Below are positions 1-64,000 of a stretch of 64,000 bases of DNA, piece after piece. Under the pieces are notes generated by a model. The model was not told the DNA's origin and did no database searches. It saw nothing but the letters and a program-made list of their open reading frames with translations. The stretch comes from Deferribacteres bacterium (lineage in GTDB: Bacteria > Chrysiogenota > Deferribacteres > Deferribacterales > Geovibrionaceae), in contig JAEWZN010000006.1 of NCBI GenBank assembly GCA_023395255.1, positions 42,468-106,467 on the forward strand. Direction: 5' to 3'. How positions within the stretch are numbered: the first letter of the stretch is position 1; every line of letters begins with the position of its first letter. A program made the position numbers and the translations under genes.

Positions 1-2
1 CC

Positions 3-215
3 TGCGCAATAACAGGGAAATACGGTGTTTATGCGCGTATTGCGGATAATCTCGCATGGGTGGAAGGCTACACAGGGGAACTCGACTATGGCAATACTTC
101 CTCTTCCGGAGGTTCAGGTGGCGGATGCTCAGCTTCTGAAAACGGCAATATATCATTGCTGCTTATGTCTGCGGCACTTGCAGTGTTTATAAAAAGAGGC
201 AGAAGAAAAGCTTAG
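3..215 (+). CDS. Trypsin-like serine protease, C-terminal fragment with sorting tail
   Basis: The window opens inside this gene; only the last 70 residues are present. The segment CAITGKYGVYARIADNLAWV resembles the end of S1 (trypsin-like) peptidases, where a conserved GVYtRV strand precedes the final helix. It is followed by a Ser/Gly linker with a single Cys (SSSGGSGGGCS), a hydrophobic segment and an RGRRK end. This is the layout of tripartite C-terminal sorting signals such as GlyGly-CTERM or Synerg-CTERM, so the protein is probably exported and processed at the surface. The catalytic residues lie outside the window. The convergent neighbour at 485-2764 ends in a near-identical tail. The family call is moderately sure. 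Confidence 0.7.
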   Translation, partial: CAITGKYGVYARIADNLAWVEGYTGELDYGNTSSSGGSGGGCSASENGNISLLLMSAALAVFIKRGRRKA

Positions 216-288
216 TAAGGAATGTTACCTGCTTTAGCGGGGATTCAGACTGATGACAAACGCCGTGACAGGTTTGTTCATATCTGTA

Positions 289-326
289 AATCCCCTTCAA
301 TCCCCCTTTGTTAAAGGGGGAAGTTG
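289..326. repeat. CCCCCTTT inverted-repeat element
   Basis: An intergenic hairpin with arms CCCCCTTT and AAAGGGGG around a TGTT loop. Similar C-run/G-run palindromes occur near 43248-43325, and a lone C-run near 36436, all between genes. It looks like a dispersed intergenic repeat; it could also help end transcription of the upstream protease gene. Confidence 0.5.
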
Positions 327-392
327 TTGTGTGCAAAAAGCAAGAACTGAGACTGCCGCGTCGCCTTGCTCCTCGCTGTGACGCAGCTTCCT

Positions 393-423
393 GTCATTGC
401 GAACTTTAGTGAAACAATCTCAT
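393..423. repeat. Dispersed GTCATTGCGA...CAATCTCA repeat
   Basis: An intergenic sequence beginning GTCATTGCGA and ending ACAATCTCA. It matches the general form of a short interspersed repeat seen in many bacterial genomes, in which an NNCGAAGCGAAGNN-like core joins these ends. A related copy on the other strand is at 36545-36573. It is non-coding and sits between two convergent protease genes. Confidence 0.5.
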
Positions 424-484
424 CTGCCCGCAATATCAGATTCTGAGTCTGTCATCAATCCCCGTGCTGCGGGGATTTTATTTT

Positions 485-2764
485 CTATATCTTTCTTCTT
501 ATTAATATTATTCCGGAAATCAACATCAGAACAACCAGAGCGTAATCCGCTTCGGTTCCTGCGGAACATCCGCTGCCTCCGGAACCGCCTGATGAGTCTC
601 CGTCATTATTGCTGTTTCCGCCGTTATCCCCCGGATCTTCATCATCACCGCCGGTTGTTCCGTTGTCATCATCGTCATCATCACCGCCGGAGGAAGAACC
701 GGCAGTTACAAAATATGACTGAACCGCTGAGCTCAGGGAGTTGCCCGCCTGATCTTTTATTCCTGCGGAGATAGTGAGGATATATGCTGTTCCCGCACTG
801 AGGTTTGCAGCAGGGTCAAAAGTCACATTATTGCCGGAGATTATAAAATCGCCGTTTGTAACGGCAGTCATAGTGGACTGGTTAATAAGAGACAGATTTG
901 TTGTGTTCAGTGTGGAGGTAAGTACGCTTTCGCTGAACTGAACACTTATATTTGTACCGACTGCCACATCTGTTGAGTTGTTGGCCGGGGTAACACTGAC
1001 AACATAAGGTGCTGTGGTGTCAAGGACAATAGTGTCTGAGGCTGCGGAGCTTATATTTTCCGCCTCATCCTTGAGCCATGCGTAAACCGTTTTGGTTCCG
1101 TCTCCGCTGCTCAGGGTGAAGCTTACATTAACGGAAAGACTTTTTGTGGTGTAGGTGGAGTTAAACACAGATGCATCCGGCGTTATGCTGTTTTCGGAAA
1201 TATAATAGCCGTTTATCCCTGTTCCGTCCGCTCCGCTTATGTTCACCGTGACGCTTCTGGTATTGGTGAACGCGCTTCCGCTGTTTATGGAGGCCGTGAC
1301 ATTATAAGGCGCTGTGACATCATTTCCGTCTGCGATTGAATTGATGACCGAGTCAACATTTATCCGCCCTTCTGTTCCGTGGGAAGCGCAGCCGTAAGAA
1401 ACTTCGGAGCGTGTGCTTTTCATAACAGTTTCAAGCTGGGTCACAGACAGCGCATCGTTCTTTTGTCTGAAAACAGCGAACGCTCCTGCAACATGGGGTG
1501 TTGCCATTGATGTTCCGTTCCATGCACCGTAATCCGTATCTCCGCTGCCCACTGCGGAGTTTATGTTGACTCCGGGGGCAAATATGTCCAGAACTCCGGT
1601 CAGGTAGTTGCTGAAACTTGCCTCTTCATCGTTGATGTCCGTGGCTCCGACAGCTATCGCATCGGTGATGCAGGATGGAGATGAAACATAGCCGCATAAA
1701 CCGCTGTTTCCTGTGGCGACCGCAACTGCTATGCCCGCTGCCGTGAGGTTGCTGACATGGTTTGTAAAAGTGGGATCGTTATTATTGCAGTAAGCACTGA
1801 AAGAGCTTCCACCCAGACTGAGGTTTACAGCCGCTATGTTGTAATTGTTTCTCTGACCGTAGACATACTGGAGTGCCGCTCTTTGATCAGAAGGGTATGA
1901 AAGAACGCAGTCCCTGTATGGAAGCTGATTGTTTGTGCAGAGAGGTTCATTCTCAAATCTGGAGAAAACCTGAATTGCTATTATGTCCGCGTCTTTTGCC
2001 ACACCCTTCTGGCTTGGACTGTTTCCGGCGGCGATTCCAGCTACATGGCTTCCGTGGTCATAGCTGTCATAGCTTGATGCATAATGCGCCGCTGACCCTG
2101 TGCCTGTCATGGTTGATGTGCTGCTGGGGCAGTCGTTCAGGGCGGAGAAGCACGCCTCCACTATGTTTTTACCCGCAAACATTTCATGGGTGCTTCTTAT
2201 TCCCGTATCCAGTATAGCTACATACCAGCCTGCGCCTGTGTAACCCGCAGTCCATGCATCGTCAGCGCCTATTTTTCCTATGGAGTCAGCCCCGGCTGAG
2301 GGGGAGGAGAGGGTGTCCGGGAGTTTCTGCGGGACATCTTCTATTATATATTCCACCAGAGGATTGCTTAAAAGCTCTGTAAGCCCGGCAGAGGTAACTT
2401 CCATTGCCGCCTCCGGAGTGAAGTCATAAGCCCTTTTGATGATATAGTTTTTTGAGTTTACAGCCGAGAGAGCATCCCTCCTGCTGCGTTCGGTTTCCGC
2501 CTTTACAGCGTCATCCGCCCGCTCAGCGGCGCGTCTTGCGGCTGTGCTTTTACGGTTTTGCACTGCGCTGCGGGAAGCGCTGATCAGAGCCGGATAGTTT
2601 TCCGATTTGAACCCGACAATAATCCTCACATAGCCGTCTTTAGCCGCTTTCATGGCCAGCTCGGCCTTATTGAGCACAAAGGGGGATGAATCGGCGCGGC
2701 TCTCCGCAGGAAATGATGAGAAAAGAGATAAAATCAATAATAATGCAAGCAGTTTTAAACGCAT
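485..2764 (-). CDS. Secreted subtilisin-like (S8) protease with Ig-like domain and C-terminal sorting tail
   Basis: A 759-aa exported peptidase. An N-terminal signal peptide (to about residue 24) is followed by an I9-like propeptide and an S8 domain. The catalytic triad is visible as Asp186 (ILDTGI), His237 (DHGSHVAG) and Ser419 (GTSMATPHVAG). Beyond about residue 500 come an Ig-like stretch and a Big_5/SbsA-type domain (TTAPYVVSVTPANNSTDVAV). An Asp/Gly/Ser-rich linker then leads to a Cys-containing tail (GGSGGSGCSAG), one hydrophobic helix and a terminal RRK. That tail matches the trypsin-like protein ending at 215, so both are probably anchored or cleaved by the same sorting enzyme. The start is supported by the signal peptide. 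The protease call is very sure; the sorting route is inferred. Confidence 0.93.
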   Translation of the reverse strand: MRLKLLALLLILSLFSSFPAESRADSSPFVLNKAELAMKAAKDGYVRIIVGFKSENYPALISASRSAVQNRKSTAARRAAERADDAVKAETERSRRDALSAVNSKNYIIKRAYDFTPEAAMEVTSAGLTELLSNPLVEYIIEDVPQKLPDTLSSPSAGADSIGKIGADDAWTAGYTGAGWYVAILDTGIRSTHEMFAGKNIVEACFSALNDCPSSTSTMTGTGSAAHYASSYDSYDHGSHVAGIAAGNSPSQKGVAKDADIIAIQVFSRFENEPLCTNNQLPYRDCVLSYPSDQRAALQYVYGQRNNYNIAAVNLSLGGSSFSAYCNNNDPTFTNHVSNLTAAGIAVAVATGNSGLCGYVSSPSCITDAIAVGATDINDEEASFSNYLTGVLDIFAPGVNINSAVGSGDTDYGAWNGTSMATPHVAGAFAVFRQKNDALSVTQLETVMKSTRSEVSYGCASHGTEGRINVDSVINSIADGNDVTAPYNVTASINSGSAFTNTRSVTVNISGADGTGINGYYISENSITPDASVFNSTYTTKSLSVNVSFTLSSGDGTKTVYAWLKDEAENISSAASDTIVLDTTAPYVVSVTPANNSTDVAVGTNISVQFSESVLTSTLNTTNLSLINQSTMTAVTNGDFIISGNNVTFDPAANLSAGTAYILTISAGIKDQAGNSLSSAVQSYFVTAGSSSGGDDDDDDNGTTGGDDEDPGDNGGNSNNDGDSSGGSGGSGCSAGTEADYALVVLMLISGIILIRRKI

Positions 2765-2886
2765 TTTTCCCCCGGCCTGAAAACCAAAGCAAACTATTTT
2801 CAGAGGTGTGTCTTAATTTATAACGGATAATCTATGCCTCTGGTTTCACAGAGCAAGGTAATTTAACCTTAATATGTATTAACGGG

Positions 2887-3849
2887 TCAGTTTCTTATAC
2901 AAAAATAACTCTGCCCTGTATCTATCCCTATGCTGCATTCCAGAGTAATATCCGCAATCATATTCAGAAGTCCTGCCGCATCGTCAGTTATCTGTGGAGT
3001 AACGCTCATTCCGCCGACATGGATTGTGAGGAACTTGCCTTCCGGGGTTTCGTGCTCAATAGCGAGATTATTTATGTGCTTTATCACTGTTTTGGCTATA
3101 AATTCGGCTCCTTTGAGGTCGGTGGAGGGCAGAAAAAGCGCGAAGCTGTTTCCCCCCACTCTTGCCAGAAGATCCCCCGGCCGCTTTGCTGATTTTTTCA
3201 GTGCGGAGGATATTCTGCGCAGAACCTTGTCACCTTCGAGAAAGCCGTATTTTGCGTTATAGTCGCGGAAGTCGGTTATGTCTATCCGGAGAAGGGCTAT
3301 TGCCGCCTGAGTGCGTATTGCCCTACTGACCTCCTCCTCGACCTTGTAGATGAAATATCTTCTGGATAAAACTCCGGTGAGGCCGTCAATGTTGGAAATA
3401 TCCTCCAGCTTCCTGTTGTTTTCCTCTATCTCCTTCTCACGGCTTATCCTGCTGATTATCTCTTTTCTGAGGGCAACTGCGGTTCTCATACGGGCGAAAA
3501 TCTCCGTTCTGTCGGAGAAGTCCTTTATATAGTCCATGCATCCGGTCTCAAGCATAGCCCTGACTATATCTTCACTGTTTGCATTGCCGAAGGAGATAAC
3601 CACAGTGTCCGTGTACTTGCCGTCGGACTTGACGGCAAGTGTCACCTCATATGCTTCCGTATTGTTCTCGAAGTTAATAAGAATTATATCCGGCTGAATA
3701 AGCGGCTTAGCAGGGCTCAGTATTGCCAGCTTGTCAAACGATTCGAGGAGGGTCATGTTCTCAACCCATGAAATTTCCTCGATTCTGGACAGAGCGTCCT
3801 TCAAAGGTTTCAGATCTGTCCGCGCGTCATCAATGACGGCAAGGATCAT
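2887..3849 (-). CDS. Receiver-GGDEF protein with both active sites degenerate
   Basis: A 320-aa last gene of a leftward signalling/pilus operon, overlapping the ATPase gene by 4 nt (ATGA type). The N-terminal receiver-like domain keeps the acidic pair (IDD) but has Asn59 (LINFENN) where the phosphorylated Asp is expected. The C-terminal domain is clearly GGDEF family (VSRRYFIYKVEEEV, RVGGNSFALFLP), but the signature is GGNSF (residues 232-236) instead of GG[DE]EF. Canonical cyclases need those acidic residues for metal and GTP, so cyclic-di-GMP synthesis is unlikely. It may act as a binding or scaffold protein for the pilus-type ATPase beside it. The role is inferred; the substitutions are directly visible. 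Confidence 0.85.
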   Translation of the reverse strand: MILAVIDDARTDLKPLKDALSRIEEISWVENMTLLESFDKLAILSPAKPLIQPDIILINFENNTEAYEVTLAVKSDGKYTDTVVISFGNANSEDIVRAMLETGCMDYIKDFSDRTEIFARMRTAVALRKEIISRISREKEIEENNRKLEDISNIDGLTGVLSRRYFIYKVEEEVSRAIRTQAAIALLRIDITDFRDYNAKYGFLEGDKVLRRISSALKKSAKRPGDLLARVGGNSFALFLPSTDLKGAEFIAKTVIKHINNLAIEHETPEGKFLTIHVGGMSVTPQITDDAAGLLNMIADITLECSIGIDTGQSYFCIRN

Positions 3850-5570
3850 AAATTGGCCTCCGCTATGTCTTCGCTCACTGTCACGCGGTTAAGCTCCTCT
3901 ATTGTGGTGAGGCCTCTGAGTATTTTTTTAAGCCCGTCGTAACGGAGGGTTTTGTAGCCCCCTTTGGCCATTGTATATTCCTGAACCTGAAGAATGTTTG
4001 CGCCTTCGGCGATCATTTTTCTCACTTCATGGTCTATCATGAGGAGCTCATGAATAGCTATCCTGCCCTTATACCCGCTGCCGTAGCATTTCGGGCAGCC
4101 TTTCCCCTTGTAGAACTGCACCTTTGTTTTGCCGTCCCACTCATAAAAATAGCGCATTATCTCTTCCGGTTTGAGGTCATAGGGCTCCTTGCAGTGATCG
4201 CAGATGCGCCTTATCAGCCTCTGGGACATAACGCCTATCATAGACGGAGCCACGAGGAACGGCTCAACACCTATTTCCAGAAGTCTGGTAACAGCCTCCA
4301 TAGCGCTGTTGGTGTGCATTGTGGCGAGAACAAGGTGACCTGTGAGCGCTGCCTGAGCGGCTATTTTGGCTGTTTCCGTGTCTCTGATCTCCCCGATGAG
4401 TATGATGTCCGGGTCCTGACGGAGGAATGAGCGCAGAGTGTTTGCGAAACCAAGCCCGACCGCGTTATTGACCTGCACCTGCGTAAGCCCCTGGAGGCGG
4501 TATTCCACAGGGTCTTCAATGGTCATAATGTTCACTCCCGGCTCATTGAGATATTTAAGCAGGGCGTAAAGTGTGGTTGTTTTGCCGGAACCTGTGGGCC
4601 CTGTGACGAAGAATACGCCGTTGGGGTTTTCCATAAGCAGGTTGAGTTTGGAATATATGCTTTTGGAGAAATTGAGATCCGTAAGTGAGGGGACTGTTTT
4701 TGAGTCCTTCTGACCGAGAATACGCAGAACCGCCTTTTCCCCGTAGATGCTGGGAACGGTTGAGATACGGAAATCTATGGCGCGGTTTTTAAGCTTAAGT
4801 ACGCATCTGCCGTCCAGCGGGAGCCTGCGTTCGGTTATGTCAAGGTTTGACATAACCTTAAGCCTCGATATAAGTCCTGTGAGTATAATAACGTCAAACT
4901 TGAGGAGATCCTGCAAAACGCCGTCTATCCTGTAGCGCACACGGACAAAGTTTTCCTGTGGTTCTATGTGTATGTCGGAAGCGCCTTCTTTTATACCGAT
5001 GAGCATTATGGCGCGCACAAGCTCTATTATCGACTGATCCCCCGCCATTCTCTGGAGCTGTCCGGCGGTGATCTTGCTTGTTCCCTTTACCAGTGAGTCA
5101 ACAGAGATTTTGGCAAGGAACTCATCTATCTTTGTGCTGTCCTGATAGCTTATCTCAAGGGTGTCCTCAAGGTCTTCCGGCATGGCAAAAACAGTGCTGA
5201 CGCTTGCTTCAAAGAATTTTTCGCAGGCGCGTATCGCCTCCATATTTTCCGGGTCTGAGACTGCTATTGTAACTGTATCGCCGAATTTATAGAGAGGTAC
5301 AACCCTGTATTTTTTGGCAATATCGGAGGGGAGCATGGTGAAAAGCTCATAGTTGATCATGGTTCTGCCAAGATCAACGTAGGCCTTGTTTATGGAATCG
5401 CCCCAGAGCTTCGCCATGAGGTCTCTGGAGGCGGCTCCGCCCTCAATGAGATAATGGAGAATGTCTGCTGCGCTGCGGTTGAACTTCTTAAGCAGGTTGG
5501 TTTTATCCTCTTCGGTCAGAACCTTTTCCTGAACGAGGAGCTCCATGAACTCGTCATTTATTTTTTTCAT
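3846..5570 (-). CDS. Type IV pilus / type II secretion assembly ATPase (PilB/GspE family)
   Basis: A 574-aa hexameric secretion ATPase that powers pilin or pseudopilin polymerisation at the inner membrane. A MshEN-like N-terminal region (about 1-150) precedes the ATPase core. Walker A is GPTGSGKTT (residues 324-332, Lys330), followed by an Asp box, Walker B (ILIGEIRD), a His box (ATMHTNSA) and a tetracysteine zinc motif (CDHC then CPKC). Length and motif order are normal for PilB/GspE. No pilin, PilC or secretin gene is nearby. The gene is coupled to two-component genes upstream and a degenerate GGDEF protein downstream, so it is probably under signalling control. PilB and GspE cannot be told apart from this alone. 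Confidence 0.92.
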   Translation of the reverse strand: MKKINDEFMELLVQEKVLTEEDKTNLLKKFNRSAADILHYLIEGGAASRDLMAKLWGDSINKAYVDLGRTMINYELFTMLPSDIAKKYRVVPLYKFGDTVTIAVSDPENMEAIRACEKFFEASVSTVFAMPEDLEDTLEISYQDSTKIDEFLAKISVDSLVKGTSKITAGQLQRMAGDQSIIELVRAIMLIGIKEGASDIHIEPQENFVRVRYRIDGVLQDLLKFDVIILTGLISRLKVMSNLDITERRLPLDGRCVLKLKNRAIDFRISTVPSIYGEKAVLRILGQKDSKTVPSLTDLNFSKSIYSKLNLLMENPNGVFFVTGPTGSGKTTTLYALLKYLNEPGVNIMTIEDPVEYRLQGLTQVQVNNAVGLGFANTLRSFLRQDPDIILIGEIRDTETAKIAAQAALTGHLVLATMHTNSAMEAVTRLLEIGVEPFLVAPSMIGVMSQRLIRRICDHCKEPYDLKPEEIMRYFYEWDGKTKVQFYKGKGCPKCYGSGYKGRIAIHELLMIDHEVRKMIAEGANILQVQEYTMAKGGYKTLRYDGLKKILRGLTTIEELNRVTVSEDIAEANL

Positions 5571-5572
5571 GG

Positions 5573-5722
5573 CTATTCACCCTTTTTAAGCTTTATTTTG
5601 TCTTTGCTGGTGATAAGCCTCTGGATTCCGTCCTGCGTGAGCTTGCGCTGGGTCATTTTCTCAAATTCTTCGTCAGCCTTGATCTCCAGAAGGATTTCCC
5701 TCAGGTTGTACCTTATCCTCAT
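5573..5722 (-). CDS. 49-aa basic helical protein between regulator and ATPase
   Basis: A small gene whose product starts MRIRYNLREILLEI and ends KIKLKKGE. It has a strong AAGGAG ribosome site 8 nt before the ATG. Its 5' end overlaps the end of the CheY-like gene by 50 nt, and it stops 2 nt before the PilB/GspE start, so it sits inside the operon. The sequence is charged and predicted helical, with no Cys, no membrane segment and no family I recognise. It could be an adaptor between the regulator and the ATPase; that is inference from position only. Ribosome site, spacing and operon position support it being a real gene. Confidence 0.7.
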   Translation of the reverse strand: MRIRYNLREILLEIKADEEFEKMTQRKLTQDGIQRLITSKDKIKLKKGE

Positions 5723-6116
5723 TTTTGCTTCTCCTTGCTGTCAGGAAAGAGTTCCATGACTCAACGATTATCTGCCTTATTTCCTTTATGGGAGTATCTT
5801 TTCTTATATAGTTGTATGCTCCGTGCTTTATGCACTCATCAACAGTTTCCACATCAGCAACAGAGGTGAGCATTATGATCAGTGCGCCCGGCTGGAGCTC
5901 TCTTATCTCTTTTATGGACTCGGTTCCGGTCTGCTTGGGCATGTTGATGTCAAGGAGGACTATGTCCACCTTAAACTGCCTGCACAATTCCACAGCCTCA
6001 AGTCCGTTCTGCGCCTCTCCTACGAGTTCGCAGTTGATGCTCTGGATTACTTTTTTCATTATAAGACGAATATGGGCTTCATCGTCCGCAATAATTACTC
6101 TCGGTGCTACACTCAT
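5673..6116 (-). CDS. CheY-like single-domain response regulator
   Basis: A 147-aa receiver with a short charged tail. All phosphorylation residues are present: the acidic pair in IIADDE, phospho-acceptor Asp56 (LLDINMP), Thr/Ser after beta-4 (MLTSVAD) and the conserved Lys (YIRKDTP). There is no output domain, so it should work by protein contact, most simply on the neighbouring 49-aa protein, PilB/GspE ATPase or degenerate GGDEF protein. It overlaps the upstream kinase gene by 4 nt, which makes that kinase its likely partner. The last ~15 residues are Lys/Glu/Gly rich and their codons overlap the small downstream gene. The domain call is very sure. Confidence 0.92.
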   Translation of the reverse strand: MSVAPRVIIADDEAHIRLIMKKVIQSINCELVGEAQNGLEAVELCRQFKVDIVLLDINMPKQTGTESIKEIRELQPGALIIMLTSVADVETVDECIKHGAYNYIRKDTPIKEIRQIIVESWNSFLTARRSKNEDKVQPEGNPSGDQG

Positions 6117-7270
6117 ATGCTTGTCTCCGCAGGCAGTTTTACGGTTATTTCCGTTCCTTCGCCTTTTTTGCTTTTTACGCTGAAGCTTCCATGATGTGCG
6201 TACACAATGCTTTTGATGATGAAAAGCCCCAGTCCCGTGGATTTTTCCCCGTCGGTCGGCTTGCTGCTTACTGTGCAGTATTCGCCGAAGAGCTTGGGAA
6301 TGTCCTCCTCGCTAATGCCGACACCCTGATCCGCCACTGTTAATGCGGCGGAATTTCCCTCTTTATATAGTTTAACCGTAACTTCCGTATTTTGCGGTGA
6401 AAATTTTACAGCGTTGCCCAAAAGGTTGTCCAGAACCTGATCAATCCTGTTTTTATCAACGGATACAATGCCCACATCCTCAAGCTCTCTTTTGATTGTG
6501 ATGTTTTTTCTGGCTGCCAGAGGTTCGTTTATGTTAATGCGTCTGTCTATGATTTTTCTTAGTTCGCTTTCCTGTTTCAGAAGGGAGAGCCTGCCGCTTT
6601 CGATAACCGCGTAGTCCAGAAGATCATTCACCAGAGAGAGCATTCCGTGGCTGGTTTCATGTATCATGCTGAGCATTTCAGCCTGATCCCCGTTAAGCTT
6701 TCCGTCAAGCTCGTCAGCGAGCATTTCCGCAAATCCGCGTATGGAGGCCAGCGGGCCTCTGAGATCGTGTGCTGCTGTTCCGAGAAAGCGGTTTTTGACC
6801 TGATTTAAGTCCTCCAGACGGCGGTTGAGGGTCTTGAGCTCCTCCTCCTGCTGTTTGCGTTTATCGGTTTCCAGCTTAAGCTTTATTATCGCATCCACAC
6901 GCGCCTTGAGCACGGGCTTTGAAACAGGCTTGAGTATGAAGTCCGCCGCTCCGGCCTCAAATGCGTCCGAAAGGGTCTGGGCATCGTTTTTAACAGAGAT
7001 CATTATGATTGGGATATGCTCGTAGATAGGGTGGGTTTTCAGCCTCTGCACAGCCTCTATGCCGTTCATCTGAGGCATAACTATATCCATAAGAATAAGG
7101 TCGGGCAGCTTTTCTTTACTGTTTTCCGCCTCATCCAGAAGCTCTATTCCATCCCATGCGCCGGAGGCTTTCTGTATATTTTCATATCCGCATGAATTAA
7201 GTATGCGCTCAAGAATGTTCAGTGACGTTTCAGAATCATCCACAATAAGGATTCTGCTGCTTCCGTTCAT
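6113..7270 (-). CDS. Receiver-histidine kinase (REC-HisKA-HATPase)
   Basis: A 385-aa soluble kinase and first gene of the leftward operon running to 2887. An N-terminal receiver (residues 1-125, Asp62 in LMDIVMP, Lys in FILKPVS) joins through a coiled coil to a HisKA domain with His168 (AAHDLRGPLASIRGF). An HATPase domain follows with an N box (LDNLLGNAVKF), G1 (DQGVGISEED) and G2 (STGLGLFIIKS). With no membrane or sensor domain, it is probably driven by another kinase that phosphorylates the receiver, as in phosphorelays. The 4-nt overlap with the CheY-like gene suggests that protein is its target. All catalytic boxes are intact. Confidence 0.92.
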   Translation of the reverse strand: MNGSSRILIVDDSETSLNILERILNSCGYENIQKASGAWDGIELLDEAENSKEKLPDLILMDIVMPQMNGIEAVQRLKTHPIYEHIPIIMISVKNDAQTLSDAFEAGAADFILKPVSKPVLKARVDAIIKLKLETDKRKQQEEELKTLNRRLEDLNQVKNRFLGTAAHDLRGPLASIRGFAEMLADELDGKLNGDQAEMLSMIHETSHGMLSLVNDLLDYAVIESGRLSLLKQESELRKIIDRRININEPLAARKNITIKRELEDVGIVSVDKNRIDQVLDNLLGNAVKFSPQNTEVTVKLYKEGNSAALTVADQGVGISEEDIPKLFGEYCTVSSKPTDGEKSTGLGLFIIKSIVYAHHGSFSVKSKKGEGTEITVKLPAETSI

Positions 7271-7545
7271 TGCGTATCTCCGGTCAAAAATAAGTTATAA
7301 GATTAATCAATCCGCGTGTATGGCGGATATGTGCTAGTAATAACATGTATAACCTCTGGTACACAACAGGAAATCGGTTCCCGTCCGCCTGTTTTATCTG
7401 TTGGCACATTAGTTTATAATTACTTTAAGATAACATTAAATATGGAAAAAGTTGTCATTTTTTTCGGAGGAATACAATTCTTCTTGAAGATTTATTTCTT
7501 TTGCATAATAGTTCATCTGCGTTTTAAAAGGCGAGGTGGAAAAGG

Positions 7546-7971
7546 ATGATATACTGGTTCGGAATTCTTCTTGCGGTTTTTTCCAATGTTTTTTATCACA
7601 TAAGTCAGAAGACGATCTCCGTGAACGCAAATCCTGTGGTTTCACTTGTGTTTACTTACATCACCGCTGCTGCAGCCTCACTCTTTCTTATTCCGTTTTT
7701 TCCGCTCAAGGGTACGCTCACCGAGGAAGTAAGCAGACTGAACCTGCCCAGTGCGGTTCTGGGAATTTCCATTGTCGGGCTTGAGCTTGGGTTTCTTCTG
7801 GTGTACAGAGCCGGGTGGAACATCAATATAGCGGGCATAGTGGTAAGCGTTATGGTGGGGCTGTGTCTTATTCCCGTGGGTTACCTGTTTTTCAGTGATA
7901 CGCTGACCGCAAAAAGCGCTCTGGGAATTGCGCTCTGCATAGCAGGCCTTGTGCTTATCAATTTTAAGTAA
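7546..7971 (+). CDS. Small EamA/DMT-type membrane protein
   Basis: A 141-aa integral membrane protein of about four to five helices, with the character of a half-size member of the drug/metabolite transporter superfamily. The pattern is typical: a first helix YWFGILLAVFSNVFYHISQK, a Pro/Gly-rich middle, and a last helix ending in IALCIAGLVLINFK. Such short proteins usually work as dimers. The ATG at 7546 has an AGGTGG sequence about 7 nt before it. The gene stands alone and converges with the histidine kinase gene ending at 7973. Substrate unknown. Confidence 0.75.
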   Translation: MIYWFGILLAVFSNVFYHISQKTISVNANPVVSLVFTYITAAAASLFLIPFFPLKGTLTEEVSRLNLPSAVLGISIVGLELGFLLVYRAGWNINIAGIVVSVMVGLCLIPVGYLFFSDTLTAKSALGIALCIAGLVLINFK

Positions 7972-7972
7972 A

Positions 7973-9979
7973 TCAGAACAGCGGCAGTTCCACCGTGAAG
8001 CGGCTGCCGCCTTCCGGGTTGTCTGTCACGTATATCCTTCCGCCGTGGTCGGTTACAATCTCCCTGCATATGGCAAGCCCAAGGCCTATTCCGCCTGCGC
8101 CTGTTTTCGTTTTTGATGACTGAGTGAATTTTTCAAAAATAAGCAGCTTTTCAGATTCGTCCACACCGGGCCCGCAGTCCGTAACAGTTATTTTCAGGAA
8201 TGAGTTTTCCGGCTCGATTTCTGTTGTGATCACACTGTCCGGCGGGCTGAATTTGGCTGCGTTTGAATAAATATTAAGAAAAACCTGCCTGAGCTTTGCC
8301 GCATCACCGCAGATCATAATGTCATTTTCCGGTATTTCCGCGGTTATCTTTTTTTCAAGGAATGCTCTCTCCAGTTCCTTCACTGCTTCCATGAGGAGAT
8401 CTGCCGCCATGCATTTTGATATTTTGTATTTCATTCTGCCTGATTCAAGATCGGAAAGGTCTATGAGGTCATTTATGAAAGACAGCAGACGGTCAGCGCT
8501 TTCCGTTATTTTCCCGAAATAGTTCTTCTGTCTTGTATCTTTGGTGTTTTCGAACTTTTTCATGCCGAATGATGAATAGCTGAGTACAGCGTGCATCGGC
8601 GTTCTTATTTCATGGGACATGTTCGCCAGAAACTCGGTTTTTACCATGCTGGCTTCCGTGGCCTTTTTTCTCGCTGTTATAAGTTCTTCCGTCACCTTGG
8701 ATATTTTCAGGTTTTCGCTTCTGAGATGAGTGCTGATGTCTTGCAGATCCTTTATTCTCTCCTCAACTGTCTTTTCGAGGTTTTCCTTTATCTCTTTCAG
8801 GCGTTTTTCATTATTGATGGCTGCTGAGTGGTCAGATAAGAGCCTTTTTCCCATCTGCTCCAGTTCACTTGCTCTCTCTTCCGCTTTTTTATATGAATTC
8901 TCGACAGATTCCATGAAAAACTTTTTCCCTCTGCCGACAACAATGAACACCGCATACATCAGCAGAAGGGCAGCCAGAGCGGATATTGCGGCGTTTGTAT
9001 AAAACTTGTGCCTGTGATCGCGCAGAATGTTTTTTCCCGTTATCTCTGATGAGGGTTCATTAACCCCGGCCGCAACCAGCCAGTTCCAGGGTGTTATTCT
9101 TCTTACCACTGTCATGCGGAGGTTTTTGCTGCCCGTGTCACCTTCCGGTATTTCATAAAAGAAAGAGCCTTTTCCCTCCCCAAGTCTGGATGCCAGCTTG
9201 TCCATATATATACTGTCTGTGCGTATATTCCCGGCAGTTTTGATGATTTTTATAGTGTCTCTGTTTTTTTCGGCAACAGCAAAAAAGTTTATGGAATTAC
9301 CGTTTTCATTGAGATTTTCAAGCTGGGAGATTATGTAGTTTTGTATTTTTTCCGTGCTTTTTTCATTGCAGAATCCAGAGCCGATTATCATTCCGTCAGG
9401 AGCAAGCTTTTTTATGTATGCTGTTTTCTCAATAATATCCCCCTTTTCAGTATTAACCCTGTAGCTTGTTACAGCAGAACTCCCGTAAGGCATCTCTCTC
9501 ATCAGTTCTTTCAGTCTTTTAAGCTCATCGCTGATGATTACCTGTTTCAGCTTCCCTTTAAGAGGGTGCACCAGCAGCTTGTCACCTGTCAGTGCGTAGA
9601 CATACTCATCTCCGGCTGATGAGTTGGCAGTTTTCAGATATTCGAAAAGAGCTTCGTTATCAGCCGCTCCGGGGGTTTCCCTTACTTCCGCTACAGAGGC
9701 TGTAAAAGACTCCACCCTCTGGCGTACGGAACGGAGGGATTCTTCCTGCTCCTGCCTGATAACAAAGTCAATTTCCGCCTCAAGCTGTTCCATGAGATGC
9801 TCAAGGTTCATCCTTCTGTTTTCTGCCGCCTGTTTTTCCGCTGCCTCAGTTTTGATTTTGTAGGAATCGGAGTAAACTGTGAGAAGCACAGCCTCCGCAA
9901 ACAGTATTCCTGTAAGGAGCAGAGCGGTGAGCAGAGAGAAATTCCTTTCAATGGCGGCTGTTGCGCTGTGTTTGTTCAT
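7973..9979 (-). CDS. Membrane sensor histidine kinase with periplasmic Cache-like domain
   Basis: A 668-aa sensor kinase, third gene of a leftward kinase operon. An N-terminal membrane helix (about 15-36) and a second near residue 330 flank a large extracytoplasmic region. This has Cache character: YVYALTGDKLLVHPL, then AYIKKLAPDGMIIGSGF, repeated in a second half. A coiled coil leads to HisKA with His456 (FLANMSHEIRTPM), then an HATPase with N box (LNIYSNAAKFSPPDS), G1 (DCGPGVDESE) and G2 (GIGLGLAICREI). All catalytic boxes are intact. It overlaps by 4 nt a similar upstream gene whose kinase core is degenerate, so the two may form a complex. The ligand is unknown. Confidence 0.92.
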   Translation of the reverse strand: MNKHSATAAIERNFSLLTALLLTGILFAEAVLLTVYSDSYKIKTEAAEKQAAENRRMNLEHLMEQLEAEIDFVIRQEQEESLRSVRQRVESFTASVAEVRETPGAADNEALFEYLKTANSSAGDEYVYALTGDKLLVHPLKGKLKQVIISDELKRLKELMREMPYGSSAVTSYRVNTEKGDIIEKTAYIKKLAPDGMIIGSGFCNEKSTEKIQNYIISQLENLNENGNSINFFAVAEKNRDTIKIIKTAGNIRTDSIYMDKLASRLGEGKGSFFYEIPEGDTGSKNLRMTVVRRITPWNWLVAAGVNEPSSEITGKNILRDHRHKFYTNAAISALAALLLMYAVFIVVGRGKKFFMESVENSYKKAEERASELEQMGKRLLSDHSAAINNEKRLKEIKENLEKTVEERIKDLQDISTHLRSENLKISKVTEELITARKKATEASMVKTEFLANMSHEIRTPMHAVLSYSSFGMKKFENTKDTRQKNYFGKITESADRLLSFINDLIDLSDLESGRMKYKISKCMAADLLMEAVKELERAFLEKKITAEIPENDIMICGDAAKLRQVFLNIYSNAAKFSPPDSVITTEIEPENSFLKITVTDCGPGVDESEKLLIFEKFTQSSKTKTGAGGIGLGLAICREIVTDHGGRIYVTDNPEGGSRFTVELPLF

Positions 9980-12024
9980 TGCTGCTCCATAAGGTCGGGG
10001 ATGACTACGGAGAAGATGCTGCCCCTGTCTGTTTCTGTTATGAAGAAAGTGCCGCCGCAGCGTTTGAGAGCTTCGTTGAAAATGCTGATGTTGATTGAAG
10101 CACTGTCCGGTGAGGCTGACAGGCTGAAAGTGCTGTGCCCCTTAAGCTCATTCAGACCTGCAATATACCCGATTTCTACAGTGGCAGCGTTTACAAGAAC
10201 ACCGGAACGGAGGGATTTTGTGGGAAAATAGCGCAGGTTGAGAACGCTGTCCGGAGCAGAGTTTCTGGCTGCGTAAGTGAAAAGGTGAAGAAATGCAAGC
10301 TCCGCATGTCTGCACCTTGTCAGCACACGCATGTTCTCAGAGGAAAACTCTATATTGAGAGTGCTTTTTGCCGAGGCGAACAAAGGATTTGTCTCGTAAC
10401 TGAGTTTTGCAAACAGCTCACGGAAATCAAGGGGTGATATTTTGTCTTCCGTTTTTCCTGCCTCAAGTTTGGAAAGATCGATGATAAGCCCAAGAAAGCT
10501 CATCAGCTCGCCGCCTTTAGCGTGTATTCTGCCGAAAAGCTCAGCTATTTCCTCAGGTTTCATCTCTTCAAAATGCGAGCTTCCGATTTCTGAAAAGGTT
10601 TTGATGTCTGTTACCATGGTTTTGAGCTTATCAGACGTGTTTGTGAGGAACTCACGTTTCATTACGTTGGCCGCCTCGGCCTTTTCTTTTTCAGCGCGCA
10701 GGATATGATCCTGCTGAGTGCGTTCCATATTTTCAGCGATGAGCATTTCATTCATCTTTTTATACTCTTTGGTTTTCATGGCGAGCTTTTCCTCAAGCTC
10801 CAGCCTTTGGGTATCTAATTTTTTTTCCTTTTCCATATGCAGACTTATTTTTTCAGCCAGTCTGAAATTCATCTCCTGTATTCTGCTGAGTTTTTCTCCG
10901 ACGGGCTTCATGGCGGAGGATGCAAGAATTTTATTTTTGACAAGTATGAAAACCGTGAAAATCCCCATCGCGCCGAACAGGGATATTATCAGAAATCCGC
11001 TTGATACATCTGCCGCGGCTGAGTCCGGAGTGTCTGAGGCCGGATATATATTTTCATAGCCGAAAAAATGGCTCTTGGTAATATGCCAGTTCCAGTCCGG
11101 GTATTTTTCTGTCAGTGTAAGCACCTCCGAATATTTGCCGAAAACCGGGTCTCTGCGGATGTGGATCAGGCTGCTTTTGTTGCCGTATACGACCGGAGCA
11201 AACTCAGTACTTTTACCTGCATTTGCCTCCTCTGTTCTTTCGAGCTCCTCATTCATAAGAGTTTTCAGAAAACTGTCCCGTGTGAAGGTCTGCACTGATT
11301 CGAATATATTGATCCTGTCGTAAGCCGGATAAAGCATGTACTGATTTGTCAGATCATCAATAACCTTCGCTTTGATAAGCTTTTCCGTTTCTGCATGGTC
11401 AGTCTCCGCGATCACGCTGATTCCGGTTTCTTCATCTGAGATGAAATAAGCAAGTTTTTTGTTCATTGCCATGCCGTATGCGGAATCAAGGGTGTATGAA
11501 ATGAAATGACCGTTAAACTTCTCAGAGTTTGCGGTCAGTTCAGCAAATATGTTCTTTGCCTCACTGTTTCTGAATCCGTAAAAAGATGAATTTTCATAAA
11601 GTTCGTCAGCCGGAAAAATGTATGCTCTTCCGTCTTTGCCCAATACATATATTCTGTAGGTTTCATCCTGTCTGTTGAGGGCGGCAATAACCGAAACTGC
11701 AAAGACCGCTTTTTCGGCCTGTTCATTCTTCATTTTTGTTATGAACTTTATGGCAGTTTCTGCGCGGTTTTTGAGTCTGTCGTTTATTGCGGCCTCTTCC
11801 TGTCTGCGGATGTAGGATATTCTGTTTACAGTACTGTCCAGTTCCTGCCTAAGTTCCTTAGCAGCCATTTCTGTTTTGGTGTCAAGCGCATGGCGCGCTT
11901 CATGCGGAGAGCGTATTATGCTGTCGGTAAAAAAAAGGATGGTTCCCGCAGCCGCCAGAAGCAGGAAAAGGGCCGCAAAAATACCGTATTGAGCGGAATA
12001 TTTTATGGCTGCCCGCCTCTGCAC
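9976..12024 (-). CDS. Degenerate sensor histidine kinase (pseudokinase) with Cache-like region
   Basis: A 682-aa protein with the same plan as the downstream kinase: membrane helix near residues 13-32, long periplasmic Cache-like region, second helix near 340, and a coiled coil. A HisKA-like helix follows, but the H box reads FLTNTSDKLKTM. Asp465 stands where the phosphorylated His should be, and the usual RTP is KTM. In the ATPase part the N-box region (YAARNSAPDS) is altered and G1/G2 glycine motifs are not found. It should be unable to autophosphorylate. The gene overlaps the intact paralogue by 4 nt and the upstream hybrid kinase by 22 nt. It is probably a sensory partner in a heteromeric complex (inference). 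Confidence 0.85.
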   Translation of the reverse strand: MQRRAAIKYSAQYGIFAALFLLLAAAGTILFFTDSIIRSPHEARHALDTKTEMAAKELRQELDSTVNRISYIRRQEEAAINDRLKNRAETAIKFITKMKNEQAEKAVFAVSVIAALNRQDETYRIYVLGKDGRAYIFPADELYENSSFYGFRNSEAKNIFAELTANSEKFNGHFISYTLDSAYGMAMNKKLAYFISDEETGISVIAETDHAETEKLIKAKVIDDLTNQYMLYPAYDRINIFESVQTFTRDSFLKTLMNEELERTEEANAGKSTEFAPVVYGNKSSLIHIRRDPVFGKYSEVLTLTEKYPDWNWHITKSHFFGYENIYPASDTPDSAAADVSSGFLIISLFGAMGIFTVFILVKNKILASSAMKPVGEKLSRIQEMNFRLAEKISLHMEKEKKLDTQRLELEEKLAMKTKEYKKMNEMLIAENMERTQQDHILRAEKEKAEAANVMKREFLTNTSDKLKTMVTDIKTFSEIGSSHFEEMKPEEIAELFGRIHAKGGELMSFLGLIIDLSKLEAGKTEDKISPLDFRELFAKLSYETNPLFASAKSTLNIEFSSENMRVLTRCRHAELAFLHLFTYAARNSAPDSVLNLRYFPTKSLRSGVLVNAATVEIGYIAGLNELKGHSTFSLSASPDSASINISIFNEALKRCGGTFFITETDRGSIFSVVIPDLMEQQ

Positions 12025-13070
12025 GGCACTGACAGTCTGAAAACAGCGCCGCCGCAGGCTGAGTCTGAAACCTCTACGGTTCCGCCGTGCATCTCCGCTA
12101 TATTTTTTACAATGCTGAGGCCTATGCCCATGCCTTTTATATGCCTGCGGCTGTCTGTTATGCGGAAGTCATTGAAAATTGTGGTTTTTGTGTCATCATC
12201 AAGCCCCTGACCGCAGTCCTCCGCATGAAAAAGAGCCAGCCCGTTATCGTAGAAAACCTTAAGCTTTATCTCCGAGTTTTTGTCGGAATAGATGACCGCA
12301 TTCTCCACAAGCATTGCGAGAGCCTCACTCAGCGCTTCCCTGTCTCCGCTGATCAGGCTGTCAGATATGATTTCAGTGCTGATTTTAATATTTTTGTCAT
12401 CCGCATCATGCTGTTTTCTCTGCACGGCTTCACGCAGGCATTCAGATGCCTGAAATTCGCTGAGCCTGAGTTTGAAGCCTGATTTCAGCCTGCAAAGCAT
12501 AGTGGTTTTATGCACCAGATCCGCTATCTGCTTTGCTCCGTGGAGAATAAGCTCCGTGAGTTCGCGGCTCTCTTTATCCAGATTCCTGTTCTCCAATAGG
12601 ATTTCTGCCGGGCCTACAATGGCCGAAAGCGGTGTTCTGGTTTCATGGGAGAATATGTTTATGATGTCGCGCTTAACCGCATCCACCTCTTCGAGGCGTT
12701 TGAGCTTGAGGAATACTTTTATTTTTGCCAGCAGTTCGTCATCGTTGAAAGGTTTTGTTATGTAATCATCAGCCCCGGCTTCGTAGCCTTTGAGCCTGTC
12801 CTCAGTCATGGATTTGCCGGAGACGAGGATTATCTTTGTGAACCTGTGGGTTTCCCCGGCGCGTATTCTGCGGCATACCTCATACCCGTCCATTCCGGGC
12901 ATCATTATATCCAGCAGGATTAAGTCAGGCTTGAATATTTTCTCCGCCCTGAGTGCATCCTCACCGGAGGCAACAGCTGCGCATGAGTACTCAGAAGCCA
13001 GTATCTCCATCATTATGTCAAGGTTCACCGGGTCATCGTCCACTATGAGGATTCTGTGTTCGGATTCCAT
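12003..13070 (-). CDS. Receiver-histidine kinase, first gene of three-kinase operon
   Basis: A 355-aa soluble protein. The receiver has Asp54 (LLDIMMPGMDG) and a Lys (DDYITKPF). HisKA carries His142 (IFSHETRTPLSAIVG). The HATPase has an N box (LVENAVIYSD), G1 (DCGQGLDDD) and G2 (GMGIGLSIVKNI). It is the promoter-proximal gene of a leftward operon with two membrane kinases and overlaps the next gene by 22 nt. No output regulator is present here, so its target lies elsewhere. Architecture and catalytic residues match the kinase at 6113-7270, which suggests the two signalling operons arose by duplication or share a relay. Confidence 0.92.
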   Translation of the reverse strand: MESEHRILIVDDDPVNLDIMMEILASEYSCAAVASGEDALRAEKIFKPDLILLDIMMPGMDGYEVCRRIRAGETHRFTKIILVSGKSMTEDRLKGYEAGADDYITKPFNDDELLAKIKVFLKLKRLEEVDAVKRDIINIFSHETRTPLSAIVGPAEILLENRNLDKESRELTELILHGAKQIADLVHKTTMLCRLKSGFKLRLSEFQASECLREAVQRKQHDADDKNIKISTEIISDSLISGDREALSEALAMLVENAVIYSDKNSEIKLKVFYDNGLALFHAEDCGQGLDDDTKTTIFNDFRITDSRRHIKGMGIGLSIVKNIAEMHGGTVEVSDSACGGAVFRLSVPCRGGQP

Positions 13071-13203
13071 AAAAAAGCCTCCGCAGGGTTCTGCTAATAA
13101 TAAAGCTGTTTTTCGCGCACTTCAAGATCGCATTGCGGGTTGTTCTTGTTTATAGTTTTTTAGGATGTTATTATCCGTTTTTTGTTTAACAGGTGTTATA
13201 AAT

Positions 13204-14385
13204 ATGTACGCATTCCGCAGCAAAAGCAGAATAGTAGTAACCTGCGCCAAGGGGATAAACCCGTTTCTTGAGGCTGAGCTTGAGGCTCTCGGTTACAGTA
13301 TAAAGAATGAGTTTACCGCAGGGCTTGAGATTGAAGGCTCCATGAAGGATGCTATGAGGCTTAACCTCATGCTGAGAACAGGTAGCCGTGTTCTTTTCCA
13401 GCTTGCCCGTTTCCGCGCCGCAGGGCCCGATGAACTGTACAAAGAGGTAAAAAAGCTTCCATGGGAGGATATGCTCGACCCGTCCGGGTATTTCAGCATA
13501 ACTTCATCAGTTCTTAATGACAATATAAGGGACACCAGATTTGCCAACCTCCGCTGCAAGGATGCAATTGCGGACAGAATGACGGCTAAGCTGGGCAAAA
13601 GACCGGACACCGGGCCTGAACTAAACGCCGCGGTTCTCTTTCTTCACTGGAGAGAGGATGAATGCGCGCTGTACATAGATACCTCCGGCGAGGCGCTCTC
13701 CAAAAGAGGATACAGGTATAACCCCATGATGGCGCCCATGACGGAGACTCTGGCTGCTGCTGTCATCATGAAAACCGGCTGGAAGGGAACGGACAGCTTC
13801 ATTAACCCCATGTGCGGCAGCGGCACTCTGGCCATTGAGGCGCTCATGAGCGCTCTCAACATGGCGGGGGGGATAATAAGACGGAACTTCGGCTTCATGC
13901 ACATTTTAGGCTTCAATAAAAAAGAGTGGAGCGATATACGAAACGATGCGCTCCGTGTGGTGAAGAAGGAGATTAAAGGGCAGGTCATAGTCTCTGACCA
14001 TGATGAAAGATGCCTTAAGGCAGTAGAAGAGAACGCCGGATACGCCGGGGTGGAGGAGTATCTGGATTACCAGCTCTGCGATTTTCGCGACTGCACAGTG
14101 CCGGACGGCGGCGGGGTGGTTATACTGAACCCGGAATACGGCAAAAGGCTAGGCGATGAAAAGCACCTCGAATCCGTTTACGGCAGCATAGGCGACTTTT
14201 TTAAAGCCAAGTGTCAGGGCTACAGGGGCTACATCTTCACCGGGAACATGAATCTGGCTAAGCATGTGGGTCTGCGGACAGCCTCAAAAACTGTTTTCTT
14301 CAACTCTAAGATAGAGTGCCGCCTGCTTGAATATGAGCTTTACAAAGGAACAAAGAAACATCAGGATAAAGACGAAGAAGCATAG
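13204..14385 (+). CDS. THUMP-type RNA guanine-N2 methyltransferase (RlmL/TrmN-like)
   Basis: A 393-aa SAM-dependent RNA methyltransferase. An N-terminal ferredoxin-like/THUMP region (TCAKGINPFLEAELEALGY) precedes a Rossmann methyltransferase with the SAM loop NPMCGSGTLAIEA. The catalytic loop reads NPEYGKRLG, whereas relatives usually have NPPYG; the Glu is unusual. The start at 13204 is preferred: it has CAGGTG 9 nt upstream and lines up with the family N terminus. An in-frame ATG at 13165 has GG only one base away and adds an unrelated stretch. It probably methylates 23S rRNA G2445 or a similar guanine. The lipoprotein gene follows after 16 nt. Confidence 0.85.
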   Translation: MYAFRSKSRIVVTCAKGINPFLEAELEALGYSIKNEFTAGLEIEGSMKDAMRLNLMLRTGSRVLFQLARFRAAGPDELYKEVKKLPWEDMLDPSGYFSITSSVLNDNIRDTRFANLRCKDAIADRMTAKLGKRPDTGPELNAAVLFLHWREDECALYIDTSGEALSKRGYRYNPMMAPMTETLAAAVIMKTGWKGTDSFINPMCGSGTLAIEALMSALNMAGGIIRRNFGFMHILGFNKKEWSDIRNDALRVVKKEIKGQVIVSDHDERCLKAVEENAGYAGVEEYLDYQLCDFRDCTVPDGGGVVILNPEYGKRLGDEKHLESVYGSIGDFFKAKCQGYRGYIFTGNMNLAKHVGLRTASKTVFFNSKIECRLLEYELYKGTKKHQDKDEEA

Positions 14386-14401
14386 TTAAGGAGCAGAAAC
14401 A

Positions 14402-14863
14402 ATGATCAAAAAAGTTTTTCTCTGCGCTTTCTGCGCGGTTTTTCTCAGTGCATGCCTCACTCCGAAGGAGTGCAGGGTGGCTAAAAATGTTCTTATCATG
14501 CCTGCGGATTACAGCACATCGCAGGGTGCGGGTATTGATTTCGGAAGAAATTTTCAGAAAAAACTCACAGACGGAGTAACGGACAGATTCAAGGCTCTTA
14601 AGATTAAGGAAGGGTTTGAAGGCGAAAACAGCGATATTATAGTCCGTGTTGTTCTTGTGGAATATTCCGACCCGGTTTTCAGCGACAGCCTTGTTAACTC
14701 CGGTACAGGCAATGTTGAGGTGAGTGTGAGAATTTTCAGCGGGAAGGGTGCTCTGCTGAAGGAAACTTACATAATGCGTGACCTGAAAAAAGGCACACAG
14801 GAAGAGGTTCTTAAAAGCATAGTCGATGAGGCTGTGACGTTTATAGATAAAAAGTGCCTTTAG
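14402..14863 (+). CDS. Small lipoprotein (DUF4410-like)
   Basis: A 153-aa lipoprotein: a signal peptide ends in the lipobox LSAC with Cys18 as the lipidation site. The mature part contains a predicted alternating beta/alpha region including VRVVLVEYSDPVF and VEVSVRIFSGKGALL, as in DUF4410-type proteins of unknown function. It lies 16 nt after the RNA methyltransferase gene and is probably co-transcribed with it. A hairpin at 14872-14893 ends the unit. Family assignment is tentative; the lipobox is clear. Confidence 0.75.
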   Translation: MIKKVFLCAFCAVFLSACLTPKECRVAKNVLIMPADYSTSQGAGIDFGRNFQKKLTDGVTDRFKALKIKEGFEGENSDIIVRVVLVEYSDPVFSDSLVNSGTGNVEVSVRIFSGKGALLKETYIMRDLKKGTQEEVLKSIVDEAVTFIDKKCL

Positions 14864-14871
14864 GCTGAAAA

Positions 14872-14893
14872 GGGGCGGAATAATTTCCGCCCC
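14872..14893. terminator. Bidirectional terminator hairpin
   Basis: Arms GGGGCGGAA and TTCCGCCCC are perfectly complementary around a TAAT loop. On the minus strand the stem is followed by TTTT, so it can end the leftward-reading gene's complement as well as the rightward lipoprotein unit. It sits between two convergent genes. Confidence 0.75.
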
Positions 14894-14921
14894 ATTATGT
14901 GTTTAAATCATGCTTATATTC

Positions 14922-15986
14922 TCAGAAACCTAAGCTGAGAGTAAGAACGTGTCTTTCGTCCTCAAGCTGTCCGGCGTATGCGCCGAGTTCTTCCTGATAG
15001 TAAGCGTAATCAAGCGTTACATAGCGCAGATCCACACCGAAACCTGCTGTGAAATAACCCTGGTGGATACCTGTTCTCAGTGCGAGAGCCTTCCATTTTG
15101 CCTGTGCGCCGAGATTCACCCTTTTGGCTATGTCGCTGTCCTGATCATTTGCCTGGAGCACATCCCTGAAATCCGCAACAAAGTCTGTTGAGAAGGGGCC
15201 TAACTTGGGAGAATATGCCACTGAGAGGTTAAAAGTTGTCTCAAGGTCTTTCGCATCGCCCATGCTGGTGGTTCCTATGTTGTTGATGGCGGCACCCACT
15301 CTGAGGTTTGAGGTGTTTTTGGGAGTAATGTTGTAAATAACGCCCACATTCGCAAGGAGCCCTGTCCCTTCTTCGAGGTCGTCTTCAATTATTTCGTCAA
15401 ACTCATCGCTGGCTATATCTGCTACAGAATAGGTTTCGCTGAGGCTGCGTCTGTTCATGAGGATCACGCTAACGCCTACATCAAGCTTGTCGCTCATGAA
15501 TGAGCGGGATATACCGCCTATAATTCCGTAGTCAATAACAGCGTCCGCATCCAGTTCAGGGAACACTTTGTTTCTGGCTATTCCTGTCACCTGCGCACTG
15601 GCGAATACGCCCAAAGAAAAGTTCTTTTTGTAGTAAGCGGGGAAGAATGTGCCGTTGAAGTTCTGGTAATCGCCTATAATATCACGGAGAAAGTCCGCGA
15701 CTTCGGATTCATCGTCCCAGTCTGTATCACTGTAGGCGTTTTTATTGTCCATGAGGTTGTCATTGGCACCTATCTGAAGGTCCAGTATGCTCCATCTGGA
15801 TTTGTCAATCCTCGCGAGTCCTGCGGGGTTGTAGAAAAGAGCGTACTGATCCTCACCCATTGCGTAGTATGCATCACCCATTCCGAGAGCTTTTGTGGAG
15901 CGCACTATGGACGGGTACTCCAGTGAGGCCGCGAACAGCACCGAGGGGAGTATAAGTATCGTTATAAGAATTATTAATTTTTTCAT
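14922..15986 (-). CDS. PorV/PorQ-like outer-membrane beta-barrel protein
   Basis: A 354-aa exported protein with a clean signal peptide (cut near LFAASLEYP). It begins with the family signature of PorV/UPF0164-type barrels, SIVRSTKALGMGDAYYAMGEDQYALFYNPAGLA. The rest has amphipathic strands every 15-25 residues (NLRVGAAINNIG, FNLSVAYSPK, KALALRTGIHQGYFTAGFGVDLRY) and ends in a hydrophobic strand with terminal Phe (LTLSLGF), as outer-membrane barrels do. It follows a lipoprotein gene with a 1-nt stop/start overlap (TAATG), so the two are translationally coupled and probably work together at the outer membrane. Substrate unknown. Confidence 0.85.
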   Translation of the reverse strand: MKKLIILITILILPSVLFAASLEYPSIVRSTKALGMGDAYYAMGEDQYALFYNPAGLARIDKSRWSILDLQIGANDNLMDNKNAYSDTDWDDESEVADFLRDIIGDYQNFNGTFFPAYYKKNFSLGVFASAQVTGIARNKVFPELDADAVIDYGIIGGISRSFMSDKLDVGVSVILMNRRSLSETYSVADIASDEFDEIIEDDLEEGTGLLANVGVIYNITPKNTSNLRVGAAINNIGTTSMGDAKDLETTFNLSVAYSPKLGPFSTDFVADFRDVLQANDQDSDIAKRVNLGAQAKWKALALRTGIHQGYFTAGFGVDLRYVTLDYAYYQEELGAYAGQLEDERHVLTLSLGF

Positions 15987-16831
15987 TATACATGCCCCCC
16001 TACAATCACATGGTTAATGTAATCTGCAATATCACCCGCATCGTAAATATCGTTGCTGTCATAGTCCAGATCATCCAAGAAATCCTGAAAATCTTCCTTG
16101 ATGTCGCTGGTGTCGCCGCCTTTGATGCTGCTGAAAACATCAATAGCGCCTGCTATCGCTGTGAGGTTTCTGTTGATGCGCTCGTTGGCAGCCAATAATG
16201 TCTGAGCTTCGCTTGCATTGTTGATTACATCCTGCTCATCAACAAGTGTGCCGTTGAGTGCATCACTTATCCCTTCCTGAGTGAGAACGAGAGAGTCAAC
16301 ACTGCTTACATCCATTACAGTTTTGGCTACGAGCAGCACTGTGTCCAGTGCGCCCAGAACACCTTTGAGAGTTCTGACGTTTTTGTCGGTTGAATTTTCG
16401 TCAAGCACGCTGAGAGCCTTGTTGACCCATTCAAGGTATTCGGAAATTGTGATCGGAGATTTGGCTCTCACTGAAGTTGAACCTGAGGGACCGTCTGCAG
16501 CTATCTCATCAGCGCCGAAAATTGATGAGATAATATCAAACGTGTCGAGATCGGAATCCGCTACTTCGATCAGGTTGATGAAGTCCACATTGACCTTGCC
16601 GAGATAAGCCGAAGCCAGATAAACCTGTTCTTTGGGAGTGAGGTCAGATTTTGCTTCAAGTCTGCTTATCACCTTGTCGTAGTCCCCCTTGTCGAGGGCG
16701 AGAAGCATATCAAACTCTTTTGCCTCGCTGCTGCTGTCATCTGCAACATCCTCAAACAGGTTTGTTCCGCCGCATCCCGCAAATGTAAGCGTGAGCAGCA
16801 GGATACTGAGAAGTACTGCCAGTTTTTTCAT
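15986..16831 (-). CDS. Lipoprotein coupled to PorV-like protein
   Basis: A 281-aa lipoprotein with lipobox TFAGC (Cys20). The mature part is acidic and mostly helical. An early stretch (LLALDKGDYDKVISRLEAKSDLTPKEQVYLASAYLGK) has the rhythm of a TPR-like repeat. No known family is recognised. It overlaps the PorV-like gene by one base and is the first gene of this two-gene unit, suggesting a partner or assembly factor for that barrel. Function unknown. Confidence 0.8.
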   Translation of the reverse strand: MKKLAVLLSILLLTLTFAGCGGTNLFEDVADDSSSEAKEFDMLLALDKGDYDKVISRLEAKSDLTPKEQVYLASAYLGKVNVDFINLIEVADSDLDTFDIISSIFGADEIAADGPSGSTSVRAKSPITISEYLEWVNKALSVLDENSTDKNVRTLKGVLGALDTVLLVAKTVMDVSSVDSLVLTQEGISDALNGTLVDEQDVINNASEAQTLLAANERINRNLTAIAGAIDVFSSIKGGDTSDIKEDFQDFLDDLDYDSNDIYDAGDIADYINHVIVGGHV

Positions 16832-16977
16832 GTTAAACCCCTTTGTTGGTTGAATTAAATTATATTACCATAAGCATGATAATATTCAAAGACAGGTTAA
16901 AATAAAAGGTCATTTTACCAGCGCGTAAAATTGTTCTGTTGCTGTTTTTATCTGCCGATAGTATTATTCAGGCTATG

Positions 16978-18048
16978 ATGATTAAAGCTTTTTTCGTATG
17001 CGTGTCAGTTTTTTTTCTTTCCGGTTTTTGCCTTGCCGCGGATCTTTCCGTGATGACGGGACAGATGATCATGGTAGGTGTCAAAGATACCTCCGCAGAA
17101 GGGATAGCTCTTGTTAAAGACCAGATAGCTAAGGGGAAAGTCGGCGGCGTGGTGCTTTATAAATACAATATTGAAAACCCTCGTCAGATAAGCAGTTTTA
17201 ACAACAATTTAAAAGCTGCCGCCGGAAAGGGCTCTCCTGTCCTCTTCACAGCAGTGGATCAGGAAGGGGGAAAAGTCCAGCGTCTGGTGGCGGAAAAAGG
17301 GTTCAGAAGCTATCAATCCCACCGGGACACAGCGGGGAAACTCACTCCTGAGCAGGCTTTCAGGCAGTACTGTGAAATGGCTGCCGATTTGAGTGCGGCG
17401 GGCTTTAATGTGAATTTCGCTCCGTCAGCGGATCTCAATGTAAATCAGGACTCACCGGTTATAGGCAGGCTGGGCAGAAGCTTCTCCGCTGATGCTGAAA
17501 CTGTGGCGGCATACGCCGGAGAGTTCGTCAAAGCGCACAGCAAGGCGGGTATTGTGACTTCTTTGAAACATTTCCCCGGTCACGGCAGCGCACTGAACGA
17601 TTCTCATCTGGGGTTTACTGATGTTACCGGAACATGGACAGAAAAAGAGCTTGAGCCCTTCCGGCTTCTCATAGACAAGGGGCTTGCCGTATCTGTTATG
17701 ACAGCCCATGTTTTTAATGCTGAAATCGATCCGCTTTACCCCGCCACAATGTCAAAGAAACATCTTGATATTCTCCGCAGGGATATAGGCTATGACGGTG
17801 TGATATTCACGGACGACCTCCAGATGGGTGCGGTGAGGGATAACTTTTCTTTGGAGGAGGCTGTTGTCCGGGCTGTGCAGGCGGGGGCGGATGTGCTTGT
17901 TTATTCCAATTTCTTCTTCAATGATCCTGAGTTTCCGGAAAAAGCAGCAGAAATTATAAAAAAGGCTGTTGAAACGGGGCAGATCAGCATGGAAATGATT
18001 GAGCGCTCATACACAAGGATTATGAAACTTAAGCAGAATCTCCGTTAA
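16978..18048 (+). CDS. Beta-N-acetylhexosaminidase, glycoside hydrolase family 3 (NagZ-like)
   Basis: A hydrolase that removes N-acetylglucosamine from muropeptides or other glycans. The family 3 core is complete: VDQEGGKVQRL, NVNFAPSADLN, the mobile loop KHFPGHGSALNDSHLG with the catalytic His, and the nucleophile Asp in FTDDLQMGAV. An N-terminal signal peptide (ending near CLAADLS) points to export, unlike cytoplasmic NagZ. A double ATG lies at 16975/16978, shortly after CAGG; the longer frame from 16939 has no ribosome site and would spoil the signal peptide. Its 3' end overlaps the convergent O-antigen ligase gene by 20 nt. Confidence 0.9.
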   Translation: MIKAFFVCVSVFFLSGFCLAADLSVMTGQMIMVGVKDTSAEGIALVKDQIAKGKVGGVVLYKYNIENPRQISSFNNNLKAAAGKGSPVLFTAVDQEGGKVQRLVAEKGFRSYQSHRDTAGKLTPEQAFRQYCEMAADLSAAGFNVNFAPSADLNVNQDSPVIGRLGRSFSADAETVAAYAGEFVKAHSKAGIVTSLKHFPGHGSALNDSHLGFTDVTGTWTEKELEPFRLLIDKGLAVSVMTAHVFNAEIDPLYPATMSKKHLDILRRDIGYDGVIFTDDLQMGAVRDNFSLEEAVVRAVQAGADVLVYSNFFFNDPEFPEKAAEIIKKAVETGQISMEMIERSYTRIMKLKQNLR

Positions 18049-19162
18049 AAGTTATCCCGATTATACTTCCGCTAAGCAGCCACATGAGCATCGCCACTTC
18101 GGAATCTCCCAGATTGTTCTCTGTCAGACCACAGAGAAGAAATACTAGAAAAGCAGCCAGAACTCCGTATGAATAAGGTATTCTCCGTTTAACCGCCTTA
18201 GCCAGTTCCTGCCCTATTGCACCGAGAAACAGCAGAAGAGCCGTAAGGCCTGTCAGCCCGTATATTGCCGCATGATGCAGGTATGAGTTATGCGCATGGG
18301 CCATTGATGCCAGAGGCTTATCCGTATATTTGCGGACATTTTTCTGAAAGTTGCCATAACCTACTCCGAATACAGGGTTATCTCTGATGATTTCAACAGA
18401 TGTTTCCCATAAAACTATCCGTGTGCCTATTGAACTGTTTGAAACTCTGTACTCCTTCGAAAATATTTTTCCGAAGCGTTCAGACAGCGAAGGGACAGTA
18501 AAAGCTGCCGCTGTGAACAGGGTACAGAGAATGAGGCTGTATACCAGTCCTTTGGTTTTGTATCTGGCGACAAGCATAACCGCTATGGCTAAAGGAAGAG
18601 AGAGCAGGGGGCCTCTTGAGCCGGACAAAAGCAGCGCAGAAAACATGACAGGAAGTGCAGTGCAGCAGAGCAGCCTGTCGTAACGGGATCTGAATTTATT
18701 TTCAATAACCGTGAACAGACAGAGAATCAGGATGATTACTATACTGTTCCCGAAAGTAAGAGCATGTGTCATAAAGCCGTTTACCCTGTCAGCGTCCATG
18801 AAAAAATACTCGTAAATGGCATAAACGCCCGCGAAGCACCCTCCGGCGATTACAGAGAGAATAACAGTTCTCAGTCTCTCAGCATCGGTAACAAGGAACA
18901 TTGCGGTAAAAAGAAATGCCATGCCCCAGAAGTTTCTCAGGGATTTTGTGTGCTCAAACTGGTTTTCCGTGAATAAAAATGTCAGCAGTATGCTTCCGTA
19001 GAGTATGCAGAAGAAAATAAACATCCTTGATTTGAAGAGGGAAAAATCACCTTCTTTGTAAATTATCCATGTTGTCCATATAATCATGATCCCAAGGAGA
19101 ATCTGAGTGGCGCTTATGGAAACGGATTGAGAAAATCCGGTTAATGCAAGAATGTAGTTCAT
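18029..19162 (-). CDS. O-antigen ligase / Wzy_C family membrane protein
   Basis: A 377-aa polytopic membrane protein with about ten helices and a large periplasmic loop before the last ones. Features of the O-antigen ligase family are present: an SGSRGPLLSLP-type motif, VFGVGYGNFQ, and the conserved HAHNSYLHHAAIYGLTGL segment containing the catalytic-loop His. It probably joins O-antigen or another polysaccharide to lipid A core, or polymerises it. The gene is alone; no glycosyltransferases adjoin it. It lies 26 nt downstream of the pyrophosphatase gene on the same strand. Ligase versus polymerase cannot be decided from sequence. Confidence 0.85.
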   Translation of the reverse strand: MNYILALTGFSQSVSISATQILLGIMIIWTTWIIYKEGDFSLFKSRMFIFFCILYGSILLTFLFTENQFEHTKSLRNFWGMAFLFTAMFLVTDAERLRTVILSVIAGGCFAGVYAIYEYFFMDADRVNGFMTHALTFGNSIVIILILCLFTVIENKFRSRYDRLLCCTALPVMFSALLLSGSRGPLLSLPLAIAVMLVARYKTKGLVYSLILCTLFTAAAFTVPSLSERFGKIFSKEYRVSNSSIGTRIVLWETSVEIIRDNPVFGVGYGNFQKNVRKYTDKPLASMAHAHNSYLHHAAIYGLTGLTALLLFLGAIGQELAKAVKRRIPYSYGVLAAFLVFLLCGLTENNLGDSEVAMLMWLLSGSIIGITFNGDSA

Positions 19163-19188
19163 CTGTCGGCTCCCCCGAAAGCTTATAT

Positions 19189-20829
19189 TTATCCGTTGAG
19201 TTCTTCGAGTACGCGCAGTATCTCAGGCAGAAGCTGTTTTTTTCTGGAAAGCACACCCGGCAGATCAAAGCAGCAGTCCTCCGTCCTGTTATAGGCGAGT
19301 ATTTTCTCCGCCGCCTCAAAGCCGGTGGTGAGGAGTATGCTTCTTTCCATAATAATGTCTGTGACAAGGAGCATTCCCCAGTCCAGCCCTTTTTCATTTG
19401 TATTTATGCTTATTGCCTGAATCAGATTATTTTTGACTTCATCCATCTCCTGAAGGGTAACCACCTCGACCTGGCTTATGCCCACTTTGATGCCGTATTC
19501 TTCGTATATTTTGAAATCCGTGTTGATGATGCTTTGCGGGTCTCTGGTTTTAAGGCTGTCCGTGGCGGAGAATATCTCCACTCCGTATTCCTCGTAGTTT
19601 ATTCCGGCGAGTTCAGCCAGCGCGCTTACCGCTCTTTTGTCCTCCTCGGTGGTTGTGGGAGATTTAAGGATGACGGTATCTGACAGTATGCCGGAAAGCA
19701 GGATGGAAGCTGTTTCCCTGTCTATCTCAACTCCGTTGATTATATACTGCTGATAAACAAGGGTGCATGTGCTGCCCACAGGTTTTGCGAAGAAGTGTAT
19801 GGGTGTTTTCGTTTTGATAGTTCCCAGCCTGTGGTGGTCGACAATTTCGTGAATCAGTGCTGTTTCCGCACCGTCCACAGCTTGTGAAAGCTCATTGTGA
19901 TCCATGAGGATAAGCCCCTTCTGGACTTTTTTTATCAGATCAGAGCGTGTGATAATGCCTATGAGCCTGTTGTCCCTGAGCACCGGAAGCCCTTTATGGT
20001 CAATCTGGAGGAGCTTGTCCTTCACTTCCTCAAGGTAGTCCCCTTCGTCCACGGAAGGTATGTCGGTCTTCATTACTGCCTTGGTGGGTATGCTCAGCTG
20101 GAGGCGGCGCACTGTCTCGGCCGTGTCCAGTTCAGAGATAAAAACCCAGCCTTCGTAGCCTGAAAAATCAAGATCCACATCACTCTCGTCCCTTATTCCT
20201 GTGAGGATTATGGCGGGAAGCTGGCTTTTTACCGCATATTCAATTATGTCCCTGCGTTTGCCGACTATAAGCACTATGTCTTTTGATTTCTGAAGCTCCA
20301 TTCTGGCCTTGAATCTGTCATAGGGCATTGCGCCGATCATCACCGTAGCCCTGAACTCTTCTCTTTTCCCTCTGACGTAGTTATATCCGCCTATGACCTT
20401 TTCGAAGTTTTCCGCCCTGAAATGAAATACGGGCTTTGTGGTTACATCTTTTGTAGCGAGGAAGTCCGAAAGCTCGAATATGCTTACTATTCCTTTAAAT
20501 ATATTCCCGCCTTCAACAACGGGAGTGATGCGTATTTTAAGCTCGTCTATATTTCTGATTACGCCGAAAAGCGGTTCATTTTCATTGAGGGCTATTACCT
20601 GTCTGGTCATTACGTCACTGACTTTAGGGTAAACATCTTTTATGAATACAGGGGGTGTTATTCCGAATTTATCAAAAATGAATCTTGTCTGTTTGTTAAG
20701 GTTTCCGCATCTGGCGGCGGTGTAGATATTTTCTTTATCCAGCTTGTTTTTGAGCTTTGCATATCCGTATGCGGAGGCTATGGAATCAGTATCAGGGTTT
20801 TTGTGTCCCACAACGTATATTTCGGGCAT
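19189..20829 (-). CDS. ppaC: Manganese-dependent inorganic pyrophosphatase with regulatory CBS/DRTGG insert
   Basis: A 546-aa family II pyrophosphatase of the long, nucleotide-regulated type. The DHH active-site motifs are present: HKNPDTDS at residues 9-16 (His9, Asp13, Asp15), DHNELSQAVDG and DHHRLG. A C-terminal DHHA2-like domain follows. Between about residues 65 and 305 lies an insert with two CBS halves (SDVMTRQVIALNENEPLF; GLPVLRDNRLIGIITRSDL) around a DRTGG-like domain, as in adenine-nucleotide-regulated CBS-PPases. It splits pyrophosphate and fits a region rich in phosphate genes, although it runs opposite to the polyphosphate island. Very sure of the family. Confidence 0.93.
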   Translation of the reverse strand: MPEIYVVGHKNPDTDSIASAYGYAKLKNKLDKENIYTAARCGNLNKQTRFIFDKFGITPPVFIKDVYPKVSDVMTRQVIALNENEPLFGVIRNIDELKIRITPVVEGGNIFKGIVSIFELSDFLATKDVTTKPVFHFRAENFEKVIGGYNYVRGKREEFRATVMIGAMPYDRFKARMELQKSKDIVLIVGKRRDIIEYAVKSQLPAIILTGIRDESDVDLDFSGYEGWVFISELDTAETVRRLQLSIPTKAVMKTDIPSVDEGDYLEEVKDKLLQIDHKGLPVLRDNRLIGIITRSDLIKKVQKGLILMDHNELSQAVDGAETALIHEIVDHHRLGTIKTKTPIHFFAKPVGSTCTLVYQQYIINGVEIDRETASILLSGILSDTVILKSPTTTEEDKRAVSALAELAGINYEEYGVEIFSATDSLKTRDPQSIINTDFKIYEEYGIKVGISQVEVVTLQEMDEVKNNLIQAISINTNEKGLDWGMLLVTDIIMERSILLTTGFEAAEKILAYNRTEDCCFDLPGVLSRKKQLLPEILRVLEELNG

Positions 20830-20892
20830 TCGTGCTACCTCTGTAAAATAATCTGAACGATAACAGGGAATACCTGTTAATGCAAGCAGACA

Positions 20893-21390
20893 TCAGGAAA
20901 AAATTTTATCCAGTGTTTCTTTCCTGTATGTAAAGATTTCATCCAGTTTTCGCTTAACATAAAGCATGTGCGCCAGCTCGCCCAGAAAACCGAAGGGTAG
21001 GATGTAGTCCACTATGTCGGTCATCTCTGTTCCGTTATCTGTTTCACGGAAAATGTGCTGGTGATGCCAGAATTTATATGGCCCGAATCTTTGCTCGTCC
21101 ACAAAGAAGAACGGTTTTTCCGCGTGGGTTATTTCGGTAATCCACTGAACGGGAATCCCGCCGAAGGGGGTAATTGTGTAGCGGACAACCATTCCGGCGT
21201 ATGTTTCCGGCGGGAGCTCTGTTCTGACCTTAAAGCCCAGCCACGGCGGCGTAATCTCCGCAAGTTTTGACGGATCACCGAAAAACTCCCATGCCCTGTT
21301 TATGTCAACAGGGAGCGTCTGTTTACGTATAAGTGTATGAAGTTTCAAAACATCACCCTTTGTCTGACAAATTTCTGACATTTCTGCCAC
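20893..21390 (-). CDS. SRPBCC (START-like) family protein
   Basis: A 165-aa single-domain protein of the polyketide-cyclase/START fold. It resembles the proteins often annotated as SRPBCC or cell-division-inhibitor-like: LIRKQTLPVDINRAWEFFGDPSKLAEITPPWLGF, then GMVVRYTITPFGGIPVQWITEI and FWHHQHIFRETDNGTEMTDIVDY. The fold has a hydrophobic cavity for a lipid-like ligand. No membrane segment. The exact start is unsure; the conserved region begins near residue 17, and a later in-frame start cannot be excluded. Ligand unknown. Confidence 0.8.
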   Translation of the reverse strand: MAEMSEICQTKGDVLKLHTLIRKQTLPVDINRAWEFFGDPSKLAEITPPWLGFKVRTELPPETYAGMVVRYTITPFGGIPVQWITEITHAEKPFFFVDEQRFGPYKFWHHQHIFRETDNGTEMTDIVDYILPFGFLGELAHMLYVKRKLDEIFTYRKETLDKIFS

Positions 21391-21567
21391 AAGAGTATTA
21401 AACCCATAATTATTTTAAGATGTATAATCGATAGTACGGCAAAAAATTATAAAAATGAATGCCTGAAAATGCGCAGCGAAACGGCAAAATGAGGGGAAAT
21501 CCTTTTAATTATGGAAAAAACGGGCGAAAAATCATTATTTAATGTTAGAATTAATCAGGTGAATGTG

Positions 21568-22026
21568 ATGAGGCAGTATTTTATCCGCCATGCCCACGCG
21601 GAAGAAAGGTATGAATGGGCGGGGGACGATATGCTGCGCCCCCTCACAGGTGAGGGAAAACGGCGGATGGAGAGGGCGGTGCGGAGATTCTTCTCAGTTT
21701 ATCCTGCGCCTTACCATGTTGTTACCTCGGAGGCCGTCCGGGCGGTGCAGACTGCGGAGATAGTGTGCGCCGTGACCAAGGGCGGGCTTGTTGCGGAGCC
21801 TCTTCTGAATCCGGGAGCGGATATAGCGGGCTGGCTTGAGGCTGTGAAGAAGTATCCCGGTTATTCCACGACCGCTTTTGTGGGGCATGAGCCGGACATG
21901 ACTGAGTTCCTCTCGTTTTACATGGCGGGAAACGCTATGGAGCTGGTGCTTAAGAAGGGCTCAATATGCCATCTGGAAAACAGGCATCTCATTAACCTCA
22001 TACAGCAGAAACTGCTGACTGACTGA
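21568..22026 (+). CDS. sixA: Phosphohistidine phosphatase SixA-like
   Basis: A 152-aa histidine phosphatase superfamily protein. It carries the RHG-like catalytic motif as IRHAHAE directly after the start. A second conserved arginine region (TSEAVRAVQTAEI) and the downstream catalytic His in VGHEPDM follow, and the short length matches SixA. The ATG at 21568 is chosen because CAGGTG lies 7-8 nt upstream and the RHxH motif then falls at residues 5-8, as usual. SixA dephosphorylates phosphohistidine in signalling or PTS proteins. Here it leads a unit with a CHAD protein and a ParA-like ATPase, so its substrate may relate to polyphosphate control (inference). Confidence 0.85.
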   Translation: MRQYFIRHAHAEERYEWAGDDMLRPLTGEGKRRMERAVRRFFSVYPAPYHVVTSEAVRAVQTAEIVCAVTKGGLVAEPLLNPGADIAGWLEAVKKYPGYSTTAFVGHEPDMTEFLSFYMAGNAMELVLKKGSICHLENRHLINLIQQKLLTD

Positions 22027-22036
22027 GGCTGATATT

Positions 22037-23530
22037 TTGAAGAATCATATTTTTGTTCTTAAATCCTTTTCACCGGATGAACTGCAAAGCTTTACCGGCT
22101 GGAGCCTTGGACATGAGGCCGTTAAGAGCGGCGCGGAGGAATCCGGCTTTCTGCTGGATACATTTGACTGGCTGCTCTGGCAGGCGGAATGTGTTCTGTT
22201 CTTTTCCGGCTCTTTTTTAAGGCTTTACAGAAACGGAAAAACAGTCAGTGCGGAAGCTGTGTCCGCGCCGAAAAACTATGAAGATATACCCGAAGGCAAG
22301 CTCCGTGAACTGGTGCGGATGAACACCAGCCCCAGAATTTTGGAGATAAAAGCGCAGTGTGCGATAAAAACAGACTGCTTCGGCATCATCAATGAGGACG
22401 GCAAAACTATCTGCCGTATAAGGCTGAGCACTGTCGGCATCAATGATTTCTCATGCTTATTCGCGGAGCTTATGCCGCTGAAAGGCTATGACAGAGAGGG
22501 GGCTATGGTTCAGGCCGCCTTAGAGGATCAGGGAGGAAAAAGGACTCTCAGATCCCCCATTGCCCATGCCCTGAGGAAATCAGGTCTCAGACCCGGTGCA
22601 TACAGCACATCAGCCGAGGCTGACTGCGCACCTGATGCACCCGTTGCGGATGTTCTGAGGGATATTCTCCTGAAACTGCTCAATATTATTGAGCAGAACG
22701 AAGCAGGGGCGGTTGAAGGGCTCGACTCTGAGTTTCTCCATGATTTCAGGGTGGCGCTGAGGCGTTCACGCTCAGCCTTTACAATGTTTAAGGGTGTTTT
22801 TCCGCCGGAGGAGCATGCATATTTCCGGGCAAAGCTTTCCGAACTCTTTTCCCGCACAAATTCTGCCCGTGATCTGGATGTTTATCTCAGAAAAATACAG
22901 GAATACAGAACCCTTCTGCCGGATGATATGCGTGATGATTTGATGCCAGTGGAGAAGTATCTGGTACGCTCACGGAAAAAAGAGCATGAGCGGATTGTGT
23001 CTCTTCTGGGTTCCGCAGAGTATGCTGACCTGAAAGCGGAATGGAGAAGCTTTCTCAGCCATGAAACACACACGGAAGAGGGCAGACTCAGTGTCCGGGA
23101 TTCCGCGGCGGAAGTGATAAAAAAAGCATACGGCAGAATATATAAGGAAGGGCGGGATCTGCACGGGGAGAGCCCAGCGGAGGAGATTCACAGGGTGCGC
23201 ATAGGCTGCAAAAAGCTGCGTTATGCTCTTGAATTTTTCAGGACTATTTTCCCGGAGAAGGCCGCGGACGGAGTCACCAAAAGGCTGAAAAGGCTTCAGG
23301 ATGCTCTGGGGGCTCATCAGGATTATGAGGTTCAGCGGGAAAAGCTGATGTACTATACCGAAGAGGCGGCAAAAAGGCTTAAAAAGCCTGTCAGTATGTC
23401 CCTTGCGTCAGGTTATCTTGCGCGTTATCTGGATGAGCTTCAAAAGGCGGAACGGGAAAAATGCCTTGAACTGATTGAGGATTTTGTCTCTGCAAAAACA
23501 CGCGGGCTTATAAATGAAATGCTGAAATAA
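22037..23530 (+). CDS. CHAD-domain polyphosphate-associated protein with degenerate CYTH-like N terminus
   Basis: A 497-aa protein starting at TTG (22037) with GAGG 9 nt upstream. The C-terminal half is a CHAD domain: FLHDFRVALRRSRSAFTMFK, ARDLDVYLRK, IHRVRIGCKKLRYALEFF and KRLKRLQDALGAHQDYEV show the conserved His and basic residues that bind polyphosphate. The N-terminal ~190 residues resemble a CYTH tunnel domain (LDTFDWLLWQ ~ yfDTpdw.L; FLRLYRNGK), but the opening ExExK motif of triphosphatases is not seen. Catalysis is therefore doubtful. It lies 10 nt after sixA and 18 nt before the ParA-like gene in one unit, upstream of ppx and ppk. Confidence 0.87.
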   Translation: MKNHIFVLKSFSPDELQSFTGWSLGHEAVKSGAEESGFLLDTFDWLLWQAECVLFFSGSFLRLYRNGKTVSAEAVSAPKNYEDIPEGKLRELVRMNTSPRILEIKAQCAIKTDCFGIINEDGKTICRIRLSTVGINDFSCLFAELMPLKGYDREGAMVQAALEDQGGKRTLRSPIAHALRKSGLRPGAYSTSAEADCAPDAPVADVLRDILLKLLNIIEQNEAGAVEGLDSEFLHDFRVALRRSRSAFTMFKGVFPPEEHAYFRAKLSELFSRTNSARDLDVYLRKIQEYRTLLPDDMRDDLMPVEKYLVRSRKKEHERIVSLLGSAEYADLKAEWRSFLSHETHTEEGRLSVRDSAAEVIKKAYGRIYKEGRDLHGESPAEEIHRVRIGCKKLRYALEFFRTIFPEKAADGVTKRLKRLQDALGAHQDYEVQREKLMYYTEEAAKRLKKPVSMSLASGYLARYLDELQKAEREKCLELIEDFVSAKTRGLINEMLK

Positions 23531-23548
23531 AAAATACGGAGCTGGCTG

Positions 23549-24289
23549 ATGAAGATAATGGCGGTTTACAGTATAAAGGGCGGGGTGGGCAAGACTGCGG
23601 CGGCGGTGAATCTGGCTTACTGTGCGGCGCAGAGCGGAATGCGGACGCTTCTCTGGGACTTTGACCCGCAGGCGGCCTCCACTTTCTATTTCCGCGTCAA
23701 GCCGAAGCTGAACAAAAGCATGAAGAAGGCTGTTCAGGGGAAAAGCGACCTTGAGGCGGAGATAAAAGCCACTGATTTTGAGAATCTGGATATAATTCCC
23801 GCTGATTTCTCCTGCCGGAACATGGATCTGTTTCTGGATGCGGCGGATAAGCCGAAAAAAGCCGTCCGTGACATGTTCAGGAGCGTAAGCGGGGGCTATG
23901 ATCTTGCCATAGCGGACGCGCCGCCGGGGATCACCCTTCTCTCGGAAGGTATTATGAAAGCTGCCGATGTGCTGGCGGTTCCCCTCATTCCCACTGTTCT
24001 TTCGCTCCGCACCTGCGGAATGCTCCTTGATTTCCTGAAAGAGAACAAAGTGAAGGATGTCACAACCGCTCTGTTTTTCTCCATGGCTGACAGACGCAAA
24101 AAAATACACCGTGAAGTTATGGACAGCACTGAGTTTGAGGGGGCAAAGCTTCTTGAAAACCATGTGCCTTATTCCGCAGAAGTTGAGAAAATGGGGCTTC
24201 ACCGCGCCCCTGTAGGCGTGTTCAGTCCGAAAAGCAAAGCGGCTGCCAATTACGAAAGCCTGTGGAAGGAGATTCGGGAACTCTTTTGA
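23549..24289 (+). CDS. ParA/MinD-family ATPase in polyphosphate unit
   Basis: A 246-aa deviant Walker ATPase. KGGVGKTAAAVNLA is the deviant Walker A motif with its signature Lys, DFDPQAASTF is the A' motif, and AIADAPPGI is Walker B. No DNA-binding N-terminal domain is present and no parB lies nearby, so chromosome partition is not its obvious job. It follows the CHAD gene by 18 nt and precedes phosphate genes. A role in positioning polyphosphate granules or the CHAD protein would be attractive, since ParA-like proteins position other cargos, but that is inference. Confidence 0.85.
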   Translation: MKIMAVYSIKGGVGKTAAAVNLAYCAAQSGMRTLLWDFDPQAASTFYFRVKPKLNKSMKKAVQGKSDLEAEIKATDFENLDIIPADFSCRNMDLFLDAADKPKKAVRDMFRSVSGGYDLAIADAPPGITLLSEGIMKAADVLAVPLIPTVLSLRTCGMLLDFLKENKVKDVTTALFFSMADRRKKIHREVMDSTEFEGAKLLENHVPYSAEVEKMGLHRAPVGVFSPKSKAAANYESLWKEIRELF

Positions 24290-24497
24290 TGAGTATGTTT
24301 AATTTAGAATTAATCTAAGTCATTTTTTGTCGAAAATGTCAGAGAAATGTCAAATATTCTTGCATCCCCGTTTAGTCAGGGGTATATTCATTATTACATA
24401 AACCAATGTTAGAAATTATGCAGGCTAATAAGTATGCCTGCTATATTCAGAGTAATGGAGGCACTATAGCTGTCTGAAAAGTCAAAAGGAGGGTTCT

Positions 24498-26156
24498 ATG
24501 GGGACAACCGTACTGCTTAATCTCACTGGCGGAGTTGCGCTCCTTTTATGGGGACTTCACATGGTTCAGAGCGGCATAATCCGTGCTTTTGGTGCGGATT
24601 TGCGAAGGTTTTTGAGGCGGGTGCTGAAAAACAGAGCCAGCGCATTCTTTGCAGGATTAGGTGTAACAACGCTTCTGCAAAGCAGCACAGCAACAGCAAT
24701 GATGCTTGCCTCATTTTCTGCCTCCGGTCTTATATCTCTTTCCCCTGCAATAGCAGTCATGCTTGGTGCTAATGTGGGAACTACTCTTATTGTTCAGCTT
24801 CTTTCCTTTGATTCATCAGCGTTTGCTCCTGTTTTTCTTGCTATAGGCGTTTTGGCCTTCAAACGCGGCACAAGAACCTTGATAAAGGATCTCGGACGTG
24901 TTTTCATCGGCTTGGGTTTGATGCTTCTTTCACTTCATATACTGCTGGAAAGTTTTGCACCCGCAGAGCATGCGCCTGTTATGAAACAGCTTCTGCATAG
25001 TGTGACAGATGAACCGCTCCTCACGCTGCTCCTTGGTGCGGCTATCACCTGGGCAGCGCACTCCAGCGTGGCTACGGTTCTTCTTTCAATGTCTCTGGCT
25101 TCATCCGGTTTTATAAATGAATCTGCTCTTTTTGCCCTTGTACTTGGGGCTAATGTGGGCAGCGCACTCAACCCTCTTCTGGAAGGAGCTTCCAAAGGTA
25201 ATCCCGCCGGGAGCAGGCTGCCTGTGGCAAATCTTTTCACTCGTATTTTCGGCTGTATCATTTTTCTGCCTCTGATTGAACCCTGCATTAACTTTCTGAG
25301 CATGTTTGATCCGGATCCTGTGAGACTCGCAGCAGATTTCCACACTTTTTTTAACCTTGCGGTTGCCATAATTTTCATCATTCCTGTCAACATTTTTGCG
25401 AGGCTTACCGAGCGTCTTCTGCCAGAAAAACAGAGTGCGTCAGATCCTTTCATTCCTCTGTATCTTGATGAAGGCAGCCTTTCCATGCCGCCTGTGGCAC
25501 TGGCCTGTGCCGCACGGGAAACCCTGCGGATAGGTGATATTGTCGAAAATATGCTGAAAAACGGAATACGGGCACTGTTTACCAGTGACAGAAAGCTGGT
25601 AAACGAAGTATCCCGCACTGATAATATAGTGGACAGCCTGCATGAGGCTGTGAAACTTTATGTTGTGCGTATCACAGGCGGAACTCTGGAGGATGATGAA
25701 AGCAGGAGGGCATTTGAGATCATGACTTTTTCCGTTAATCTGGAACATATAGGGGATATTATTGATAAAAATCTCATGGAGCTTGTACAGAAAAAGATAA
25801 AGCATAAACTGAAATTTTCGGAAGAAGGCGCATCTGAACTTAGTGAGCTTTACCGCATTGTGGCGAAAAGTCTCAGAATATCATTTGGGGTTTTTCTCAA
25901 CGGCGATGTAAAGTCCGCTGAGAGGCTTCTGGCGGAAAAGGCTAAGGTGAAAGAGCTTGAAATATCCGCCTCAGAGAACCATATGCGCAGACTCAGGGAA
26001 GGGAAACCCGAAAGCATAGAAACAAGTTCGCTCCATCTTGATGTGCTGCGGGATCTCAGGCGGATTCACTCGCATATCTGTGCTGCTGCTTACCCGGCAC
26101 TTGAAGCCGCTGGAAAACTGCCCGGCCCTGTTAAGTCAGATAGGGTATCTGTATGA
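24498..26156 (+). CDS. Na/Pi cotransporter family protein with PhoU-like C terminus
   Basis: A 552-aa membrane protein. The N-terminal ~310 residues have two inverted-repeat NaPi halves, each with the QSS signature: TTLLQSSTATAMMLASF and WAAHSSVATVLLSMSLA (Gln replaced by His in the second). The C-terminal ~220 residues are a helical PhoU-like domain (VNLEHIGDIIDKNLMEL; LRRIHSHICAAAYPAL). It probably imports phosphate with sodium, with the PhoU part controlling flux. The ATG has AGGAGG about 8 nt upstream. Its place between the CHAD/ParA genes and ppx/ppk supports phosphate supply for polyphosphate synthesis. Confidence 0.9.
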   Translation: MGTTVLLNLTGGVALLLWGLHMVQSGIIRAFGADLRRFLRRVLKNRASAFFAGLGVTTLLQSSTATAMMLASFSASGLISLSPAIAVMLGANVGTTLIVQLLSFDSSAFAPVFLAIGVLAFKRGTRTLIKDLGRVFIGLGLMLLSLHILLESFAPAEHAPVMKQLLHSVTDEPLLTLLLGAAITWAAHSSVATVLLSMSLASSGFINESALFALVLGANVGSALNPLLEGASKGNPAGSRLPVANLFTRIFGCIIFLPLIEPCINFLSMFDPDPVRLAADFHTFFNLAVAIIFIIPVNIFARLTERLLPEKQSASDPFIPLYLDEGSLSMPPVALACAARETLRIGDIVENMLKNGIRALFTSDRKLVNEVSRTDNIVDSLHEAVKLYVVRITGGTLEDDESRRAFEIMTFSVNLEHIGDIIDKNLMELVQKKIKHKLKFSEEGASELSELYRIVAKSLRISFGVFLNGDVKSAERLLAEKAKVKELEISASENHMRRLREGKPESIETSSLHLDVLRDLRRIHSHICAAAYPALEAAGKLPGPVKSDRVSV

Positions 26157-26354
26157 AATGTGTTCTGCTGCCTCAACATTTCTTGATTATAAAAGTTCAA
26201 AGGTTATAATTTCTTATGGACAGCCGGGTTTATTGCCCCGTTGCAAGGAATTTGTCAAATTATGCTTTGAGGTATTACAAACTTCTCTGTTGTGTTGTAA
26301 ACTCAAAATTCCCGGAAGGTTCACAGCCGCAACCGGAAAAAACGGAGTGTCCGG

Positions 26355-27878
26355 ATGTTAGGAAACGGAATAAACATAGCCGTGGTGGACATAGGAAGCA
26401 ACACTGTCCGCCTCCAGGTTTCACAGGTTAAGGATAAGAGCTACAGGGTTCTTGAGGAATACAAGGAATCAGTGCGCCTCGGCGATGAGGTGTTCGAATC
26501 CGGAATGATTACGGAGCCCGCCCTCGCCAGACTTTTGCAGAGCCTGAAAGAGGTGCGCGCAATAATAGACAACTGGAAGGTGCATCAGATCCGGGCTGTG
26601 GCAACAGCCTCATTCAGGGCGGCATCAAACTACAGCGAAGTTATTCAGAAGGTGATGGACACCTGCGGCTTCGGCGTTGAGATAATCAGCGGCGAGGAGG
26701 AGGCGCGCTATACCTTCATCGCTGCTTCGGCAAATTTTGAGATAAGCAAGTACCACGCCCTTGTGCTGGATATAGGCGGCGGCAGCGCGGAATATTCCAT
26801 TGTGAACAGAGGAAGGCTTGAAAAAGCGCACAGTGTGGAGCTGGGCTGCAACAGGCTGACCAAAATGTTTTTCAAAAGCGACCCTGTGACTAACTCAGAG
26901 TACCAGACATTGAAGGATTTCCTTGTGAAAGAGGTTCGCAGGTTAAAGCTGCCCAAATCCATCGATCTGGTTATCTGCACCGGCGGCTCAATGGGCAACC
27001 TTTCCACAATCCATTACCTGACAGGCGGCCAGAGGGCTGACAGAACAGTAAAATACCTTGAGCGCAAGCACCTTAAGAAGCTGATAAATGATATAAAAAA
27101 TAAAACCATGAGTGAGCGCATACAGATTCCCGGCATGGAGGAGAAAAGGGCGGATATTATTCTGGCTGCCGCCATGCAAGTGGATGCCGTACTGGAAGAG
27201 ACCGACGGCGAAGGGCTCTACACCCTCAGCGGCGGACTGAGAAGCGGACTCACCATAGACACCATAAACAAGATGGGGCTTGAGCTCCCTTTTCAGCAGA
27301 ATATGGACAATATCCGCCATGCCAGACTCATAGAGATAGGCAACAAGTTCACCTTTGAGGAGCGCCACGCAAGGCAGGTGACAAAGCTCTGTAAAAAGAT
27401 GTTCGACGGGCTTTACGCTGAGCTCGGTCTTGAAAAAAGCGACTGGCCTGTGCTTGAGGCTGCCTCTCTTCTGCATGACATAGGCAACTATATTTCATAC
27501 TCCAAGCACCATAAACATTCGCAGTACCTTATAATGAACTCCGACCTCATGGGCTACAACCACGATGAAATAAACATGATAGGCAACATCGCCAGATACC
27601 ACCGCAAGAGCCCGCCCCGCTCATCCCACAGGCTTTTTAATATGATGGACGAGGCCGACCGACACAAAACAGCGGCAATGAGCGCCGTTCTCCGCGCAGC
27701 GGACGGGCTGGACAGATCGCACAAGTCTCTGGTGAGGGATGTGGAAGTGCATGTTAAACCTAAGAAGATAGAGATTAAGCTTGTTTCCGAGTACAACCTT
27801 TCCCTTGAAAAGAAAAAGTTCGAGATGAAAAAGGACCTTCTGGAAGAGATAAGCGGTAAGGAGCTGGTTATTCTATGA
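26355..27878 (+). CDS. ppx: Exopolyphosphatase / pppGpp phosphatase (Ppx/GppA), intact
   Basis: A 507-aa enzyme of the actin-like ASKHA fold. Phosphate-binding loop 1 is AVVDIGSNTVRLQV, the catalytic Glu lies in SGEEEARYTF, and loop 2 is DIGGGSAEYSI; all match functional Ppx/GppA proteins. The C-terminal domain is HD-type (LLHDIGNYISYSKHHKHS) and intact. It releases phosphate from polyphosphate or removes the 5' phosphate of pppGpp. The gene overlaps the following paralogue by 4 nt and is followed by ppk, so synthesis and breakdown are encoded together. GGAG is 7 nt before the ATG. Confidence 0.93.
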   Translation: MLGNGINIAVVDIGSNTVRLQVSQVKDKSYRVLEEYKESVRLGDEVFESGMITEPALARLLQSLKEVRAIIDNWKVHQIRAVATASFRAASNYSEVIQKVMDTCGFGVEIISGEEEARYTFIAASANFEISKYHALVLDIGGGSAEYSIVNRGRLEKAHSVELGCNRLTKMFFKSDPVTNSEYQTLKDFLVKEVRRLKLPKSIDLVICTGGSMGNLSTIHYLTGGQRADRTVKYLERKHLKKLINDIKNKTMSERIQIPGMEEKRADIILAAAMQVDAVLEETDGEGLYTLSGGLRSGLTIDTINKMGLELPFQQNMDNIRHARLIEIGNKFTFEERHARQVTKLCKKMFDGLYAELGLEKSDWPVLEAASLLHDIGNYISYSKHHKHSQYLIMNSDLMGYNHDEINMIGNIARYHRKSPPRSSHRLFNMMDEADRHKTAAMSAVLRAADGLDRSHKSLVRDVEVHVKPKKIEIKLVSEYNLSLEKKKFEMKKDLLEEISGKELVIL

Positions 27879-29392
27879 AAAACGGTCTTTTTGCAACGAT
27901 TAACATAGGCGCCAGTGCTTTCCGCATGCAGATCTCCGAGTTTAATGAAGGGCAGGAGCGCATAATGGAAACTCTGGTGAAGCCCCTCGGCCTCGGTAAG
28001 GACACCTTCACCAAAGGCTACATAACGCTGGACAGTGTTTACAAGGCAACGAATATCCTACAGATGTTCCGCCATAAACTGGACGAGTACGGCATAAAGA
28101 AAAACTACAAATGCGTCTGCACCAGCGGGGTGAGGGAGGCGCGCAACCGCTATTTCCTCATAGACCATGTGATGAACAAGACAGGGCTTAAGCTTGATGT
28201 TATTGAGCCTTCGGATGAGATATACATAAAATACATCGGCGTTAAGAACGACATAAAAAACTTTGAGAGCTACGAGAAAAGGGGTGTTCTGTTCGCCAAT
28301 ATCTCAAGCGGCAACGTATCCATAAACATCCTTAAGGACGACACAAGCATTTTCTCCGGCTCACTCCCGTACGGCAGTCTGCGCCTGCGCCAGCTTTTCA
28401 AGGGAATACCCATACACAGCAGGTACAAGGCGTATAACCAGTATGTGGAGACAATGTTCAACACCATAAACTCGTCCCTCGGCGGTTCGCCTAAGATAAA
28501 ATATCTGGTGTGCTCCGGCAGTTCGGTAAACACTCTCCAGTTCATCTTCGACCCGAAGGAGAACTATTTCCACCGCACAAAGCTTGAGGAGCTTTACGAA
28601 AGAGTTAAGGACAAAACCTCTCAGGAGAACATGACTATGCTGGGTATAAGGATAAGCGAGGCGAAGGTGCTTGTGCCCATGCTTGAGACTTATCTGCGCC
28701 TTATGCAGTTTGTGGGCACGGACAAGGTGCAGTTCAGCCGCAAGTCGTTCCCCAACGTGCTCACGAGATATTACTCAAACAATATACGCGACAACGGTTT
28801 CAGGGGCAGGCTCCGCAACACGCTTTATCATCTGGGCAGACGCTATAACTTTGACGAGCCCCACTCAAAAGTGGTGACCGACTACTCCGTTCAGATTTTC
28901 GATGCCTTGGGCGATCTCCACAACCTCGGCATGAACGAGAGGATGCTCCTTGAAGCGGCGGCGATTCTCCATGACATAGGCTATTATATTGATGCGAAAA
29001 TGCACCATGAGCACTCCTATTACATAGCCAAGGCTTTTGACATGCCCGGTCTGGATCAGGAGCAGATAAAGATAATCGCCTTCCTTGTCCTCATGCACAG
29101 GGTGGGCACGGATGAAACCGCGGAAACAAGACTTTCGTACCTGAATATGGAGACACAGCTTACCATCAGAAAGCTGGTGAGCATTCTGCGCATAGCGGAC
29201 TCGCTGGATACAAGCCACATGCAGCTTGTGGAGAGTGTGGATGTTGAGGTTCTGAGCAGCAAAATAATCATAAAAGCAAGAACCAGAAAGCATGCGTATC
29301 TGGAAAAACTGGGGTTTGACCAGAAAAAGAGTATGTTCCTTGAAACATTCGGTATTCCCGTTGAACTGGAGATGAAGGTACTTTATGAGTGA
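27875..29392 (+). CDS. Ppx/GppA paralogue with degenerate active site
   Basis: A 505-aa protein alignable end to end with the preceding Ppx, but with catalytic motifs lost. Loop 1 reads TINIGASAFRMQI (Asp to Asn, SNT to ASA), the SGEEEA region is EPSDEIYIKY, and loop 2 is ANISSGNVSINI in place of DIGGGS. The C-terminal HD domain keeps LLEAAAILHDIGYY and HHEHS. Polyphosphate hydrolysis by the ASKHA core is therefore unlikely, while the HD part may still be active or bind nucleotides. It overlaps ppx by 4 nt and ppk by 8 nt, and is probably a regulatory partner of one of them (inference). Confidence 0.88.
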   Translation: MKNGLFATINIGASAFRMQISEFNEGQERIMETLVKPLGLGKDTFTKGYITLDSVYKATNILQMFRHKLDEYGIKKNYKCVCTSGVREARNRYFLIDHVMNKTGLKLDVIEPSDEIYIKYIGVKNDIKNFESYEKRGVLFANISSGNVSINILKDDTSIFSGSLPYGSLRLRQLFKGIPIHSRYKAYNQYVETMFNTINSSLGGSPKIKYLVCSGSSVNTLQFIFDPKENYFHRTKLEELYERVKDKTSQENMTMLGIRISEAKVLVPMLETYLRLMQFVGTDKVQFSRKSFPNVLTRYYSNNIRDNGFRGRLRNTLYHLGRRYNFDEPHSKVVTDYSVQIFDALGDLHNLGMNERMLLEAAAILHDIGYYIDAKMHHEHSYYIAKAFDMPGLDQEQIKIIAFLVLMHRVGTDETAETRLSYLNMETQLTIRKLVSILRIADSLDTSHMQLVESVDVEVLSSKIIIKARTRKHAYLEKLGFDQKKSMFLETFGIPVELEMKVLYE

Positions 29393-31397
29393 GTATAAAT
29401 TTATAAACAGGGAAATAAGCTGGCTCCAGTTTAATGAGCGGGTGCTGAGAGAGGCGGAGGACGAGAGTGTCCCGCTTCTGGAAAAGCTTAAGTTTCTGGC
29501 TATCTTCTCGTCCAATCTGGACGAGTTTTTTATGATTCGCGTTGCCGGGCTTTATGATCAGGTGGACGCGAAATACAATATTAAGGATGCCTCCGGCTAC
29601 ACCCCGAAGGAGCTTCTGGCGAAAATATCCGAAACCGCGCACAGGCTGGTTAAGGATCAGCAGAAGATTTTCCGCAAAGTGATAAAGGAATGCGCCAGAC
29701 ACCACATAGTCATCCAGCCGGAGATTGACGGCGAGCTCTCTGACATTGTGGAATCCATATTCAATGACGAGATACAGCCCCTTATCTCCCCCGTTACCCT
29801 GAGCGCGGCGAACCCTTTTCCGTTTATCTACAACCTGCGCCAGTGCATTTTTGTAAAGCTTGAGAGAGCGGGCGAAACCCACTACTCCATAATAATAATT
29901 CCCGAAAACCTCCAGAGAGTGTTCAAAATACGCCTGCACCGCACATACTGCATCACCAGCGAGGAGATAATAGCCCGCTGCCTTCCGCAGGTTTATCCGG
30001 GGTATAAGGTAATGGACAGCTACACTCTCCGCCTTACAAGGAACGCCGACCTCACAGTGGAGGAGGACGAGGCGGAGGATCTGCTGAAAATTATAGAAAA
30101 GAAGCTCCCCTCACGCAAGAAGGGGAATGTGGTCAGGGTTGAGCTTGACAAAACCGCGCCGGATGAGGTGCTTAAGTTTCTCCGGGAACATATAGGCTTT
30201 GATGATGAGGATGTTTACATTGTGGACAAACCCCTTGACCTCACATTCCTTTTCTCCATTGCAGACGGCAACCCGGATCTTATGTACCCTGAGCACAAGC
30301 CGTTTGTGCCCTACGGGCTGACTGCGGATGAGAATATTTTCGACAGGCTGAAGGAGCGGGACTTTGTTTTCTACCGCCCGTATCACGATTTCGGGTTTCA
30401 TTCCGCCCTGATACGCCGCGCTGCTGCGGATGATCAGGTTCTGGCAATAAAAATGACCCTCTACAGGGCTAACCGCGGCTCAAGCATAGTGGAATCCCTC
30501 TCCGAGGCAGCAAGACGCGGCAAGCAGGTCTGCGTGGTGATAGAGCTCAAGGCGCGCTTTGATGAGGAGCGCAACGTGGGCTGGGCAAAAAAGCTTGAGG
30601 AAGCGGGCTGCATAGTCACTTACGGAATACCGGGGCTCAAGATCCACTCCAAAAACCTCCAGATAATAAGAAGGGAACCGCAGGGAATAGTCCGCTACAG
30701 CTATCTTTCCACAGGAAACTTCAATGAGGCGACAGCGAAGATATACACGGACATAGACTACATCACAGCGGATGAAACTGTGGGCAAGGAGTGCGCAAAC
30801 CTGTTCAACCTGCTGATGGGTTATACTGACTACGCTGACTGGGACAGGATAAGCGTCGCACCGACCGGGCTCAAGGCGAAGCTCCTCTCACTCATGGATT
30901 ACGAGATAGAAAATGCAAAGGCGGGGAAAAAGGCAGAGATGATCGTGAAAATCAACTCGCTGATAGATAAGGAGCTTATCATGAAGCTCCATGATGCTTC
31001 CCGCGCAGGTGTTAAGATAGAGATGATAATACGCGGAATCTGCGGTATGACCGCGGGGGTTACGGGGCTGACGGAAAACGTCAGCATACGCAGCATCATC
31101 GGCCGTTTTCTGGAGCATCCCCGCATAATCTGTTTCTATCACGGCGGCAAAAAGCGGCTTTTCATATCCACAGCGGACTGGATGGAGCGCAATATGCACT
31201 CAAGGGTTGAGCATCTTTTCGAGATTACTGATAAAAACGCCAAGGACTTTATGATGACGATACTTTCCAGCAACCTTAAGGACAATACCAAATCCTGGGT
31301 TCTGGAAGGGGAAACATACAGGAAACTCAAACCGGAACCAGGGGAAGAGCCTCATAACACTCAGGAGTTCTTCATAGGTAAGCAGATCGGGCATTAG
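29385..31397 (+). CDS. ppk: Polyphosphate kinase 1
   Basis: A 670-aa enzyme that reversibly makes polyphosphate from ATP. N-terminal domain: FINREISWLQFNERVL and FLAIFSSNLDEFFMIRV. The catalytic core has the autophosphorylated His421 in GLKIHSKNLQIIRR, followed by YLSTGNFNEATAKIYTD, and a second conserved His in HSRVEHLFEI. Domain order and length are normal for Ppk1. It overlaps the degenerate Ppx gene by 8 nt, the tightest coupling in the operon. It ends the island, followed by a 43-aa Cys protein. Confidence 0.96.
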   Translation: MSEYKFINREISWLQFNERVLREAEDESVPLLEKLKFLAIFSSNLDEFFMIRVAGLYDQVDAKYNIKDASGYTPKELLAKISETAHRLVKDQQKIFRKVIKECARHHIVIQPEIDGELSDIVESIFNDEIQPLISPVTLSAANPFPFIYNLRQCIFVKLERAGETHYSIIIIPENLQRVFKIRLHRTYCITSEEIIARCLPQVYPGYKVMDSYTLRLTRNADLTVEEDEAEDLLKIIEKKLPSRKKGNVVRVELDKTAPDEVLKFLREHIGFDDEDVYIVDKPLDLTFLFSIADGNPDLMYPEHKPFVPYGLTADENIFDRLKERDFVFYRPYHDFGFHSALIRRAAADDQVLAIKMTLYRANRGSSIVESLSEAARRGKQVCVVIELKARFDEERNVGWAKKLEEAGCIVTYGIPGLKIHSKNLQIIRREPQGIVRYSYLSTGNFNEATAKIYTDIDYITADETVGKECANLFNLLMGYTDYADWDRISVAPTGLKAKLLSLMDYEIENAKAGKKAEMIVKINSLIDKELIMKLHDASRAGVKIEMIIRGICGMTAGVTGLTENVSIRSIIGRFLEHPRIICFYHGGKKRLFISTADWMERNMHSRVEHLFEITDKNAKDFMMTILSSNLKDNTKSWVLEGETYRKLKPEPGEEPHNTQEFFIGKQIGH

Positions 31398-31473
31398 TCA
31401 TAAGCTTATGTTGCCTTTTGCTTTGTTAAGGTGTATCTTAATAAGACAGAATATATCTTATTAAGGTGCGGTC

Positions 31474-31605
31474 ATGGCAAAGATGTGCAGACTATCAAAA
31501 TCCGAACGGAAAGAAAAACTTGACGGCGAAAAGCCAAAATACATCTGCAAATGCGGCAAAGAAGCCGTAAAGGACAAGCATCTCTGCAAGCCGGAAAAGC
31601 TGTGA
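31474..31605 (+). CDS. 43-aa Cys-rich (zinc-ribbon-like) protein
   Basis: A small basic protein starting MAKMCRLSKSERKEKLDGEK with AAGGTG 6 nt before the ATG. It contains a CKCG pair, an early Cys5 and a later CKPEKL, so four cysteines could bind one metal; about a third of residues are Lys or Arg. Good ribosome site, coding-like composition and position right after ppk support it. A perfect inverted repeat follows at 31638-31675. No family recognised. Confidence 0.7.
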   Translation: MAKMCRLSKSERKEKLDGEKPKYICKCGKEAVKDKHLCKPEKL

Positions 31606-31637
31606 TGTTAAAAATTTGGTTTCTTTGGAAAGAGTTT

Positions 31638-31675
31638 GAGAAAACCTTTCTTTGCCATTAAAGAAAGGTTTTCTC
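31638..31675. terminator. Perfect 16-bp inverted repeat between convergent units
   Basis: Arms GAGAAAACCTTTCTTT and AAAGAAAGGTTTTCTC pair perfectly around GCCATT. It sits between the polyphosphate unit and the convergent pot operon. There is no clean T-run after either arm, so it may stop transcription from both sides by structure or protect RNA ends. Confidence 0.6.
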
Positions 31676-31706
31676 AGTTTAAAGTATCAGTAACATGAAA
31701 CAGGGA

Positions 31707-32735
31707 TTACTTTCCTGTTTTCAGCATTTCCCAGTATTTTTCATATATCAGGATAGCGTCACCCACATCCTCCTGAAACTCTCCTTTTGCTACTATCGCA
31801 TCAGAAGGGTAGGAGATCGGATTGTTTCTCACTTCGGGAGCAAGGAGTTTTTTGCCTTCCTTGTTGGGGATGGCGTATCCTATCTCTTCACTGATTATTT
31901 TAGCTATCTCAGGTCTGAGAACGAAGTTTATGAAAGCGTGTGCCTCGTTGATGTTCTTTGCATTTTTGGGAATGGCAAAGTTGTCCATCCAAAGTATTAC
32001 GCCTTCTTTCGGGTAAACATATCTCATGGAGGGCATCTCTTCCTGAGCAAGGAAGGCCTCGCCGTTCCAGTTCATGCCGATAATAACTTCGCCGTTGATG
32101 TAGGGAACCTTAGGTGATTCCGAGTTAAAGGTGCGCACTGAGGGCATAAGCTTTTTCAGCAGTTCATATGCGGCCTTGATCTCAGCTTCCTTTATTGTGT
32201 TGCCGGAGTAGCCGAGCTGAACAAGCGCCATCTGGAAAACCTCTCGCACATCATCAGTGAGCAGGATTTTTCCTTTGTATTTTGGCTGCCAGAGTACACT
32301 CCAGCTGTCTATTTTATCCTTCACCCTGTCTGCGTTGTAGGAGATTCCGGTGCTTCCCCAGAGATACGGAACGCTGTAATCGTTGCCGGGGTCATAGGGT
32401 TTGTTCAGCAGTGTTTTATCAAGGTTTTTGAAGTTGGTGAGCTTGTTTTTGTCGATTTTGGCAAGGAGGTTTTCCTTCCTCATTTTGCTCACATAGTAGG
32501 TGGAGGGAACAATAAGATCGTATCCTTTCCCGCTTATGAGCTTGACTTTGGCGTACATTGCCTCGTTGCTGTCATAGGTGTTGTAGATTACCTTGATCCC
32601 CGTTTCTTTCTGGAACTTCTGAATTACTTCCTCAGGCATGTACTCTGACCAGTTGTACAGGTAGAGCTCCTTTGCGGATGCCGCAAGGGGCATGCTCATA
32701 ACCAGAAGAAGTGCAAGAATTTTAAAAAGCTTCAT
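31707..32735 (-). CDS. potD: Polyamine ABC transporter, periplasmic binding protein (PotD-like)
   Basis: A 342-aa exported binding protein with a signal peptide (cut near ASAKELYLYNW). Features typical of PotD/PotF proteins include LYLYNWSEYMPEEVIQKFQKETGIKVIY, TYDSNEAMYAKV, YDLIVPSTYYVSKM, PYLWGSTGISYN and WMDNFAIPKNAKN. It binds spermidine or putrescine in the periplasm and delivers it to the PotBC channel. It is the last gene of a leftward four-gene operon and overlaps potC by 4 nt. Ligand choice between putrescine and spermidine cannot be settled by eye. Confidence 0.93.
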   Translation of the reverse strand: MKLFKILALLLVMSMPLAASAKELYLYNWSEYMPEEVIQKFQKETGIKVIYNTYDSNEAMYAKVKLISGKGYDLIVPSTYYVSKMRKENLLAKIDKNKLTNFKNLDKTLLNKPYDPGNDYSVPYLWGSTGISYNADRVKDKIDSWSVLWQPKYKGKILLTDDVREVFQMALVQLGYSGNTIKEAEIKAAYELLKKLMPSVRTFNSESPKVPYINGEVIIGMNWNGEAFLAQEEMPSMRYVYPKEGVILWMDNFAIPKNAKNINEAHAFINFVLRPEIAKIISEEIGYAIPNKEGKKLLAPEVRNNPISYPSDAIVAKGEFQEDVGDAILIYEKYWEMLKTGK

Positions 32736-33499
32736 TTTCTCTCCCTCATCAAGAATTGCGACGTCATAACCATGACGAGCGAAAACAGTAATATAATCGC
32801 GCAGAGCGCGTTTATTTCAGGCTTTACGCCCAACCTAACCATAGAGAATATGCGCAGGGGCAGAACCTCATATCCCGGCCCCGTTACAAAAAAGGAGACA
32901 ATCACATCGTCCAGCGAAAGGGTGAAGCTGAGGAGCCACCCCGCAGCCACCGCAGGGAGAGACATGGGGAGGATTACTGATTTGAAAATCCTCATCTCGT
33001 CCGCGCCGAGGTCTTTTGCCGCTTCTATCACATTTTTGTCAAACCCGCTGAGGCGTGAAAAAACCGTAACCACCACAAAGGGTATGGAGAAGGTTATGTG
33101 CGACACCAGCAGGGTCCAGAAACCAAGTTCAATCTTAACTGATGCAAACAGCACCAGAAGTGATATACCCATGACAATATCCGGCGACATTATCACCACA
33201 TATACGAGGGCATAAAGGAGCTTTTTGCCGAAAAAGCTGTACCTGTAAAGAGTTACCGCTGTCAGTGTGCCTATGACAGTTGCGGCGGATGCGGAGAGAA
33301 ACGCCACCGTAAAAGAGTTGATGGCGGCATCAATCAGCATGGTGTTGGAGGCAAGCTTGCTGTACCAGTCAAGGGTGAAGCCGCGCCAGCCCGTCATGTA
33401 TTTGGATGAGTTAAATGAGTTTACAACAAGGATGATAACCGGGATATAAAGAAAAAGGTAAACCATCAGCATGTATGTGCTTTTGAAGAATCTGCTCAT
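32732..33499 (-). CDS. potC: Polyamine ABC transporter permease (PotC-like)
   Basis: A 255-aa inner-membrane permease with six helices. The EAA motif that docks the ATPase is AAKDLGADEMRIFKSVILPMSLPAV. The N terminus (FLYIPVIILVVNSFNSSK) is typical of PotC. It overlaps potD by 4 nt and potB by 4 nt. Confidence 0.93.
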   Translation of the reverse strand: MSRFFKSTYMLMVYLFLYIPVIILVVNSFNSSKYMTGWRGFTLDWYSKLASNTMLIDAAINSFTVAFLSASAATVIGTLTAVTLYRYSFFGKKLLYALVYVVIMSPDIVMGISLLVLFASVKIELGFWTLLVSHITFSIPFVVVTVFSRLSGFDKNVIEAAKDLGADEMRIFKSVILPMSLPAVAAGWLLSFTLSLDDVIVSFFVTGPGYEVLPLRIFSMVRLGVKPEINALCAIILLFSLVMVMTSQFLMRERK

Positions 33500-34359
33500 A
33501 CCGCACCCTTCTCCCCGGCTTTCTGCACAAGCTTGGTGCTCTTGTAATAAGCAAACAGGAGTACAGCCATAATCCCCGTGAGCACAACGCTCACTGCGGA
33601 GCCGAAGGGCCAGTCACGGGCGGAGAGAAACTGGTTTTTGATCAGGTTGCCGATAAGCAGATCCTTTGCGCCCCCCATGAGGTCGGGTATGTAAAACAGG
33701 CAGAACGAGGGGAGAAAAACCAGAGTGCATCCGGCTATGATCCCCGGCATTGTCAGTGGGATTACAATTTTTATAAAAGTCTGAATCTTCCCTGCGCCGA
33801 GGTCTCCTGCGGCTTCGATATATACTTTGTCCAGCTTTTCTATGCTGGCGTACAGAGGCAGAATCATAAACGGCAGAAGAGAGTAAACCATGCCTATGGT
33901 CACCGCTGTGCCGGTATAGAGAAGCTCCAGCGGCTCATTTATTATACCGAGACCGAGGAGCACGGTGTTCAGCAGTCCGTTTGTTTTAAGCACTATCATA
34001 ATCGCATATGTGCGTATGAGCGAGCTTGTCCAGAAAGGGATGATAATCAGCATGAAGAGTATATTTTTCACCCTGCCTTTAAGCCTTGCCAGCCTGTAAG
34101 CGAAGGGATAGCCCACAACGAGGCATATCAGCATGGAGATAAAGGCCAGCCTGAAAGAATCGGCGAATACTGTAAAATATACGCTGGAAAAAATTCTCTG
34201 GTAGTTTTCAAGGGTGAATGTAAATGTTACGAAATTACTCTCGTGCCTCTCAAGGAAGCTCACGCCGAATACAAGGATATTGGGAACGAAAACAAAAACT
34301 ATAAACCACAGCGAAATGACACTGATAACTGTTGTTTTAAAGAGGCTTCTCTCATTCAT
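33496..34359 (-). CDS. potB: Polyamine ABC transporter permease (PotB-like)
   Basis: A 287-aa inner-membrane permease, six helices, with the EAA loop [25 protein letters not shown]. The start at 34359 (MNERSLF) is chosen because GGAGGTGG lies 9 nt upstream and it overlaps the potA stop by only 8 nt. A longer frame from 34386 would begin with a Trp-rich stretch and overlap potA by 35 nt. Pairs with PotC to form the channel. Confidence 0.92.
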
Positions 34360-35452
34360 CGGCCAGAACCACCTCCCAGCCGCCAACCCAGCTTACCGCC
34401 ACATCCTGTCCCAGTTTGTAGTCGAATTCCTCATACTCCTCATCAAAAAACTCACTGGCGAGAAGTTTTTTGCCCGAAGGCAGAACAATTATGGATTCAA
34501 GGGTTGCGCCTTTGTAGGTGGTTTCCTCCACCCTGCCGAAAATGGAACCCGCTTCCGGTTTTTCGGTTTTTGCGAGTTCAGCAACCCGCAGGTCTTCCGG
34601 GCGGAGAAGAATATTTACTTTCATCCCTTCCGCAGGGCGTTTCTTTGTATGTATTTCACAGGAGAAGCCTTCGATTTTACAGGCAAATCCGTTGTCAGTG
34701 TGTTTTTCCACCACAGAGTCCAGAATGTTTATCTCACCCACGAAACGGGCGACAAAAAGGTTCGCCGGCTGCTCATAAACCTGCTTGGGCGTACCGGACT
34801 GCTGTATAACCCCTTCATCCATAACGATAACACGGTCGGACATGCTGAGCGCCTCTTCCTGATCGTGAGTTACGAAGATGAAGGTTATCCCCAGCCTGCG
34901 CTGAAGCTGCTTAAGCTCAACCTGCATCTGTTTGCGGAGCTTGAAGTCCAGAGCGGAAAGGGGCTCATCAAGCAGCAGTATGCGCGGCTTTTTCACCACA
35001 GCGCGGGCTATGGCCACCCTTTGCTGCTGACCGCCTGAAAGCTGGCTGGGTTTTCTGTCAGCATATTCGGACATTTTTACCATGCGGAGAACTTCATCCA
35101 CATGGGTTTTGATCTCGGATTTCGGCATTTTGTCCATATTAAGCCCGAAAGCGACATTTTCAAAAACTGTCATGTGAGGGAAGAGGGCATAGCTCTGAAA
35201 AACCGTATTGACGTGTCTTTTGTTGGACGGAAGGTCGGTTATGTCATCTCCGGCGAGAAGTATTCTCCCCTCACCTGGCTGTTCAAACCCAGCAATAAGC
35301 CGGAGTATTGTTGTTTTGCCGCATCCGGACGGACCGAGAAGGGTAACAAACTCCCCGTCAGATATGGAGAGATTGAGATTCTTCAAAATGGTATTATCGC
35401 CGAACGATTTTGTAATGTTGTTCAGTTCTATTATCGGTGCATTATGTTTCAT
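34352..35452 (-). CDS. potA: Polyamine ABC transporter ATPase (PotA-like)
   Basis: A 366-aa ATPase, first gene of the pot operon. Walker [11 protein letters not shown] loop ([11 protein letters not shown]), signature [10 protein letters not shown], Walker [14 protein letters not shown] and the H-loop region ([10 protein letters not shown]) are all present. A C-terminal TOBE-like regulatory domain starts after about residue 240. It couples ATP hydrolysis to polyamine import. The order A-B-C-D with overlapping genes matches classic pot operons. Confidence 0.94.
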
Positions 35453-36042
35453 TCCGCACTATTTACAGGAAAATTACAAACTATGTCAAGTTTTTCAGTT
35501 GAATTTTCGTAACATATTGCAGATTCGTGACAAAATACATGTTCAGAATTTCTGTTTCATGTGTGAAAAAGTGTGTTTCATGGATGTATCTGAGGCAGTA
35601 TTTCATATAAAATGGCATATTTTGTAAATGACGGCAGTAAAAGATGGGTTAAAATGCATGAAAAACACATAATTGTATAAAAAATCCATTCGTGAAAACA
35701 TGGGTTTCTAAAGAAACAAAATTGTCTTTTCGTTCTGTTCCACTTGCGGTTAACTTTTATCCGAAAATATTTAAAACATTGTTAATATTTATACATACTT
35801 TCGATGTGTCACTATTGATTCTGTGTCCAATAATAGCTATTGATATTATTGATGAGTTCTTTATGCCTATATTATCAGATGTTTATGAAAAGATACACGG
35901 TTCTGTTTTTGCGGTATTTTTATGGTTAAATTATACACCCATTATTAAATAGGGGGTGGTTGTTTTATTAGTGAAAAACTTTTTATTCTGTCTTGAAATG
36001 CCGATGGAATGGTGTATTGTGAAGAACAAGAGGTGATGCAAT
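35453..36042. other. 590-bp AT-rich intergenic region
   Basis: The region divides the leftward pot operon from a rightward small gene. It must hold the potA promoter. A possible 86-codon frame (35692-35952, GTG start, hydrophobic middle) has no ribosome site, and I do not call it a gene. No repeats, tRNA or clear RNA structure seen. Confidence 0.5.
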
Positions 36043-36351
36043 ATGGAACAGAAAACCCGTTACGGTGTGGGTGATATTTTCAGGATTTATGACAGAGCTC
36101 TCGAATCCTACAGAAATGTCATCCTTGTCAGGATCATTATCACGGAAGAACACTTCTACCTTCTCAGCATGCACTCATTCGAACCGTGGAGCGAAAGGGT
36201 TCTCAGCACGAAGGACATATTCAAGAAGACTTCCCTCACGATTGACGAAGTAAGCTATCTTGCTGATTCTGTGGATATAACATATCTTGGCAATGCTTAC
36301 GAGCTGAAAGAAGAGTTTGACGGACTGCTCCTGAACAGAGTGGCCAAATAA
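36043..36351 (+). CDS. Conserved-looking 102-aa protein of unknown function
   Basis: A soluble 102-aa protein (MEQKTRYGVGDIFRIYDRAL...) with an AGAGGTG ribosome site 7 nt before the ATG and a good terminator behind it at 36391-36418. It is a single-gene unit. Predicted mixed alpha/beta, with no Cys and no membrane segment. I do not recognise the family. Coding signals make it a real gene. Confidence 0.75.
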   Translation: MEQKTRYGVGDIFRIYDRALESYRNVILVRIIITEEHFYLLSMHSFEPWSERVLSTKDIFKKTSLTIDEVSYLADSVDITYLGNAYELKEEFDGLLLNRVAK

Positions 36352-36390
36352 GCTGAAATAATTTTTCTGAAAAATAAAAATAGCGGTCAT

Positions 36391-36418
36391 AAAAGCTGTC
36401 CCACGGGGCAGCTTTTTT
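36391..36418 (+). terminator. Rho-independent terminator
   Basis: GCTGTCCC and GGGGCAGC pair (one G-T wobble) and a run of six T follows. It ends the 102-aa protein's transcript. Confidence 0.8.
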
Positions 36419-36544
36419 ATTATCAAGTTTTGTAAAAATCCCCCTTTACCCCTTTGACATACGGATTAATGGTAGTATAGTTGTCTTACGTATTTTATTT
36501 CACTTTTACGGTCCGGGAGGAAAGCCGGAGTAAAAACTCCGGCG

Positions 36545-36573
36545 GAGATTCTTCGCATACGCTCAGAATGACG
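36545..36573. repeat. Dispersed GTCATTCTGAGCG...AAGAATCTC repeat (minus orientation)
   Basis: Read on the minus strand it is GTCATTCTGAGCG, TATG, CGAAGAATCTC. It belongs to the same interspersed family as the copy at 393-423. A similar CTCCGCATACGCTCCGG fragment is at 55890-55906. Flanking sequence has a GCCGGAGT/ACTCCGGC hairpin just upstream (36524-36543 area). Confidence 0.5.
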
Positions 36574-36595
36574 CTCTAAGGGACTCTTTTCTTCA

Positions 36596-36780
36596 ACTCC
36601 AAGGACGGAGTTGCGCCGTGCGAAGCGAAGCCGTGTACACACCCATGGATGGGTGCGTGGAGCGCGTACCGCAGCGGATGCGAGGAACGCAAGCGCAACC
36701 AGAGCAGCAAGCGGTTTTACCGCGCAGGCTGCGAGTGAATAGAAACTGCATGGACGCAGGTTTCTGCGAACTATGGCAAA
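36596..36780 (+). promoter_or_regulatory. Hairpin-rich leader upstream of pncA-pncB
   Basis: Part of a 438-bp gene-free stretch (36352-36789). It contains two hairpins whose loops include CATGGA followed by a pyrimidine and G: CACCCATGGATGGGTG, and AGAAACTGC-ATGGAC-GCAGGTTTCT. The second ends about 20 nt before the pncA start. Base composition is more GC-rich than the surroundings. It could be a leader RNA or simply a REP-type repeat. I see no match to a riboswitch I know well. Confidence 0.4.
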
Positions 36781-36789
36781 AGGTGAAAT

Positions 36790-37419
36790 ATGACATACGG
36801 AAAAAATACCGCATTAATAGTAGTGGACGTTCAAAATGATTTCTGCCCCGGCGGAGCGCTGGCGGTCAAAAACGGAAGCAGGGTCGTTCCTGCTATCAAC
36901 TCTCTCATGGACAGCTTTGAGGTTATTGTCGGCACGCAGGACTGGCATCCTGTTAATCACAGCTCATTTGCATCAAACAATGAGGCTGAGCCATTCAGTG
37001 TGAAAACGCTGAACGGAATTAATCAGGTGATGTGGCCTGAGCACTGCATTCAGGGGAGCAACGGGGCTGATTTTCACCCTGATCTCCATGCTGATGCCTT
37101 CAATATCATTATCAGGAAAGGAACAAACCCTGACATAGATTCGTATTCCGCATTCACCGAGAATGACGGTGTGACAGTAACCGGGCTCAGGGGCTGGCTC
37201 AGCGAACTGGGTATTGAAAAGGTTTATATAACCGGCCTCGCCACGGACTTCTGTGTCCTGTACACAGCTCTGGATGCTGTGAAAGCCGGTTTTGAAACCT
37301 ATGTGATTGAAGATGCCTGCAAGGGTGTTGACTTCCCGGAAGGGAATGTTGTGAAGGCTGTTTCCGCCATGAAAGAGGCGGGGATAAAAGTTGTTCAGTC
37401 CGCGGATGTAAGGTTATGA
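36790..37419 (+). CDS. pncA: Nicotinamidase
   Basis: A 209-aa cysteine hydrolase that turns nicotinamide into nicotinate for NAD salvage. The catalytic triad is visible: Asp in VVDVQNDFCPGGAL, Lys in IIIRKGTNPD and Cys155 in LATDFCVLYT. Metal ligands lie in QDWHPVNHSSF (Asp, His, His). The conserved VMWPEHCIQGS region is present. The stop overlaps the pncB start by 4 nt, so the next two steps of the pathway are translationally coupled. An AAAAGGTG sequence lies just before the ATG. Confidence 0.95.
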   Translation: MTYGKNTALIVVDVQNDFCPGGALAVKNGSRVVPAINSLMDSFEVIVGTQDWHPVNHSSFASNNEAEPFSVKTLNGINQVMWPEHCIQGSNGADFHPDLHADAFNIIIRKGTNPDIDSYSAFTENDGVTVTGLRGWLSELGIEKVYITGLATDFCVLYTALDAVKAGFETYVIEDACKGVDFPEGNVVKAVSAMKEAGIKVVQSADVRL

Positions 37420-38867
37420 AATGCTCATACTCCGCCCTTATGACGGACTTCTACGAGCTCACCATGATGCAGGGGTTTCTGGAAAAAGATCCGGACAGAC
37501 AGGCGGTTTTCGATATGTTTTACCGCAGACAGCCGTTCGGCGGCGGTTATGCGGTTTTTGCAGGGCTTGAACCCCTTCTGGCTGCTTTGGAGAATTTCAG
37601 CTTCTCCGACAGTGATATAGACTATATAAGAAGCCTGAACTATTTTTCAGATTCCTTCATCGGCTATCTGAAAGATTTCCGTTTCAGAGGCGAGATCCAC
37701 TCGGTGAAGGAAGGCACGGTAGTGTTCCCCAATGAACCGCTTATGCGTGTTAAGGGAACCCTCCTTGAAACCCAGATCATAGAACCCCTTCTTTTAAACT
37801 TCATAAATTTTCAGACACTTATCGCAACAAAATCCGCAAGGGTATGCAGTGTGGCGGGTGATGCTTCTGTTATGGAGTTCGGTCTTCGGCGGGCTCAGGG
37901 CACAGACGGAGCTCTTTCCGCTGCAAGAGCCTCTTTCATCGGCGGGGTGAATGCCACCTCAAACGTTCTGGCCGGAAAGGAATACGGAATCCCCGTTAAG
38001 GGGACAATGGCTCACAGCTGGGTAATGAGCTTTGAGAGCGAGCTTGCGGCGTTTGAGGCCTTTGCTGCCATGTATCCGGATGACTGCATTCTCCTTGCCG
38101 ATACATACGACACACTGGCCTCCGGGGTTCCCAACGCCTTGAAGGTCTTTGCCGGGCTTAAAGCCGCAGGGCATAAAAACTACGGCATAAGGCTGGACAG
38201 CGGGGACTTGAGCTTCCTCAGCCGAGAAGCACGCAGGATTTTTGACAGTGAGGGCTTTCCGGATGCAAGAATCGTTGCCTCCAATGACCTTGATGAGTGG
38301 ATCATAGAGCAGCTAAGCCGCGAAGGTGCGAGCATAGATGCCTACGGTGTGGGCACAAGGCTGGTTACTGCGGATAAAGACCCTTCCCTGACCGGAGTCT
38401 ATAAACTGGCTGCAAAAGAGGATGACGGACGCTTTGTCTCCGCAATGAAGATAACCAACAACCCGGAAAAGATGTCCAACCCCGGCATAAAGAATGTGTA
38501 CAGGTTTTACGGGGAGGACGGAATGATGATTTCTGACCTCATTCTCCTTGAGGAGAGCATGGACGAGGTTGATGAACTCATAGCTGAGAAAAAACCGATC
38601 CGGCTCAACCATCCCTCCATCGAATATTCGTTCAAAACCCTCGAAAATTATGCAGAGGCGAGGCTTCTTCTAGGCAAAGTTATGGAAAACGGCAGAAGAA
38701 CGGAGCCCGGAACCGACCTTAAAAGCATTCAGGCGCACGCAAAGGCGGAGCTCTCTGCCCTGCACGGCACATACAAAAGATTTCTCAACCCTCACATATA
38801 TAAGGTGAGCCTATCCAACAACCTCAAAAAGCTTAAGATGTCCATAATAAAGGAACACATGGGCTGA
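37416..38867 (+). CDS. pncB: Nicotinate phosphoribosyltransferase
   Basis: A 483-aa enzyme that joins nicotinate to PRPP to give NaMN. Signatures of the family are present: SALMTDFYELTMMQGF at the N terminus, VMEFGLRRAQG, GGVNATSNVLAG, PVKGTMAHSWVMSF with the phosphorylated His region, GIRLDSGDL and ASNDLDEW. Length matches the pncB type found in many bacteria. It uses the product of the overlapping pncA gene. No NAD transporter or nadD gene is nearby. Confidence 0.95.
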   Translation: MKCSYSALMTDFYELTMMQGFLEKDPDRQAVFDMFYRRQPFGGGYAVFAGLEPLLAALENFSFSDSDIDYIRSLNYFSDSFIGYLKDFRFRGEIHSVKEGTVVFPNEPLMRVKGTLLETQIIEPLLLNFINFQTLIATKSARVCSVAGDASVMEFGLRRAQGTDGALSAARASFIGGVNATSNVLAGKEYGIPVKGTMAHSWVMSFESELAAFEAFAAMYPDDCILLADTYDTLASGVPNALKVFAGLKAAGHKNYGIRLDSGDLSFLSREARRIFDSEGFPDARIVASNDLDEWIIEQLSREGASIDAYGVGTRLVTADKDPSLTGVYKLAAKEDDGRFVSAMKITNNPEKMSNPGIKNVYRFYGEDGMMISDLILLEESMDEVDELIAEKKPIRLNHPSIEYSFKTLENYAEARLLLGKVMENGRRTEPGTDLKSIQAHAKAELSALHGTYKRFLNPHIYKVSLSNNLKKLKMSIIKEHMG

Positions 38868-38964
38868 AAAAGGCTTCATAATATTTTTTTTCGTTGAATT
38901 GGCGGCGGAAGAATGTTAAAGGCTTTAGTTAAAAAATGATAACTTAAAGCGGGAGAAGAGTAAG

Positions 38965-40203
38965 ATGGCAGAAAAGAAAGTCCCTTTTACCAAGCAGCAG
39001 ATCGAAGAACTGATCAAGAAATACCCTACGCCTTTTCACATATACGACAAAAAAGCGATTCTCGAAAACGCAAAGAGGCTCCAGAAGGCTTTTTCATGGG
39101 CTCCTGAGTTCAAGGAATATTTCGCTGTGAAGGCTCTGCCCAACCCTTCTGTGATGAAGGCGCTCAAATCGATCGGCATAGGTGCGGACTGCAGTTCACA
39201 TGCCGAGCTTCTTCTCTGCGATATGGCGGGCATCAGCGGTGAGGACATAATGTTCACCTCCAACGAAACCCCCGCAAGTGAATACCGGAAAGCAAAAGAA
39301 CAGGGTGCGGTAATCAACCTTGATGACATAACTCATATAGACTTCCTTGAAGAGGTTGCTGGCCTACCGGAACTGATCTGCTTCCGCTACAACCCCGGCC
39401 CTCTGAAAGGCGGCAACGCGATAATCGGCAACCCTGAGGACGCTAAATACGGCCTCACCCGTGAGCAGATGTTTGAAGCCTACAGCAAATGCAAGGCAAA
39501 AGGCGTAAAGCGTTTCGGCATGCATACTATGGTGGCCTCAAACGAGCTTAATGTTGACTATTTCGTGGAGACGGCGGTCATCCTCTTTGAGATGGCTGCT
39601 GAAATAGCTGAAAAAGTAGGCATAGAGCTTGAGTTCATCAACCTCGGCGGCGGAATCGGCATCCCCTACAAACCTGAGCAGGAAGCTGTGAACCTTGAGG
39701 TTCTCGGCGCCAAGATTAAGGAAAAATACGAAGGCATACTCTCTGCAAAAGGGCTTAACCCCAAAATATACCTTGAGTGCGGAAGGGTGATCACTGGTCC
39801 TTACGGCTACCTCGTGACTCAGGCTCTGCATGAAAAGAAGATATACAAAAACTACATAGGTGTTGACGCATGCATGGCAAACCTTATGCGCCCCGGCATG
39901 TACGGCGCTTATCACCATATAACGGTTCTCGGCAAGGAGAATGCACCCGCTGATACGGTTTATGATGTTGTGGGCTCGCTCTGCGAAAACAATGACAAGT
40001 TCGCGGTGGACAGAACACTTCCCGTTATCGAAAAAGGGGACATAATCGCAATCCATGACACAGGCGCCCACGGCCACGCCATGGGCTTCAATTACAACGG
40101 AAAGCTCCGCTCCGCAGAGTTTTTCCTCAACGAGGACGGCTCTTTTGAAATGATCAGAAGGGCTGAAACCCCTGAGGACTATTTCGCCACTCTCAGGTTC
40201 TGA
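38965..40203 (+). CDS. PLP-dependent decarboxylase, diaminopimelate decarboxylase-like
   Basis: A 412-aa fold type III PLP enzyme. The Lys that binds PLP is in EYFAVKALPNPSVM, followed by GADCSSHAELL, the phosphate-binding loop INLGGGIGIPY, and the C-terminal CENNDKFA in place of the CESGD of typical LysA. The overall pattern (FHIYDKKAI at the start, NPG, GMHTMVAS) is LysA-like, so lysine synthesis from meso-diaminopimelate is the best guess. The altered Cys loop leaves room for another amino-acid substrate. GGGAGAAG lies before the ATG; a terminator follows at 40214-40252. Confidence 0.82.
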   Translation: MAEKKVPFTKQQIEELIKKYPTPFHIYDKKAILENAKRLQKAFSWAPEFKEYFAVKALPNPSVMKALKSIGIGADCSSHAELLLCDMAGISGEDIMFTSNETPASEYRKAKEQGAVINLDDITHIDFLEEVAGLPELICFRYNPGPLKGGNAIIGNPEDAKYGLTREQMFEAYSKCKAKGVKRFGMHTMVASNELNVDYFVETAVILFEMAAEIAEKVGIELEFINLGGGIGIPYKPEQEAVNLEVLGAKIKEKYEGILSAKGLNPKIYLECGRVITGPYGYLVTQALHEKKIYKNYIGVDACMANLMRPGMYGAYHHITVLGKENAPADTVYDVVGSLCENNDKFAVDRTLPVIEKGDIIAIHDTGAHGHAMGFNYNGKLRSAEFFLNEDGSFEMIRRAETPEDYFATLRF

Positions 40204-40213
40204 GACAATCAGC

Positions 40214-40252
40214 GCCGCCTCTTCAAAAAAGGGGCGGCTTCATCTTTTTTTT
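40214..40252 (+). terminator. Rho-independent terminator
   Basis: GCCGCC and GGCGGC arms with a short A-rich loop, followed within 7 nt by a run of eight T. It ends the PLP decarboxylase transcript. Confidence 0.85.
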
Positions 40253-40367
40253 CAATCTCCCTTGCGGATGTTCATTACTCTGCTTATAATATAAGTATCT
40301 CCTTACGGCGACCCGTCACGTTGAACTTAACCTTGTATCCCGCTTTATTCTTTTGCGGAGGTGCACA

Positions 40368-40619
40368 ATGGGAAGCAGACATCACCACAACAGCCCCGAA
40401 TACCTTAAGAACATGTGCGATACCGCGGGTCTTTATGCTATGGCTCAGGAGGGTGATCCCGCCGTGGGCATGGAAATGACAGAAATGCTCATGGAAAAAG
40501 GCTTTGAAAGCGGGCTCTACTACAGCAACCTGTATCAGAACATAGCCTACGGCCTTCAGGGGCATGAAACGGAAAATTCCAGATACTGGAGAAGTGTTTA
40601 CGAAACCGAACTGAGATAG
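40368..40619 (+). CDS. 83-aa His/Met-rich protein of unknown function
   Basis: Begins MGSRHHHNSPEYLKNMCDT and has a GGAGGTG ribosome site 4-5 nt before the ATG at 40368; a TTG 15 nt earlier is in frame but without its own site. The product is soluble and predicted helical, with three adjacent His near the start and a Met-rich middle (MEMTEMLMEK). It could bind metal, but nothing confirms this. The gene is alone between a terminator and rsmE. Confidence 0.65.
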   Translation: MGSRHHHNSPEYLKNMCDTAGLYAMAQEGDPAVGMEMTEMLMEKGFESGLYYSNLYQNIAYGLQGHETENSRYWRSVYETELR

Positions 40620-40688
40620 TTTTACCCTTCGGGCGTTTTTCAGCTTAACTCTTTGACAGCCGATGTTTAAGGCAGTATCATCCCTAGC

Positions 40689-41384
40689 ATGAACATAATC
40701 ATTCTCAAAGAAAGTGAGCTGAAAGAAGGCAGAGCGGAAGTTTCGGGAAGGCGGCTTAAGCACCTGAAAGAAACGCTCAAAAAAAACGATGGAGATGAAC
40801 TTAAAGCAGGGGTTCTGGGCGGAAAACTCGGAACGGCACAGGTGGAACAAGTCGGCGAAGAAAAAGCCGTTCTGATGTTCACACCGGATAATGACCCACC
40901 CGCTCCCCTGAATGTACGCCTCACCATCGCTCTGCCCCGCCCGAAGGTTTTAAGACGAGTCCTTTATACCCTGACCTGTCTCGGCGTGAAGGATATTCAT
41001 ATATTCAACTCCTGGCGGGTTGAGAAAAGCTACTGGTCAAGCCCTCTCCTTGAAGGGATTGACGATTTTCTCATACCCGCCCTTGAACAGGCAAAAGACA
41101 CCATCCTCCCGACAGTTACCTTCCACAGACTTTTTACCCCGTTCATCCGTGAAACTCTGCCGGAAATCAGTAGAGATACCCTGCGTCTGGCCGCTCATCC
41201 TGCTGGCAGCCCTCTCAAATCAAGGCCTCAGGAGGCTGTGACCCTTGTTATAGGCGCTGAAGGCGGCTTTATTCAGAAGGAGCTGGACACTCTGGAGGAA
41301 ACAGGTTTTTCCTTCTTCTCCTTCGGCGAAAGGGTGCTGAATGTGGAAAGCGCAGTGCCTTACATTCTGGGGAGGCTTCTTTGA
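40689..41384 (+). CDS. rsmE: 16S rRNA m3U1498 methyltransferase, RsmE family
   Basis: A 231-aa SPOUT methyltransferase. The N-terminal PUA-like part is KHLKETLKKNDGDELKAGVLGGKLGTAQV. The knotted C-terminal part has ALPRPKVLRRVLYTLTCLGVKDIHIF, LVIGAEGGFIQKELDTL and GERVLNVESAVPYILG, corresponding to the SAM-binding IGPEGG and LG.RILR.ETA motifs of RsmE with several substitutions. It should methylate U1498 of 16S rRNA. Slightly shorter and more divergent than typical RsmE, so the target is likely but not certain. Confidence 0.85.
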   Translation: MNIIILKESELKEGRAEVSGRRLKHLKETLKKNDGDELKAGVLGGKLGTAQVEQVGEEKAVLMFTPDNDPPAPLNVRLTIALPRPKVLRRVLYTLTCLGVKDIHIFNSWRVEKSYWSSPLLEGIDDFLIPALEQAKDTILPTVTFHRLFTPFIRETLPEISRDTLRLAAHPAGSPLKSRPQEAVTLVIGAEGGFIQKELDTLEETGFSFFSFGERVLNVESAVPYILGRLL

Positions 41385-41440
41385 AAATTCCGGGCAATTT
41401 TTTTCAATCATTTTCAGCTTTTTGAGAGTATAATTCACCC

Positions 41441-42283
41441 ATGAAAGCGGGAGTGAATGTAACCTACTGGCACAAAGATTTTCTGGAAGGGTTTGAATCA
41501 TGCCGTGTCACTGACAGCAAGCATGCCTTCCCCAAGCATGTGCATGATGATATGTACTCCATCGGTCTGATGCACGGCGGCGGCTGCTACTGCGTGAGCA
41601 ATGCTGATTCAGACACGATAGTTCTGCCTGATGAAACAGTTTTCATAAACCCTTCTCAGGTTCACTCAGGGATTCCCCTCGGAAAAGGGCGCGCCACATA
41701 CACAATGCTTTATTTCAAAAATGAGCTTATGGCAAAACTGGCGGGGGATATTCTTGAGCGTCAGCCGTTTCACCCTGAATTTTCCGATATGGTGGTTTCA
41801 TCGCCTGAGGTGCACGGCTCATTTCTTAGCCTCTACAGCGCCCTTCTGCATTCCGAGGAGAGCATGGAGCTTGAGGCCGCGCTCACCGAGATCCTTTCAC
41901 AGGTTATCCGCGGCTGCGGAACATCCGGCAAATCCGGCGACAGAAAGCTGGTCCGCAGGGCAAAGGAGTTTCTCAGCGGCGATCTCTCCTGCAAGGTCAC
42001 TCTGGAGGATATGGCGGGGGAACTGGGCGTGAGCAGGTATTACCTTCTGCGCACCTTCCGGAAAGAGGTTGGCGTTCCGCCCCATGTTTACCGCACAGGC
42101 AAGCGCATCGAGCTTGCAAAAAGGCTTCTGCGTCAGGGTATGCCTTTTGCCGAGGCCGCACTTGAGACCGGATTTGCGGATCAGAGCCATTTCTCCAATA
42201 AATTCAGACAGTTCACGGGTTCAACCCCTGCGCAGTACGCTGATTCCTGCTCAGGGGCAATTTTCTGCAATACTCACGGATGA
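41441..42283 (+). CDS. AraC-family transcriptional regulator
   Basis: A 280-aa regulator. The N-terminal cupin ligand domain (HVHDDMYSIGLMHGGGCYCV; VFINPSQVHSGIPL) is followed by two HTH motifs: VTLEDMAGELGVSRYYLLRTFRKEVGVPPH and MPFAEAALETGFADQSHFSNKFRQFTGSTPAQY. It stands 43 nt before an EamA transporter gene on the same strand. AraC/EamA pairs of this type often control amino-acid or drug export, so the transporter is its likely target (inference). Confidence 0.92.
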   Translation: MKAGVNVTYWHKDFLEGFESCRVTDSKHAFPKHVHDDMYSIGLMHGGGCYCVSNADSDTIVLPDETVFINPSQVHSGIPLGKGRATYTMLYFKNELMAKLAGDILERQPFHPEFSDMVVSSPEVHGSFLSLYSALLHSEESMELEAALTEILSQVIRGCGTSGKSGDRKLVRRAKEFLSGDLSCKVTLEDMAGELGVSRYYLLRTFRKEVGVPPHVYRTGKRIELAKRLLRQGMPFAEAALETGFADQSHFSNKFRQFTGSTPAQYADSCSGAIFCNTHG

Positions 42284-42326
42284 AAAGGGGTTATCCTTGC
42301 CTCCTCACATTGAGGAGGACTGATTT

Positions 42327-43196
42327 ATGACCGAAAGACAATCCGCTCTGATGCCGTTTGCCGCCGTTTTTGCTGCGGTTATTTTCTGGGCGGGCTCATT
42401 CACCGCCACACGCATAGCGCTCACCGAACTGCCCCCTTCAACCATTGTATGGATAAGGATGGCATCGGGCTTTATCCTGCTTTTTCCCTTCTGCTTAAGG
42501 CTTTTTCCCAAAAAAATCACGATGGGGGAGATAAGGCTCCTTGTGCTTATGGCGCTTTTTCAGCCGTGTCTGTATTTTCTCCTTGAGGCGAATGCGCTCA
42601 GGTTCACCACCGCTTCCCAGGCCGGGGTAATCTCCTCCACAGTGCCTATGTTTGTCGCTGTGCTTTCTGCTGTGTTTCTCGGTGAAAAAACAGGGAAAAC
42701 AGCCATGGCAGGCCTTGCGGTTTCCGTTCTGGGTGTGGCTTGGCTCACTTTCGGCAGCGGTGCGGACGCAAAAGCGGCAAACCCCGCTCTGGGCAATATA
42801 ATGGAGCTTGGCGCCATGGTCTGCGCCGCAGGCTATATGGTGCTCACCCGCAGGCTGTCTGCGAAGTTTAATCCGTGGGTGCTTACGCTTATTCAGGTGG
42901 CCTCCGGCGTTCTGTTTTTTTCCGGCGGTGCGGCTGATGCCTTCCATGCGGAGTGGAGCGGATGGGTGATTACTGCCGTGGTTTATCTCGGAGTGTTCGT
43001 CACTGTCGGCGCTTTCGGGCTGTACAACTGGGGGATAAGCAAGATACCCGCCACAAGAGCGGCGGTTTTCATAAACCTTGTTCCGGTCTTTGCGGTTTTT
43101 ATGGGGTGGGGCATACTGGGCGAGTCACTGGGAGTTTCCCAGCTTGCGGGCTCCGCTGTTATCGCCGCAGGTGTTTTTCTGGCGCAGAAGAAATAA
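42327..43196 (+). CDS. EamA/DMT superfamily transporter
   Basis: A 289-aa membrane protein with ten predicted helices in two EamA halves (FAAVFAAVIFWAGSFTATRIAL; NIMELGAMVCAAGYMVLTRRLSAK). It typically exports small metabolites such as amino acids. GAGGAGG lies about 7-8 nt before the ATG. It follows an AraC regulator on the same strand. Substrate unknown. Confidence 0.9.
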   Translation: MTERQSALMPFAAVFAAVIFWAGSFTATRIALTELPPSTIVWIRMASGFILLFPFCLRLFPKKITMGEIRLLVLMALFQPCLYFLLEANALRFTTASQAGVISSTVPMFVAVLSAVFLGEKTGKTAMAGLAVSVLGVAWLTFGSGADAKAANPALGNIMELGAMVCAAGYMVLTRRLSAKFNPWVLTLIQVASGVLFFSGGAADAFHAEWSGWVITAVVYLGVFVTVGAFGLYNWGISKIPATRAAVFINLVPVFAVFMGWGILGESLGVSQLAGSAVIAAGVFLAQKK

Positions 43197-43247
43197 GAGA
43201 GTTTTTTTCAATAATTATATTTGATATATTCGGAAAATCCTCCCCTG

Positions 43248-43325
43248 CCCTCCTTTAATAAAAGGAGGGTGTTTTGCGTTTGTCTGCAATAACTTCCCCC
43301 TTTATCAAAGGGGAACCGGAGGGGG
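43248..43325. repeat. Paired C-run/G-run palindromes
   Basis: CCCTCCTTT-AATA-AAAGGAGGG (43248-43269) is a perfect hairpin followed by a T-rich stretch, and TTCCCCCTTTATCAAAGGGGAA follows shortly after. The form matches the element at 289-326. The first hairpin can also terminate the EamA transcript. Confidence 0.55.
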
Positions 43326-43380
43326 ATTTATAGATGTCGCCAACCAGAGGCTATTATAACAAAAGTTTCTGAAAAGCCTT

Positions 43381-44787
43381 CTACATCATATCCGCAAAGC
43401 TTATATCCACAGCCAGCACTCCGGCAAAGCTGCCCCCCGCATCCTTCACGGGCACTGCCACGGTGAAGCAGAAGTTGTCAGTGGCCACAGACCTGTAAAT
43501 ATCTGTTACGTAGACATCTCCTGTCTCTTTAGGTTTTCTGAACCAGTCCCTCGTGCCCCAGTCGGAACCGACGGAAAGGCTGTCATTGGAATCGCGCACA
43601 TTTCTGTTCCATATATTGGGCGTTATTTGTCTGCCTCTGGCATCTGTTATGTACGCAAGCTCTATGTAGCTGTTGCGTTTGATGAACTGGTTCATATAGC
43701 CTTCTATGGAGGAGGCGTTCATGGAGGTGACTTCTCTGCTTTTTGCCGCCTCCAGCGCAGCTTTTGCCGCCTTCTCGTGTGAGCCTGTGCGGAAAACACC
43801 GACTGAAACAAGGAGGTCATCGCACCCGTTGTTTATCTTATCAACTATGCCGTTAAGCTGAGTCGCCAGTGCTGACTGCTCCTCCGCGGCTGCGGCTATG
43901 CCGTCTATCTCGCCGACAACGGACTTCACGGTAACATCCTGCTCCTGTCCTGCTGCGGCTATGGTGTTCAGGTGTCTGTCAAGTTCGTCCATGTGGGTTG
44001 CCACATCTTCCAGAAGCTCCACCGCCTCCTCGCTTATCTCCGCCGATTTCTCGACAGATGAAAGCACCTTTCCCACGGAGCCCATTGAGGTTTCTATGCT
44101 GCTTTTGATGCTGTAGAGAATCCCCTCCACTCCGTTTGTGGCTTCCATGGACTGCTCCGCCAGCTTGCGTACTTCCGTTGCTACAACGGCAAAACCCCGT
44201 CCGGCCTCGCCCGCTCTTGCCGCCTCGATGGATGCGTTGAGGGAGAGCAGGTTTGTCTGGTCAGCTATCTTTTTTATCATCTCCATTATGGAGCCTATCT
44301 TGCCGGACTGCTCAGAGAGTGCTTCCATCTGGTTTTTCAGTCCCGTCACCATCTCTTTGACCTCCAGCATGGATTTCTCGGAGAGGCGGCTTTTTTCCAT
44401 GGCTATCCCTGCTGACTTGGTTATCTGCGAGGAAAACTGAGTGGCTTCCAGTGTGCTGTCCGACACATGTTCCACGGAGACAGCCATCTGTTTTCCTGCG
44501 GCGGCTATCTGTATGGCTTTTTCAGCCTGAATTTTTGACTGCTCTCCGAGGGATCTTGCCGCCTGATCAAGCTCAGGGGCAATCTGAGAGAGTGTAACGG
44601 ATGATCTTGATATGGATTCCACCGTTTTTCTGAGTGAGTCGAATACACTGTTTAAAACATTGCCTGTTTTTTCTGCGAATCCCCCCTTGAGAGATTCGAA
44701 CCTGCTGTTTAAGTCCCACCTGCCGGAGGCCATTCTCTCAAGCGGTTTCAGCAGTTTATCATGAAGCCCTGACGTAAAATTAAACAT
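43381..44787 (-). CDS. Cytoplasmic methyl-accepting chemotaxis protein with C-terminal Cache-like domain
   Basis: A 468-aa chemoreceptor without membrane helices. The signalling hairpin is intact: [40 protein letters not shown]. Uncommonly, the sensor lies after it. The last ~110 residues ([68 protein letters not shown]) resemble a single Cache domain, a fold usually found outside the membrane. The start at 44787 has AGAGG 5 nt upstream; a GTG two codons earlier overlaps that site. It should couple to CheA/CheW. The ligand is unknown. Confidence 0.88.
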
Positions 44788-45010
44788 AATCACCTCTTTT
44801 CAGACCTGTACGCAAGATGCGTACCAGTTTGAAAAATATTACGCAGAAGCCCGGCGGGCGGCGAAAAGCCGGATTTTTGCAATTATTGCTACAAGGAAGT
44901 AACTGTTTGTGGTTAAAAATGAATCTTTTGCTGTTTAAATTATGGGCAGGTTGAATGTTGATGACTGTGAACTGTCATTAAACTATAATTCATAAAATAA
45001 GGAGGCGGAT

Positions 45011-45823
45011 ATGAAGAGCAGACTGGCTGAACTGACTAAACTTGGCTTTGAACCTGTGGCGACACTTTGGACTGACGAAGCGCCTGAGGGCGCAACAGCT
45101 TTCGGCGAAGGCAAAATGGGCTGTGTTATCTCCCTTATGGCTTCCGCGGCAAAGGGGAGGGTGAGTGTTATGGATTCAAAACGCTTCGGCTGTCCCGGTG
45201 CGGGTGTGGGTCTCGGTTACGGAGACTGTTATTCGAATGTTTTTCCCGGCGGGCGCGACTGTTTCTGTCATTTTCTCTCCTCCGGCAATGAGGGCTTTCC
45301 CAAAGGCGAGGCTGTAATCAGCGGCATGAAGGGGAACGCGCCGGAACACTTTGTACACCATTTCTCCCATGGGGAGCGCTACATAAAAAATCCTGAACTC
45401 ACTGATGATTTTGTGAGCACCGTGGGTTTCATGAATCTGAATAAAATGACAGTCTTCAAGCCGCTTTCCATGGTTGAGCCTGAGAAGGAAACCCCGGTGA
45501 GCGTAACTTTTGTCTGTAAACCAGCCCAGCTTTCGGCCATGGTGATAATGTGCAACTATTTCAGAAAAGGGATAGAAAATGTTAAGGCTCCCTTCGGCGC
45601 GGGATGCCACTCCATTGGCATTCTCACTTACAAAGAGGCAGAAAGCGAAAACCCCAGAGGGGTGATCGGAATGTTTGACATAACCGCTCGTAAAACAATC
45701 AAAAAAAGCCTCGGCGAGGATGTGCTCACATTCAGCATGCCTTATTCGCTGTTTCTGGAAATGGAGGCCAATGTAGAAGGCAGTTTCCTTGAGGAAGACC
45801 ATTGGCGGGAGCTGATCGGCTGA
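45011..45823 (+). CDS. DUF169 family protein
   Basis: A 270-aa cytoplasmic protein of the DUF169 type: GKMGCVISLMASAAKGRVSVMD, KRFGCPGAGVGLGYGD and CNYFRKGIENVKAPFGAGCHSIG carry the conserved Cys and Gly-rich stretches of the family. Biochemical role unknown; members are often near metal, redox or heme genes. Single gene with AGGAGG before the ATG. Confidence 0.83.
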   Translation: MKSRLAELTKLGFEPVATLWTDEAPEGATAFGEGKMGCVISLMASAAKGRVSVMDSKRFGCPGAGVGLGYGDCYSNVFPGGRDCFCHFLSSGNEGFPKGEAVISGMKGNAPEHFVHHFSHGERYIKNPELTDDFVSTVGFMNLNKMTVFKPLSMVEPEKETPVSVTFVCKPAQLSAMVIMCNYFRKGIENVKAPFGAGCHSIGILTYKEAESENPRGVIGMFDITARKTIKKSLGEDVLTFSMPYSLFLEMEANVEGSFLEEDHWRELIG

Positions 45824-45975
45824 AAATTTGCGGCGGCTCAGGCCGCCTTTTCTTTCCGTTTATTATGGGATAATGTCTTATTCTTCCGAATTCACTGCCT
45901 CGAAGATGAACAATAATTTTTATTGACGGTCTTCTTCATAGTGCCCACCCATTAAATAATCAGAGGTTTAAAATT

Positions 45976-47112
45976 TTGACGCAATTTTCGATTTTAACGG
46001 GTCTTGTACTTTTCTCATATGTATATTTCAGTTTTGTTTCTGCAATCTCATGCAGCTACATGGTCAGGGGGTTGTCAGCGGCAGTTCTTCTTATTGTAAG
46101 TATGAAGTTCTTTATTTACAGGGAAATAGGCGGCTCACTCAGCGCCCCGGCTTTTCCTCAGCCTGTTATGTTTGTGATGGAAGTGCTCTTTTCCTCAGTG
46201 GTTGTTCTGTTCCTGCTTCTGATAGTTAAAGATGCGGCCTCAGTTGTACTGTGGGTCGGAAACCGTCTGGGGCTCGGCATAGATATGCCTTTTTCCCGCT
46301 TTGGCATGAACATGGCTGTCTTTGCCGCTTCGGTTGTAATAGGTGCTTACGGCACATGGCAGGCTGTAAAAGTGCCGGAAGTGAAAACAGTAAATATCAG
46401 CATCCCAGGTCTGCCCGACAGTCTGGACGGTTTTTCCATTGTTCAGCTTTCGGATATACATATAGGATCATTCCTCAAAAAAAGCTGGCTTGAGAAGGTT
46501 GTGGAGAAAACTAATGCTGCAAAGCCCGACATCATAGCCGTTACCGGAGACATGATTGACGGCACACCGGAAGACCTTCATGAGGATATTGCCCCTTTGG
46601 CGGGGCTCAGGGCTGGATACGGCGTTTACGGAGTCACAGGCAACCACGAATATTACTTTCAGGCGGAAAGATGGGTTCCCGTTTTCAGCGGATTGGGCAT
46701 ACGCATGCTCAGCAATGAGCATGTTGTTCTTGATGTTAATGGTACAGAGATTGTAATTGCAGGTGTTCCCGACAAAACCGAAAAACGTTTCGGCGGACTT
46801 GGGGCAGATATTGATAAAACACTGACCGGAGCGCCGGAAACCTTCCGCCTCCTTCTTGCTCACCAGCCCACGGAAAACACTGGCAAGGCAGATATAAGCC
46901 TCCAGCTTTCAGGTCATACCCACGGCGGTCATATGCCTCTTGTCAGCTATCTTACCGCACGCTCCAACGGCGGCATGCTGAAAGGCCTTTATGAAAGGGA
47001 GGGCAAGCTGATTTATGTCAGTCCGGGAACAGGCATCTGGCCGGGCTTCTCATTCAGGTTAGGGGTTCCCTCCGAGATAACCAGAATTGTGCTGAAACAG
47101 CAAAAGGACTGA
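45976..47112 (+). CDS. Membrane-anchored metallophosphoesterase
   Basis: A 378-aa protein starting at TTG with AGAGG about 9 nt upstream. Three to four N-terminal helices (to about residue 125) anchor a calcineurin-like domain with all metal motifs: LSDIHIG, TGDMIDG, GNHEYY, LLAHQP and SGHTHGGH. Such proteins act on UDP-diacylglucosamine-like lipids or other phosphoesters. The catalytic side probably faces the cytoplasm or periplasm depending on helix count, which I cannot settle. It converges with the LysR gene 2 nt away. Confidence 0.88.
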   Translation: MTQFSILTGLVLFSYVYFSFVSAISCSYMVRGLSAAVLLIVSMKFFIYREIGGSLSAPAFPQPVMFVMEVLFSSVVVLFLLLIVKDAASVVLWVGNRLGLGIDMPFSRFGMNMAVFAASVVIGAYGTWQAVKVPEVKTVNISIPGLPDSLDGFSIVQLSDIHIGSFLKKSWLEKVVEKTNAAKPDIIAVTGDMIDGTPEDLHEDIAPLAGLRAGYGVYGVTGNHEYYFQAERWVPVFSGLGIRMLSNEHVVLDVNGTEIVIAGVPDKTEKRFGGLGADIDKTLTGAPETFRLLLAHQPTENTGKADISLQLSGHTHGGHMPLVSYLTARSNGGMLKGLYEREGKLIYVSPGTGIWPGFSFRLGVPSEITRIVLKQQKD

Positions 47113-47114
47113 AC

Positions 47115-48020
47115 TCAGCCTCTCTCCGGCAGGGTCATGAACATCTTCTTGTTCTCCGCCATGCTGTCCGCTATGAAGTTAATTGTCGCACGGACACGGG
47201 CAAGCTGTCTGGAATCGGGGTTCACCTGAAGCCAGAAGGAGCGCTCCGTATAAAGCTCCGGCAAAACTGGAACAAGCTCCGGCTTGGTATGTGCCATGAA
47301 ATAGGGGAGTGCGGCCACACCGGTTCCCGAAACAGCGGCATACATCTGCCCCACAATGGTGGAGCTTTTGAACCTGCTTTTGTGTTCAGGGGAAAAGTCT
47401 TTCATGAAATTAAGGTTTTCATCATAAAGCAGATCTCTGATATAGTCCGTCACGTCATGGGACAAGAGATCGTCCACGCTTCTGATTTCATCATGGGATG
47501 CTATATAATCTGCGGATGCGAAAAGGCCTATGCGGTAGCTGCTCAGCTTGCGGGCTACGATATTACCCGATTTCGGCTTGGTCAGTGAGATAAGGATGTC
47601 GATTTCCCGCTTGGAAAGGCTGTAATACATCGGAACGGGGAGCAGCTCAATATCAAGGTTGGGGTGGGTTTTCAGAAAACCGCCGAGCTGAACCGCCAGA
47701 AAGCAGTTGCCCAGACCGTCCGGCGCGCTTATGCGCACTGTGCCGTAAAGCTGGCTGTTTTTCCCCTGAACATTTATTTCAAGGCTCATTATCGTAGCTT
47801 CCAGTTTTTCGGCGAAAGGGAGGAGAGTTTCACCCGCAGGGGTGAGACGGCAGCCTTTCTCCGTGCGTAGGAACAGGGTGGTGTCCAGAGTCTCCTCAAG
47901 GGCGGAAATCCTTCTTGCCACCGTGCTGTGCGTCACCTGAAGGCGGGAAGCCGCCCCCGCGAAGGAGCTTGTTCTGCTCACCGCCAGAAAATATCTTAAA
48001 TCGTCCCAATTTTGATACAT
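47115..48020 (-). CDS. LysR-family transcriptional regulator
   Basis: A 301-aa regulator. The winged HTH (NWDDLRYFLAVSRTSSFAGAASRLQVTHSTVARRISALEETL) is followed by the usual effector domain (SAPDGLGNCFLAVQLGGFLKTHP). The start at 48020 has AAGAGG 5-6 nt upstream and begins right before the HTH, as normal; a longer frame to 48113 has no support. It is divergent from the 65-aa gene at 48166, which it may regulate. Confidence 0.9.
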   Translation of the reverse strand: MYQNWDDLRYFLAVSRTSSFAGAASRLQVTHSTVARRISALEETLDTTLFLRTEKGCRLTPAGETLLPFAEKLEATIMSLEINVQGKNSQLYGTVRISAPDGLGNCFLAVQLGGFLKTHPNLDIELLPVPMYYSLSKREIDILISLTKPKSGNIVARKLSSYRIGLFASADYIASHDEIRSVDDLLSHDVTDYIRDLLYDENLNFMKDFSPEHKSRFKSSTIVGQMYAAVSGTGVAALPYFMAHTKPELVPVLPELYTERSFWLQVNPDSRQLARVRATINFIADSMAENKKMFMTLPERG

Positions 48021-48165
48021 AAATCCTCTTTGTTTTGCTGAGAGTACTAGCTGATTATTTTTGCACAGCAGGTGTCGAATATTAGTTATTTGCTGTTTAT
48101 AATTATATAGCATATTTAAATATGAGTTGAAACAGTAATTGAATCGTAAAATTCGGAGGAAATAT

Positions 48166-48363
48166 ATGAAAACTGTCAGCGGACTTTATGCATCACAGAT
48201 GTCGCACGAAGAGATCTTCGAACTTGAAAGACTGGGCAGGGAAATGCGCAGCGAAGCGTTCCATAAAATGCTCGGCTCGCTCTCTGCAAAAGCAGGTCAG
48301 CTTTTCAGAAAAGCCCTGCACATAGACTCACACGGCAAGCTCCACCACAACGCCCGCGCGTGA
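48166..48363 (+). CDS. 65-aa helical small protein
   Basis: Product begins MKTVSGLYASQMSHEEIFEL and ends KLHHNARA. GGAGG lies 7 nt before the ATG and a perfect terminator at 48399-48434 ends it; an in-frame TTG at 48139 is less likely. The protein is soluble, amphipathic and basic at the C terminus. Divergent to the LysR gene, so it may be its target. No family recognised. Confidence 0.72.
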   Translation: MKTVSGLYASQMSHEEIFELERLGREMRSEAFHKMLGSLSAKAGQLFRKALHIDSHGKLHHNARA

Positions 48364-48398
48364 AACAAAAATAAACATACTCCTGACTGAGTATACAC

Positions 48399-48434
48399 AA
48401 AAAAAGAGCACCTCTTTTGAGGTGCTCTTTTTTT
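48399..48434. terminator. Symmetrical rho-independent terminator
   Basis: AAAAAAAGAGCACCTC and GAGGTGCTCTTTTTTT are perfectly complementary around TTTT, with A and T runs on both sides, so it can stop transcription from either direction. Confidence 0.92.
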
Positions 48435-48538
48435 ATTCCGTTTAGAGGATATTCAACAGGAAAGAATTAAGACAACTTTAATTGAGATGAACAATTTTAC
48501 AGAATAATCTATCTTAGATTATTTAGGACAGTCTCAGA

Positions 48539-49324
48539 TTATTTTATGAGAGCTTCTGCATAACCTCTTAAACTTTCAATCTTGAGAGCATCTTCTGGTA
48601 TATCAGCAATCTTTTCCTTCGAACTGTAAACTATGAGTGGTCTTTTGTAGTCTTCCGGATGGTCGGAACCGTGGATTTTTTCATGTCCGGCATGGTCGGA
48701 TGTCACAATCACCAGTGCTGAACTGCCGGATAACGCTTTTTTAAACAAACCGCCTAGTTCCTCATCAATAAAAGCAAGTTCCTCGATATATTCACCGGAC
48801 ATCCAGCCGTATTCCGGCCCTACATAGTCAAGCCCGCTTATATGAAGAAATATGAACTGCTGCTGAGCTTTATCAAGCATCGAAACGGCTTTTTCAACTG
48901 CGTTGTCGCCTGCGTAGATATTGCTGTCAACATGACCGTTATTCAGGTAACCCAATTTTTTCTTGCTGTAGATACTGAGTGTTTTGTAGCCTTTGTTTTT
49001 TGCAAATCTGAAAATGGTATCTGCTTTTACAGTTTCATCGCCTGTCGTCCAGTTATTATCGGTTTTGCCGTTCATAGCAGGAGTGAGTCCGGTAAGCATA
49101 GATGTATGCGCAATAAGAGTTTTCGGCGGTTCACTGCTGAGAGCCAACGGACTGTACGCTCCCTTTAGAGCTAAAGCGTGGATATTCGGACAGTTTTCAG
49201 GGCTCACCGCATCCGGATGGAGAGCATCAATTGATATAAGCAGCACTGTCTTGTACATAGGTTCAACACAAAAGGCTGTGCTGTGTATAAGAATAAATAA
49301 AGTCAGTGCTACTATTTTTGTCAT
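48539..49324 (-). CDS. Exported alkaline-phosphatase-superfamily phosphodiesterase
   Basis: A 261-aa protein with a signal peptide (MTKIVALTLFILIHSTAFC). Metal and nucleophile motifs of the type I phosphodiesterase/nucleotide pyrophosphatase group are visible: LLISIDALHPD, PPKTLIAHTSMLTG (Thr as likely nucleophile), SGLDYVGPEYG and VIVTSDHAGHEKIHGSDHP. It likely cleaves phosphodiester or phosphate-ester bonds in the periplasm. The start at 49324 is supported by GAGGAG 5 nt before; an upstream frame to 49375 lacks one. It is the last chromosomal gene before the element. Confidence 0.85.
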   Translation of the reverse strand: MTKIVALTLFILIHSTAFCVEPMYKTVLLISIDALHPDAVSPENCPNIHALALKGAYSPLALSSEPPKTLIAHTSMLTGLTPAMNGKTDNNWTTGDETVKADTIFRFAKNKGYKTLSIYSKKKLGYLNNGHVDSNIYAGDNAVEKAVSMLDKAQQQFIFLHISGLDYVGPEYGWMSGEYIEELAFIDEELGGLFKKALSGSSALVIVTSDHAGHEKIHGSDHPEDYKRPLIVYSSKEKIADIPEDALKIESLRGYAEALIK

Positions 49325-49458
49325 AAAAACTCCTCGACAGAATTTAATTAAATCGGTTTTCAGATTATACCGCAAAGAATGGATAAAAGAAGAGAAAAGG
49401 ACTAATAGAAAAGGGCTTCGCGGATGGTTACGGAAGCCCTTGGATGATTTTCTTATGG

Positions 49459-49481
49459 AGGTAATCTCGATATGATTACCT
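49459..49481. other. Candidate attachment core: 8-bp inverted arms with 7-bp spacer
   Basis: AGGTAATC - TCGATAT - GATTACCT is a perfect interrupted palindrome. Eight-base arms with a 7-bp centre are the form of a tyrosine-recombinase core site, and it lies at the boundary of the mobile element. No second copy is available in this window, so this stays a candidate. Confidence 0.35.
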
Positions 49482-49526
49482 CTGTAACTTATTGTTGTTG
49501 AAAGAAAGACGTGCGGCTTTATTTAT

Positions 49527-49547
49527 TAAGTACCGCCATAAGTACCG
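49527..49547. repeat. Direct repeat TAAGTACCG x2
   Basis: Two 9-bp copies 12 nt apart, just inside the proposed junction and next to the AlpA/Xis-like gene. Spacing near one helical turn suits binding sites for an excisionase or integrase arm domain. Tentative. Confidence 0.35.
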
Positions 49548-49667
49548 TCTTGTTTTTCTCTTGATAATTCAAACAACTACGACCTGTTTTTGACAGAAAA
49601 ATAAAATACAAAACTGTGCAGCTAAAGGCAAGCCTTTTTTTCTGTTAATTTACATGGTTTAAAAAAA

Positions 49668-49877
49668 TTAAGCTATTTGCTCTTTTTCGGTTGTTACATG
49701 CAGTTTTGAATTTATCCAGTTCTGTATTTCGGTTGCTTTCCATGCAACAGTTCTTGTTCCCAGTTCATACTGGCGAGGGAAATCACCGTTTTTTATTTTA
49801 ACATATATACAGCTTCTTTTTAAACCTGTTAGCTCTTCAACCTGTTTAATTCTAAGCAGTTTTTCTTGCTCCATCAT
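49668..49877 (-). CDS. AlpA/excisionase-like DNA-binding protein
   Basis: A 69-aa winged-HTH protein of the AlpA/MerR-like type (LLRIKQVEELTGLKRSCIYVKIKNGDFPRQYELGTRTVAWKATEIQNWI). Such proteins act as excisionases or activate element genes. AAGGAG lies before two adjacent ATG codons (49877 and 49874). It is the left-most gene of the element, the usual place for a recombination directionality factor. Confidence 0.85.
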   Translation of the reverse strand: MMEQEKLLRIKQVEELTGLKRSCIYVKIKNGDFPRQYELGTRTVAWKATEIQNWINSKLHVTTEKEQIA

Positions 49878-49890
49878 TTTCTCCTTTGTC

Positions 49891-50238
49891 TTAGCAAACG
49901 ATTAATGCGTTTGCCAATACTTTCCCAGGAATCCTTACAGCTCTTATCCCTGCCTCTGTGATGATGTCCACTGACACCATTTTTTTATTTCTCAGGTAAT
50001 CGAGGTAGAACGCCATATCCTCTGATTCAATGCATTCTGTGGCGCAGTTAAAGTAGTCAAGGGGTTTGCCCAGATAGTTGGCAATTTTTGATAACGTTTC
50101 CAGATCCGGTTCTCTGCTGCCGCTTATGTAGTTGCTGAGTCTGGAGGGAGATAGTCCAAGCGCATGGCACAGTTCAACTTGCTTCTTTCCGCGAAGCCGC
50201 AGAAGTGTTTTTATTTTTGTTCCAATAAGGTTTGCCAT
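49891..50238 (-). CDS. XRE-family HTH regulator
   Basis: A 115-aa protein with an HTH_3 domain (IKTLLRLRGKKQVELCHALGLSPSRLSNYISGSREPDLETLSKIANYLG) and a ~45-aa C-terminal extension. The start at 50238 has AAGGAG 5 nt upstream; the longer frame to 50334 runs through a GC-rich hairpin and is rejected. It lies 13 nt before the AlpA-like gene and is probably co-transcribed. Confidence 0.85.
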   Translation of the reverse strand: MANLIGTKIKTLLRLRGKKQVELCHALGLSPSRLSNYISGSREPDLETLSKIANYLGKPLDYFNCATECIESEDMAFYLDYLRNKKMVSVDIITEAGIRAVRIPGKVLANALIVC

Positions 50239-50255
50239 TTTTGCTCCTTTTTTAT

Positions 50256-50279
50256 GAGCCGGGGGAAATTCCCCGGCTC
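50256..50279 (-). promoter_or_regulatory. GC-rich hairpin in the XRE gene leader
   Basis: GAGCCGGGG and CCCCGGCTC pair perfectly, immediately upstream of the ribosome site at ~50245. On the minus strand it is followed by ATAAAAAAGG, so it might be a terminator for the gene to the right or a leader structure. Confidence 0.45.
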
Positions 50280-50380
50280 TGTGCCAAAGGTGTAGAAGGA
50301 ATCGGCACAGCATCTGCCGTGTGCCGTTCGGCATTGAGCGGTGACCTATGTCAAGTTTGTTAATTACGTTCTGTCACTTT

Positions 50381-50406
50381 TAAAAGCTCCCCTGCGTGCG
50401 CAGGGG
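50381..50406 (-). terminator. Terminator-like hairpin after the mini zinc protein
   Basis: CCCCTGC and GCAGGGG arms with a short loop; on the minus strand AGCTTTTAAAAG follows. It lies 26 nt past the stop of the 63-aa gene and probably ends its transcript. Confidence 0.5.
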
Positions 50407-50431
50407 AAACTTCCTGAGTGATTTTATTTTA

Positions 50432-50623
50432 TTATGCCGCCGTTACTCCGGCGGAACTTTTGTTTGCGGAAGAGGGTTGCTTTTTACGTTCACAGTGGTA
50501 GCAAAAATTGTGAGCTGTCCTTCCGCCCTCAACAGGGCAGTGAAGGATTCTGCGCTTTTTATTCGGAAGCTTCAGAAAAGCTTCATAACAAAGAGCAGCC
50601 ATCTCTTTAGGTGTCCTTATCAT
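50432..50623 (-). CDS. 63-aa Cys/His protein, stand-alone copy of a domain in the 847-aa protein
   Basis: The core RTPKEMAALCYEAFLKLP, then RRILHCPVEGGRTAHNFCYHC, is closely similar to residues ~494-540 of the 847-aa protein (RTPQEIADDCHKAFQKLP; RRKLHCPVEGGRTAHDFCKLC). Conserved Cys and His in the pattern C..HCPVEGGRTAH.FC..C suggest a bound zinc. AAGGAG lies 5 nt before the ATG. Duplication in both places of the element points to a shared DNA or protein partner. No named family. Confidence 0.8.
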   Translation of the reverse strand: MIRTPKEMAALCYEAFLKLPNKKRRILHCPVEGGRTAHNFCYHCERKKQPSSANKSSAGVTAA

Positions 50624-50634
50624 TTCAACTCCTT

Positions 50635-50663
50635 AAAAACAGGAGCCGGAAAACCCGGCTCCT
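50635..50663 (-). terminator. Terminator hairpin
   Basis: AGGAGCCGG and CCGGCTCCT pair with a short loop; on the minus strand GTTTTTAAGG follows. It separates the 59-aa gene (upstream in the leftward direction) from the 63-aa gene and overlaps the latter's leader. Confidence 0.65.
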
Positions 50664-50789
50664 CAGATGGAGAGAGGTAATAGTAGGTTGCGGAATACCG
50701 CACCAAAATGTCTTTAAGAGTCAGTTTTTCGGGGCAGCTTCAGACCGTGTCCCCTCGGTCTCTCTTTTGCCATATCAAAAGAGAATATG

Positions 50790-50969
50790 TTATGAATTAT
50801 TATCTACGTTTTGGTGTACGGATAAAAAACTTATTTCTTCTCTGAGTTTTTCTGCCTGTTCTTTGGAATCACAAGCTATGATCTTACCGGCAGAGGCCAG
50901 AACATGTCTCTTGCCATTAATTGTAGTTGCCAGTCCGTACGTTGAATTGCTCAGCTTGATGACTTCCAT
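50790..50969 (-). CDS. Small hypothetical protein (about 59 aa)
   Basis: Frame from the ATG at 50969 (MEVIKLSNSTYGLATT) to 50790; the open frame extends to 51035. No start has a clear ribosome site. The product has a beta-strand-rich first half (STYGLATTINGKRHVLAS) and an amphipathic helix (KEQAEKLREEISFL). A terminator hairpin lies downstream. Probably a real small gene of the element but the start is unsure. Confidence 0.5.
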   Translation of the reverse strand: MEVIKLSNSTYGLATTINGKRHVLASAGKIIACDSKEQAEKLREEISFLSVHQNVDNNS

Positions 50970-51156
50970 AATTTGAATATTAATCAGCATAGCGTGGACT
51001 GTCAACTGAAATTTAGATAGAAATATTATTTTCAAATAAAATATGTAGTTATCATCTTGACAATAAAGCTCAATATGCTACTATCGGAATGTAGTTATTT
51101 ATTGTGGTTTTTTATTGATTTGTGCAGATGTGTTGATTTTGGAAGGGGATTATTTC

Positions 51157-51768
51157 TCAGGATATTCTTTTGGATTTAAGTGCTAGATACTCTTGAACAT
51201 TTTTCTCTTTTTCTGCCGCTTTTATTAATTCTTCAATCCCTGAATCATCAAGATATTTTGCTATGTTATGGAGTTTGTTAAGCTTTTCATTTGGAATCTC
51301 TGTTTTGAGAGCTTCTTCGAGGCTGATTTCGTTGTAAAAATAGCTCATGGGTACTTCAAGGGCTTTTGCTATGCGCTGCTGGGTTTCTCTGTCCGGTTCG
51401 CGAAGGTTTTTGACATAGTTGTTGATTACTCGTTTGTCTGTATTAAGCATATTTGAAAGATCTGTCTGTCTAAGGCCTTTTGCTTTAAGGAGATTGAGTA
51501 AGAGCTCTCCGTATGAGAGCTTGGCTTCAGGTGTGATTAGCGGATTGTGGTCTTTGTCTATTTCATTTGTTTCCCCAAGCAGAAAGCTCATAGGGACATC
51601 AAGTGCTTTAGCAAAAGCGTTGAGAGTATCGATGCTCAAGCTCTTTCCTCTTACGCCTCGTAAGATATTTGATATGTAGACTGCTGAAAAGCCAGTGATC
51701 TCAGATAATTTATTTTGGCTCATGCCTCTGTGCTGAAGGGCTTCTCTGAGTCTTTTTCCAATTTCCAT
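51157..51768 (-). CDS. Two-domain XRE repressor (cI-like)
   Basis: A ~203-aa protein with two separate HTH_3 domains, near residues 5-65 (MEIGKRLREALQHRGMSQNKLSEITGFSAVYISNIL) and 85-140 (YGELLLNLLKAKGLRQTDLSNMLNTDKRVINNYVKNLREPDRETQQRIAKALEVP), and a short helical tail. There is no LexA-type peptidase domain. It is divergent to a cro-like gene and faces its promoter, so it is probably the maintenance repressor. The ribosome site is poor; starts at 51768 and 51783 are both possible. Confidence 0.82.
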   Translation of the reverse strand: MEIGKRLREALQHRGMSQNKLSEITGFSAVYISNILRGVRGKSLSIDTLNAFAKALDVPMSFLLGETNEIDKDHNPLITPEAKLSYGELLLNLLKAKGLRQTDLSNMLNTDKRVINNYVKNLREPDRETQQRIAKALEVPMSYFYNEISLEEALKTEIPNEKLNKLHNIAKYLDDSGIEELIKAAEKEKNVQEYLALKSKRIS

Positions 51769-51820
51769 ACATATTAATCTCATTTTACCGATTATTTTCA
51801 ATATCCGCATAGAACATTTA

Positions 51821-51852
51821 AGTTTGACTTATTTAAACTCATAGATTAAATA
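51821..51852 (+). promoter_or_regulatory. Sigma70-type promoter with operator-like palindrome
   Basis: TTGACT (51824-51829), a 17-bp spacer and TAAATA (51847-51852) form a near-consensus promoter 20 bp before the cro-like start codon. An inverted repeat AGTTT-(9 nt)-AAACT at 51821-51839 covers the -35 box, a good place for repressor binding. Confidence 0.7.
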
Positions 51853-51872
51853 TTTATTAGTGGAGGTAAGAA

Positions 51873-52073
51873 ATGGAAATTCATCCTTTAAAAATGTGGT
51901 TATTAAATCATGGTTTAAGTCAGAGAGAGTTTTCACAACGTTCTGGAGTACACGAAGTAAAGTTGAGTGAATTTCTCAAATGGAAAAAAACACCCAGTCT
52001 TGAAACTGCTATAAAGATTGTGAAAGCAACAAACAACGAACTTAAAATAGAGTCTCTTGTGAGGAGTGCGTAG
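51873..52073 (+). CDS. Cro-like XRE regulator
   Basis: A 66-aa single HTH protein (LKMWLLNHGLSQREFSQRSGVHEVKLSEFLKWKKTPSLETAIKIVKAT) with GGAGGT before the ATG. It is the first gene of the rightward unit, 23 nt before the 847-aa gene, and diverges from the two-domain repressor: the layout of a cI/cro switch. Confidence 0.85.
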   Translation: MEIHPLKMWLLNHGLSQREFSQRSGVHEVKLSEFLKWKKTPSLETAIKIVKATNNELKIESLVRSA

Positions 52074-52096
52074 TTATTGGGTAAAGGCACTTAGAA

Positions 52097-54640
52097 ATGA
52101 ATAAGTATCTCATTGATGAACCGACACTTGTTGTGTTGCCGACACTAGCCCGAAAAATAGGGCTGAATGAAGCTATCCTTCTTCAGCAAATTCACTACTG
52201 GCTAAGGTCGTCAAGGCATGTGCAAGATGGTCATCGCTGGATATACAATACCTATGCCGATTGGTTGTCACAGCTACCGTATTTAACTTTAATTACACTA
52301 CGAAGAACAATTCAAGGTCTTGAATCTCAAGGGATAGTTATCTCAACAATAGAATTCAATACTGGTGTGAATAAAACCAAATGGTATAGAATCGACTATC
52401 AGAAACTACAAAGTAAAACAGGGCTTCCTGCCCATTCAGGTTTACTGATTGATGAATATCCTTTGATTTTTCAACCTTCGCTTGCCGCAGCTTTAGGACT
52501 GAATGAGGCAATATTCCTTCAACAGCTTCAATACTGGCTTACTCAAAGCGAAAAATATCGGGACGATAAAGCATGGATAGCAAAAAGCCGTGAAAAATGG
52601 CTTTCTGAGTTTCCGTTCTGGAGTTTAAGCACTTTCAAAAGAATCGTTAAGAGTCTTACAGATAAGGGAATAATATACAATACTGAACAGTATAATGAGG
52701 ATAAAACTACGCAAACAAGATGGTTTGCTATCTGCTACGATAAAATCCCTGCAAAGTTTATGGGTTTTGAAGAGATAAAGGCGGCTCAATGTGAACATTC
52801 AGAGGTTCAAAAGGAGCAGACGGAGGTTCATATTGAGCAGTCGGAGGTTCATATTGAGCAGTATGGAGGTTCAAAAGGAGCAGAACCGCGGTTCATATTG
52901 AGCAGTTCCTCTATATATACAGAGACTGATCCAGAGACTATAACAGAGACTGATAGATCTTCTGAGATTAACGATACTGATAAGAACACAATTGTGGAAA
53001 AGTCTAATGATTTTGTAGTGAAAGTGGGTGAGTCTGCTTCTTCTGCTGAAGAATTATCCACTGATGTTGAAAAATCTTCTGCTGACAAAGGTCAGAAATC
53101 GATTCTTAGAGGAGATGGCGGTGAAAAGAAGGTTAACGGGCGCGAAGAGGTTGACCCCCCTCTTAAAAACGAAATTTCGGCTTTGCTCCATAAGGCAATT
53201 TCTTATTACACTGAACTTGTTGTAGGAGCTAAAGCTCCGGAAAGGAAAGTCAAACGATATTCTGACATGGTTGAAAAAGCTGTTTTTGAGCATGGCATTG
53301 ATGTGATTGATAAAATATTTGATGAAGTTAAACGTTCTGATTACCTGCTTGGGTTCCATGACTTTAAATTCACGTTTCCATGGTATATCAAGAACGCTGA
53401 AAAGATTCTTTCCGGTGAGTACAAAACATTTAAGGGAAGTAAGTACGATAAAGCACAGACGTGCAATGCTGAGAGCAGAACATGCAGGCCTACAACTGAA
53501 ACTAAGCAGCCTGATGAAATGTGCCGCTATTGTATACGCTGGCAAAACAGAACCGCGCCTGAGCAGGAAAAAGCACGAACCCCGCAGGAAATAGCTGATG
53601 ATTGCCACAAGGCATTTCAGAAACTTCCCACTCCACAGAGAAGGAAGCTTCATTGCCCGGTCGAAGGCGGCAGAACAGCCCATGATTTCTGCAAATTATG
53701 TCCTATGAAAAAAGCCGATAAAGCAGCGGAGTTTCATGAAGAGGCCGCAAAATGCTTTGAGCGATGCTCCGGCATGTGCGGAGTAAAAATATTATCGCAT
53801 CCTGCATTTGATTATTGTGCGTATTGCCCCGGCAATACGCCTCCGAAGCCCAGGGGAAAGAAAAGTAAAAAAAGCCCCGAAGGATCAGTTCAGGCAACTA
53901 CAGGTATTATTTCAGCAGACAGGAATGATTCCGGTGATATATGGGCAAAGGCTTTTCAGTGGTTTCAGGACAAAAAGAAGACTGTCAGCGGCTATCTAAG
54001 AAAATATATGCCTTTTACGACTTACACTGAAGAGGATCTTCTTGATGAAGCTCTGACTGTTGCTTATGAAACACTGATGCCGATGATTGCTGCTCACGAT
54101 AGTGTGAGGAAATCTGTATTTGAAAGCCATTTCTGGATGAATCTTGATCATCGTTTAACACGTATGCAGACCATACCGGCCGTATGTGATGTAATGGGTG
54201 ACTCTGGAAGAGATAATAAAAGCGCATGTGTATTTTATGAAATAAACACTGAAAATAACGATTTCGCCGAATATGATTCACTGAAGGCGGAGCCTTCTGT
54301 GATTGAAGATATTCACGAAACTGAGTTTAAAGAAATTTTGTTGAGTGTGCTTCCTCTGACAGAGGAAGAGATTTTAAAGTATCAATTGGGTCTGACGGAC
54401 CGTGGAAAACTGAGTATTGTGGAGATTGCCTTGATACTTGGATATTCAAAGCAGAATATTTCAAAGAAAAGAAAATCTGCTATGCAGATACTTGAGCGTT
54501 TTGTAAAGAAATATAAAATTACCCCGGCTACTAAGCCGGATGATTTAAGAAAATTTGCGGAAGAGTTTTCAAAAGAAATCTTTAAGCCGGTATCGGCTTA
54601 TAAAATCTTTGAGCTGGGGAACCTTTTAAAGACAGGATAA
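52097..54640 (+). CDS. 847-aa fusion: two replication-type winged helices, Cys-rich block, sigma-factor-like C terminus
   Basis: Residues 1-108 and 112-215 are tandem copies of a winged-helix domain (LARKIGLNEAILLQQIHYWL; LAAALGLNEAIFLQQLQYWL), a type found at the start of phage and plasmid replication proteins. A low-complexity Ser/Asp/Glu linker follows, then a helical RepO-like region (~355-440). Next is a Cys-rich block (~455-580) containing the HCPVEGGRTAHDFC motif shared with the protein at 50432. From ~630, TYTEEDLLDEALTVAYETL resembles sigma-70 region 2 and LSIVEIALILGYSKQNISKKRKSAM resembles region 4. Probably controls replication or transfer of the element. Domain limits are approximate; the fusion is unusual. 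Confidence 0.8.
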   Translation: MNKYLIDEPTLVVLPTLARKIGLNEAILLQQIHYWLRSSRHVQDGHRWIYNTYADWLSQLPYLTLITLRRTIQGLESQGIVISTIEFNTGVNKTKWYRIDYQKLQSKTGLPAHSGLLIDEYPLIFQPSLAAALGLNEAIFLQQLQYWLTQSEKYRDDKAWIAKSREKWLSEFPFWSLSTFKRIVKSLTDKGIIYNTEQYNEDKTTQTRWFAICYDKIPAKFMGFEEIKAAQCEHSEVQKEQTEVHIEQSEVHIEQYGGSKGAEPRFILSSSSIYTETDPETITETDRSSEINDTDKNTIVEKSNDFVVKVGESASSAEELSTDVEKSSADKGQKSILRGDGGEKKVNGREEVDPPLKNEISALLHKAISYYTELVVGAKAPERKVKRYSDMVEKAVFEHGIDVIDKIFDEVKRSDYLLGFHDFKFTFPWYIKNAEKILSGEYKTFKGSKYDKAQTCNAESRTCRPTTETKQPDEMCRYCIRWQNRTAPEQEKARTPQEIADDCHKAFQKLPTPQRRKLHCPVEGGRTAHDFCKLCPMKKADKAAEFHEEAAKCFERCSGMCGVKILSHPAFDYCAYCPGNTPPKPRGKKSKKSPEGSVQATTGIISADRNDSGDIWAKAFQWFQDKKKTVSGYLRKYMPFTTYTEEDLLDEALTVAYETLMPMIAAHDSVRKSVFESHFWMNLDHRLTRMQTIPAVCDVMGDSGRDNKSACVFYEINTENNDFAEYDSLKAEPSVIEDIHETEFKEILLSVLPLTEEEILKYQLGLTDRGKLSIVEIALILGYSKQNISKKRKSAMQILERFVKKYKITPATKPDDLRKFAEEFSKEIFKPVSAYKIFELGNLLKTG

Positions 54641-54666
54641 AAAAACGGGAGCCCGAAGGCTCCCGT
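54639..54666 (-). terminator. Strong minus-strand terminator of the intron-like RNA
   Basis: ACGGGAGCC-TTCG-GGCTCCCGT followed by seven T on the minus strand. It abuts the stop codon of the 847-aa gene on the other strand. On the plus strand no T-run follows, so the intended transcript is the leftward one, yet no leftward gene exists for more than a kilobase. Confidence 0.9.
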
Positions 54667-54699
54667 GAGGCAGACATGTGTCAGAACATGTCCGGTCTG

Positions 54700-55304
54700 C
54701 TAAAACCAAATTCCCATAAGAATGATGGGCTTAGATCCCTTCGGCCAGCCGCCTTTTCAGCAGCTCATCTGTCCTTCCCTTACCCGTTGAGGATGCCACT
54801 CCCCTCCAGTGCCGCAGGCTCTTAACCTGTACGGTCGGACGCAGACGTAATACTTTCGTACAGGGCTTACTACGGATCCTCCGTGTCCTGCCTGACAGTA
54901 TCAGACAGGTTCCATCCCCGATTCAGACAACGCACCAGCAGCTTTCTTGCCTCGATGCTGTGAGCTCTTACCTCACACCCCCCAAATAACACCTTAGATG
55001 GCTCCTGTGCTTTGATTTTCAGCGCCGGCACTTATGCCGGCTTTAATGCAGTTTTCGGGCTACGAAGTGTCACAGATCGCCTTACTCGCACATACTCATC
55101 AAAGTTTCAGACGGAGCTTTCTCTCGTCATCATAGTGTTTCGGGTCGCCCTTGCGGGCTTTAAACCGGCTGCTCTAACTGCTAAGTTTTCCGGATGACCA
55201 GTCCGTTATTCCCCGCAGCCGCCGGTTCCCTTGCACGTTAACACAGCTTCTGATGAAGCTTTTGTTCCCGTGGCCAAAAGGGTGTCTGTCTTATCCAGGC
55301 GCAC
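54700..55304 (-). ncRNA. Group II intron 5' half (domains I to III-like)
   Basis: On the minus strand this begins GTGCGCC at 55304, matching the GUGYG 5' end of group II introns. It continues with a dense series of complementary arms, and contains GGATCCGTAGTAAG (54866-54879) after an ACGGA arm, a form typical of intron cores just before domain IV. No reverse transcriptase frame is present: the only open stretch after this part is a few codons (TDELLKRRLAEGI). The right-hand end is uncertain. The transcript would end at the terminator at 54639-54666. Call based on recognised motifs, not on a covariance model. Confidence 0.65.
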
Positions 55305-55359
55305 CGCTTCCTGAGTGAAAAATTAGTGCTTTCTTCGCCTTTTATAAAGGCTTTTATGA

Positions 55360-55457
55360 TGTGAACTCAACTCAGAGTCACACCCCGCCGCATGGGCAGG
55401 TAGCTCCTCTGAGCTGGTTCCCGAACCGGACGTGCGAGTTTCCTTCGCATCCGGCTC
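55360..55457 (-). ncRNA. Group II intron domain V and domain VI, upstream of the 5' half
   Basis: Domain V (55423-55457, 35 nt, minus strand) begins GAGCCGGATGCGA and ends CGCACGTCCGGTTC, with a GAAA tetraloop between them. The catalytic AGC, the two-base bulge region and the GTTC end are all as in active introns. A longer imperfect hairpin follows (CAGCTCAGAG pairs with CTCTGAGTTG), fitting domain VI with a possible branch-point A in GTGTGAC. In a normal intron these domains follow domain I; here they precede the GTGCGCC start by ~60-120 nt on the same strand. Confidence 0.8.
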
Positions 55458-55990
55458 TCCGGCCCATCCTTATTCCGCAAATAGCAAATGGTTTCTTCGC
55501 AGCCGGTCTTGCTGCGGTACATGCGGACTTCGGATTTCTTCTTACCGGGAAAAATGGTTTTAGCAAACCAGGCAGGCAATCTATGTCATCAGCTCTATGA
55601 GCTGCTGTTTTGGGGATTGCGCCCATGACTTCAGTTCCATGTGACTACATGAATTTTCCTCCTAGGTGACGGCTTCCCGCCGTAATAAAGGAACTGAATC
55701 CTGAGCAATCCCCCTTCAGTGTGCATAACTTCCGGCTATGCCGGACATCATAGATGAAAATGGAAGGGTTAATCTGTGGGAACTTAATCCCTATGGGACT
55801 CCTCTCTTTCCGAGAGCTGCTTTCCGCAGCGATGGAGTTTCCTGCTGTCCGCAGGAGAAAAAGTGAACATCTATGACGTTCTAAATATCCTCCGCATACG
55901 CTCCGGTCAAGCGCAAAGTACCTTTACGCTTATCCACTTCTTTTATAGGTCGTAATTGTTTAATACAATTACGTTCTTTTTAATCGTTCG
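55458..55990 (-). ncRNA. Structured leader of the intron-like RNA, no gene
   Basis: About 530 nt without a credible frame. Strong nested complementarity: GGGGATTGC (55612-55620) with GCAATCCCC (55705-55713), enclosing CTTCAGTTCC (55629-55638) with GGAACTGAA (55690-55698). Several short GAAA/GGAAA-loop hairpins lie at ~55805-55860. At ~55950-55975 a perfect CGTAATTGT/ACAATTACG palindrome sits near the divergent start region. Probably the 5' part of the same leftward transcript, possibly domain IV material. Confidence 0.5.
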
Positions 55991-56028
55991 GTAAATGTGT
56001 ATTTGCTACACAAATACTTTGTTTCATG

Positions 56029-56041
56029 CCTTCGTCATTAC
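56029..56041. repeat. CCTTCGTCATTAC direct repeat, copy 1
   Basis: Exact 13-bp match to 57593-57605. This copy ends 6 nt before the ATG at 56048 and forms a CTTCG/CGAAG hairpin with the following bases. Both copies precede operon starts, so a shared operator is possible. Confidence 0.45.
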
Positions 56042-56047
56042 GAAGCT

Positions 56048-57073
56048 ATGAAGATAGATAACAGTTACCCCCTTGTGCGCCGCACACAATTAAATCTGAT
56101 TCTCCGGAATTCTTTCAGAAACGGTGAATTGTATGAAATCATGAACCGTCAGGCTTTCCGCACTATGGCGGATAAGCTGACTGAGAAATACTTTTACCGT
56201 TCCGGCACGGTTATATATGAAGAAATGAATGAATTATTTCGGGCCTACCTTTGCTTGGCGCCGTTCATTCAGAAAATGCGAAATTCATTTAAGCTTGACT
56301 GGACACGCTGGCACGCAGTAAGCCGCCTGCGCCGTTTTTTTGGCGGGAACCCTGCTTACGAATACTATAAAAAAACCGTTTATCAGCGTGCTCACGATGT
56401 GGAACTGCTTTCATCGAAACTCAGACAGCACGGAATTACTGATGCCAAATTCCTTGAGTTCCTCACTGAAAAATATCTCTGCTTCTGGGGAGCAGAGGGG
56501 TTAAAAGGCAGTCTTGCAAACTGCATATTCGATCCTTTCTTTTTCTCTGTGAAAGGATCCGGGTTAAGGGTTGGGAACACGGTTATTGAGGTTTCTGCCA
56601 GATACTCTGAAGGCTGTAGTTCCATTACGAAGATTCCGCTTGAAATACTGTCATACAGCATAGCGGTCAGCAATAAAAAACGAAGATACGTTACTGTTGA
56701 ACTTACTCAGGATGCAATTAACAGTTTTAAGGAATCTGTGGAAGCTGTTTTGAATAAAAGCTGCTCTGATGCCTATAAAGTCGGACTGCTTCTTTCTCTT
56801 AATGCTCAGTTTCTTGAGCGTAGCCGTTACGCAAAGGATGCTCTGGAGCAGATACAGGAGCTGAAAAGCTGGGCTGTAAAACACATGAAACCCCACGCTG
56901 CCCGAAGTAAAGACTTCGGAGATATAGCGGGACAAATCCTTAAAGATTTTATAGAAAACAATGCCGGCTACTTCGCTTATAAGCAGTCTAATTTCTTCTG
57001 GAACAAAGATTATTCAGACATTCCCGAAAAAACGTACCTAGTTTATTTCAGTCCTTACAGGGAGGAAGCATGA
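56048..57073 (+). CDS. 341-aa protein of unknown function
   Basis: From ATG 56048 (MKIDNSYPLVRRTQLNLILRN); the frame is open to 55997. The ribosome site is weak. The product is soluble, basic and mostly helical, rich in aromatic and Arg residues (LDWTRWHAVSRLRRFFGGNPAYEYYKK), with a ~40-residue beta-like stretch (SGLRVGNTVIEVSARYSEG). No family recognised. It overlaps the next gene by 4 nt, forming a two-gene unit, and is divergent to the intron-like RNA. Confidence 0.65.
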   Translation: MKIDNSYPLVRRTQLNLILRNSFRNGELYEIMNRQAFRTMADKLTEKYFYRSGTVIYEEMNELFRAYLCLAPFIQKMRNSFKLDWTRWHAVSRLRRFFGGNPAYEYYKKTVYQRAHDVELLSSKLRQHGITDAKFLEFLTEKYLCFWGAEGLKGSLANCIFDPFFFSVKGSGLRVGNTVIEVSARYSEGCSSITKIPLEILSYSIAVSNKKRRYVTVELTQDAINSFKESVEAVLNKSCSDAYKVGLLLSLNAQFLERSRYAKDALEQIQELKSWAVKHMKPHAARSKDFGDIAGQILKDFIENNAGYFAYKQSNFFWNKDYSDIPEKTYLVYFSPYREEA

Positions 57074-57486
57074 GGCTTTACAGATACCGTAAAGATTTAG
57101 GACGAAGTGATTTGTATGTACTGCACCATATCAGAAAAGGTTTCAGAAAAATGATTGAAGCAGAACGGCTTCAGGTAATGTTTGCCGGTGAATGCTTTGA
57201 GCAGCTCAAGCTTCCGGCATGGCGCAGAGTGTCGCCGCTCAGGTATGAACTGGGCACGGTTAAATGGAGACCTGTTCACATCACTGTTATCCGCAACTGT
57301 GATGTGAAGAAGATTGCAGAATACCTTTCATTTCCGAAAACGAATGTTCTCAACACTCTTTTTTCTTTTTCAGCTCTGCCTGTTGCGGCCGCAGAGCAGT
57401 CAGGTGATATTCAGAAATTTAAGTCTGATTTTGTTTATAAAAACATAGTCTGCTATGCAGTTGTTACTCAAGCAGTTTTCAGGTGA
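57070..57486 (+). CDS. 138-aa protein of unknown function, coupled to previous gene
   Basis: Starts within the stop of the 341-aa gene (ATGA) after GGGAGG. Basic, with an Arg/Lys-rich N terminus (MRLYRYRKDLGRSDLYVLHHIRKGFRKM), suggesting nucleic-acid contact. Ends before a 9-bp inverted repeat at 57487-57522. Not recognised. Confidence 0.7.
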   Translation: MRLYRYRKDLGRSDLYVLHHIRKGFRKMIEAERLQVMFAGECFEQLKLPAWRRVSPLRYELGTVKWRPVHITVIRNCDVKKIAEYLSFPKTNVLNTLFSFSALPVAAAEQSGDIQKFKSDFVYKNIVCYAVVTQAVFR

Positions 57487-57522
57487 GTTTATTAAGTGTT
57501 TCCAAAGCAATGATTAATAAAC
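57487..57522. repeat. Inverted repeat GTTTATTAA/TTAATAAAC
   Basis: Perfect 9-bp arms separated by 18 nt, directly after the 138-aa gene and ahead of parM. It might be part of a centromere or operator for the segregation cassette, or a weak terminator. Confidence 0.4.
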
Positions 57523-57592
57523 ACCGAAGCAGTTAAAAATAATTTCAAAAAAGTTTTCTTTTAAACGCTTAAAAACCGCAAAAGAGTTTACC

Positions 57593-57605
57593 CCTTCGTC
57601 ATTAC
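57593..57605. repeat. CCTTCGTCATTAC direct repeat, copy 2
   Basis: Second exact copy of the 13-bp sequence at 56029-56041. It lies 27 nt before the parM start and upstream of its AGGAGG site. Candidate operator for a common regulator, perhaps the RHH protein at 58861. Confidence 0.45.
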
Positions 57606-57632
57606 CAAATTAAGAAGACAAAGGAGGTTTCC

Positions 57633-58565
57633 ATGATAGGAATTGATGTCGGATTCGGAGATGTAAAAGCTGTATGGGTTGAAAGCGGGGATTTCAAATA
57701 TCACAAAATCCCCACAGCAATCAAATATGCCTCCGGAAATAACGGATTTACCGAAGAAAATATTTACACCTTTCAGGGCAGGGAATACCTGCTTGGAGAA
57801 CAGGCGCGCTTCGGAGCTTTTTCAACACGTTCATTTGAATTCCTTAAACGTTATGCGGGTCTTTTCATATTCCATGTAATCAATGAGCAGGGATTTAATG
57901 AAAAGAGGGTAGGGCTAGGACTCCCGTTGACGTGGTACAGCAAAAAAGAAGAGTTTCTGACGGAGCTGACAGCAACAGTAGTGAACGGAAGTAAGCTTGA
58001 TATAGAGCCCTCACTGTACCCTCAGGCAGTGGGAATACTTCTTGACTACAGGCTGGATATAAAAGGCGGGACGAAGCAGGAAACAGGCATGAACGGCATC
58101 ATAATGGATGTCGGTTTCAATACGGTTGATGTCCTTTGTTTTGAGAACGGTACGGCAGTACGTTCAGACTCCGCAACATTGGATAAGTTCGGTATTTCCA
58201 GAATCATTACGGAGCTTATTGAGAGCATCCAGCGCAATCACAATGTCGGCTTGTCAGAACAGGAAGGCAAAGAAGTTTTTCAGAACGGCTATATCAGTAT
58301 TTTCGGTCATAAGCAGGACATTTCTGAAACAATCAGAAATATCACTGAAAAATACTTTGATGAGTTGATGCACCGCATAAAGTCAAACTGGGAAAACAGA
58401 TTACAGAGGGCTGATGTACTTATCCTCGCCGGCGGCGGAGCAATCAGCCTGAAAGACTATCTCCCTTCTGAGTACTCCAAGATCATTCAGATACCTTCAA
58501 TGCCTGAGTACAGTAATGCAAGAGGCTACCTGAAAGGGCTTATAGCCGCAGGAGGCGGGAAATGA
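57633..58565 (+). CDS. ParM/StbA-like actin-family segregation ATPase
   Basis: A 310-aa actin-like protein. Phosphate loop 1 is MIGIDVGFGDVKAV, loop 2 IIMDVGFNTVDVLCF and the adenosine motif LILAGGGAISLKDYL, as in plasmid ParM and Alp proteins. It should form filaments that push element copies apart, or keep an excised circle stable. AAAGGAGG lies before the ATG. It overlaps the next gene by 4 nt, leading to an RHH protein that would serve as ParR. Confidence 0.88.
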   Translation: MIGIDVGFGDVKAVWVESGDFKYHKIPTAIKYASGNNGFTEENIYTFQGREYLLGEQARFGAFSTRSFEFLKRYAGLFIFHVINEQGFNEKRVGLGLPLTWYSKKEEFLTELTATVVNGSKLDIEPSLYPQAVGILLDYRLDIKGGTKQETGMNGIIMDVGFNTVDVLCFENGTAVRSDSATLDKFGISRIITELIESIQRNHNVGLSEQEGKEVFQNGYISIFGHKQDISETIRNITEKYFDELMHRIKSNWENRLQRADVLILAGGGAISLKDYLPSEYSKIIQIPSMPEYSNARGYLKGLIAAGGGK

Positions 58566-58858
58566 GCAGGATTACCATTCAACTGCCATCCCGCCCAAGT
58601 AATGACATCGATGAAAGGCTCGGAAGACCGAAGCCTGAGAGCGGTCAGAGCGGCTGGGTTGCCGGAACGGTTCTTTCAAACAATTGCACAAATGTGGGTT
58701 TCGGTGTGTTTCAGAATCATCCTTTAAAACTTCAGAACGGCTTATTTGATGTAGGCAGAGGTTATTTAGTGCCTTTGCCTACGAAGTACAAAGAACTTTT
58801 TGAGAACATGCCGCAGGAAGCATTTCCCGCTGAAGTAACAGTTGTATGGGAGGTGTGA
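58562..58858 (+). CDS. 98-aa protein between parM and parR-like genes
   Basis: Overlaps parM by 4 nt. MSRITIQLPSRPSNDIDERLGRPKPESGQ suggests a flexible start, followed by a compact beta-rich part (VAGTVLSNNCTNVGFGVFQN; AEVTVVWEV). Not a known ParR. Its place inside a parM-parR unit suggests a modulator of filament assembly; that is inference. Confidence 0.7.
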   Translation: MSRITIQLPSRPSNDIDERLGRPKPESGQSGWVAGTVLSNNCTNVGFGVFQNHPLKLQNGLFDVGRGYLVPLPTKYKELFENMPQEAFPAEVTVVWEV

Positions 58859-58860
58859 CA

Positions 58861-59118
58861 GTGAATGAAAGAAAGAAGATTCAGGTTCAGGTGAGTTCTG
58901 AAATCCACAGAACTCTCATGTCAATCTCACAGGCTCAGAGGGGGCAATTCATCAACATGGCACTTCATAACTATATGGAATCCGAAGATGGTCAGAAGCT
59001 TCTAAAGCAGTTTGCCAAACATCAGCCTGATATGCAGAAGCTTAAAGAAGAACTTCCCGGAACAAAACATCAGGAATCAACAGGGAAACTCAACAGCATA
59101 ATGGGGGATTTCGATTAA
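58861..59118 (+). CDS. RHH (ParR-like) DNA-binding protein
   Basis: An 85-aa protein starting at GTG 58861 with GGGAGGTG upstream. The N terminus is ribbon-helix-helix-like (KIQVQVSSEIHRTLMSISQAQRGQFINMALHNYM), and the C-terminal tail is charged and flexible, as in ParR adaptors that link centromere DNA to ParM. It lies two genes after parM in one unit. A frame from 58846 would start inside the preceding gene's end and is less likely. Confidence 0.75.
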   Translation: MNERKKIQVQVSSEIHRTLMSISQAQRGQFINMALHNYMESEDGQKLLKQFAKHQPDMQKLKEELPGTKHQESTGKLNSIMGDFD

Positions 59119-59144
59119 TTCCTTTTCATAAATGAGGTGCGATT

Positions 59145-60011
59145 ATGGCAGAAAAAGTAAGGGTAACAGTAAATTTCTTCAATATAGAATCTCAGGAGGA
59201 TGGCGTATTCGCGATCCTTTCGGAAAAGCTGGCAAATCTCTTTGATAATGGAGTTGACTATGGTTTTTTTGAGACAAAAAGCAGGGAGATAATGTTCAAA
59301 CTGTTCGAGTCTTTCGAGGTGAATCAATATCCCGCCTATCTTTTTGGGTTGGTGAAAGAGAAATCAAGCTGGCCGGCATGGTACGACAGAAGCGGTAAAT
59401 TGAGCGAGGTTCCGCTGAATTCAGGTACACTCGGCGGTGTGACGTACGGTCTTGTTATACCCAATGACAAGCTTATCCTCACAGCCTCAGGCAGTCTTGG
59501 CAAAGGCGCATTCACTGAGTTCCTGCGCTGGCTCGCTGATAATAACACAGTGATACTTGACCCTGTTTTTGTAACAGACGCATACAATCAGGTGCAGAAC
59601 TGGGAAGTTTTCAGGAAATTTGAGCTCAGCGTGGAAGCTCCCACCGCTGACTTTGTGGACACAGTGCTTGCCAGTGAATCAGGTCGTGAGCTTGGTTCAA
59701 TAATGGGCACGTTGGAAGGTCTGAAGATGAACATCACCGTCAGCATGGGTAATACAAAGGGGAGTATGTCCGCTCCGCAGCTCAAAGCAATTGTCGGCGG
59801 AATTATTTCTGACAACTACGCCAAGAAGCTGATCATCACCGGAAAGAGTTTTGAAGATGAATCCAGTGAAAGTCTGGATCTCATGGCGGCAAAACTTAAA
59901 TACGCTGCGGATGTGGCTGTCAGCAAAACTTATCTAATGCCTGATGAAGCCCGCACAGCGTTTCTGGAAGGCTACTACAATAATCAGCAGTATCTTGTGA
60001 GGGATGAGTGA
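59145..60011 (+). CDS. RexA-like protein of unknown function
   Basis: A 288-aa soluble alpha/beta protein with a GAGGTG site before the ATG. Its overall layout recalls lambda RexA and similar element proteins: an N-terminal region with SREIMFKLFESFEVNQYPAYLFG, a middle LVIPNDKLILTASGSLGKGAFTEFL, then KFELSVEAPTADFVDTVLAS and a C-terminal region of the form SAPQLKAIVGGIISDNYAKKL. No catalytic motif is visible. The similarity is structural impression, not alignment. The next gene, with TGATG overlap, encodes a membrane-anchored protein, which would fit an exclusion-type module. Confidence 0.6.
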   Translation: MAEKVRVTVNFFNIESQEDGVFAILSEKLANLFDNGVDYGFFETKSREIMFKLFESFEVNQYPAYLFGLVKEKSSWPAWYDRSGKLSEVPLNSGTLGGVTYGLVIPNDKLILTASGSLGKGAFTEFLRWLADNNTVILDPVFVTDAYNQVQNWEVFRKFELSVEAPTADFVDTVLASESGRELGSIMGTLEGLKMNITVSMGNTKGSMSAPQLKAIVGGIISDNYAKKLIITGKSFEDESSESLDLMAAKLKYAADVAVSKTYLMPDEARTAFLEGYYNNQQYLVRDE

Positions 60012-60517
60012 TGAACAAGAATAAACTTATCGAATATATCAGCTTTGCAGCAGTGATTTTAGCTTTGTTCGGCTTCCTTTACTTTGACTACAACAGGCCG
60101 GAAAATAAAGCTAAACGTGCAGTCAGGAGCGTGTACGAATCAAAATATGACGCAGTTTTGAGTAAGATAGACGGTACGACTCCTGCGTACATAGTTGACC
60201 AGTTGCGCCCGTCATGGAAGCTTCTGCCCGGTGACGGATTGCTTCAAATAATCAGGGTTGTTCCTGCCAAGATCTTACATACTTCATTAATGCAGTTAAG
60301 AACAGATCTTGCAGAACGGTTGCGGGATTATGAGATACTCACAAAAGTCAGCATCATCCGCATTGAACCGAAAGATATTAATCTTCCTGTTATTCAGGAA
60401 CTTATAAGAGAAACAGACCATGAAATCAGTCACACAGATAACGGAACTTATCTTTTTATTTCGCATTTCACTCCCACACTTAAAGAAGATGTCGGAGGAA
60501 CACATGAAAACCCGTAG
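60011..60517 (+). CDS. Single-pass membrane protein coupled to RexA-like gene
   Basis: 168 aa from ATG 60011, which overlaps the previous stop by one base (TGATG). One N-terminal membrane helix (LIEYISFAAVILALFGFLYF) is followed by a ~140-residue soluble domain of mixed structure (LLQIIRVVPAKILHTSL; VSIIRIEPKDINLPVIQEL). The two genes look like one functional unit. No family recognised. The end overlaps the next gene's start by 14 nt. Confidence 0.75.
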   Translation: MNKNKLIEYISFAAVILALFGFLYFDYNRPENKAKRAVRSVYESKYDAVLSKIDGTTPAYIVDQLRPSWKLLPGDGLLQIIRVVPAKILHTSLMQLRTDLAERLRDYEILTKVSIIRIEPKDINLPVIQELIRETDHEISHTDNGTYLFISHFTPTLKEDVGGTHENP

Positions 60518-60710
60518 CAAATGCACCCCGGAGGAGATCGGTCTGTGGCGGCGCGGGGAGATGGTTATCATCATCCCCTGCCTGAAATGCGGGCAGGATT
60601 TTGAGAGTACCGGGAGCAACAACCGGGTCTGCAAATCCTGCTGGGCATCTAACAAAAACACGGCATCGGCATATTCCGAGTCCGCTGTCAGAGAAAATAT
60701 AGGGTGGTAG
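60504..60710 (+). CDS. 68-aa zinc-ribbon protein
   Basis: Begins at ATG 60504 with GGAGG 6 nt upstream, inside the end of the preceding gene. CLKCG and CKSC pairs ~18 residues apart form a zinc-ribbon (IIPCLKCGQDF; NRVCKSCWAS). The tail is Ser-rich. Similar small zinc proteins are common on conjugative elements. Function unknown. Confidence 0.72.
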   Translation: MKTRSKCTPEEIGLWRRGEMVIIIPCLKCGQDFESTGSNNRVCKSCWASNKNTASAYSESAVRENIGW

Positions 60711-60734
60711 GGAAGTGAAAACAACCCTGTATGT

Positions 60735-61067
60735 TTAATCTGTATCCACAAGCTGTTCGGGGTCAAGTTCAAGAGCCGCGGCAAGTTTTTCAATCGTTGA
60801 GTTTCTTGGGTTCTCTGCCTTTTCCATCTGAGAAAGTGCCGCTTGGGTGATTCCCGCCCTTGCGGCAACTTCCTTCTGAGACAGACCTTTATAAATTCTC
60901 CATGCTTTCAGCAGATTGCAGTCTTTCTCAACGGATATTCCTACAACATCATGCGGAATTGTGATTCTATGTTCTTTTGTCATCTCAAGATATTGCCTAT
61001 AAGGAATAACTGCAAAAGTCGGGGTATCACCCTGATATATAATTTGTGCATCAATAAGTGTTTTCAT
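60735..61067 (-). CDS. Antitoxin with Phd-like N terminus and XRE HTH
   Basis: A 110-aa protein. The first ~35 residues (TLIDAQIIYQGDTPTFAVIPYRQYLEM) look like a Phd/YefM-type strand-helix, and the C-terminal ~60 are an HTH_3 domain (WRIYKGLSQKEVAARAGITQAALSQMEKAENPRNSTIEKLAAALELDP). It follows the toxin gene with 17-nt overlap, the HigBA order. It should neutralise the toxin and repress its promoter. Confidence 0.87.
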   Translation of the reverse strand: MKTLIDAQIIYQGDTPTFAVIPYRQYLEMTKEHRITIPHDVVGISVEKDCNLLKAWRIYKGLSQKEVAARAGITQAALSQMEKAENPRNSTIEKLAAALELDPEQLVDTD

Positions 61068-61302
61068 CTCTTTTTCTTACCTCCTCAATGTTGATTATTT
61101 CGAGGTTTTCACTGAAAATTACTCTGTATCTTTTCACCTTCAGCCTATAAAGGTTATCGTAACCAACAAGCTTTTTGACATTGCGGCATTCCGGAAAACT
61201 TTCAAGTTTCTGAACAGAGAAATAAATTTCTTCTCTTGTTTTAGCGTCCTTAATCTTTTTAAGCTGTCTATAAGCCTTCGGTGTCCATTCTATTGTTCTC
61301 AT
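61051..61302 (-). CDS. RelE/ParE-superfamily toxin
   Basis: An 83-aa protein: MRTIEWTPKAYRQLKKIKDAKTREEIYFSVQKL, then VKKLVGYDNLYRLKVKRYRVIFS shows the family's basic beta-sheet and the YRLKV..YRVIF end, as in RelE-type ribosome-dependent mRNA interferases. The ATG at 61302 fits the family start; a GTG at 61317 is also in frame. First gene of the toxin-antitoxin unit, divergent from the transfer operon. Confidence 0.87.
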   Translation of the reverse strand: MRTIEWTPKAYRQLKKIKDAKTREEIYFSVQKLESFPECRNVKKLVGYDNLYRLKVKRYRVIFSENLEIINIEEVRKRDENTY

Positions 61303-61422
61303 AAGTAAAGATAACACCTGTATAAGACTTCGACAAGTATTTACTTATATTCTCTATATAATCCAAACAGTAGACCTCCTTAGCCATTAAGAGAGTAAGG
61401 AAACTTACATAGGAGGTTTTTC

Positions 61423-61722
61423 ATGTCAAAAGACAAAGTTTCTATTTTTTTCATGGTCGTCATGCTTGTGATGGCGGCGAGTATGGCATTCGGAGCAACA
61501 GCACCGGCATCCGGAGATTTTGCATATGACGCATATGATATAGGCGTTAACAAAGTTATCGGAGGACCTCCGGGGTATCTCATTTCTGCGGCAGGGGTGG
61601 CTTTTGGCGCTACGATGATCGCATTCACCGGAGCCGTAAAGCTTGGAATAATGGCACTTGTAGGAAGTGCGCTGTTCCTCGGTGTTAACGGCATTGTGGG
61701 AACGATGGGAATTCTTTACTGA
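61423..61722 (+). CDS. traA: Conjugative pilin (TraA-like)
   Basis: A 99-aa pre-pilin: a basic start, a long signal (FFMVVMLVMAASMAFG cut near ATAPAS), then two hydrophobic helices (YLISAAGVAFGATMIAF; IMALVGSALFLGVNGIVG). It leads the transfer operon and has AGGAGG before the ATG. As in F-type systems, the order is traA-traL-traE-traK-traB. Confidence 0.8.
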   Translation: MSKDKVSIFFMVVMLVMAASMAFGATAPASGDFAYDAYDIGVNKVIGGPPGYLISAAGVAFGATMIAFTGAVKLGIMALVGSALFLGVNGIVGTMGILY

Positions 61723-61728
61723 GCTGCT

Positions 61729-61998
61729 ATGCGAATATTTATCCCGCAGTATCTGCACAAACCAAACAAAATCCTTTTTTTGGAAACGGATGAACTTGTG
61801 ATTATGTTATTGGGGATAGTCTCGTCCATGATGCTTAAAAGCTTCCTCATCCTGGCTCTGGGATTGGCTTTCTTCTACTACTACCGGAAGGGGAAAGCCA
61901 AGTTCCCACGGGGCTTTTATAAGCATCTGCCCCATATATGGGGCTTTAAGCAGTTTCGCCATTTCCCGTCTATTTTCATAAGGGAGTTTAAAGAATGA
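61729..61998 (+). CDS. traL: Conjugative transfer protein TraL
   Basis: An 89-aa membrane protein: FIPQYLHKPNKILFLETDE is the TraL signature, followed by a hydrophobic hairpin and a basic FYKHLPHIWGFKQFRHFPSIFIREF. It is an inner-membrane base component of the F-type type IV secretion channel. Overlaps traE by 4 nt. Confidence 0.88.
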   Translation: MRIFIPQYLHKPNKILFLETDELVIMLLGIVSSMMLKSFLILALGLAFFYYYRKGKAKFPRGFYKHLPHIWGFKQFRHFPSIFIREFKE

Positions 61999-62549
61999 AT
62001 TTCAAGAAATATGTCAGTACCGCTTCAAACCTGTTCGTTGAAAACAGATTTGCAAAGCTGGTCATTACCGTTATGGCATTAATCATTGGCGGACAGATGT
62101 ACATGCTGAACAACGCATACCGTGAGAACAATGTATATCTGGTTCCGCCGGGGCTGGAGGGCAAGGTCAGGGTGGCGGGCAGCCACCTTGACCCTGTTTA
62201 TCTGCAATCGATGGGGATGTACATTTCGCAGCTCATGTACAGCTTCATTCCGCAGGATGTTATCGGAAAATACGAGGAAATATCATCGCTGTTTGTGCCG
62301 GAGCTGTACCAGACGAACAAGCAGGAACTTCTCAAAATCGCCGCTGAGTACAAAGACAATGATGTGTCGATGAGCATGAAAGTCTTGGAGATTAAATCTA
62401 CTCTGAACCCGAACATAATCGAAGTCACCGGCAAGGTTGAGAAGTACATAGCGGACACGAAGACGGACACGGAAAACACCGTTATCAGGATTCGTTACAC
62501 AATCCAGAACGGCACGTTCAGGATTACCGCACTGGAGAAAGGCAAATGA
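61995..62549 (+). CDS. traE: Conjugative transfer protein TraE
   Basis: A 184-aa VirB8-like protein with one N-terminal helix (FAKLVITVMALIIGGQMYMLN) and a periplasmic domain (VYLVPPGLEGKVRVAGSHLDPVYLQSMG). The pattern matches TraE of F-type systems. Overlaps traL and traK by 4 nt each. Confidence 0.9.
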   Translation: MNFKKYVSTASNLFVENRFAKLVITVMALIIGGQMYMLNNAYRENNVYLVPPGLEGKVRVAGSHLDPVYLQSMGMYISQLMYSFIPQDVIGKYEEISSLFVPELYQTNKQELLKIAAEYKDNDVSMSMKVLEIKSTLNPNIIEVTGKVEKYIADTKTDTENTVIRIRYTIQNGTFRITALEKGK

Positions 62550-63265
62550 TAAAAAGACTTATTCTGGCGGTGCTTGTTACCGCCTTAACTGTATTATCAG
62601 CGGTCGCAGACAGCATAGAACCGGAGAAGGTTGCATATGTGCCACTGTCAAACACTGATGTGAACCGCATAGTCTGCCCTTATCCCATCAATGACGTTGT
62701 TTATAGCCAAGAAAAGGGCGTGACTGTGAAAGTCACTGATTCCAACCTGTTCGTGAAGTTTCCCGTAACAGTTGTTGAGAAGGAAGGGAAGGAGGTCGGC
62801 AAGACATTCTATATCGGCAATACTGAGCTGTTCCTCGTCTGCGGTGAGAAAGTTTATACGCTTGTCATGCAGCCGAAGAAGATGCCCGCACAGACAATTT
62901 ATCTGTCAGACACCGCAGGGCGCATCAAGAAGAGCCATGAGTATGTCAGCCAGAACGACTATGAATCACTGATGTTGGATCTCATTCAGGCAATGATTGA
63001 TGTACGGACTCCGCCGGGCTTTGTGATGAACGATGTGAATCTGTCAGAGAACTACAGGAACATCCGTTTTAACACAGTTAAGACACTCACTGGCGGCGGG
63101 TACGTTGTGAAGGAGGTCATTCTTCGCTCTGATAGGATGGTGAGTATCGCTGATACTGAGTTCATGGTGGTCAGAGGCTTTAAGAACGTGAAAGCCGTGG
63201 CGATAATGGATTCTTCATTTGTCGGCGTAACAAAAGCCTATGTCATTGAGGGGGTGGTTAAATGA
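62546..63265 (+). CDS. traK: Conjugative transfer protein TraK
   Basis: A 239-aa exported VirB9-like outer-membrane core protein. A signal peptide (LILAVLVTALTVLSAVADS) is followed by the beta-rich SNTDVNRIVCPYPINDVVYSQEKGVTVKV and NLFVKFPV, typical of TraK. Together with TraB and a TraV it should form the core complex. Overlaps both neighbours by 4 nt. Confidence 0.88.
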   Translation: MIKRLILAVLVTALTVLSAVADSIEPEKVAYVPLSNTDVNRIVCPYPINDVVYSQEKGVTVKVTDSNLFVKFPVTVVEKEGKEVGKTFYIGNTELFLVCGEKVYTLVMQPKKMPAQTIYLSDTAGRIKKSHEYVSQNDYESLMLDLIQAMIDVRTPPGFVMNDVNLSENYRNIRFNTVKTLTGGGYVVKEVILRSDRMVSIADTEFMVVRGFKNVKAVAIMDSSFVGVTKAYVIEGVVK

Positions 63266-64000
63266 GCGAAGCACCCAAGGGCATAGAGCAGTTTAAGGCA
63301 AAGTACGCCGCACTCTCGCCGAAGACAAAAAAGACAATCAACATATCACTGGCAGTATTTGCAATGATTCTGCTGTTTATAGGTGTTTACTACAGTTCCG
63401 GACTGAACAAGAAGGTCATACGGCGTGAGCCCACGGTGACGGTATCAGCAAAGAACTTTGCAGAACCGGAGGATAGAAACACATCAATCAAGCTGGGGGT
63501 CGATAAGAAGGTAAATACGCTTATGGAGCGCATAGAGCAGCTTGAGAAAGCTCAGAAAGCTCCGGCTTCCGAACCGCAGCAGATGCCGTCAGAGGTAATC
63601 ACCGGGATTCCGCCTGCTCCTTCCGCTGCGCCAGCAGTTCCGGCAGAACCGCAGCGAATTGAGCGCAGACGTGCTGACTTCGGCAGCTATGCCCCGGAAT
63701 ATACCGAAGCTAAACCGCAGAAAGTTGAGCGCACCGTGGGCGGCATAGGGCATGTGTCTGTTCCGGTGGCAAAGACTGAAACAAAGAAGGAAGAGCGGGC
63801 AAAGAAAGTCAACTATATTCCTTCAAACAGCATATTCAAAGCAATGCTGATAACCGGCGTTTACGCTCCGACACTTGCGGCAGGTAAACAGAATCCTTCC
63901 CCGGTTATGCTCCGGCTTCAGGATCTCTCATTCTTCCCCAACGAAATCAGGCGCAACCTTTCCGGCTGCTTTGTGGGCGGTGAAGCTTTCGGCAATTTAT
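63262..64000 (+). CDS. traB: Conjugative transfer protein TraB, 5' part
   Basis: The gene runs off the window; 246 codons are present. A cytoplasmic start and one helix (TINISLAVFAMILLFIGVYY) are followed by a coiled coil (LMERIEQLEKAQK), a long Pro/Ala-rich linker and the start of the VirB10-like barrel (SNSIFKAMLITGVYAPT; PVMLRLQDLSFFPNEIRRNLSGCFVGGEA). It spans the envelope in the type IV secretion channel. Overlaps traK by 4 nt. Confidence 0.92.
   Translation, partial: MSEAPKGIEQFKAKYAALSPKTKKTINISLAVFAMILLFIGVYYSSGLNKKVIRREPTVTVSAKNFAEPEDRNTSIKLGVDKKVNTLMERIEQLEKAQKAPASEPQQMPSEVITGIPPAPSAAPAVPAEPQRIERRRADFGSYAPEYTEAKPQKVERTVGGIGHVSVPVAKTETKKEERAKKVNYIPSNSIFKAMLITGVYAPTLAAGKQNPSPVMLRLQDLSFFPNEIRRNLSGCFVGGEAFGNL

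What the first reader, a model, noticed from the sequence alone, without database searches (positions are those of the whole stretch)
54639..55457. Circularly permuted group II intron-like RNA in a conjugative element
Seen: on the minus strand a complete group II domain V (55423-55457; GAGCCGGATGCGA ... GAAA loop ... CGCACGTCCGGTTC) and a domain VI-like hairpin come first. About 60-120 nt later follow a GUGYG-type 5' end (GTGCGCC at 55304) and domain I-III-like structure with GGATCCGTAGTAAG, and the RNA ends at a perfect terminator at 54639-54666. No reverse transcriptase is present. Known: normal group II introns have the order I-VI; naturally permuted bacterial group II introns with V-VI before I have been described and release circular RNA. 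Inference: splicing here would circularise the ~50-60 nt between domain VI and GTGCGCC, which itself holds a GCCTTT/AAAGGC hairpin.
Basis: partly seen in the sequence, partly recalled or inferred. Interest (0 to 1): 0.9.

Follow-up and report, generated by a model that had tools for sequence, protein, structure and literature searches.

The report
Back-to-front self-splicing RNA in mobile elements
This bacterial mobile element carries a self-splicing RNA whose parts are in shuffled order, so that it should release a small RNA ring instead of removing itself, and it travels with a neighbouring gene whose protein looks like a disabled version of the enzyme that normally accompanies such introns.

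The parts
54645..54666 (-). intrinsic terminator ending the RNA
   Evidence: 9-bp stem, 7 G-C pairs, followed by a T run
54645..55712 (-). whole conserved RNA with its terminator (5' limit = start of the alignment to the G006 copy; true 5' end not known)
   Evidence: 75% identity to G006 over 54729-55712
55498..55516 (-). 5' hairpin (P2-like), stem CGCAGC/GCTGCG, loop AAGACCG
   Evidence: stem changes on both sides among the three Deferribacterota copies (read by eye)
55423..55457 (-). domain V, AGC triad, AC bulge, GAAA loop, one extra bulged A
   Evidence: RF00029
55361..55422 (-). domain VI; 3' splice site after 55361
55367..55367 (-). bulged branch-point adenosine, 7th nucleotide from the 3' splice site
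55305..55360 (-). linker (3' and 5' exons), predicted 56-nt RNA circle
   Evidence: 14-165 nt in 13 copies
55305..55310 (-). IBS1 GAAGCG
55300..55304 (-). 5' splice site motif GUGCG, start of domain I
55064..55069 (-). EBS1 CACUUC in domain I
   Evidence: 5 of 6 pairs here, 57 of 66 over 11 copies
54769..54925 (-). D2, J2/3 and D3 segment used for model R1
56048..57073 (+). f0: RT/maturase-fold protein, divergent from the RNA (longest frame starts at 55997)
57070..57486 (+). f1: small conserved protein overlapping the end of f0 by 4 nt
   Evidence: f1 in 12 of the 13 sources that have f0

Best explanation
A circularly permuted group II ribozyme with a dedicated, catalytically dead group II reverse-transcriptase-like maturase. 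Transcribed on the minus strand to the terminator at 54645, domain I holds the end of the linker by EBS1-IBS1 pairing; the domain VI adenosine (55367) attacks the phosphate before G55304, and the freed linker end attacks the 3' splice site after 55361. This yields a 56-nt RNA circle and a branched RNA in which the D5-D6 arm is 2'-5' linked to D1-D4. The divergent gene at 56048-57073 encodes a protein with the predicted reverse-transcriptase fold but no YxDD aspartates, which most likely binds and folds this ribozyme in trans. Shown by comparison: permuted order, pairing, covariation, co-inheritance and (predicted) fold. Inferred: catalysis, products and maturase action. Why the element keeps the reaction is open; my guess is that the branched ribonucleoprotein acts on element RNA or DNA by reverse splicing.
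Against: No splicing or expression data. No Rfam D1-D4 hit. EBS1 was first picked from three equally scoring candidates on three copies; pairing is 5 of 6 in the window and only 4 of 6 in the two held-out copies L067, L068 (counted). f0 has no significant sequence link to reverse transcriptases: profile comparison probability 8.8%, E 0.0038 for one comparison; Pfam gave only scattered single-member hits, none an RT, and the PDB profile search only unrelated hits with E 0.2 or worse. G334 has an RNA remnant without f0; G203, G206, G209 have partial f0 without RNA. G375 has two RNA copies and one weak partial f0. Weak D5-D6-like matches lie downstream in two loci: G307 (25.6 bits, 436 nt after the R1 segment) and G061 C12 (22.7 bits, 4.2 kb after); the first could allow ordinary order there.
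Confidence: 0.75

Rival explanations
1. It belongs to the published CP group II (T-large) class by descent: one permutation event, after which the Thermus-type and this type diverged beyond recognition.
Confidence: 0.45
2. The RNA is a fossil: remains of two introns that lie in permuted order by accident.
For: One remnant copy exists (G334, L053). No IEP frame inside the RNA.
Against: 13 copies with the same order, covarying helices and covarying EBS1-IBS1 in 11 of them.
Confidence: 0.03
3. f0 is an RT-fold protein with a role of its own (for example in element replication or defence), linked to the RNA only by riding on the same element.
For: No significant sequence link to maturases; RT folds occur in defence proteins (DRT9, retrons among the rows).
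Against: Group II or group II-like RTs fill the top 9 rows, ahead of DGR and DRT9; f0 stays with the RNA across Deferribacterota elements and Geomonas-class integrase elements that otherwise differ.
Confidence: 0.2

Closest known systems
CP group II ribozymes, formerly T-large RNA (Roth et al. 2021, PMC8637638)
   Same: Order D5-D6-linker-D1-D4, internal reversed splice sites, short variable linker, bulged A in D6, EBS1 in a conserved loop of D1, 5' hairpins, no ORF in the RNA, a protein gene often beside it and divergent in Thermus
   Different: A-Y or C-Y bulge in D5 instead of UN; GUGCG instead of GGGCG; linker up to 165 nt instead of 15-86; the D5-D6 model does not find ten loci of that class; f0 without detectable sequence link to AcpG; other hosts and elements
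Canonical bacterial group II introns with LtrA-type IEP
   Same: D5-D6 (R2 finds 5 of 6 loci), 5' GUGCG, 3' AY, RT/maturase fold of the partner protein
   Different: Domain order; products; protein outside the RNA, on the other strand and without YxDD aspartates
Trans-acting maturases such as plastid MatK (recalled; only the start of the abstract of PMC13172542 seen in the listing)
   Same: RT-derived protein used for splicing (recalled)
   Different: f0 stands beside one permuted RNA in bacterial mobile elements and has no recognisable maturase sequence

Membership tests
group II intron ribozyme | D5 with AGC triad, two-nt bulge and GNRA-type loop | tested here: met
   (49.3 bits); the script looked for AGCC, so its presence in 11 of 11 is partly by choice
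group II intron ribozyme | D6 with bulged adenosine 7-8 nt from the 3' splice site | tested here: met
   A 55367; 11 of 11 aligned copies (motif used to find them), and in L067, L068 found by R2
group II intron ribozyme | 5' GUGYG and 3' AY | tested here: met
   GUGCG in 12 of 13, GUACG in G306; AC in 11, AU in L067 and L068
group II intron ribozyme | EBS1-IBS1 pairing | tested here: met
   weaker in two held-out copies
group II intron ribozyme | match to an Rfam D1-D4 model | tested here: inconclusive
   none; one clear and one below-cut-off hit on 6 canonical loci, some with short 5' sequence
CP group II (T-large) class | order D5-D6-D1-D2-D3 | tested here: met
   13 of 15 R1 hits
CP group II (T-large) class | class-specific D5 (UN bulge) and GGGCG 5' end | tested here: not met
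   A-Y or C-Y bulge and GUGCG; class values from the paper
CP group II (T-large) class | P2-D2 loop pseudoknot | tested here: inconclusive
   5' hairpins present; by eye their loops pair with D1 rather than D2, and the automatic scan, which looked at D1 only, was mixed
CP group II (T-large) class | in vitro circle and branched product | not testable with these tools
   needs RNA
group II RT/maturase (f0) | RT palm-thumb fold | tested here: met
   [not shown]
group II RT/maturase (f0) | YxDD catalytic aspartates | tested here: not met
   0 of 21 (motifs printed); the alignment to YADD is my reading
group II RT/maturase (f0) | sequence similarity to RVT_1 or LtrA | tested here: not met
   no RT family; probability 8.8%
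AcpG | sequence homology to AcpG | tested here: not met

The most novel reading that the evidence does not exclude
Group II introns have been circularly permuted more than once, and each time the intron-encoded RT lost catalysis and became a divergent, stand-alone maturase of a back-splicing ribozyme; AcpG, for which the 2021 paper found no relative, is the more degraded example. The conserved trio (RNA, f0, f1) would then be a new kind of RNA-protein module that mobile elements carry for its branched or circular RNA.
Probability: 0.35. Interest if true: 0.9.

Novelty: new variant of a known kind. Interest (0 to 1): 0.8.

Why it matters
The 2021 paper left open what CP group II ribozymes do and whether a protein helps them in the cell, and found no relative for AcpG. 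A lineage with a covarying back-splice site and a constant partner of RT/maturase fold makes that directly testable: purify f0, add it to the RNA, look for circles. It also shows a route by which a retroelement protein could turn into a splicing factor, the step assumed for the spliceosomal Prp8 (recalled; Prp8 appears in the fold list).

Tried and rejected
Plasmid DNA search found only short D5-like matches in 4 records. f0 gave no plasmid or viral hit; a 34-base D1 pattern gave no viral hit. In one search the matches in G048 and G010 were short and not this RNA. I looked by eye for the CP RNA of pPNAP05 in two gaps and did not place it; only whole-record scans are used. BLASTP and profile comparison of f0 with AcpG failed, as did AcpG with LtrA. 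Loop-loop pairs between 5' hairpins and D1 (GACC/GGUC, UAGCCA/UGGCUA, UUGCCA/UGGCAA) were read by eye; the scan supports some copies and not others, so they are a lead only. For EBS1, one search gave three equally good candidates on the first three copies; the choice was made after more copies were seen. The tRNA 3'-end repeat that would mark the far end was found in 3 of 10 loci tested. Absence of other families from the fold lists is not used.

Label error: the script printed the two positions one residue too early; I re-read the printed motifs, which have Asn (20) or Ser (1) at the first Asp-equivalent position and no Asp at either.

Full report
What is there. On the minus strand, RF00029 matches 55361-55459 with 49.3 bits, the only Rfam gathering hit in the window. 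The D5 has the AGC triad, an AC bulge, a GAAA loop and one extra bulged A. D6 follows with a single bulged A at 55367, the seventh nucleotide from the 3' splice site at 55361. After a 56-nt linker comes GUGCGCCUGGAUAAG (55304) and about 600 nt with D1-D3 features, then a terminator at 54645-54666. One promoter-like site was found, on the other strand, against 2.3 expected.

Is the order real and kept? The RNA lies at the same place in two genomes of one family, G006 (75% identity over 998 columns) and G005 (80% over 579 and 73% over 244), next to the same 847-aa-type, ParM-like and f0 genes. P0006, 49% identical to f0, is named Dacet_0537 of Denitrovibrio acetiphilus, on a contig as long as that of G006 (3,222,077 bases), so G006 is probably that species and the family Deferribacterota. 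The single scan of species genomes for the 3' half of D5, 61-121 nt, then GTGCGNCNNGATA returned 3 loci (a Geobacteraceae MAG, Geomonas oryzae S43, a Trichlorobacter MAG), and all 3 share this RNA. The scan did not return Denitrovibrio; the tool says near records may be left out.

A model of the D2-D3 segment (R1, built from window, G005, G006 and those three) found RNA in 8 of 277 genomes of the class of Geomonas, in 2 of 50 of the window's side (G005 and G006 again) and in 4 of 395 of the larger phylum of Geomonas, two of them new, G362 and G375. That makes 15 R1 hits with the window, 6 of them in the model by construction. D5-D6 stands upstream of D1-D3 in 13: eleven read in full, and L067 and L068 (G362, G375), in neither model, where R2 finds D5-D6 on the same strand about 465 and 447 nt before the R1 segment (counted). 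G334 is a remnant without D5; the second G375 copy was not examined.

Covariation. On the 11-sequence D5-D6 alignment, 95.1% of 371 cells pair, 22 of 35 pairs change on both sides, and none of 500 shuffles reaches any of the five measures; slid versions pair at most 37.8%. The structure came from the same alignment, which favours it over slid versions. EBS1 (GACACUUCGUA loop here) pairs with the six nucleotides before GUGCG in all 11 copies with 5 or 6 Watson-Crick pairs: 57 of 66; shuffling partners gives a mean of 49.6, and 0.035% of 20,000 shuffles reach 57; neighbouring offsets give 9-30. On the first three copies EBS1 was one of three equal candidates, so the site was chosen with later copies in view. 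Compensatory changes are A-U to G-C at IBS position 2 (the three Deferribacterota copies against the eight others), A-U to G-C at position 3 (G306) and U-A to C-G at position 5 (G204). Relatedness is not corrected for. In the two held-out copies I count 4 of 6 pairs from the sequences.

The D5 bulge is AC in 8 and AU in 1 of the 11 aligned copies, CC in G204, CU in G306 (read), and CC and CU in L067 and L068.

The partner genes. Divergent from the RNA stands f0 (56048-57073, +) and, overlapping it by 4 nt in the window, f1. Clustering of ORFs in 15 sources (the window and 14 loci, of which two are contigs of one genome) puts f0 in 13 and f1 in 12. In the 277 genomes RNA is in 8, f0 in 10, both in 7; Fisher p 4e-11, kinship not corrected. 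The f0-only genomes G203, G206 and G209 have partial proteins; the RNA-only genome has a partial RNA. Orientation is divergent in 10 of 10 measured loci, 521-1601 nt from D5 to the f0 start, and in G362 and G375 by coordinates; G307 has the two on separate contigs. The f0 family is small: 12 protein clusters in the first search, 14 in the profile search, both limited to proteins sharing short words with the query.

Relation to the published class. Roth et al. 2021 (PMC8637638; I read parts 1-6 of 9 of the text, and a term search) described about 290 CP group II RNAs in Thermus, Firmicutes and Proteobacteria, with UN-bulge D5, GGGCG, linkers of 15-86 nt, 5' stems P1/P2, and a protein AcpG of unknown kind; RNAs of five species made circles in vitro. 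The main text names neither Geobacter nor Deferribacter, but Proteobacteria at that time included Geobacter (recalled) and the sequence list could not be read, so overlap is not excluded. The D5-D6 model R2 finds canonical introns in 5 of 6 loci (34-60 bits; the sixth locus ends soon after its protein gene) but none of 10 loci from pTT8, seven other Thermus plasmids and pPNAP05; not all of these are shown to hold a complete CP RNA. RF00029 does not hit pTT8 or pPNAP05 either. R1 finds none of the ten and in the canonical loci only a 20-nt match at E 0.42. My reading of the Thermus D5 and GGGCG start is by eye. I therefore file the RNA as a separate variant of CP group II ribozymes, either independently permuted or long diverged.

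The elements. Of the 12 fetched Geomonas-class loci (L046-L057), 8 have an integrase of one cluster (Pfam PF00589 checked in 2 of them and in Denitrovibrio-type L008), 5 a small protein of cluster f4 (HTH_17 in the one checked), and 9 a tRNA gene, one of them cut by the contig end: Gly in seven and Pro in one of the eight intact ones. In three loci a 23-bp copy of the tRNA-Gly 3' end lies at the far end, 7.8-9.6 kb away. In the window the RNA sits beside ParM-like, TraL, TraE and TraK genes, without a tRNA in the 64 kb. Its constancy across two kinds of element suggests use by mobile elements.

Literature. Searches for 'circularly permuted group II' (14 papers), 'permuted group II intron' (16), T-large, AcpG, and three with group II intron, maturase or back-splicing terms showed, in titles and abstract beginnings, no description of an RT-fold partner or of this lineage; PMC10085705 only cites the 2021 paper (term search). 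Apart from these I read none of the listed papers, and most subscription journals are not in that library.

Noticed in passing
[not shown]
   Followed up: partly
L048, L049, L056: Small elements of 7.8-9.6 kb between tRNA-Gly and a 23-bp copy of its 3' end, carrying integrase, f1 and f0; L056 (G206) has a partial f0 and no RNA hit.
   Followed up: partly
window 57070-57486 (+): f1, a fast-changing protein with an N-terminal HRKD-like motif, overlaps f0 by 4 nt in the window; function unknown, no Pfam hit.
   Followed up: partly
L046:2003-2081 (+): Weak D5-like match (25.6 bits) 436 nt downstream of the R1 segment in G307, without the GAAA loop; looks like a fragment of a different group II intron.
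   Followed up: partly
window 60735-61317 (-): ParE-type toxin with HTH protein inside the conjugative element.
   Followed up: no
window 52097-54640 (+): 847-aa protein with a weak sigma-70-like match near its C terminus, ending beside the RNA's terminator; conserved in G005 and G006. I took it for a replication protein from recall only; no family hit says so.
   Followed up: no
L060:1001-1186: Below-threshold HEARO RNA match (48.8 bits, gathering 83) in a Cupriavidus plasmid that also has a group II intron.
   Followed up: no
L009:7956-8120: The G005 linker is 165 nt, far longer than the 15-86 nt given for known CP ribozymes.
   Followed up: no
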